Shown here: positions 1 to 24,998 of the stretch, one piece after another | Numbering within the stretch: the stretch's first letter is position 1 | Layout of the letters: each line of letters begins with the position of its first letter | Position numbers and translations under genes: made by a program | The notes under the pieces: model-generated | Seen by the model: the letters and a program-made list of their open reading frames with translations, nothing else | The model's database searches: none | What the model was told of the DNA's origin: nothing | DNA from: a virus | Reading direction: 5' to 3' (one strand) | Length of the DNA stretch: 24,998 bases | IMG/VR virus record: IMGVR_UViG_3300010392_000670 | Location: 1-24,998 of that record

Positions 1-1319
1 TCTAAGCCACTTAAATCTATTATTTGAGCCTTGTTATCAGGATCTGCATTATAGCGTTGTACAAGGGTTCTAATTTTGTCAAACTTATCTCGTAAGGCTT
101 GCAGCTCTTCCTCATCTTTAGTAAAGCTTTTGCGTGAGTATTCTTTGTCAAGCTCAGCAAGTTTGTCCAGGAGATTTTGGTACTCACTTAATTGCTTTTT
201 ACCTCCATCATCACCAAATAAATTGAAGCCATTTAAAGTGGCAAGATTTAAAGCATCTTTTTCAAATTTTTTAATAATATCATTAAAAGAGGTTTTTATC
301 TTTTCCGCATCTGCTTGGGTCTTCTTTATTTTTTCCTCAACAGTTTCAAGTTCTTTTTTAGCAGAAAACGCCTTACCAAATTGCGCTCCTGTTCTGGTTG
401 AAGTTTGCACAGGATCTTGCGCACGTTGCGTTAACGTTTCTTCTCTATCTTGAAGCCTAAATAACTCTGTTGTTGCGTCATTTAATTGTTTAGCAGCTTC
501 AGCTGTGGCTGCTGTAGCAGCAGCTCTATAAAGCATTACTTTTACATAAGCATCTGATTTTTCTTGAAATGTAGCTTCAGCTTCATTAATATCATCTGTG
601 GTTCCAGCAACCTGACCTAAAGTTTCATTGTACTTTTTTAGTACTATATCTTTATCTAGTAAACCTTCATTAAATAACTCAAATTGAGATCGTAATTGAA
701 ATACGTTTTGTAATGCCTTAGTAAAGCTGTTGCTCTCTAGTGCTGCATTGAGTGATTTAATACGTTCTTTTGCAACGTTAATGGCATCACCACCTTTTAA
801 TAGGTTAACAACCCATTGTGCAATTTCTTTACCATATACAGCCAGTAATGTTGCGCCAACACTCAAGGCTGTTCCCCAACTAAACAAACCTTTAGCCACT
901 TGCTGCCAAACTGGTATAGTAGCTTCGCCAGATTTAGTTAGGCCATCATTCTTTTCTTTAAGCCTATCTATCTCACTAAGTAACTGAGGTATTTTGTTTT
1001 TAAGAGTGTCAAGGCCTTCAAGTGAGCTTTTAGAAAAATCTTCAGTGATATCTTTTAAAGCTTTATTGTAGTCAAAAATCTTTTGGTTATTTGCACCTAC
1101 AATAGTGCCTTGCTCTTTAAGTCGCTCATTAACATCACTAATGGCTTTTTCGTTATCAGGATTAGCAAAAGCACCTTTTATTTGTTCATTAACTTTTTTA
1201 GAAGTTTCTTCAGCTGTTTGGCCAACAGATTTAAGGTCGTCTTTAATCTTATTGGTATCAGCCTTAACTTCCTCTGAGTTAATTATAAAATCAATATCAA
1301 TTGGGTCAAACTTTTCCAT
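1..1319 (-). CDS. Phage tail tape measure protein, N-terminal part (runs off the window)
   Basis: An uninterrupted frame starts at the ATG at 1319 and reaches the window edge with no stop, giving 439 codons; the C-terminal part is missing. The protein begins MEKFDPIDIDF and is rich in long helical, charged stretches typical of coiled coil. One hydrophobic patch (about residues 125-150, around VAKGLFSWGTALSVGATLLA) is of the kind seen in tape measure proteins. It directly follows the tail tube and frameshifted tail chaperone genes, which is the conserved order in long-tailed phages. The family sets tail length and is threaded through the tail lumen. The start is preceded by a perfect hairpin (1326-1343), not by a Shine-Dalgarno site. 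The family call rests on composition, open length and position, since no sharp motif is visible. Confidence 0.85.
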   Translation of the reverse strand, partial: MEKFDPIDIDFIINSEEVKADTNKIKDDLKSVGQTAEETSKKVNEQIKGAFANPDNEKAISDVNERLKEQGTIVGANNQKIFDYNKALKDITEDFSKSSLEGLDTLKNKIPQLLSEIDRLKEKNDGLTKSGEATIPVWQQVAKGLFSWGTALSVGATLLAVYGKEIAQWVVNLLKGGDAINVAKERIKSLNAALESNSFTKALQNVFQLRSQFELFNEGLLDKDIVLKKYNETLGQVAGTTDDINEAEATFQEKSDAYVKVMLYRAAATAATAEAAKQLNDATTELFRLQDREETLTQRAQDPVQTSTRTGAQFGKAFSAKKELETVEEKIKKTQADAEKIKTSFNDIIKKFEKDALNLATLNGFNLFGDDGGKKQLSEYQNLLDKLAELDKEYSRKSFTKDEEELQALRDKFDKIRTLVQRYNADPDNKAQIIDLSGL

Positions 1320-1325
1320 GTTCAC

Positions 1326-1343
1326 TTCCCACGAAAGTGGGAA
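1326..1343 (-). promoter_or_regulatory. Hairpin just upstream of the tape measure start
   Basis: A perfect 7-bp inverted repeat (TTCCCAC / GTGGGAA) with a 4-nt loop lies between the end of the chaperone frameshift product (1354) and the tape measure ATG (1319). Its base ends 6 nt before the start codon, so in the leftward mRNA it would sit on the ribosome landing area. No T-run follows, which argues against an intrinsic terminator. A role in setting tape measure translation, or as an mRNA processing site, is inference. Confidence 0.5.
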
Positions 1344-1353
1344 TCTGTTTTAG

Positions 1354-2045
1354 TTAGCTTTTGCGCTTATACTTGTTAATTAAATCTTTTCCTGATCCTA
1401 CTTTCTCACTTGCTTTTACGCTTTTTACATTGCTTCTATCTGCCAGCATGAGCAAGATGTTTGCTCTGCTCACTTTCCATAACACATAATGCAGTGACCA
1501 TCCTGTTTCACTTATTATTTGATGTAACATTCCCCAAGGGCTATGTAGGCCTAATTGCTTTAACTCCCTTGGCTCTTCTGACCCATTCTCGGTGTCGTCA
1601 GTTTCATCTTCCGAACCGATTTGGTAGTATTCATAAAATCCTGTACACCTCCATAAATGAGTAATGCTGTGGTAAGCGCAAACAACTCTTTACTTTTTAA
1701 GTGCCAACGCAAATACCAGGCTAATGGCCTTGTAAACAGTTTACCACTCCAGTAACCATTTAGTACTGCTACAGCTACTGCTTTACTTATGGTTTTACCA
1801 TGCTTTACTTGTAGCAATAAAGCCTCTTCAGTAGTGATGCCTTCCAACATATCAAAAGTGATTCCTGTACGTAAATAGTAACTGGCTACTCTATGCATTG
1901 TGCCTTCCAGTGGACTTGTAATTTTTAGATTGATCGTTTTTTTGCCAAATACCTTTAAAAAAAAGGGAGCAGGGATTTTAACCTGGACTCCCTTTTGCAG
2001 TATGGTATCAGCAGCAAACTTTTCAGTGTGCAGCTGTTCTTTCAT
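1354..2045 (-). CDS. Tail assembly chaperone, -1 frameshift fusion product (GT-like)
   Basis: This is the extended product of the chaperone gene. Frame 0 is read from 2045 to the TTT codon at 1637-1635, then the -1 frame from 1635 to the stop at 1354. That gives 137 + 93 = 230 residues. The -1 frame encodes an acidic linker (YEYYQIGSEDETDD...) and then a helical domain with GWSLHYVLW and NILLMLAD. This resembles the conserved 'GWS...W..S..N..L.LAD' block of phage tail-chaperone extensions. The -1 frame has no good independent start: its first ATG lies inside the conserved block. The layout tube, G, GT, tape measure is the canonical one for programmed frameshifting. The exact slip site is inferred (T-run 1635-1638). 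A one-base sequencing deletion in that run would give the same picture. Confidence 0.75.
1560..2045 (-). CDS. Tail assembly chaperone, unshifted product (G-like)
   Basis: A 161-residue protein starting MKEQLHTEKF, encoded directly after the tail tube gene (stop and start 3 nt apart) and before the tape measure. Its body looks like a phage tail chaperone N-terminal domain: a beta-rich start, then a helical segment (LEGITTEEALLLQVKHGK). The last 24 residues after the T-run at 1635-1638 (from MNTTKSVRKMK) are basic and low in pattern, unlike the conserved sequence available in the -1 frame. That supports a tail seen only in the short product. In lambda-type systems the short form is made in excess and coats the tape measure together with the frameshift product. 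No domain signature is unique enough to assign without context, but the context is strong. Confidence 0.75.
   Translation of the reverse strand: MKEQLHTEKFAADTILQKGVQVKIPAPFFLKVFGKKTINLKITSPLEGTMHRVASYYLRTGITFDMLEGITTEEALLLQVKHGKTISKAVAVAVLNGYWSGKLFTRPLAWYLRWHLKSKELFALTTALLIYGGVQDFMNTTKSVRKMKLTTPRMGQKSQGS
1635..1638 (-). promoter_or_regulatory. Probable -1 ribosomal slip site (T-run) in the tail chaperone gene
   Basis: On the coding strand the codons read GAT TTT ATG. A tRNA-Phe on TTT can re-pair fully after slipping back one base, because the preceding base is also T; translation then continues TAT GAA TAC in the -1 frame. The site is not a textbook X-XXY-YYZ heptamer, and I saw no obvious downstream pseudoknot. 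It was chosen because the joined protein reads most naturally here and because it lies inside the overlap of the two frames. Confidence 0.45.
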
Positions 2046-2047
2046 GA

Positions 2048-2566
2048 CTAAGGTGCTGGATCAGTTACAATTACTGGGCTTAATGGTGTACCTGAAGGCA
2101 ACAATGGTGTTAACACAGTCATTGTTACATCTAGCAACCAAATACCTTGCTTACGTAGCTGAAAGTTTTTACGAGCTGATACTTGTACTCTTGGGTACTC
2201 TAAATCTGTACCATCTAAAGTGGTTACTTTAATGTACTTTTCAATAGATACAGCTCCACTTGGTTTGTTCCAGGTATCTCTACCTCCAACCACAGTTTTT
2301 GTACCTCCTAAAAAGAGTACCAACTTATCTACATCTGTATCCATCATTTGAAACGTAATGGTTTCCTTACCAATATCTTGAAATGATATTTTTGGCGTAC
2401 TATCCATTTCTGAATAGTGGTCTACTGATGAGCCTTCCTCTTCAGTAACGTTGAACGTGTCTTTGTAAACGGTTTCTTTCAGGTCAACAGGACTTGTTTG
2501 TAAGCCTGTTGTGCCATCAATATCTCCCATTGTAAAGGCACTAATTCCATAACTATACTTAGCCAT
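2048..2566 (-). CDS. Major tail tube protein
   Basis: A 172-residue protein starting MAKYSYGISAFTMGDID. The sequence is dominated by short beta-strand segments, with internal motifs of the kind found in siphovirus tail tube proteins: an early KETVYKDTFNVTEEEG strand-turn, a segment ETITFQMMDTD, and a later basic beta-hairpin (VQVSARKNFQLRKQGIW). The C-terminus is proline- and threonine-rich (LLPSGTPLSPVIVTDPAP). Its place directly before the chaperone and tape measure genes agrees. Subunits form stacked hexameric rings that make the tail conduit. No contractile sheath gene is visible in the window, so a non-contractile tail is likely, though the region left of the window is unseen. Confidence 0.78.
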   Translation of the reverse strand: MAKYSYGISAFTMGDIDGTTGLQTSPVDLKETVYKDTFNVTEEEGSSVDHYSEMDSTPKISFQDIGKETITFQMMDTDVDKLVLFLGGTKTVVGGRDTWNKPSGAVSIEKYIKVTTLDGTDLEYPRVQVSARKNFQLRKQGIWLLDVTMTVLTPLLPSGTPLSPVIVTDPAP

Positions 2567-2593
2567 AATTTGTTTTATTATTAGGTTAAACGA

Positions 2594-3049
2594 TTATTCC
2601 TCTTCCTCATCAACATCCAAACCATTGGCTGCTGCTGTTTGTATTTCTGCAATACGTGCATCAATAGCATCTAAAGCTCCTTTACGTGGCTTTTCGGCTG
2701 CTTCCTCTTCAGACTTTAATGCTTCTAAAGCTTCAATATCTGTAACATCCTGAAGTGCTTTTTTAAGGTCGCCAATGCTATTGTCTAGTATGTTAGTCTC
2801 ATCAGCTTCAGGAGCTGGAGTATCTGTTGGTGCTGTTCCTGATGTTCCTGGAAGATTCACTACAGGTTTTTTATAATGAGGGTTTTTAACTGCCTCAATA
2901 GTTTTATCTACCAATCTGTTGGTGTGAGCTTCAGCTGAAGATTCTTTTTCAAATCCTTGGTCGTCTGCTGTAACGTACAGCGTTTGGATGTGTTGGTTAT
3001 GCGCTAACATGAGTTCAATTCTGCGCTCTCTACTATTTTCTTTTGACAT
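2594..3049 (-). CDS. Small acidic phage protein of unknown function in the head-tail region
   Basis: I do not recognise a named family for this 151-residue protein. The N-terminus is charged (MSKENSRERRIELML). The middle is a Pro/Thr/Ala/Glu-rich linker (about residues 70-85). The C-terminal third is helical and acidic, with the pattern DVTDIEALEALKSEEEA...RKGALDAIDARIAEIQ. I have the impression of similar 'leucine/acid then R-K-x-x-L-x-A-I-x-A-R-I' helices in small proteins next to phage capsid genes. It ends in a DEEEE tail. It lies between the u-spanin-like gene and the tail tube gene in the leftward structural operon. A neck, head-completion or scaffold-accessory role is possible, but nothing in the sequence proves it. 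Confidence 0.6.
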   Translation of the reverse strand: MSKENSRERRIELMLAHNQHIQTLYVTADDQGFEKESSAEAHTNRLVDKTIEAVKNPHYKKPVVNLPGTSGTAPTDTPAPEADETNILDNSIGDLKKALQDVTDIEALEALKSEEEAAEKPRKGALDAIDARIAEIQTAAANGLDVDEEEE

Positions 3050-3062
3050 TTTAAAAAGGTTT

Positions 3063-3530
3063 TTAAAAAGGTTTAAAATATTTGATTCCGAAAATAAGCA
3101 GCACTATACCACCAATTAAGGCTAAGGCCTTCATGTACCAAGGCGTTTTATATTCGGTTTCTGTAATTGTTGTTTCCTGAGTTTCCAAGCGTTTGGTTAA
3201 AGTCTCAATGGTTGTGTTTTGAGATTCAATAATTTTTATTAGCTCATCAACATAACACTGCACCTCTACCAAATCATTGGTTTTACTAACAGCTGCTTTA
3301 ATATGTCCTGTTTTAGAAGCAAATACAATTGGTTGCTCAGTAAGTTTCTCAAAAGGCACTCTAATGGTTACAGTGTCTCCTGGAATACGTATGGTGTCAT
3401 ACTTAGTTTCAACTCGTACTTTGGTGGTCGTGGTGTCTGTAACGGTTTTGTGAGTTTCTACTTTTGGCCTTGCAGATCTGCATGCTGAAAAAAGCAGTAC
3501 AAAAATGAGTATGAGGTTAAAGTGTTTCAC
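3063..3530 (-). CDS. u-spanin-like lipoprotein with C-terminal membrane segment
   Basis: A 155-residue protein with a GTG start at 3530. Residues 1-16 form a lipoprotein signal (LILIFVLLFSA followed by Cys17, lipobox-like FSAC). The middle is beta-rich, then helical with heptad character (about residues 90-125, ELIKIIESQNTTIETLTKRL), spanning the periplasm. Residues about 131-153 form a hydrophobic segment (MKALALIGGIVLLIFGIKYF) with a short basic end. An outer-membrane lipid anchor plus an inner-membrane C-terminal anchor in one chain is the architecture of unimolecular spanins (T1 gp11 type). These fuse inner and outer membranes at the last step of lysis in Gram-negative hosts. No endolysin or holin is recognised in the window, so the lysis role is inferred from topology alone. 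A surface-exclusion lipoprotein is the alternative. Confidence 0.6.
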   Translation of the reverse strand: MKHFNLILIFVLLFSACRSARPKVETHKTVTDTTTTKVRVETKYDTIRIPGDTVTIRVPFEKLTEQPIVFASKTGHIKAAVSKTNDLVEVQCYVDELIKIIESQNTTIETLTKRLETQETTITETEYKTPWYMKALALIGGIVLLIFGIKYFKPF

Positions 3531-3543
3531 AAGTTTTGTTTTT

Positions 3544-3586
3544 AAAAAAAGAGTGAGTATCGTCCGTCAGGTTGGTAACTCACTCT
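3544..3586 (-). terminator. Intrinsic terminator after the major capsid gene
   Basis: A perfect 9-bp inverted repeat, AGAGTGAGT / ACTCACTCT (3550-3558 with 3578-3586), has a 19-nt loop. In the leftward direction seven T residues (3550-3544) overlap the end of the stem. It begins 29 nt after the capsid stop codon and sits before the u-spanin gene. It could separate very high capsid expression from lower expression of the lysis and tail genes by partial read-through, since no clear promoter is visible between it and the next start. Confidence 0.75.
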
Positions 3587-3614
3587 TCCGACCAATCAAA
3601 ATATTTTAAGTTAA

Positions 3615-4736
3615 TTAAGCAGTTGGAGCTTGCTGTAATAAAGCAATACCTTCATATCCAACTCGTCTAGCTCTTGAACCAGCTCTTACTAAGAATGAAT
3701 AAATATCACCATAGTACTGAGGGTCTTTCAAGTTTTCAAAAGCTTCAACACCACCAAAGGCGAACTCAACAGCATCCTGATACCAGAATAAAGCTGCTTC
3801 GTTATCAGTTGTAGTTCCAGCTGCTCCTGGAGCTAAAATTGTACCATCGGTTTGTAAACGAGCTACAGAGCTTCTTACCATAATGTTCCAGCCATAAGCT
3901 TTCATAATCACACCTTGTCTGCGCTCAGCTTCAGTTACATTTTGCATGTAAGTTGCTGTTACAATATCATCTGCTGGAAATAACTCTGCCAACATTGTTG
4001 GAGGTAACATACAGTGCATTTTACCTTCAAACCAACGCTTTTGCTGTCTGAAGAACGTTTGCATAGACTGTAAGTCTGTTCTGGTTGCAGCTTTACGAGT
4101 TCCTGTTGCGCTTGGTGCAGTTGCAGCTACTGATGCTCCTGTAGTTGGTAACACATTACCAGCTGGCAATGTAGTTGCTCCATACGTACCATACACTGGA
4201 GATTTTAACCAGTTGTAAATGGTTTCTTCTGCAACGCTTTCAACAATCTTATCACGATCTTCACCAAGTACTGAAGCTCTCTTATCGTAGCTTAGCTCTT
4301 TAGTGTCTGCATGTGGAATTAAAACTGGATCTGTGGTAAACTCATCCAGTAAGTAAATCACATCAGAATCAGTACGTTTACGAACTGTTGCTGGTAATGA
4401 AGTTCTGTTTTTAACAACTGTTCCAGAGCCACCTGATTGTGGTATATGCACTGCTTTAGAGTTAATCACGTAATCATCTGCGTTGTGTGATAATCTAAGG
4501 AAACTGTTATCTTTAAAAATTTCTTCCTCAATGTGATTTTGCCAAATCTCAACTTGTATGGCCATAAATGCAGCACTAGGCATTTGCACATAGCTCAAAG
4601 CTGTTCCAGTCGCCAAAGCTACCACAGCACTAGAGGCTGCTACAGCTGGCGTAATTTGCACAAATAGTGCAGCTACAAAAAGTACTACAACAAAGTTATA
4701 TAGGTAGTTCTTTAAATTTAATTTCTTGTTTTTCAT
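3615..4736 (-). CDS. Major capsid protein with an unusual signal-peptide-like N-terminus
   Basis: A 373-residue protein. From about residue 58 it reads MAIQVEIWQNHIEEEIFKDNSFL, a typical opening of capsid proteins in Mu-like Bacteroidetes phages. It goes on through HK97-fold-like stretches (VLGEDRDKIVESVAEETIYNWL) and a late block ending FAFGGVEAFENLKDPQYYGDIYSFLVRAGSRARRVGYEGIALL. It follows the protease/scaffold gene and is closed by a strong terminator, as expected for the most abundant virion protein. The oddity is residues 1-57: basic N-terminus, hydrophobic core (FVVVLFVAALFV) and an AVA-A cleavage-like site at 33/34. That is the layout of a Sec signal peptide, which a cytoplasmic capsid protein should not need. 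ATGs at 4583 (residue 52) and 4565 (residue 58) are alternative starts. The annotated long start is kept because the frame is open and codon use does not change. Confidence 0.85.
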   Translation of the reverse strand: MKNKKLNLKNYLYNFVVVLFVAALFVQITPAVAASSAVVALATGTALSYVQMPSAAFMAIQVEIWQNHIEEEIFKDNSFLRLSHNADDYVINSKAVHIPQSGGSGTVVKNRTSLPATVRKRTDSDVIYLLDEFTTDPVLIPHADTKELSYDKRASVLGEDRDKIVESVAEETIYNWLKSPVYGTYGATTLPAGNVLPTTGASVAATAPSATGTRKAATRTDLQSMQTFFRQQKRWFEGKMHCMLPPTMLAELFPADDIVTATYMQNVTEAERRQGVIMKAYGWNIMVRSSVARLQTDGTILAPGAAGTTTDNEAALFWYQDAVEFAFGGVEAFENLKDPQYYGDIYSFLVRAGSRARRVGYEGIALLQQAPTA

Positions 4737-4809
4737 TGTGAATTTAGGTTTGTGTGTAAATTAATTTTTAGCTTATACTTAATACTCTCTAGCCTCAGTG
4801 TAGCTGCTA

Positions 4810-5316
4810 CTAGTTTTCTTTATACTCTCTACCAAACTTGGCTTTGAACTTCTCTTTAAAAGCTGGTAAATTCTCAGCTTTAAGCGTCACCAATTGGTTA
4901 GCTTTGTCAAGCTCATCATAGCTCATTTTTAGTAATGCATTATCTGCTTTACCTTCATCAATTTGGCTAGAAACTGATTTAGCTTCTGCCATACCATCTA
5001 AGATGTCTTTTGTGCCATCAAAATCAGCGTTGGCTAATTTTACCCATTTAGCACGATCACCTTCAACAAACTTTCCTTTGGCAACTGCACCATCCAACAA
5101 TGATGTAATTTTAGCCTCAGAGCTAAGTTTTACTTCAGCTTCATACTTGGTTTTAAAATCATCACGCTCAGATTTTAAAGTGACTATTTCTGTCGATTGC
5201 GTATTAGCAAGCGTCACTAATTCACTAATTGCATTTTGTGCCTCTTCTGGAGTTGCATCTGCACTTAGCTTTAACATTGGAAGCACAGCAAGTGCGCTTA
5301 ATTGAATTAATTTCAT
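4810..5316 (-). CDS. Possible nested scaffold protein (Mu gpZ-like internal start)
   Basis: Within the protease gene an in-frame ATG at 5316 begins MKLIQLSALAVLPMLKLSADATPEEAQNAI. It lies exactly where the protease domain ends (after FKPDNT) and the scaffold helices begin, and would give a 168-residue protein. In Mu and lambda the scaffold is made from an internal start in the same frame as the protease. The preceding 15 nt are A/T-rich, which suits Bacteroidetes initiation, but there is no Shine-Dalgarno site to prove use. The evidence is position and domain boundary only. Confidence 0.45.
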   Translation of the reverse strand: MKLIQLSALAVLPMLKLSADATPEEAQNAISELVTLANTQSTEIVTLKSERDDFKTKYEAEVKLSSEAKITSLLDGAVAKGKFVEGDRAKWVKLANADFDGTKDILDGMAEAKSVSSQIDEGKADNALLKMSYDELDKANQLVTLKAENLPAFKEKFKAKFGREYKEN

Positions 5317-5808
5317 GGTATTATCTGGTTTAAAATTTGATTTGATATCTTCAAGTGAAAGGTTAATGATGTTATCTTGCTCATCATATAAGGTTACAGC
5401 AACAGCTTCAGCGTTTGAGCCAATATCAACCAAGCTTATTTCTTTTAGGGTTGATGTTTCAAGCCAAACCTCACCAGATGGATCTTTACTCCAGGTTAAT
5501 GGAACTAAGCCAGCACTTACCATGCGAAGCGTTCCGTTTTCAACCTTAGTGTAAAGCTTCATTGCAAAGTCGTCTGTTTCATCAAATGCTAAACAGCCTG
5601 TTAACTTTCCGTTTTCTAGTTTAATATCAACTACATTACCTATTGGCAGCACTTCATCTTTACTTACACCCTTAGGACGTTGATGCATAAATAGCATTAT
5701 AGGATTCAGCTCATAGTCTGCAAGCCTAATGCCTGAAGTACGAACTCGAAAGCCTTTGTCGTTTTTAATCTCACTAGAGAGTACAAAGCGTTTACTGGTT
5801 TTTTTCAT
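4810..5808 (-). CDS. Prohead maturation protease with C-terminal scaffold (Mu gpI-like)
   Basis: I place the start at the ATG at 5808 (MKKTSKRFVLSSE, 332 residues). The frame is open to an ATG at 5892, but the extra 28 residues read like untranslated leader and overlap the regulatory repeats. The N-terminal half is protease-like: VRTSGIRLADYELNPIMLF, the 'MHQRPKG..LPIGNV' block with a candidate catalytic His, and VSAGLVPLTW followed by LKEISLVDIGSNAEAVAVTLY, which recalls the 'L.EISLV..GAN..A' strand of HK97/Mu-type prohead proteases and carries the likely Ser. The second half is a scaffold: DATPEEAQNAISELVTLAN, long helices, ending FGREYKEN. In phage Mu, gene I has the same protease-scaffold plan. 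It is first in the leftward structural operon, just before the capsid. Confidence 0.82.
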   Translation of the reverse strand: MKKTSKRFVLSSEIKNDKGFRVRTSGIRLADYELNPIMLFMHQRPKGVSKDEVLPIGNVVDIKLENGKLTGCLAFDETDDFAMKLYTKVENGTLRMVSAGLVPLTWSKDPSGEVWLETSTLKEISLVDIGSNAEAVAVTLYDEQDNIINLSLEDIKSNFKPDNTMKLIQLSALAVLPMLKLSADATPEEAQNAISELVTLANTQSTEIVTLKSERDDFKTKYEAEVKLSSEAKITSLLDGAVAKGKFVEGDRAKWVKLANADFDGTKDILDGMAEAKSVSSQIDEGKADNALLKMSYDELDKANQLVTLKAENLPAFKEKFKAKFGREYKEN

Positions 5809-5885
5809 AGTATCTGTGCTTTTGTGCAACCGATTAATAAAACAAATTAACCTTGCTTTTTTGGTGTAAAAAAATTGCGAAATCG

Positions 5886-5971
5886 TAAGCATACAGCTTA
5901 CTGCATGCTTAGTGTGTAGTAAAAAGGATGCTTAAAAATATTGCATTTTAGGGAGTGCATTATAAGGTGCA
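5886..5971. promoter_or_regulatory. Divergent late control region with repeated TAAGC and TGCA motifs
   Basis: This lies between the divergent starts at 5808 (-) and 5984 (+). The pentamer TAAGC or its complement GCTTA occurs four times (5886-5890, 5896-5900, 5907-5911, 5930-5934). Two of these form the inverted repeat GTAAGC-ATACA-GCTTAC (5885-5901), and TAAGCAT pairs with ATGCTTA (5886-5892 with 5905-5911). TGCA recurs at 5942, 5956 and 5968. This density is what a binding region for a late-gene activator would show, and one site could switch on both structural operons. No confident -7/-33 pair could be drawn. Confidence 0.45.
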
Positions 5972-5983
5972 AATTTGTTTTAT

Positions 5984-6433
5984 ATGGGAGCAAATAAACT
6001 TACAAATCAGCAAAAAAAGGATTATGCAAAAATCCTGATTACCAAAGAGAAGCTGTCACAAAAAGAGGCTGCTGAACGTGTTGGCACATCTGCACAGACC
6101 ATGAATAAGTGGTTTAATGAAGGTGGCTGGGGAAAACTGCAAAAAAACTTCTTACTCACTCGTGAGGAGCAAATGGCCAACCTACTTAATGAGTTGGTTG
6201 AAATAAACGAATACATACAAACCTTTGATGCTGGACAGCGTTTTGCCGATAGCAAACTTGGTGATGTACGTAGAAAGTTGGTAAAAGATATTAAAGAACT
6301 TGAAACCAAAGCTGCTTTGCCAGAAATTATACATGCGTGTACTGGATTGCTTGAGTTTGTACGTAAAGTAGATTTAGAAAAAGCTCAAGAACTTAGTAAG
6401 TATGTAGATGGTTTTATTAAAAGCAAACTGTAA
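5984..6433 (+). CDS. Terminase small subunit-like HTH protein (Mu gp27 position)
   Basis: The first ATG is at 5984 (MGANKLTNQQKKDYAK, 149 residues). The frame can be opened three codons earlier only from a TTG at 5975. Residues about 12-45 form a helix-turn-helix (ITKEKLSQKEAAERVGTSAQ then MNKWFNEGGW), like small terminases that recognise phage DNA. The rest is helical with many charged residues, suiting an oligomerising ring. It is first in the rightward structural operon, one short gene before the large terminase. Mu-like phages carry a DUF1804-type protein at this place. Since such phages package headful from an integrated copy, it would recognise the phage end (pac) before the large subunit cuts host DNA. 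A transcription regulator is the alternative. Confidence 0.7.
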   Translation: MGANKLTNQQKKDYAKILITKEKLSQKEAAERVGTSAQTMNKWFNEGGWGKLQKNFLLTREEQMANLLNELVEINEYIQTFDAGQRFADSKLGDVRRKLVKDIKELETKAALPEIIHACTGLLEFVRKVDLEKAQELSKYVDGFIKSKL

Positions 6434-6555
6434 TGAGTAAGAACACACGTTATAAACGAAAAAGTAAAAAGGTGTATGCTTCCTGGATAGACATTCCTAT
6501 AATGAGCTTAGATGGTTTGGAAATTAGATATCATAGAATTTATTTTATAGTATGA
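6433..6555 (+). CDS. Small basic protein (40 aa) between the terminase genes
   Basis: A 40-codon frame starting MSKNTRYKRKSKKVYASW and ending IYFIV. It is joined tightly to both neighbours: its ATG overlaps the upstream TAA by one base (TAATG at 6431-6435), and its TGA overlaps the ATG of the large terminase (ATGA at 6552-6555). Such coupling on both sides is strong evidence that it is translated. The first 13 residues are very basic (six K/R in KRKSKK and around), then comes an aromatic and hydrophobic tail (W18, Y33, Y37). It could bind DNA or bridge the terminase subunits, but no family is recognised. Confidence 0.6.
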   Translation: MSKNTRYKRKSKKVYASWIDIPIMSLDGLEIRYHRIYFIV

Positions 6556-8054
6556 GCCAAGTTGAAGATAAAAAAGCCATTGCTTTTTGGGATAAATATG
6601 TACAGGACTTAATACGCAGTACTGTTGTAGATCATTCTGAAACGCAAGAGGATAAACTAAAACGTATTGAGCAGCTGGAAAAAGATAATGAAGCTTGGTT
6701 TAAATACTACTTTCCAAACTATTACACCAGCGAGCCAGCTCCTTTTCATAAACGATCTACCAGACGTATTATGAATAATCCTGAATGGTATGAGGTTAGA
6801 GCTTGGAGTAGAGAGCTTGCAAAATCTTCTCGTACCATGATGGAAGTTATGAAGCTCACACTAACCAAACAAAAACGGTTTGTGTTGCTTATAAGTGCCA
6901 ACTTAGATAGTGCTACCAAATTACTGAAGCCATATAAATTAAACCTGGAAAACAACCAACGTATCATTAATGATTATGGTAAGCAAATGACCTTTGGTGA
7001 TTGGACAGATACTGCGTTTAACACCAAGCATGGAGTGTCCTTTGTGGCTTTAGGTGCAAGGCAGTCTCCTAGAGGTTTGCGTAATGAAGAGATACGACCA
7101 GATATTATTTTAATGGATGATTTTGATACTGATGTAGATTGTAGAAACCCTGACATTGTAGATCAAAAATGGGATTGGTTTGAGCAAGCTGTATTGGCAA
7201 CACGTTCCATTTCAAAATCATTATTGGTATTGTGGTGTGGTAACATTATTGCTGAAAATTGCTGTATTAAAAGAGCCATAAAAAAAGCTGATAAGGCTGA
7301 TGTTATTAATATTCGTGACAAAGAAGGCAACAGCTCTTGGCCACAAAAAAACACAGAAGCACTTATTGATATTGCTTTACGAACCATGAGTTGGGCTTCC
7401 ATTCAAAAGGAATACTACAACACACCTATTGTGCTTGGTAAGGTGTTTAAGAGTCTTACTTATGGTAAAATGCGACCATTACGAGATTATAAATTTCTGG
7501 TGGCTTATACAGATCCATCGTACAAGAAAAAAGGCGACTATAAAGCTACAGCTCTAATTGGTAGATGGAAAAACGAATACCATGTATTACGTATGCATTG
7601 CGCTCAAACCACCACTGCAAAAATGTTGGATTGGAACTACGAAATACAAAAAGACTTTGGCTCTAAAGTACCAATCTACTATTATATTGAATGGCCTTGG
7701 ATTGACGACCCAATTAAGCTTGAAATAAAAGAAGCCAACAAACGTCATGGTGTGGCCATACATCCTAAAGCAGATGAGCGTAAAAAGCCTGATAAGTACC
7801 ACAGGATTGAGAGTAATCTTGAACCTATAAACAGAGCTGGTAAACTTGTATTTAATGAGCAGCTTAGAGATACTGAAGAAATGCAAGCAGCTGAAGGTCA
7901 ATTTTTAGCACTCTCACCAAAAAGTAGAGCCAATGATGATGCTCCTGATGCTGTTGAAGGTGCAAAATGGGTTGTAGATAGCAAAACATCTGCCAATATG
8001 AATTTAATTTCAACACAAAAATATCAACGCAGAAACTCTGCAAAACACTTTTAA
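6552..8054 (+). CDS. Terminase large subunit (Mu gp28-like)
   Basis: A 500-residue packaging motor. The ATPase half shows a deviant Walker A (SRELAKSS, about residues 86-93), a following strand with RFVLLISAN, the ARQSPRGLRNEEIRPD block, and Walker B IILMDD (185-190). A motif-III-like strand is LLVLWCGN (224-231). The nuclease half has the RNase H-like pattern: D321 in VAYTDPSYKKKGDYKA, E380 in YYYIEWPW, and D466 in NDDAPDAVEG. Length and order match complete terminases. It pumps DNA into the prohead through the portal and cuts it when the head is full. It lies directly after the 40-aa gene (4-nt overlap) and 2 nt before the connector gene. Confidence 0.92.
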   Translation: MSQVEDKKAIAFWDKYVQDLIRSTVVDHSETQEDKLKRIEQLEKDNEAWFKYYFPNYYTSEPAPFHKRSTRRIMNNPEWYEVRAWSRELAKSSRTMMEVMKLTLTKQKRFVLLISANLDSATKLLKPYKLNLENNQRIINDYGKQMTFGDWTDTAFNTKHGVSFVALGARQSPRGLRNEEIRPDIILMDDFDTDVDCRNPDIVDQKWDWFEQAVLATRSISKSLLVLWCGNIIAENCCIKRAIKKADKADVINIRDKEGNSSWPQKNTEALIDIALRTMSWASIQKEYYNTPIVLGKVFKSLTYGKMRPLRDYKFLVAYTDPSYKKKGDYKATALIGRWKNEYHVLRMHCAQTTTAKMLDWNYEIQKDFGSKVPIYYYIEWPWIDDPIKLEIKEANKRHGVAIHPKADERKKPDKYHRIESNLEPINRAGKLVFNEQLRDTEEMQAAEGQFLALSPKSRANDDAPDAVEGAKWVVDSKTSANMNLISTQKYQRRNSAKHF

Positions 8055-8056
8055 TT

Positions 8057-8464
8057 ATGCTACTAGAAGCCGACTTAAAAACACATTTATACACTGAGCA
8101 AATTACAACCATTAGCCGAAGCGACAGCACGTTAATTGATGAGGCTATTGCAGCTGCTATTGGTGAAGCCAAAGGCTATTTGTCACGCTATGATATTGAT
8201 ACCATTTTTGCCGAAACTGGCTCTGCAAGAGATAAAACCTTACTCATGTGGTTAAAAGATATAGCTACTTGGCACTTTATCACATTGGCTAATGCAGCAG
8301 CTGATGATGATTTTAGAGAAAGCCGATACAACTCAGCTATAAAATGGCTTAAAGATGTACAAAGTGGTAAAACTGTGCCTTATGGTTGGCCACTAAATAC
8401 CACTACAGGATTAGATACCTCGTTTCATGTAACCAGTGAAACCAAACGAGAAACAAAATACTAA
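8057..8464 (+). CDS. gp36-like head completion/connector protein (DUF1320 type)
   Basis: A 135-residue, mostly helical protein. It shows the pattern of the Mu gp36 family: an early 'L.TH.Y..QI..I...D...ID.AIAAAIGEAKGYLSRYDID' helix pair, a central helix around LLMWLKDIATWHFITLA, then 'RESRYNSAIKWLKDVQSGK', and a C-terminal extended tail (WPLNTTTGLDTSFHV). This recalls HK97 gp6-type head-tail connectors that ring the underside of the portal. It lies between the large terminase and the portal, which suits a neck component. The call rests on pattern memory and position; no catalytic residue is expected. Confidence 0.7.
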   Translation: MLLEADLKTHLYTEQITTISRSDSTLIDEAIAAAIGEAKGYLSRYDIDTIFAETGSARDKTLLMWLKDIATWHFITLANAAADDDFRESRYNSAIKWLKDVQSGKTVPYGWPLNTTTGLDTSFHVTSETKRETKY

Positions 8465-8481
8465 ATTAAAAACGCTTTATA

Positions 8482-11091
8482 ATGGCTAAAACTTTATTTA
8501 AGGAGAAAAACGTTACACCACCTGGAGGTGGAACTGCTCCAATAGTAATACAAAAAATTGAAGTACGTCCAGTTAGCAGAACTGAGCAAGATATACCAAA
8601 ATGGCGCAAGGCTTTACAAAGTGCTGAAGCTAGAACACCTCGCAGAACCTTATTGTATGATCTCTATGCTGATGTAGTTTTAGATGGCCATGTTGAAGCT
8701 GTAATTGGTAAACGTATTGATGCTGTAACCACAGCCAACTGGCAATTTGTAGATAAGGAAGGTAAACCAGTTGATGAGATTAACAATGTAATTGATAGCG
8801 TTGGCTTTGATGATTTGGTTGCCGAAATTATAAACTCCAAATTTTGGGGTTACTCTATTATGGAGCCACAATTTTGGAAAAACCATAGTGGCAAATGGGA
8901 AGTCTCAGCAAACTTATTGCCTCGTTTAAACTACAGACCACATTTAGGCATTGTTGCATACCAAGCTCTTGGTGATGATGGTATAAACATACGTGAAGGT
9001 ATTTATGCCAAAACCGTTATGGAAGTTGGCAACCCAAAAGATTTAGGCTTACTACTTAAAGCTGCGCAATATGCCATTTTAAAACGTGGTGGTGTTGGTG
9101 ATTATGCCATGTTTGTACAAGTATTTGGCAGACCAATTATTGATGCAGTTTGGGATGGCTTTGACGAAGCACAACGTGTACAGCTTCAGGAAAGTTTAAA
9201 CATTGGAGCTGGTGGTGTTATTGTACGTCCTGATGGTACGCAAGTAAACTTAATGGATGGTGCAAATGGCCAAAGCACTATACATAATGACTTTATTAAG
9301 TTTTTAAATAAAGAGATTAGTAAATCATTACTTGGTACTACTGAAACGGTTGAAAGCTCTGACACTAGTGGTTATGCACAAAGCAAAACGCATGGTGAGC
9401 AAGATGATAACAAACATGAAAGTGATATCACCTTTACTCGCAAAGTACTTAACAGTCGTTTTATAAAAGTATTGGAAGCTGCTGGCTTTAACACTCAAGG
9501 TGGTGAGTTTATGATTCAAGGTGATGAAGTTGACCTGGATAAAAAGGAAAACTATGAGATTCACAAATCATTGGTTACAGATTTAAACTTACCAGTTGAA
9601 GATGATTTCTTTTATGAAACCTACAGCATCCCAAAGCCTGAAAACTACGAGGCTTTAAAAAAGGAACGTGAGGCCATAAAGCAAAGCATTCAAAATGCTA
9701 AAACAGAAGATCCTGAAGCCAACAAAAAAGTTGACCCTAAAAAAGCAAATGAAGATCCTGAAGAGGATGAAGTGAAACTAAGTTGGTACAAACGCATTGT
9801 CCGTTTTTTTTTGAACGCTCCAGCGGAGACGACTGGAGCAACCCTTGGACATCACCACACCATTAATCTTGGTTTTACGCCAACGCATAATGATGATGAG
9901 TTAATACGACGTATTTATGCTACACATGGCAAAATGACGTTTGATTTTGCACTGTTTAATAATACTATTAAAAGCCTTTTAAAAGGTTTTAAAAAGGGTT
10001 GGCATAAAGATTTTACAACGCTGAGTTTTGCACCAGGTTTTGAGTATGATATTGACGACCCAATGCTACTTACAGCCTTTGAGCAAAATTTATTTAAGTT
10101 TGCTGGCGCAAAAACACTAGCGCAAATTCAAGCCTTAAATGAGTTGTTTAGAAAAAGTAAAAGCTTCAGCGAGTTTTACAACGAAGCCATTAAGCTAGTT
10201 GGTGTGTACAACAAAGATTGGTTAGAAACCGAGTACAACACAGCTGTATTAACTGGTGAAGCTGCTGCAACTTACCACAGACTTATTAAGCAAGTACATA
10301 TTTTTCCGTATTGGGAATATAAAACTGTTGGTGATGAGCATGTAAGACACTCACACCAGTTGTTGGAAGGACTCATTTTGCCAGCCAACGATCCTCGATG
10401 GCTTAAAATATTTCCTCCAAACGGTTGGAATTGCAGATGCTATGTTGCACCACGTTTACCTAATGAGTTTGACGTGTCTAAGCTGGCGCAAATGCAAGCC
10501 AAAGCAGATGCCTATATAAACAGTCCATCGTTTTCTAAAGAAGCAGCACAAGGTTGGGGCGTTAATCGTGGAGCTATTGGTGAAGTCTTTGCAGCTAACC
10601 AAATGTATGTACATAAGTTTCCTGGTATGTCTAGCAAACTGCTTAATAAACTTGGAGCTTCAGATTTTGATTTGCAAAGCTACAGCCAAGCTAAAAAAGT
10701 AGCTTCTACTGAAGTGCCTGAGTTTGAAAACACAGTAACAGAGTGGTTTGATGCCTTAGAAATAGTTGATGATTTAAAAGTGCTTAGAGATTACAACAAA
10801 CGACCATTACTGGTTAATACCAGCAACGTTAATGCTATTGTTGCAGAGCAAGGTGATAAAGGCAAATTATTGGCTGGTTTGGAAGAGCTGTTAAAGTCTC
10901 CAGATGAAGTATGGCTCAATGGTACTGAGCTAGAAGATTTGGTTTACATTAAATACTATAAAGGTAAAACCCTTATTGCATTGGCTAAAGTGCTTGGTGG
11001 TAAGCTAGAACTCAATACCTGGTTTGTGCTTCAGGAAGTTAAAAAAGTGATTAATACGTACAGACGTGGTTTACTTGTATTTGGGAAATAA
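8482..11091 (+). CDS. Portal - MuF minor head protein - PBECR-type nuclease domain fusion
   Basis: A single 869-residue frame holds three modules. Residues about 20-400 are a Mu gp29/DUF935-type portal (VSRTEQDIPKWRKALQSAE; LLYDLYADVVLDGHVEAVIGKR; GYSIMEPQFW; KEISKSLLGTTETVES). Residues 403-436 are an acidic/lysine linker. Residues about 470-675 are a Mu F-like head morphogenesis domain, with the family block FPYWEYKTVGDEHVRHSHQL, then DPRW, PPNGWNCRC. Residues about 740-866 form a separate domain with ELLKSPDEVWLNG, LVYIKYYKGKTLIAL and LNTWFVLQEVKK. I recognise this as the phage Barnase-EndoU-ColicinE5/D-RelE-like (PBECR) nuclease type known to be attached to MuF proteins. Portal and F are separate genes in Mu. 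The portal should be a 12-mer, so every virion would carry many MuF and nuclease copies. The stop overlaps the next start (TAATG). Confidence 0.88.
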   Translation: MAKTLFKEKNVTPPGGGTAPIVIQKIEVRPVSRTEQDIPKWRKALQSAEARTPRRTLLYDLYADVVLDGHVEAVIGKRIDAVTTANWQFVDKEGKPVDEINNVIDSVGFDDLVAEIINSKFWGYSIMEPQFWKNHSGKWEVSANLLPRLNYRPHLGIVAYQALGDDGINIREGIYAKTVMEVGNPKDLGLLLKAAQYAILKRGGVGDYAMFVQVFGRPIIDAVWDGFDEAQRVQLQESLNIGAGGVIVRPDGTQVNLMDGANGQSTIHNDFIKFLNKEISKSLLGTTETVESSDTSGYAQSKTHGEQDDNKHESDITFTRKVLNSRFIKVLEAAGFNTQGGEFMIQGDEVDLDKKENYEIHKSLVTDLNLPVEDDFFYETYSIPKPENYEALKKEREAIKQSIQNAKTEDPEANKKVDPKKANEDPEEDEVKLSWYKRIVRFFLNAPAETTGATLGHHHTINLGFTPTHNDDELIRRIYATHGKMTFDFALFNNTIKSLLKGFKKGWHKDFTTLSFAPGFEYDIDDPMLLTAFEQNLFKFAGAKTLAQIQALNELFRKSKSFSEFYNEAIKLVGVYNKDWLETEYNTAVLTGEAAATYHRLIKQVHIFPYWEYKTVGDEHVRHSHQLLEGLILPANDPRWLKIFPPNGWNCRCYVAPRLPNEFDVSKLAQMQAKADAYINSPSFSKEAAQGWGVNRGAIGEVFAANQMYVHKFPGMSSKLLNKLGASDFDLQSYSQAKKVASTEVPEFENTVTEWFDALEIVDDLKVLRDYNKRPLLVNTSNVNAIVAEQGDKGKLLAGLEELLKSPDEVWLNGTELEDLVYIKYYKGKTLIALAKVLGGKLELNTWFVLQEVKKVINTYRRGLLVFGK

Positions 11092-11597
11092 TGAGTTACG
11101 AACAGCAAATAAATGTATGGTTTGAGCAGTTTGACCACAGAATGCATGTTGATATTCCGAACATTATTGCTGAAACAGCAACCGAGTTTTTCCAGGACAG
11201 ATTTAAAACCCAAGAATGGGATAAAATACCTTGGCAACCATTACAGCCAAAATACGCAGCCAAAAAAGGACGTGGACGTGGACGCATTTTAACAGCCTCT
11301 GGTAGGTTGCAACGTAGCATAAGACCAAGCATTGTAAAACCGAACCAAGTACGTATAAGTGCTGGTAATAGCAGAGTGCCTTATGCCAAAATACACAATG
11401 AAGGTTTGCGAGTAAAAGGCTTGGTAAAAGTAAAAGCACACCCAACCAGAAACTTTATGGGAAAAGGCAAAACTGTACAAATTAAAGCACATAGCAGAAA
11501 TGTAGATTTTACCATGCCACAGCGTCAATTTATGGGTCACTCCAAATACTTAAATGCTGTTTTAATAGATAAATTAACAAAACATTTTAACTCATGA
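11091..11597 (+). CDS. Phage virion morphogenesis protein (Mu gpG-like, Phage_tail_S type)
   Basis: A 168-residue protein whose ATG overlaps the stop of the portal fusion by one base. Its N-terminal helix (NVWFEQFDHRMHVDIPNIIAETATEFFQDRF) is followed by the family signature: 'W..L.P.Y...K......ILTASGRLQRSI', then 'ISAGNSRVPYAKIHNEG', and a late RQFMGHS. This matches the virion morphogenesis family to which Mu G and P2 gpS belong, acting at head-tail joining or tail completion. The gene order portal/F then G is the Mu order. The region between (KKGRGRGR; VKVKAHPTRNFMGKGKTVQIKA) is strongly basic, plausible for contact with DNA at the neck. Confidence 0.85.
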   Translation: MSYEQQINVWFEQFDHRMHVDIPNIIAETATEFFQDRFKTQEWDKIPWQPLQPKYAAKKGRGRGRILTASGRLQRSIRPSIVKPNQVRISAGNSRVPYAKIHNEGLRVKGLVKVKAHPTRNFMGKGKTVQIKAHSRNVDFTMPQRQFMGHSKYLNAVLIDKLTKHFNS

Positions 11598-12031
11598 AAA
11601 CATTATATGAAGCTCTTATAGCAAGGCTTGAAGCCGAAGTACCAGAACTGAAATGGATAGACCTTGAAAAAGGACAAATGAATTTTAGCAGACCACCAAT
11701 TGTGTTTCCAGCTGCTTTAATACAACTACAACTGCCAAAGGCCGAAAACCTAAACAGCACCAAACAAGAGTGTGCTGCACTAATAACCATTAGACTGTGT
11801 TTTGATTTTACAGGAGAAACCAGCAACATTACACCTGAAGCTGATAGACTTGACAGCTTAAACTATTTTGATATAAAACAAAAGGTATATAAAGCTCTAC
11901 AAGGTTGGAGTACTACTGAAATGAATACCTTAAAACGTGTGAATGAGTTTGATGAGTTAAGACCAGATCAATACAAAGTGTCTGGTATAAGTTTTACCAC
12001 CTCGTATCTGGACTTTACTGCTGCTGTTTAA
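11594..12031 (+). CDS. Possible tail terminator / neck protein, last gene of the rightward operon
   Basis: A 145-residue protein overlapping the gpG-like gene by ATGA. It starts with a helix (MKTLYEALIARLEAEVPELKW) and then alternates strands and helices: PIVFPAALIQLQL, ALITIRLCFDF, DIKQKVYKALQGW, and a final strand GISFTTSYLDFTAAV. This short alpha/beta plan and position after gpG suit a tail terminator or neck protein, like the gp37/DUF1834-type proteins of Mu relatives, but I see no diagnostic motif. Its stop overlaps the stop of the convergent gene at 12028, so transcription from both sides meets here. The bidirectional terminator at 12412-12439 lies downstream, beyond that convergent gene. 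Confidence 0.6.
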   Translation: MKTLYEALIARLEAEVPELKWIDLEKGQMNFSRPPIVFPAALIQLQLPKAENLNSTKQECAALITIRLCFDFTGETSNITPEADRLDSLNYFDIKQKVYKALQGWSTTEMNTLKRVNEFDELRPDQYKVSGISFTTSYLDFTAAV

Positions 12032-12351
12032 TTTTTATTAGACCAATTAAGCCAAGGATAAAGCTTACGAAGCTCGTTAGTAGATAAGGTTTGTTTTACC
12101 AAATGGTTAATGAGATCTAACCGAAGCTCCAGCTCTCTAATGACTGTGTTTGGTTGTATAAAAAACTCTTGGTGTAGGTTAATAATGCAATCATCATAAC
12201 GTAGTCTGCAAATAATAGCGTGGTAATAATACCTATGAGCCATAACGTCTCTGCGAGCTTCTATGCTAGTGTTGCGCTTTTTGTATTGGCCAACTCCAGG
12301 AGTAAACTCTGGTACTACATTATTGTAAAGCTTGTTTTTGCCTCGTTGCAT
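12028..12351 (-). CDS. Conserved small phage protein of unknown function at the early/late junction
   Basis: A 107-residue protein, MQRGKNKLYNNVVPEFTPGV. The core 'SIEARRDVMAHRYYYHAIICRLRYDDCIINLHQEFFIQPNTVIREL' and the ending 'NELRKLYPWLNW' match my memory of a small protein recurrent in Bacteroidetes Mu-like prophages, of no known role. The segment RYDDCIINLHQEFFIQPNTVIREL could fold as a helix-turn-helix, so DNA binding is plausible. It stands alone: its own -7-like element is at 12366-12373, a terminator lies upstream, and its stop overlaps that of the convergent structural operon. A lone regulator-sized gene between the early and structural blocks occupies a place analogous to Mu's middle and late activators, but it does not look like Mor/C. 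That role is a guess. Confidence 0.65.
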   Translation of the reverse strand: MQRGKNKLYNNVVPEFTPGVGQYKKRNTSIEARRDVMAHRYYYHAIICRLRYDDCIINLHQEFFIQPNTVIRELELRLDLINHLVKQTLSTNELRKLYPWLNWSNKN

Positions 12352-12365
12352 TTGAAGATATAAAG

Positions 12366-12373
12366 CAAAACTA
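12366..12373 (-). promoter_or_regulatory. Bacteroidetes-type -7 element for the gene at 12351
   Basis: On the minus strand the octamer TAGTTTTG fits the Bacteroidetes -7 consensus TAnnTTTG exactly. It ends 15 nt before the ATG at 12351, giving a short leader. A matching -33 TTG is not evident at the usual spacing, so this is a partial promoter call. Confidence 0.45.
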
Positions 12374-12411
12374 TAAAATAATGTAGTGTGTGTAAAAAAA
12401 AGTTAGGACAC

Positions 12412-12439
12412 AAAAAAACCCTCTGGTTGGAGGGTTTTT
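12412..12439. terminator. Bidirectional intrinsic terminator
   Basis: A perfect 10-bp inverted repeat AAAAACCCTC / GAGGGTTTTT (12414-12423 with 12430-12439) has a 6-nt loop. A run of seven A (12412-12418) on the left and five T (12435-12439) on the right mean that transcripts in either direction end in a U-run. Leftward, it closes the early/accessory operon 19 nt after the stop of the secreted-protein gene (12458). Rightward, it can stop read-through from the structural operon ending at 12031. Confidence 0.85.
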
Positions 12440-12457
12440 ATTCATAGTTTAGGGAGT

Positions 12458-13024
12458 TTACCAATCATTTTCTTTAATACCTTTTTGAAGTGCTGTGATA
12501 TAACCATTAATCCAACGTTCTAATAAGGCTTTAATTTCTTTTTTGATAACAAAATAGTTATTGTCTTTATTGCTAAACATCCAAATACACTCTATCTCAA
12601 CACGATTTGGTGAATCTTCGGAACACACATACATTTTATATTCTTTTTCATAAAACGTTCTAGTTAATCCAATTATTTTTGGTTGAAATTTCACTTTACC
12701 TTCCTTAAACTGAATTATCATATTATAGCGCATTGAGTATGTGTATAAACCATCATCTAAATTTTGTGAAATAGCTTCAACCACAATAGATTCATCAGCA
12801 TGTGGTGTAATCACAGTTTTAGGACTTACATAAAAACTATTCAATGTTGTTAAAGATGCATTGTATAATGCCTTTTGAGTTTTATTCGGAAACTCCAACA
12901 CTATAAAATTATTTATTGAATCCATTGTTTTAAAACCATCATGGAGCAGTTGCATTTTTGATATACTATCCTGAGCATAGGCTACAGAACATATCAGACA
13001 GACTATGTATAATAATTTTTTCAT
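12458..13024 (-). CDS. Secreted DUF4468-like protein (prophage cargo)
   Basis: A 188-residue protein with a clear Sec signal peptide: MKKLLYIVCLICSVAYAQ, cleavage probably after the AYAQ region. The mature part carries features of DUF4468 (TBP-like fold), a periplasmic domain common in Bacteroidetes: FPNKTQKALYNASLTTLNSFY, then SPKTVI, and the strand pair YSMRYNMIIQFKEGKVKFQP. This domain is of cellular type and has no known role in phage growth, so the gene is a likely moron expressed from or beside the early operon. Its ATG overlaps the stop of the upstream 79-aa gene (ATGA at 13021-13024), and a strong terminator follows. Function in the envelope is unknown; alteration of the lysogen's surface is an inference. 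Confidence 0.7.
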   Translation of the reverse strand: MKKLLYIVCLICSVAYAQDSISKMQLLHDGFKTMDSINNFIVLEFPNKTQKALYNASLTTLNSFYVSPKTVITPHADESIVVEAISQNLDDGLYTYSMRYNMIIQFKEGKVKFQPKIIGLTRTFYEKEYKMYVCSEDSPNRVEIECIWMFSNKDNNYFVIKKEIKALLERWINGYITALQKGIKENDW

Positions 13025-13260
13025 GGCTTTGGTTTTAAGTTATTTTTCTCTAAATAAGGGTCTATAAGCTCTGCAAACTCTGTGAGCCAATAGTAACCCT
13101 CTTTTATCTTGTTTTGGTAGCTACTATCTTCTACCTCAAAGTTAAGCATAATACTTGCATGTGCAAATTGGCGCAAATAACTAGCAAATAATGGCTTTGG
13201 TATTACTGTAGCAAAAAACACATCAATGTCTTTTTGTGCTGGTGTATCTTGTGGTTTCAT
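13021..13260 (-). CDS. Hypothetical small protein coupled to the secreted DUF4468-like gene
   Basis: A 79-residue soluble protein, MKPQDTPAQKDIDVFF. It has aromatic-rich helices (LFASYLRQFAHASIMLNF; YYWLTEFAELIDPYLEKNNL) and no signal peptide or membrane segment. The 4-nt overlap with the downstream secreted-protein gene shows translational coupling. It starts 2 nt before the end of the Bro-N gene upstream, so all three probably form one transcript. No family is recognised. Confidence 0.55.
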   Translation of the reverse strand: MKPQDTPAQKDIDVFFATVIPKPLFASYLRQFAHASIMLNFEVEDSSYQNKIKEGYYWLTEFAELIDPYLEKNNLKPKP

Positions 13261-13261
13261 A

Positions 13262-13933
13262 CTAAAGTAGTTTTAATTGAGAGTTATTACTAAACACTTT
13301 GCTACCACTTAAAATTAGTTTAAAACCAAGTTGAGTAGTAAACCAAGCTGGATGTGTAGCACCAAATAACCATAATTTTTTAGCTAGTACTTGTTTAATA
13401 TTAAGTTTTTTAACTGCTTGTGTAACGCTAGTTTGCGAACCTATACATTTGTGAATATCTGCTATACTATACCATTTTACTTTTTTTATAGTAACAACAC
13501 GAACTGTAAAGCCATTAAATTGCTCTTTAGCAAAAGGCACGTCTCTCACATCAATAAACGTTGAAGGTAAATAGCTAGTGCTATAATAACCTTTTTTACG
13601 TATAGTTGGCAAAACCTCTTGTGTAACCCATTTTCTAAAAACACGAGCTTCAGGTTTGTTGCTTCTCATGATTAAGGCATACAATCCGCTTTCACTAATT
13701 ACTTTAACCTTACGTTTTTGAGTTGTACCATTGGAGCTGGTATAAGAAATACTTACATCAGCTTTTTCATCTTCATCTAGTGTAGATGTAGATACACTTA
13801 CATTTTTTAAAGCTAAAACCTTACAAATGTCTTTAGCAATAAAATAAGGTTCGTTTTTAATCAAGACACTAGATATCTCTTGACTTGTGGCATTAAATTG
13901 AAATGCCATTGGTGTTAAATTTTCTTTGAACAT
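13262..13933 (-). CDS. Bro-N domain antirepressor-like protein
   Basis: I use the ATG at 13933 (MFKENLTPMAFQFN, 223 residues); six more codons are open only from a GTG at 13951. The N-terminal half is a Bro-N domain: 'IKNEPYFIAKDICKVLALKNVSVSTSTLDEDEKA', then VISESGLYALIMRSNKPEA and 'FRKWVTQEVLPTIRKKGYYS', the family's hallmark ending. The C-terminal half (WYSIADIHKCIGSQTSVTQAV onward) resembles a second DNA-binding or KilA/Ant-type C-domain. Bro-N proteins in phages act as antirepressors or DNA-binding regulators. The 120-bp inverted-repeat element at 13972-14091 lies in its leader if transcription comes from upstream, which makes RNA-level control possible. Distance from the main repressor (10 kb) does not rule out an antirepressor role. 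Confidence 0.82.
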   Translation of the reverse strand: MFKENLTPMAFQFNATSQEISSVLIKNEPYFIAKDICKVLALKNVSVSTSTLDEDEKADVSISYTSSNGTTQKRKVKVISESGLYALIMRSNKPEARVFRKWVTQEVLPTIRKKGYYSTSYLPSTFIDVRDVPFAKEQFNGFTVRVVTIKKVKWYSIADIHKCIGSQTSVTQAVKKLNIKQVLAKKLWLFGATHPAWFTTQLGFKLILSGSKVFSNNSQLKLL

Positions 13934-13966
13934 ATTGAAAATATTATACACGAAACCCTCACTTTA

Positions 13967-14096
13967 GATGTGTTCAAACAAGTACGAGACTTGAATTATC
14001 CAGCCTTTCGGTTTAAACTGGTTCATCTTGGCGAGGATTTCGCTATCGTTAAATAAAAATTTCGAGATTGCTCTCGTACAATTGTTTGAACGATGT
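13967..14096. repeat. 120-bp inverted-repeat element with 5-bp flanking direct repeats (MITE-like or structured RNA)
   Basis: Left arm GTTCAAACAA GTACGAGA (13972-13989) and right arm TCTCGTAC AA TTGTTTGAAC (14072-14091) are perfectly complementary over 18 bp, apart from a 2-nt bulge. The pentamer GATGT flanks the element directly on both sides (13967-13971 and 14092-14096), as a target-site duplication would. Inside, the minus-strand RNA can form CGAGA-GCAA-UCUCG followed by AAAUUUUUAUUU, which competes with the outer stem for the same bases. It can also form CCAG...CCGAAAGG CUGG and GCGA-AAUCC-UCGC. The core is richer in G+C than its surroundings. A frame is open through the element on the minus strand but has no start except an ATG at 14026 (20 codons), so it is not called a gene. 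Confidence 0.65.
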
Positions 14097-14112
14097 AAAT
14101 ATACAATATTTT

Positions 14113-14742
14113 TTAAATAGTCATAGAAATGGTATCTATAGTTTTTATAAACTTGCTTTTGGTGTGTGCATTAATGGCATCTGCAACGCTTTTATAGCCT
14201 AAGTAATTGGCATAAGCCTTTTGCCTTGCGTGTGGTGTGGTGGCTTGCATTACTGCGTCTTTAAGTTTAAGCAGTCTATCTTGCATAAAACGTTTTTTTA
14301 TACGTGAGATAGACATACAGCTGGTGTTGTACGACTTGGCAATATTGGTCATAGGTTCGTTGCTGGCAATACGCTGTACAACATCTGGTATTTCTTCTTT
14401 TTTAATTTTAGAGCTGCTACAGCGTTTGGTGCGAGCTGTACGTGCGCCACCATTACGTGACCAATAAAGGTTGGTGTAATGGTTATTGGTTGGGTTTTTG
14501 TCTTTGTGCTTTACTACTTGCCACATTTCTTCTCGTAAACCGTTCCAGGCTTCGCAAACCAATTTCTCAACAGTGTGTGTACGATTGGCAAAATTAACTC
14601 GTAAAATTGGGTAATTGTAACGCTGTTTGTACTCGTAGGTATGTATGGTAAGCAAATTACCATTGTACCACATTTGTGTACCATCTTCATTAATAACGAG
14701 TGGTAAAACAGGATGCTGTATTGTTTTAAGTGGTTTAGCCAT
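14113..14742 (-). CDS. HNH endonuclease-like protein with C-terminal HTH
   Basis: The ATG at 14742 (MAKPLKTIQHPVLPLVINED, 209 residues) is used; the frame opens earlier only from a TTG at 14760. The middle has an HNH_3-type core: 'HTVEKLVCEAWNG' then VVKHKDKNPTNNHYTNLYW, matching the pattern v-x-H-x-D-x-x-x-x-N-N-x-x-x-N-L-x-W. A candidate metal-binding His and the paired Asn are present, while the expected first His before LV is Glu. The C-terminal part (about 30 residues, IPDVVQRIASNEPMTNIAKSY... ISRIKKR) is a resolvase-type helix-turn-helix. This plan is that of free-standing homing-type endonucleases in phages. It lies directly upstream of the 120-bp element and overlaps the MazG-like gene by 8 nt. 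Confidence 0.72.
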   Translation of the reverse strand: MAKPLKTIQHPVLPLVINEDGTQMWYNGNLLTIHTYEYKQRYNYPILRVNFANRTHTVEKLVCEAWNGLREEMWQVVKHKDKNPTNNHYTNLYWSRNGGARTARTKRCSSSKIKKEEIPDVVQRIASNEPMTNIAKSYNTSCMSISRIKKRFMQDRLLKLKDAVMQATTPHARQKAYANYLGYKSVADAINAHTKSKFIKTIDTISMTI

Positions 14743-15034
14743 GAGTTTGTTTAATGTCAATTTTTCTACTTAGTTTTTGAAGCTTAATGGCTTTGATGCT
14801 GTCTATACGTTTACGAAAGTTTGGAAACATGACATTGATTTGCTCTTGCATAATCTCTACATCTGCCATTTCTTCAATAAGATCTGTTACACGTTGTCTG
14901 GTTGGCTGTCTTACAAATTTGCGTACAGCCAAAGCAAGTTCTGTGGCTTCCTCTTGTGCCATTTCTAACTGAGCTGTTTTGCCATAGGTAGCAATTGCTT
15001 CAGTGTAAATTTTTTTGCGTTCTTCGTAGTTCAT
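14735..15034 (-). CDS. MazG-like nucleotide pyrophosphohydrolase
   Basis: A 99-residue all-helical protein. The metal-binding signature of the MazG / all-alpha NTP-PPase family is visible: EEATE at residues 28-32 and EEMAD at 54-58, i.e. EExxE followed 21 residues later by EExxD. Enzymes of this type hydrolyse (d)NTPs or (p)ppGpp to monophosphate plus pyrophosphate. Phage-borne copies may clean nucleotide pools or blunt stress and suicide signals; which applies here cannot be told. The length is that of a single-domain dimer or tetramer former. It sits between a 70-aa gene and the HNH gene in the accessory part of the early operon. Confidence 0.75.
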   Translation of the reverse strand: MNYEERKKIYTEAIATYGKTAQLEMAQEEATELALAVRKFVRQPTRQRVTDLIEEMADVEIMQEQINVMFPNFRKRIDSIKAIKLQKLSRKIDIKQTHG

Positions 15035-15036
15035 TT

Positions 15037-15249
15037 TTAATATCCTAATTGTTTACTAATTTCTGGTGTGAATCCTCCAAAATGGTAAAAGAGGCGATTT
15101 TTAAAGGCATTTGCAGTTGGCAAATCACTTCTAAAATAAATTTCAGTTCCTGGAGGCGCAAACCTCCAAATTCTGCACATCGCATAATGCTCCATTTTAT
15201 TAATTCTTTCCAAGGCTAGATCAATTTCTTCTTGAGTATATACTTTCAT
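15037..15249 (-). CDS. Hypothetical small protein
   Basis: A protein of 70 residues from the ATG at 15249 (MKVYTQEEIDLALERINKM), or 77 from the ATG at 15270. The N-terminus is a clean amphipathic helix. The second half is aromatic and basic (YAMCRIWRFAPPGTEIYFRS; FKNRLFYHFGGFTPEI). No family is recognised. It is followed after 2 nt by the MazG-like gene, indicating co-transcription. A perfect palindrome lies 37 to 58 nt upstream depending on which start is used. Confidence 0.5.
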   Translation of the reverse strand: MKVYTQEEIDLALERINKMEHYAMCRIWRFAPPGTEIYFRSDLPTANAFKNRLFYHFGGFTPEISKQLGY

Positions 15250-15306
15250 AATATTCCATTTTTGTGGCATAAAGCCGATTATTCCGTTTTTACATCATGT
15301 ATTTAT

Positions 15307-15326
15307 GTGATAATTGCGATTATCAC
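15307..15326. promoter_or_regulatory. Perfect 8-bp palindrome, operator-like
   Basis: GTGATAAT-TGCG-ATTATCAC lies in the gap between the 52-aa gene (stop at 15336) and the next start (15249/15270). No T-run follows in either direction, so an operator or an RNA hairpin is more likely than a terminator. It does not resemble the phage operators at 23670-23706, so a different protein would bind it. Confidence 0.5.
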
Positions 15327-15335
15327 GTTATTAAG

Positions 15336-15494
15336 CTATTTGCTAAATAAATCAGGGTTTTGATGTTTCTTTATTTCAAAATCTACCTCACGCTCTAAGC
15401 CTTTACTTTTTGATAGTGAGGCTGCGCTTTTGCTTTTAAAGTACTCCTTTTGTGCTGTGCGCATTTGGAGTACGAGTTTCATAAAATTGTCCAT
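15336..15494 (-). CDS. Hypothetical 52-aa protein
   Basis: A short frame starting MDNFMKLVLQMRTAQKEYFK and ending NPDLFSK, reading through without oddities. It is almost entirely helical with many Lys (KSKSAASLSKSKGLEREVDF). It starts one base after the upstream 67-aa gene ends (stop codon begins at 15496), so the two are probably coupled. The pattern of short helical protein with 'R..QK.YFK.K....L..SK.LE..VD' looks like small conserved phage proteins I have seen beside replication modules, but I cannot name a function. Confidence 0.55.
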   Translation of the reverse strand: MDNFMKLVLQMRTAQKEYFKSKSAASLSKSKGLEREVDFEIKKHQNPDLFSK

Positions 15495-15495
15495 A

Positions 15496-15699
15496 TCACT
15501 TATTTTCTTTAGTTAAAATCACTTTAGTTTTAATTTTATCTGGATTGATATCATTCTGAAGCCTATGAATTAAATCTAATTGTGTATGCTCTAAAATTCC
15601 TAATAACTCCATGTAATTAAAACCATCATTAGTGCGACTTATAGTGCATCCACTATCTCCATTATCTGTTACTTCTATGGTATATATTTTTTTACTCAT
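15496..15699 (-). CDS. Hypothetical 67-aa protein
   Basis: A small protein, MSKKIYTIEVTDNGDSGCTI, with a beta-hairpin-like N-terminus and one helix (NYMELLGILEHTQLDLIHRL). Its ATG lies only 12 nt after the T-run of the hairpin at 15712-15786, so there is hardly room for a separate promoter between terminator and start. No family is recognised. Confidence 0.55.
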   Translation of the reverse strand: MSKKIYTIEVTDNGDSGCTISRTNDGFNYMELLGILEHTQLDLIHRLQNDINPDKIKTKVILTKENK

Positions 15700-15711
15700 T
15701 TTTCTTGTTTT

Positions 15712-15786
15712 AAAAAAGCAGCTTATGTGAAATGAAGATTACGCTATTAATCATCGCTTCGGTTCGAGCTGAACATAAGCTGCTTT
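15712..15786 (-). terminator. Long-loop terminator or attenuator inside the early operon
   Basis: A perfect 14-bp stem pairs 15715-15728 with 15773-15786 (AGCAGCTTATGT / ACATAAGCTGCT plus flanking A-T pairs). The loop is 44 nt and may itself fold (GATTA/TAATC). In the leftward direction the stem runs into six T residues (15717-15712). It stands between the genes at 15791 and 15699. Because no promoter space follows it, it more likely adjusts read-through into the accessory genes than ends the operon. Confidence 0.65.
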
Positions 15787-15790
15787 GGGT

Positions 15791-16234
15791 TTATTTTACT
15801 GCTTTAGAGAACTCGTATGGTTTATCGTTTTTTGGCAACTCTATATTAATAGAGGTTTTAATGACCTCTAAAGGATAGAACTCTAAACCTTCAACCTTTA
15901 TAGCATCTAAAAGCTTAAACTTTAAAATCCCTTTTTCATGTAAAAATGAAGTTGTGATTTTGTGCGCAATATCTGTTAAGAAAAAACTGCCTGAGCTGTC
16001 TTTTTTTAAGTTTTTGTTTTTTGGAGTTAAGCTTATGTAGCCTTCGTCTGTTAAATGAATAAACCATTTTTGAGGATCTGCTTCATCTTGGAAAAACTGA
16101 AGCTTTACTGAGCCTTCAATTTTTAAAAGCTCCATTGCAGCTCTGTTGACGTAAAAATTTCCTAAAGGATTTATTGATACTTTAGGGAAACTTGTTCTGG
16201 TGTTGTTTGATCGTTCTACTAATTTTAATTTCAT
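15791..16234 (-). CDS. Hypothetical phage protein, early operon
   Basis: A 147-residue soluble protein, MKLKLVERSNNTRTSFPKVS. The first half is beta-rich with the segment INPLGNFYVNRAAMELLKIE, and 'KLQFFQDEADPQKWFIHLTDEGY' recalls small SpoVT/AbrB-like or beta-barrel folds; this is a loose impression. The second half (FFLTDIAHKITTSFL; FKLLDAIKVEGLEFYPLEVI) is mixed alpha/beta. It follows the replication-type gene after 16 nt and ends directly before the long-loop terminator. No family is recognised. Confidence 0.55.
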   Translation of the reverse strand: MKLKLVERSNNTRTSFPKVSINPLGNFYVNRAAMELLKIEGSVKLQFFQDEADPQKWFIHLTDEGYISLTPKNKNLKKDSSGSFFLTDIAHKITTSFLHEKGILKFKLLDAIKVEGLEFYPLEVIKTSINIELPKNDKPYEFSKAVK

Positions 16235-16250
16235 TGCTTTAATTTTAAGG

Positions 16251-16691
16251 TTATACTTTCCATTCGTTTTTGTAGGCTTCTTGGTTTAAGTAGGTGGTTG
16301 GGTACATCATTTGTTGGTTTGGGTAATACTTGAGGTAATTTTTATATTTTGGTAGGTTTATAAACACATTAAGCTGGTCTGCTTTACTCATTCTGTTCCA
16401 GGTGTTTTCAGCCATTTTACGTTTACCTACTTTATTGTTATAGGTGTTCCAGAAATTATCAAAACTTAAATCTGGTTGGCCAACTTCAATTTTAAAATTC
16501 TTAATGGCTGTCCAGGCTTTTATTTGTTTTTCTTGGTAGGGAAAATTGCCTTTTATAAACAACCAATTAATTTGCTTTGCATCCAGATCACCTTGCATGA
16601 GTTTAAACTCATACAACAAACCATCTAAGCGATATTTAAACTGCCAAATAATGTTGGTATTAGTGCCTGTTATAATGTATGTGGTTAGCAT
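16251..16691 (-). CDS. Replication-initiation-type protein with 'FWxxYxxK' C-terminal module
   Basis: A 146-residue protein. The C-terminal half has a pattern found at the end of phage replication and primosome-loading proteins: 'LSFDNFWNTYNNKVGKRKMAENTWNRMSKADQLNVFINLPKYKNYL', then a segment ending 'MMYPTTYLNQEAYKNEW'. The recurring theme is F-x-x-F-W-x-x-Y-x-x-K-x-G-K, a W, then a P-x-T-x-L-N ending. The N-terminal half (residues 1-65) is not recognised. A role in recruiting host replication proteins after strand transfer is a reasonable inference for a Mu-like early gene. Its start overlaps the upstream gene's end by 7 nt. Confidence 0.55.
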   Translation of the reverse strand: MLTTYIITGTNTNIIWQFKYRLDGLLYEFKLMQGDLDAKQINWLFIKGNFPYQEKQIKAWTAIKNFKIEVGQPDLSFDNFWNTYNNKVGKRKMAENTWNRMSKADQLNVFINLPKYKNYLKYYPNQQMMYPTTYLNQEAYKNEWKV

Positions 16692-17020
16692 GTTTTTTGG
16701 TCTAATTGGTTAATGGTGGTTTGTATATGATGCTCTTGGTATTTATTGTCACTAAGTGATAACATATCTGTTAAGAGTGCTTGCAAAGCCCAAGCTTGGT
16801 AAAACTTGAGTGTGAGCTTGATGCTTTTTTTGTGGTTAAAGAGATCTCTACTTTTTATTTTGCTTTTGTAGAGCTTCTCAAATTTTTCAGCCAACTCAAA
16901 ACCTATAGAGCTGTACACTTTTTGCAACTTGCTTTGGTTGGCATCTAGGTTATACACATTTTGCAATAGCTTGTGTACTGCTATTAAGGCATCTGGCTTT
17001 ATGTGTAGTTGTACTTTCAT
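16685..17020 (-). CDS. Hypothetical helical protein, early operon
   Basis: A 111-residue, Lys/Leu-rich, apparently all-helical protein (MKVQLHIKPDALIAVHKLLQNVY; FELAEKFEKLYKSKIKSRDLFN; FYQAWALQALLTDML). No membrane segment or motif is visible. It overlaps the next gene by 7 nt and follows the upstream gene after 1 nt, so it is firmly inside the operon. Function unknown. Confidence 0.55.
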   Translation of the reverse strand: MKVQLHIKPDALIAVHKLLQNVYNLDANQSKLQKVYSSIGFELAEKFEKLYKSKIKSRDLFNHKKSIKLTLKFYQAWALQALLTDMLSLSDNKYQEHHIQTTINQLDQKTC

Positions 17021-17021
17021 A

Positions 17022-17279
17022 TTAGCAATCGGTTCTGACGTTTAATACTTTGCCACAAGCATCACAAATGGTGTGTACAGTTTCACAGGTAACATTACTG
17101 CTTACTGTAACATCTGTTTTTTCGTAATGCGGACAGTCTAAGACTGCGTAATTATCATAAGGATATAAATCTGGGTCGTTATCGTCAAAACAACGATTGG
17201 CCACAAAGGCAAATGCCATGAGTACAATGACAAAGAGTCCGCAGATTATTAAAATACAGGTTAAGGCTTCTTCTAACAT
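17022..17279 (-). CDS. Small membrane protein with C-terminal zinc-ribbon-like cysteines
   Basis: The start is placed at the ATG at 17279 (MLEEALTCILIICGLFVIVL, 85 residues), 5 nt after the upstream stop. Longer readings would overlap the barrel gene. Residues about 7-27 form a transmembrane helix (LTCILIICGLFVIVLMAFAFVA). The soluble part ends with cysteine pairs: DCPHYEK, then CETVHTICDACGKVLNVRTDC. C-x-x-C plus further Cys and His suggests a metal-binding ribbon. Topology would put the ribbon in the periplasm or cytoplasm; charges do not decide. Position after the outer-membrane barrel gene hints at an envelope-related pair. No family is recognised. Confidence 0.55.
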   Translation of the reverse strand: MLEEALTCILIICGLFVIVLMAFAFVANRCFDDNDPDLYPYDNYAVLDCPHYEKTDVTVSSNVTCETVHTICDACGKVLNVRTDC

Positions 17280-17284
17280 AATGT

Positions 17285-17803
17285 TTAGTTTAAGGTTAAT
17301 TCTATACCAACAAAACCTGAGAAACGCCAAACAGGAGTTTGCAAATCGGTTCTGCGAGTGTATTGTGATAAGATTGAGATTTTAAAACGGTTGCTGAGCT
17401 TGTAAGCCAGCTCTGCTGAAGCAGATAAAGAGTGTGATGTACCAAAACGATCTATATAACCAAAACCACCAGAAGCATTGGCTTCTAGGTTTGATATAAC
17501 GAGCTTATTAAAGGTGTAACCAATATTGGCTGAGTAACGTACATATTTGCCTCCAGCAAGGTTGGCATATTCATACTCTGGAAATATAACCATGTAACCA
17601 AAGGCTTGCTGGTTGCCTTGCATTTTAAACCTTGCTAATAGGTTGATGGTTCCAGCGTCATTGCCACGATTATCTCCAGCAACTAAAAAGCGTGCATCTT
17701 GAAATACTGCTAGTGAAACTTTATCTTGAGCAAAAAGTACAACACAAGAGTTGGCAACTGTAAGCAGCAATGCAATGATTAATTTTTGTTTTAGTGTTAT
17801 CAT
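17285..17803 (-). CDS. Predicted outer-membrane beta-barrel protein
   Basis: A 172-residue protein with a Sec signal peptide (MITLKQKLIIALLLTVANSC...FAQ, cleavage near residue 26). The mature part alternates polar and hydrophobic residues in strand-length stretches: TINLLARFKMQGNQQAFGYMV, YVRYSANIGYTFNKL, ANASGGFGYIDR, SLSASAELAYKLSNRFKISI. It ends in a strand RFSGFVGIELTLN. About eight strands suit a small barrel. A phage structural role is unlikely because it sits in the early operon between GemA and a small membrane protein. An envelope protein made early after infection or in the lysogen could block adsorption by other phages or change surface traits; this is inference. Confidence 0.68.
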   Translation of the reverse strand: MITLKQKLIIALLLTVANSCVVLFAQDKVSLAVFQDARFLVAGDNRGNDAGTINLLARFKMQGNQQAFGYMVIFPEYEYANLAGGKYVRYSANIGYTFNKLVISNLEANASGGFGYIDRFGTSHSLSASAELAYKLSNRFKISILSQYTRRTDLQTPVWRFSGFVGIELTLN

Positions 17804-17816
17804 TTTAAAAACGTTT

Positions 17817-18197
17817 TTAAAGGCCTTTTAAAAAGGCATCATATATTTTTTGGTAAATGCTTACCACTTTAGGTAGCTCTGCTTCTGTGAGTGCATTAAA
17901 TGGTTTGTGATAAGGTGTATGCTTAACACACCAATTGTTAAGCCTTTGCATATCTACTTTTCCGTTTGGTAATTCCCAACGCATTTCGTGAGCCATGCTC
18001 AATATTTTGCGTTGCATTTTACTTTTGGATGATGGCTCTACAAGAGTGCCAATGAGTTCTTGAGTTTCATGGTAAAATAGATTTTCTAATTGTGTGGTAC
18101 GACCTTGGCTAAATTGTAATGCATACTCGCTTTCCATAAAGCTGATGCCTTCACGTTGCATGAGTCGTCTTACATATTTTAATTGAGCTGGTGTCAT
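17817..18197 (-). CDS. gemA: GemA-like regulator (Mu gp16, DUF1018)
   Basis: The start is placed at the ATG at 18197 (MTPAQLKYVRRLMQREGIS, 126 residues); an ATG at 18242 would overlap the upstream gene. The protein shows the GemA plan: N-terminal 'QLKYVRRLMQREGI', a central 'SSKSKMQRKILSMAHEMRWEL', then 'DMQRLNNWCVKHTPYHKPFNALTEAELPKVVSIYQKIY', the family's 'LT..EL..V...L' ending. In Mu, GemA is an early protein reported to change host gene expression and DNA supercoiling. It is found in nearly all Mu-like phages near DUF3164 and B, as here. Confidence 0.75.
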   Translation of the reverse strand: MTPAQLKYVRRLMQREGISFMESEYALQFSQGRTTQLENLFYHETQELIGTLVEPSSKSKMQRKILSMAHEMRWELPNGKVDMQRLNNWCVKHTPYHKPFNALTEAELPKVVSIYQKIYDAFLKGL

Positions 18198-18201
18198 TTT
18201 G

Positions 18202-18417
18202 TTAAGAATTACGATTAAATTTTTTTGATAAATAACTAGCATAACCTCTCTTATTTCTCAAAACCATTGTGTATGATATTCTCTTTTTTGGCTTATCTTT
18301 TATAAGCTGTCCATTGTTCCAAATTAGTTTACCTTGTAATTTTCTTTTTAAAGCTGATTGGTGTTTTGCTCTTCTCTTTCTGTAATTTTCTATTGTTTCG
18401 TTATGTTGTCTTATCAT
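18202..18417 (-). CDS. Hypothetical small, very basic protein
   Basis: A 71-residue protein, MIRQHNETIENYRKRRAKHQ, with about a third Lys/Arg residues (ALKRKLQGKLIW; KDKPKKRISYTMVLRNKRGY). It ends 4 nt before the chosen GemA start, which supports both starts. Such basic proteins may bind nucleic acid. No family is recognised. Confidence 0.5.
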   Translation of the reverse strand: MIRQHNETIENYRKRRAKHQSALKRKLQGKLIWNNGQLIKDKPKKRISYTMVLRNKRGYASYLSKKFNRNS

Positions 18418-18436
18418 CTTATTTATATTTTAATTT

Positions 18437-19102
18437 TTACGATTCTTGTTTTGCAAAATGCAAAGGGTTGAGTTCTTTGGCTCTATCTTCATACACCACA
18501 AATGGTGTGATACCACCAAAGCGGTTTTTTTCTGGATAGGCAATGAAGTCTTTAACGAATATTCCCATACCACCATCAAACATGATGTCTCTTGAAATGG
18601 CTTTTTTGAGTGTGCCATTTTTGGTGCTATGTGCTATAAAAATGAATCCTTTTTTGTCAAAGAATTTGTTTTTTAAATAGTCGTAATCACTCCATTTAAA
18701 GCCTGTATAGTCAAGGCTATCAATAATAACATAGTCTGCACTGCCTCGTTTGCTTAAATACATATCTAAATCTTGAAGCAGTGATACCTCTTCTGGTAAG
18801 TTGGCCAATGGATCACTTATTAAAAACTTGGTAGAGTTATCGTGCATTTGATTACGCATGGTAGCAGCTTGCAAATCATAGCCATGACGCTGCTCATACG
18901 ATAACCAGAGTACTTTGCCAAAATGTGATAATTGTTTTGCTAACATGATTGTAAATTCTGTTTTACCATTACCACTGTAGCCATACACTACAGTAGTAAA
19001 GTATTTAGGCACGTTACCTAATATGTTTTTAAACTTGCTCTTTTTAAGGTTTAAGAGCTTGAACTTTTTTTGGTGGAACTGCTTTACTCCTAATACCTTC
19101 AT
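18437..19102 (-). CDS. RecA/RadA-like P-loop ATPase
   Basis: A 221-residue single-domain ATPase. The Walker A motif is GYSGNGKT (residues 41-48), preceded by a strand TTVVY. A second strand VLWLSYE follows. Walker B is YVIID (124-128) in the segment SADYVIIDSLDYTGF. Another strand GFIFIAHSTKNG holds a candidate sensor. The layout matches RecA-fold ATPases of the AAA_24/AAA_25 and DnaB/RadA groups. It differs from the MuB gene at 20497-21369, so the phage encodes two P-loop ATPases. In a Mu-like early operon it may remodel replication or recombination complexes. It follows DUF3164 after 6 nt. Confidence 0.72.
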   Translation of the reverse strand: MKVLGVKQFHQKKFKLLNLKKSKFKNILGNVPKYFTTVVYGYSGNGKTEFTIMLAKQLSHFGKVLWLSYEQRHGYDLQAATMRNQMHDNSTKFLISDPLANLPEEVSLLQDLDMYLSKRGSADYVIIDSLDYTGFKWSDYDYLKNKFFDKKGFIFIAHSTKNGTLKKAISRDIMFDGGMGIFVKDFIAYPEKNRFGGITPFVVYEDRAKELNPLHFAKQES

Positions 19103-19108
19103 TTATCT

Positions 19109-19765
19109 CTATAGGCTTGAAAAGTTTAACAGTATGTTTTGCCATTTTCCGTTTTCATCTTTGTGTTTAAACTCATAACCAAAGCCTTTTAAATGATTGC
19201 TAAAACTCTCTTTGATGAGGCGCAAACCTTCTTTCCATCTTGCATCATCATACTTATCTTCATGCTTTAGTAAATCCATTACTCTGCTGTACTCTAAGTC
19301 TCCATTTTGGTTGCGCTCTAAAAAGCCTAGCAAGATCTCGTACAGCTTTTGGTCACGCTTTTTAATGGTATCACCTAAAAAGTCTTTAATAAGCTCTATG
19401 GCTTTAACTGAGCGTTCATCCCAAGCTGGCTCAGTGTCTCTACGTCTGGTTACTCTAAACTCATCCTCTGAGTTGGTTACTGAAAAACCACCTTTGGAGT
19501 TGGAGCGTATTTTGCCATACTCTGAGAGTTTAATGGCTTGCTTATCCATTTCTATATGGCAATACTGCTTAAACTCTGCAATTTCTTTAGCAAGGTTTTG
19601 AGCTGTAATAAGCATGTTGGCTACTACCTTATCTCTGTTGGCTTCATAGGCTTTTTTTTCAGCTTCCAATTGTTTAGCTTCAGCTGCTTTACGCTTTTTA
19701 AGCAGTTGCTCTAATTCTTTAGTTGATAGTGTTGAAGGGTCGAGGGTTTGTGTTTCTGTACTCAT
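19109..19765 (-). CDS. DUF3164 family protein (Mu-like early protein)
   Basis: A 218-residue protein. A charged coiled-coil opens it (about residues 15-60, LEQLLKKRKAAEAKQLEAEK). The DUF3164 body follows: KIRSNSKGGFSVTNSEDEFRV, 'WDERSVKAIELIKDFLGDTIKK', 'LYEILLGFLERNQNGDLEYSRVMDLLKHEDKYDDARWKEGLRLIKE'. It ends with 'LKGFGYEFKHKDENGKWQNILLNFSS', matching the family's closing strand. This family sits in the early region of many transposable phages beside MuB and GemA; its biochemical role is not established. The length is normal. Confidence 0.8.
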   Translation of the reverse strand: MSTETQTLDPSTLSTKELEQLLKKRKAAEAKQLEAEKKAYEANRDKVVANMLITAQNLAKEIAEFKQYCHIEMDKQAIKLSEYGKIRSNSKGGFSVTNSEDEFRVTRRRDTEPAWDERSVKAIELIKDFLGDTIKKRDQKLYEILLGFLERNQNGDLEYSRVMDLLKHEDKYDDARWKEGLRLIKESFSNHLKGFGYEFKHKDENGKWQNILLNFSSL

Positions 19766-19779
19766 TTTACTTTTGGTTT

Positions 19780-20115
19780 TTAATTGTTGTTTTTTAATGC
19801 CTGAAGCATGTTATAAGATTCTTGATAAACTGTATTTAAGTTGGTTTCTAATAGCTCTAAACACTGCAAGTATTTAAAGTAAACTTCTTTGTAAAGTGCT
19901 TGCTCAGTAGCACTTTTATCTACGCTTCTGTAAACGTGTGTTCTGGATAGGTTTAAGTTTTTTGCAGCTCTTCCAAGTGGAAGGTTTACTCTATTACTAA
20001 TAAAAATAACCATGCGTTTTGCTTCTGGAAGGCAACCTTTTCGGCTATCACTTTTTATTTGATTTACTGTAACGTTATACACTTGTGCTACTACTTGTAC
20101 AATTAATTCATCCAT
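19780..20115 (-). CDS. DnaA domain IV-like DNA-binding protein
   Basis: A 111-residue protein whose first 65 residues match the plan of the DnaA C-terminal domain: 'VVAQVYNVTVNQIKSDSRKG', 'PEAKRMVIFISNRVNLPLG', 'AAKNLNLSRTHVYRSVDKS'. This is the same order as in DnaA: the basic loop, the long helix and the HTH near the 'GgRDHtTV' signature, here replaced by LSRTHVYRSV. There is no ATPase domain. The rest is a helix (LYKEVYFKYLQCLELLETNL). It could mimic DnaA at DnaA boxes or recognise a phage site; the motif shows DNA binding only. It overlaps the neighbouring gene by 8 nt. Confidence 0.68.
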   Translation of the reverse strand: MDELIVQVVAQVYNVTVNQIKSDSRKGCLPEAKRMVIFISNRVNLPLGRAAKNLNLSRTHVYRSVDKSATEQALYKEVYFKYLQCLELLETNLNTVYQESYNMLQALKNNN

Positions 20116-20500
20116 TTGTAACTTCTTTTATAAGTTGACCAATCATTGCAGCAAAACTCTTTTGGTAGAGGTCTGAGTTAATATCAAACTCTACACCTTT
20201 TGGGTTATGTCTTAATCTGTACACCACCTCAGTAATGCTTGGGTTTTTTTTGTAGGCTTCTAAAAAAGCGATATCTCGTTTCATCCAATGGTTAATCCAC
20301 CAGCTCCAAAACACTTTTTGGTAAACGAGCTGTTGTGCCATAATGCAGTCTGTACCAAACTCATTAACCAGATATCTGTAACCCATTTCTTCCTGATACT
20401 CGGCATACTGCAAGTCAGTCCATCCTAAAATGCACTGAATACGCTCTTTTACAGTTTTGTTTTCTAACTGAATGGTTTTGATGTGAGTGGCTGTTTTCAT
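20108..20500 (-). CDS. Hypothetical early protein between MuB and the DnaA-like gene
   Basis: A 130-residue protein with a notable aromatic core: ILGWTDLQYAEYQEEMGYRYL, then QQLVYQKVFWSWWINHWMKRD. It is predicted helical, with no signal peptide. Both ends overlap neighbours (4 nt with MuB, 8 nt with the DnaA-like gene), so it is translated as part of a tight cassette. No family is recognised; the tryptophan-rich helix suggests a protein-protein contact surface. Confidence 0.55.
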   Translation of the reverse strand: MKTATHIKTIQLENKTVKERIQCILGWTDLQYAEYQEEMGYRYLVNEFGTDCIMAQQLVYQKVFWSWWINHWMKRDIAFLEAYKKNPSITEVVYRLRHNPKGVEFDINSDLYQKSFAAMIGQLIKEVTNG

Positions 20501-21369
20501 GCTGTTTGGGTTTTTAAGGTTGCATGTACCAAGCGTTTTACTGAGCGTAAATCTCCTTCGCTCTTGTTATAGATTTCTGTAATGGTTAACTCATCAACCA
20601 CTTTATTGGCTTTGCAAATTGCAGCTATATCACTTCTGGATGGTTTAGGAACTTCTAAGAAACTGCGACCAATACGTGAGTAAATTTCTTGGTAGCCTTT
20701 TTTGTTTTTACGCACACCATCATCAATACGTTTTTTTAAGTATGGTGTTGCCATAATGATAAGGCCACACTTTCCTTTTAAAGCGTTGTAAATAGAAATG
20801 ATGAAGTACAACACACGATCATTAAGCTTGTCTGCCTCATCAATAATAATTAGTGGTGCATCGAGCTTGCGTAAGGTTTTAATAATTTCACTCATCATGC
20901 TTGAGAGTGTTCCTGTGTGACCACTTTTGCCAATAAGTCTTAACAGCTCTTCAAGGAAATCTCTTGAGGTGAAATACTCGTTGCTTTCAATAGTAAACAC
21001 ATTCTCATGGTTGTTTTGCTCTGTGGTTTGCGTTTTACCATAGCCTGTGTTACCAATTATACCATAGGTGTTTGAGTACAAACGTGCATCTGTAAAGAGT
21101 TGGTTAAGGTACTTGTAACCTCTAGTTTCAACAATTTGCCACTCTGTGTTACTGCTTACTTGTTTTTGAATGTTACGCCAAGCTTCATCACTTAAAACTT
21201 CCCATCGTTCGTTAAAAATTTGGCTGATGTAGCTATTGCTTACACCTTTAAGAATTTTACTTGCTTTGTTTGCTGATCCTCCAGCAATAGTTTCGACATA
21301 GTGTCGTAACTCTTTAGCAATTTGCTTTTTTTCTGGTTCAGAAATTTGTTGTTTTGTCTCTGTTATCAT
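20497..21369 (-). CDS. MuB-like AAA+ ATPase, target-DNA activator
   Basis: A 290-residue protein with the MuB plan. Residues about 10-75 form an N-terminal HTH (VETIAGGSANKASKILKGVS; NSYISQIFNERW) as in MuB. Walker A is GNTGYGKT (106-113), Walker B LIIIDEAD (173-180), sensor 1 IIMATPY (204-210), an arginine-rich segment SRIGRSF (231-237), and a sensor-2-like GDLRSVKRL (272-280). MuB coats target DNA as a filament, brings it to the transposase, activates strand transfer and keeps insertion away from the phage's own DNA. It lies next to MuA, after a short gap with a hairpin that faces rightward. Confidence 0.9.
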   Translation of the reverse strand: MITETKQQISEPEKKQIAKELRHYVETIAGGSANKASKILKGVSNSYISQIFNERWEVLSDEAWRNIQKQVSSNTEWQIVETRGYKYLNQLFTDARLYSNTYGIIGNTGYGKTQTTEQNNHENVFTIESNEYFTSRDFLEELLRLIGKSGHTGTLSSMMSEIIKTLRKLDAPLIIIDEADKLNDRVLYFIISIYNALKGKCGLIIMATPYLKKRIDDGVRKNKKGYQEIYSRIGRSFLEVPKPSRSDIAAICKANKVVDELTITEIYNKSEGDLRSVKRLVHATLKTQTA

Positions 21370-21402
21370 TATTTACTTGCTTTGATTAATTATTAACTAT
21401 TT

Positions 21403-21430
21403 AAGTGGCTGCTCATCCAGCCACTTTTTT
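21403..21430 (+). terminator. Intrinsic terminator facing rightward, between MuA and MuB
   Basis: A perfect 9-bp stem AAGTGGCTG / CAGCCACTT (21403-21411 with 21418-21426) has a 6-nt loop and runs into TTTTTT (21425-21430) on the plus strand. In the leftward direction, in which all neighbours are transcribed, no T-run follows. It would stop antisense RNA coming from the left, or act as an mRNA hairpin in the gap between the MuA stop (21429) and the MuB start (21369). Confidence 0.65.
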
Positions 21431-23414
21431 ATTTATTAAGCATGTCTGCATAAATGTCTATATCATCATCATCTGAAACCGTTTCAGATATGGTTTGGTG
21501 GCTTGCTATTAATTTGTGATCTGGATGTGAAATTTCTTTTGTTAATACTCCAGCTTGTATTCTGCTTTCAGCATCAATTTTAGCACGTTCAAGGGTTGAT
21601 TTTCTGCTATCAATAAGGTGACGCATTTTAGGAAGCAGTGTTTTCTTTTCGCTTAGTAAATTGTTGATGCGCTCTCTGTCTCCAGGCTCATAATCTGCAA
21701 TAGCACTTGGTAACAGTTTGTACTCATTGGCTAAAAAGCGTAAGCCTTTACCATCTGTAACCAATACTGTGCTTAAATCTGCTTCGTCATAAATAACTTG
21801 CACCTTTTTACCAGCATGTTTAAAAATGGTGGTTTGTGTAAGCTCGTAAGTGCGAGTTTTACCAAGTAATGTTGGCGTGAGGCCTTTAGATTCTATAGTG
21901 TTAAGATGTGTGTGACGTTTGCCGAAAATTTGTAAGCGCATTTCTTCAGTAAGTAATCTTTGCTGTGATTTTTCAGACTCCCAAAATGCAGTGAGCCATT
22001 CCTGTTGACGTGTTGCCTCACTACCTTTTTGCTTGGTTTGGCGCATGGCATTGATAAATGCAGCTACTTGGCTTTCACATTCTGTTATATCAGGGAAATA
22101 AGCTGGTTTTAGTGTGTCTGGATTAAGTTTTTGCTTAGCAGTAATGTTGTGGCCACTGTAATTACTAGGAAATGCTTTTTTAAGAACTTCATGCCAAACA
22201 GCACCAAAACTGCGCTCAATGTATTTGGTTTGCGAGTTTTTAAGTCCAGCTGGTGTTGAAATTGCCATACTGTTGTAAAAGGCCTCTAATTCTGTGGTGT
22301 TTTTGCCTGAAATTCCCCATCTATCAGTTTGAAGCTGTTGCCAGCAATAAGACGCTCCTGTAAGTTGCATTACGTGCCTGTTGGCATTACGATACGCTTC
22401 TTTAATAAGTTCTTTAGTTACAGTATCACCAATGGCATAACCTAAAATGTAATCGTTAAAGGCATCAATAACCACGTACACCATTGGTCTGTACCAATCG
22501 TTACCAGGAGCTTTAAAATAAACATCTAGTACGTTATCATCTGAGTTAACCAATAGTAAAGGTGAAGATGGACGTTTACGCTTACCTTGTTTAGATAACT
22601 TGGTATATGTTTTACTCATACCTTCACGCTCCAGGATAAGCTCATTGTGCCATTTTTTACGCCAATAGCCAACAGCTTCAGGAGTGATTGGTTGCAGATC
22701 ATTATTAACAGCCCATTTGTTATACTCTAAGGCTATGGTAGTATCAGCATGTTTGTTGCGAAGTGTGAGCAACTCTTTAAGTAAAGCTTCAGCAACTTCA
22801 CCAACTATTTTTTTACTGTAATCGTTTCCAAATTTGTGAGTTTCAATAAGGTACTCATAGCCTTCAGCTTGGTAGCCTTTAATTTTTTCTTTAAGGCGTT
22901 TGTATGAATAAGGTAGATTTACCTTTTTGGTTTTCATCAGTGCAATAGAAGCTTCCCAAAACTTACCAACACTAATGTTAAGTTCACTTTTTAAAGTGGT
23001 TTTATCATTGGTTAGCCTTATTAACATATTAAGCCAACTTGCAGCTTCAGTATAACGCTGCACGTAGTTGATCTGCTTTTTACCATCAATGTTATAGTTT
23101 GAGCTTGGTAATTTTAAGCCATTTGGAAGGGTAAAATTTTGGTAAAAATGCTCTGCATTAGTATCTAGCTTAACAGCTTGCAGTATTGGTTGGCGTGATG
23201 CGTAGTTGTAAGGACAACCATAATAGTTTTGTACGCCTTCTTTAAATTTGGCTGGTAGTGAGTTATAAGAAACATAAACTTTACGACCATTGCCACCAGA
23301 CCCAATTGCTTTAATGTTATTGTTTTCTTTATGATGTCTATAACTATCTTTACTCATTACCATTGGTACGAGTTCGTTATATTCTAAACATAAAGAGCCA
23401 TCTAGGTACACCAT
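21429..23414 (-). CDS. MuA-like DDE transposase
   Basis: A 661-residue transposase, close to MuA in length (663). The N-terminal 65 residues (YNELVPMVMSKDSYRHHKENN; GRKVYVSYNSLPAKFKEGVQ) match the Mu-type HTH/wHTH region that binds the ends or enhancer. The catalytic RNase H fold aligns with MuA: D292 in VNSDDNVLDVYF (MuA 'INGD'), D364 in LQTDRWG (MuA 'ITID'), E400 in KYIERSFGAVW (MuA 'PVERAFG'), with DWYRPMVYVVIDAFNDYILGYAIG between. A C-terminal domain with Lys/Arg-rich helices (about 570-650) is the likely MuB contact. It cuts and joins phage ends to target DNA during lysogenisation and replicative transposition. Confidence 0.93.
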   Translation of the reverse strand: MVYLDGSLCLEYNELVPMVMSKDSYRHHKENNNIKAIGSGGNGRKVYVSYNSLPAKFKEGVQNYYGCPYNYASRQPILQAVKLDTNAEHFYQNFTLPNGLKLPSSNYNIDGKKQINYVQRYTEAASWLNMLIRLTNDKTTLKSELNISVGKFWEASIALMKTKKVNLPYSYKRLKEKIKGYQAEGYEYLIETHKFGNDYSKKIVGEVAEALLKELLTLRNKHADTTIALEYNKWAVNNDLQPITPEAVGYWRKKWHNELILEREGMSKTYTKLSKQGKRKRPSSPLLLVNSDDNVLDVYFKAPGNDWYRPMVYVVIDAFNDYILGYAIGDTVTKELIKEAYRNANRHVMQLTGASYCWQQLQTDRWGISGKNTTELEAFYNSMAISTPAGLKNSQTKYIERSFGAVWHEVLKKAFPSNYSGHNITAKQKLNPDTLKPAYFPDITECESQVAAFINAMRQTKQKGSEATRQQEWLTAFWESEKSQQRLLTEEMRLQIFGKRHTHLNTIESKGLTPTLLGKTRTYELTQTTIFKHAGKKVQVIYDEADLSTVLVTDGKGLRFLANEYKLLPSAIADYEPGDRERINNLLSEKKTLLPKMRHLIDSRKSTLERAKIDAESRIQAGVLTKEISHPDHKLIASHQTISETVSDDDDIDIYADMLNK

Positions 23415-23417
23415 ATT

Positions 23418-23645
23418 TTATAGCTTTACGGTTTTTTCTATTTCCTTAATCAATAATGATTTACTTTCATCAGCGATTTCATCAATAGCAAGCACACGTT
23501 TAGCTAATTCTGTACTAAGGTCACAAACTCCAGCTCTAATTTGTTTTACATAAGAGGTAGAACAACCAGCTAATTTTGCAACTTCCTTAGCTGTGAGCAT
23601 GTAATTTTTAGGACATCTTGATTTTTTTGTAGTATCTTTAATCAT
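23418..23645 (-). CDS. Ner-like small HTH protein, first early gene
   Basis: The ATG at 23645 (MIKDTTKKSRCPKNYMLTAK, 75 residues) is used; longer readings need a TTG inside the operator. The core 'LTAKEVAKLAGCSTSYVKQIRAGVCDLSTELAKRVLAID' is a lambda/XRE-type helix-turn-helix. It is the first gene of the leftward operon, divergent from the repressor and directly before MuA, exactly the place of ner in Mu. Ner shuts down early transcription as the lytic cycle goes on. The coding sequence also contains a transposase-end-like sequence (23606-23628). Its stop is 3 nt from the MuA start. Confidence 0.72.
   Translation of the reverse strand: MIKDTTKKSRCPKNYMLTAKEVAKLAGCSTSYVKQIRAGVCDLSTELAKRVLAIDEIADESKSLLIKEIEKTVKL
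23606..23628 (+). repeat. Third transposase-end-like site, inside the ner-like gene
   Basis: TTAGGACATCT-TGATTTTTT from 23608 matches the end site at 24861 in 17 of its first 20 positions, in the same orientation. In Mu a third left-end site and an internal enhancer also take part in assembling the transposase complex. Because this copy is constrained by coding sequence, chance conservation cannot be ruled out. Confidence 0.45.
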
Positions 23646-23669
23646 TATTATTGTGCTTTGCAGTACAAA

Positions 23670-23687
23670 ATAAACACTTTTATTTAT
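23670..23687. promoter_or_regulatory. Operator O2 (degenerate 18-mer)
   Basis: ATAAACACTTTTATTTAT matches 15 of 18 positions of the perfect palindrome that starts 19 bp away at 23689. Centre-to-centre spacing of 19 bp puts both sites on nearly the same face of the helix, which favours cooperative repressor binding. A -7-like octamer TTATTTTG for the leftward operon (one mismatch to TAnnTTTG) overlaps it at 23666-23673. Confidence 0.55.
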
Positions 23688-23688
23688 A

Positions 23689-23706
23689 ATAAACAAATTT
23701 GTTTAT
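23689..23706. promoter_or_regulatory. Operator O1 (perfect 18-bp palindrome) and early promoter -33 region
   Basis: ATAAACAAATTTGTTTAT is a perfect palindrome in the 73-bp gap between the divergent repressor (ATG 23719) and ner-like (ATG 23645) starts. Read leftward, its TTTG (23697-23694) can serve as the -33 element, 20 nt before the -7-like octamer at 23666-23673. A repressor bound here would therefore block the early promoter. It also sits 13 nt before the repressor start, so self-control is likely. Confidence 0.72.
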
Positions 23707-23718
23707 AAAGATTTTACT

Positions 23719-24393
23719 ATGACTGGCGATTATGTAAGGAATGCGCTGCTTAACAACGGTTATGTATTGGCTGATGTAGCCAATGAAATGGGTATTACAC
23801 CTCAAGATTTAAACAGTAAACTAAAAACTAACGATATAAAAGTTGGTGTTTTGGAGAAAATTGCTGAAGCGATAAACAAAAATGTTTATTTCTTTTTTCC
23901 TGATGAGAATAACTATGTTAATGATGGAAGTGCTGTTTATAAATTAAGGACAGACAGAATAATTAATGGAGATCAAAAAATCCCTTTATATGACATTGAA
24001 GCTGTGGCTGGACTAGTACCATTATTCCAGGACACCACAACAAAAAATCCAATAGATCATATATCAATACCACAGCTTCCAAAATGTGATGGAGCTGTAA
24101 AAATTACTGGAGACAGTATGTACCCATTATTAAAAAGTGGTGATATCATTATGTATAAGCAAGTAACAGATATTGCTAATGATATTTTTTGGGGTGAAAT
24201 GTATTTATTATCTGTGGCCACAGAAGATGAAGAGTATATAACAGTTAAGTACATTCAAAAAAGTGATAAAGGTGAGGATTGGGTAAAACTTGTATCACAA
24301 AATCAACATCACCAGGAGAGACATATACAGCGATCCAGAATTACTGCTTTAGCATTAGTTAAAGCTAGTATTCGTATTAATTCAATGAGTTAA
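23719..24393 (+). CDS. LexA/CI-type prophage repressor with S24 peptidase domain
   Basis: A 224-residue protein. Residues 1-60 form an HTH (VRNALLNNGYVLADVANEMGITPQDLNSKL...). The C-terminal domain is of the S24 type: catalytic Ser133 in ITGDSMYPLLKSGDIIMYK and Lys177 in EYITVKYIQK. The cleavage site is probably Ala97-Gly98 in EAVAGLV. All parts needed for RecA-stimulated self-cleavage are present, so this lysogen may be SOS-inducible, unlike Mu itself, whose repressor is not of this type. It is divergent from the early operon with two operators between, and is the only rightward gene at this end. Confidence 0.88.
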   Translation: MTGDYVRNALLNNGYVLADVANEMGITPQDLNSKLKTNDIKVGVLEKIAEAINKNVYFFFPDENNYVNDGSAVYKLRTDRIINGDQKIPLYDIEAVAGLVPLFQDTTTKNPIDHISIPQLPKCDGAVKITGDSMYPLLKSGDIIMYKQVTDIANDIFWGEMYLLSVATEDEEYITVKYIQKSDKGEDWVKLVSQNQHHQERHIQRSRITALALVKASIRINSMS

Positions 24394-24840
24394 AAAAAGC
24401 TATTTTTTATTAATTAATTGATTTTTAATGATTTACGTTGTGTTTTTTACATATACCCCTATACTTTCAAGGTATATTTTTACAAATACCCTTGTGTTTT
24501 TAACTGAATAATTTTGCATATACCCACCCCTCTTTAAGTATAAAAACATGCTTTTAACTATAATCTTTAACAAGCAGCTATATAGCTTCAAGGCTTATTT
24601 TTAATAAAAACCCCATCCAAAAACCCCATCCAAAACCACACCCAACTAGTGTATTTTGATGGTTAAACAAGCTTGATCTGGTTGGCGAATTGGATGTAAT
24701 GAAATGGTTTTAATTAGTGTTTTAAAAAGTTATTAATAGGGTTTTAAAGCCTTATTAATGGTATATTCGTAGTGATTAAGCAAAATTATTAAAGAAGCTT
24801 TTAAAAGTGATTTAACAATCCTTAAAAGAATTAAAGGCAA
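24394..24840. other. Gene-free, AT-rich region between the repressor and the phage end
   Basis: No frame longer than a few dozen codons with a sensible start is visible on either strand. The stretch holds several copies of the hexamer TATACC or its complement (24453-24458, 24470-24475, 24521-24526, 24765-24770), a 13-bp tandem repeat (24606-24643), and a short T-rich tract after the repressor stop. It may carry transposase or host-factor sites, but nothing can be assigned. Confidence 0.5.
24606..24643. repeat. Tandem repeat of AAAAACCCCATCC
   Basis: Two exact 13-bp copies (24606-24618 and 24619-24631) are followed by a degenerate third (AAAACCACACCC, 24632-24643). C-rich tracts stand out in this AT-rich region. 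Phasing of 13 bp does not match the helical turn, so a simple cooperative operator is not obvious. Confidence 0.6.
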
Positions 24841-24860
24841 ATTCAATGAAATTAAACCAA

Positions 24861-24897
24861 TTAGGACATCTGGTTTTTTGGGTAAAAATATCTAAAG
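24861..24897 (+). repeat. Transposase-end-like site, inner copy
   Basis: TTAGGACATCTGGTTTTTT begins a 37-bp unit that ends in CTAAAG. It matches the outer copy at 24941 in 15 of the first 18 positions and in the last six, at identical spacing. Directly repeated sites tens of bp apart at the repressor-side end are the arrangement of L1/L2-type MuA sites. Confidence 0.6.
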
Positions 24898-24940
24898 TGC
24901 TGATATACAAAGAAAAAAAGGCAAAATTATATTACTTTTA

Positions 24941-24977
24941 TTAGGACGTTTAGTTTTTACCCCCTTAGTTACTAAAG
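24941..24977 (+). repeat. Transposase-end-like site, outer copy, near the probable prophage end
   Basis: TTAGGACGTTTAGTTTTT...CTAAAG is the outermost copy, 80 bp from the inner one. The next bases read ACA, so CA at 24979-24980 would give a terminal 5'-TG on the phage's left end (TGTCTTTAG reading inward), as Mu-type ends require. A second CA at 24989-24990 is also possible, and the end could lie beyond the window. Host flanking sequence cannot be identified in so few bases. Confidence 0.55.
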
Positions 24978-24998
24978 ACAAAACCATTCATGGAACCA

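Follow-up and report, generated by a model that had tools for sequence, protein, structure and literature searches.

The region upstream of the Bro-N gene in the Mu-like phage analyzed here is, with a probability of about 90%, a c4-type antisense-RNA leader controlling a phage antirepressor. The system is ordinary in kind: it is a clear, divergent variant of the c4 type, with targets mapped by covariation, and it is not a mobile element. Three lines of evidence carry this reading: (i) the anatomy of the leader; (ii) its homology to the Rfam family c4-2; and (iii) the complementarity of three sites, namely a first target (T1), an antisense arm and a second target (T2). The finding extends the c4 mechanism of phage P1 to probable Bacteroidota phages, with the target shifted onto the start codon, and the three-site rule offers a means of searching for such systems and of forecasting which prophages should have immunity in common.

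Anatomy of the antirepressor leader

The window, by which we mean the whole stretch of DNA that was analyzed, is a 24,998-bp virus record encoding a Mu-like phage. A DUF3164 protein is encoded in the same record, together with the following genes.

20497–21369, minus strand: AAA/TniB-like protein
21429–23414, minus strand: MuA-like transposase
23719–24393, plus strand: S24-type repressor
13262–13933, minus strand (read leftward): Bro-N antirepressor gene, 223 aa counted from the ATG

The Bro-N gene was positive for Pfam Bro-N (E 4e-26, using the longer GTG frame as the query) and for the PHROG anti-repressor Ant (E 2e-40); its start codon is likely the ATG at 13933–13931 rather than the GTG at 13951. 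The hosts of these phages are probably Bacteroidota, as the type of promoter, the relatives of the transposase and the matches to Flavobacterium phages indicate. A strong hairpin on the minus strand at 12407–12441 (AAAAACCCTCCAACCAGAGGGTTTTTTT) is probably a terminator 3' of the antirepressor operon.

The leader itself comprises the following features, all on the minus strand.

14096–14103, minus strand: predicted −7 promoter box of the antirepressor leader, TATATTTA (TAnnTTTG type), recognized by sequence
14072–14091, minus strand: T1 target (a1/b1-like), GUUCAAACAAUUGUACGAGA, complementary to 13972–13989; its first base is the putative +1 (14091)
14063–14076, minus strand: small hairpin CGAGA-GCAA-UCUCG, which shares bases with the 3' end of T1 and has a U-rich stretch behind it at 14051–14062
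13950–14043, minus strand: c4-2-like RNA domain, with an outer stem (14031–14043/13950–13962) and an inner stem (14024–14027/13967–13970)
14000–14021, minus strand: hairpin 1 of the c4 domain (CCAG...GAAA...CUGG), from the Rfam alignment
13972–13993, minus strand: hairpin 2, with the loop UCUCGUA (b'-like) and the 3' antisense arm CUUGUUUGAAC (a'-like)
13963–13971, minus strand: conserved core ACAYCUAAA, 3' of the antisense arm, near-invariant in alignment A1
13925–13932, minus strand: T2 target (a2-like), UGUUCAAA, which takes in the last two bases (UG) of the AUG start codon at 13933–13931

The 3' arm of hairpin 2 is thus complementary both to T1 and to the start codon of the antirepressor gene (T2). 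Since the TAnnTTTG consensus occupies positions −12 to −5 (PMC9723704), the sequence of the box would place the start of the RNA at about 14091. T1 begins at approximately this implied +1, 4 nt after the box, and makes up the first 20 nt of the predicted RNA, complementing hairpin 2 in its loop and 3' arm. The near-invariance of the core in alignment A1 arises partly by construction, as the core formed part of our search patterns; it is also kept, however, in a close relative of the window (L016) and in Flavobacterium phage 6H, both of which were found by other routes.

Homology to c4-2 RNAs and covariation of the three sites

Rfam c4-2 (RF02944, clan CL00128) aligns over its full length, including the stem, the GAAA hairpin and the CCUAAA core, to 13953–14038 on the minus strand (23.7 bits, E 0.006), but this score lies below the gathering threshold of the family (41 bits). 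Other Rfam matches in the window (Bacteroidales-1, Rev13) were far below threshold and were discarded. Despite the sub-threshold score, homology of the window to c4-2 is supported by two further results. First, blastn matched Flavobacterium phage 6H and its relatives, in the 3' part only; phage 6H carries a c4-2 RNA that scores above threshold (49.4 bits) and has the same downstream context as the window, GAGGGTTTCGTGTATA followed by a start codon. Second, a model built from 15 related loci with the window left out (R1) finds the window with 59.7 bits and an E-value of 3.5e-16, the E-values of this tool being rough. A scan of 15 further loci with Rfam c4-2, using fast filters, gave no match that exceeded the threshold.

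The sequence-only reading had likened the element to structured control RNAs of the c4 type upstream of phage antirepressors and had suggested covariation analysis as a check. RNAalifold, applied to the 15 loci without the window, yielded a double stem of 14 pairs, ten of which show compensatory changes on both sides, and this, together with the homology and the three-way covariation described below, bears the comparison out. The leftward RNA of the window folds with −34.4 kcal/mol (z −4.58), and none of 200 shuffled sequences was as stable.

Related loci were sought in IMG/VR with patterns that combined the CACAYCTAAAG core with a GGTG/GATG stem and a GAAA loop but included neither T1 nor T2. 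Many of the matches were chance occurrences inside genes, and these were separated from true loci by the energy of the outer stem, not by T1 or T2. Together with the loci found by other routes, 16 have a strong outer stem, namely the window, phages 6H (L007) and 2A (L022), L009, L010, L016 (found again as L084), L029, L034, L037, L038, L065, L083, L109, L128, L132 and L163. In all 16, the complement of the arm is found twice: T1 lies roughly 110 nt upstream, and T2 stands at the start codon that follows. Twelve different seven-base arms occur among them, and arm, T1 and T2 change together. Phage FPSV-D15 (L023) fits this rule as well, with an inner stem of GTTG/CAAC in place of GGTG/CACC.

The register of the sites is equally regular. 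A box of the TAnnTTTG type stands 4–5 nt 5' of T1 in 16/16 loci, with the longer spacing of 5 nt for L034, L037 and L065. L038 is complementary from the same place onward, but its longest exact run begins at +10. T2 starts at the U of the AUG, one base past the A, in every locus. Summed over the 16 loci, pairing of T1 with its own arm amounts to −427 kcal/mol, as opposed to a mean of −196 kcal/mol when arms are permuted, and the corresponding values for T2 are −191 and −132 kcal/mol. In neither case did any of 20,000 permutations equal the observed sum, which is not to be read as a strict probability, since some of the 6H-type loci are closely related (although their arms differ). The T2 match, taken singly, is short: the 8 nt in the window are not beyond chance within the window alone, the match in L016 is 7 nt, and the window's T2 pairs with its own arm at −9.6, a value that the arms of some other loci equal or better. 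A blind scan for such triples recovered the c4 loci in the correct register, while its other matches were scattered; shuffled sequence gave about 13 matches per pass.

The inverted repeat and its GATGT flanks

The arms of an inverted repeat at 13972–13989 (GTTCAAACAAGTACGAGA) and 14072–14091 (TCTCGTACAATTGTTTGAAC) form 18 complementary pairs with a 2-nt bulge, and GATGT stands at both 13967–13971 and 14092–14096. Arms, spacing and flanks were thus correctly described in the sequence-only reading, which took them for a miniature inverted-repeat transposable element (MITE), that is, a non-autonomous element with 18-bp terminal repeats and a 5-bp target duplication inserted in the antirepressor leader. 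The exact flanking by GATGT is what speaks for such an element. The supposed terminal repeat, however, is T1 plus the antisense arm. Both GATGT copies read ACATC on the minus strand; the left one (14092–14096) covers the end of the promoter box and its spacer (TATATTTACATC), and the right one (13967–13971) is part of the conserved c4 core CACAYCTAAA.

The decisive comparison is with the relatives, which carry the feature at the same place with unrelated arms and without a duplication. A search with the MuA-like transposase revealed one close relative, L016, whose transposase is 72% identical to that of the window and whose Bro-N protein is 68% identical; this locus was therefore located by way of the transposase, not the RNA. 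Its orthologous leader has the same layout but wholly different arms, with TGACCAACCGTTTTTGGA in place of the window's arm, a matching antisense and ATGACCAA at the start. Equal 5-mers on both flanks occur in only one of the 16 leaders, that of the window. The 120-bp unit, for which a search for further copies had been suggested, is present once in the 25-kb record; an exact DNA pattern for the arms had no match in IMG/VR, and a search of a plasmid collection was likewise without a match. A search of IMG/VR for the same arm showed that GTTTGAAC of the window is shared by L029 only. The marks expected of a MITE, namely arms conserved between copies, a target duplication, and empty sites or further copies, are not borne out. 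The L016 and L029 loci rule out the identity as a MITE, to which we now give practically no credence.

That the repressor or antirepressor instead uses the inverted repeat as a DNA operator is scarcely more credible. The repeat does adjoin the promoter, but its arms lie some 80 bp apart, one of them inside the transcribed domain; moreover, the arm sequence is found again at the start codon, and the RNA stems carry compensatory changes.

Known antisense systems, proposed mechanism and regulated genes

In phages P1 and P7, the c4 antisense RNA, a switch that contributes to the dormancy of P1, was reportedly described by Citron and Schuster in 1990. The annotation of P1 (NC_005856) gives TTGACAG as the sequence of both a1 and a2, and CTGTCAA occurs within the c4 RNA; the match of b2 to the c4 loop is exact, that of b1 extends over 7/8 bases, and a1b1 is labelled 'putative'. 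The window shares with P1/P7 c4 the order promoter, a1b1, c4, a2 and coding region, an antisense hairpin whose loop and 3' segment complement both target sites, and the probable control of an antirepressor. It differs in that the a1 counterpart T1 starts near +1 and the a2 counterpart T2 lies across the start codon of the gene under control, whereas the P1 sites lie upstream of icd. Moreover, an icd frame is absent, and the pairing also involves the stem of hairpin 2. As in c4-type systems, the structured RNA lies upstream of the antirepressor gene and is co-directional with it, and it is antisense to an upstream target (a1b1) and to a translation-start target (a2), a layout that the P1 control reproduces. 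At T2, only the a2-like part was seen and not a second part resembling the b2 annotated downstream in P1, and we therefore file the system as a variant working like c4 rather than as P1-type c4. The role of the first target becomes testable, since all 16 loci possess this target and in each it is stronger than the second. We found no published account of T1 or T2 in c4-2 in the literature consulted, which consisted mostly of papers available without subscription. By function, the system may also be likened to the sar RNA of P22, a phage antisense RNA that blocks translation of an antirepressor (review PMC12197685); in the window, however, the antisense is encoded upstream, on one RNA together with its targets.

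By analogy with P1 c4, and on the strength of the fold energies, we propose that the leftward promoter would give rise to a single RNA carrying T1 at its 5' end, the c4-2-like domain and the Bro-N reading frame. The c4 domain, either freed or still attached, would expose the 3' arm of hairpin 2 as antisense, and this arm would pair with the antirepressor start codon (T2), blocking translation and contributing to the silence of the prophage. Such a translation block is the likely mechanism, and for phages of hosts without Shine-Dalgarno sequences, as described for Bacteroidota (PMC6847099), a target at the start codon would be a sensible adaptation. The arm is predicted to pair with T1 even better than with T2. 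In cis, this pairing would hide the antisense arm; in trans, T1 would pair with c4 RNA from other transcripts, and a cis/trans switch operating through T1 is plausible on the same grounds.

The fold energies agree with such a switch. Two mutually exclusive folds had been proposed for the leftward RNA, an outer stem (the T1–arm pairing in cis) and the small hairpin; both are present, but the lowest-energy fold of the full leader is the c4 fold (−41.8 kcal/mol) and not the outer stem (−36.6 kcal/mol). In all 16 leaders, the c4 and T1–arm folds differ by no more than about 5.5 kcal/mol, either one being ahead, and this near-equality suggests a switch. The same energies would also fit a leader acting in cis only, in which T1 merely folds back on the antisense arm and no RNA acts in trans. 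We consider this improbable, as by itself it leaves the covariation between T2 and the arm at the start codon unexplained, and P1 c4 works in trans (PMC8546580).

A further question concerns the small hairpin, which is followed by AAAUUUUUAU, passes a simple terminator scan and had been read as half of a terminator/antiterminator switch. For most loci, a hairpin is predicted between T1 and the c4 domain, at about +14 to +39; its loop is often of the GNRA type (GCAA or GAAA) and it often shares bases with the 3' end of T1, so that a second, exclusive hairpin does recur among the relatives; a U-run close behind it, however, is confined to few loci, including the window, L034 and L037 (1–3 nt after the hairpin). 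An attenuator might nevertheless be envisaged, in which transcription would stop at the hairpin (14063–14076) except when c4 RNA, by pairing with T1, opens this structure. Consistent with this, the hairpin recurs at this place and, as it overlaps the 3' end of T1, excludes T1 pairing; c4 would then boost its own synthesis, the short RNA left by termination would soak up c4 as a sponge, and both effects could add to the translation block. Given that most loci have no U-run directly after the hairpin and that several of the stems comprise only three pairs, we regard attenuation as unlikely.

Somewhat less doubtful, but still speculative, is an elaboration of the proposed antisense mechanism into a bistable RNA memory. 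T1 at the 5' end would mask the arm in cis, so that a new infection makes antirepressor, while in a lysogen c4 RNA would bind T1 and free the arms of new transcripts, resulting in self-sustained silencing; the private arm/T1/T2 code of each phage would then set its immunity group.

The genes placed under this control differ among the phages. Seven of the regulated genes have a Bro-N/AntA domain above the Pfam cut-off (window, L016, L029, L034, L037, L038 and L128), and L065 and L083 gave weaker matches. In several 6H-type phages, the regulated gene encodes a small protein of unknown function. In phage 6H itself (L007, 5899–6003, minus strand), the frame at T2 is no longer than 34 aa and runs into the beginning of the annotated tail protein; in phages 2A and FPSV-D15, a gene of about 103 aa stands at this place. 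A search of genome contigs found only a Bro-N protein of Azospirillum. One additional locus, L002, was found by its Bro-N protein (47%) and has a T1/arm/T2 triple (TGACAACAT / ATGTTGTCA / ATGACAACAT) at 2780–2930, 5' of the Bro-N gene; its RNA core is recognized by neither Rfam c4-2 nor model R1.

Finally, a second, weaker c4-like unit accompanies the main one within the records of two phages, in L190 (about 1412–1512; G014:C1:13111–13211) and in L037 (9950–10150, minus strand, overlapping G015:C1:24497–24601), the latter with a T1-like copy and no clear T2; these second units are perhaps tandem or decaying immunity modules. On the minus strands of L044 and L069, repeated TGACAAAA / TTTTGTCA triples occur at two successive start codons, in an arrangement unlike the c4 layout.
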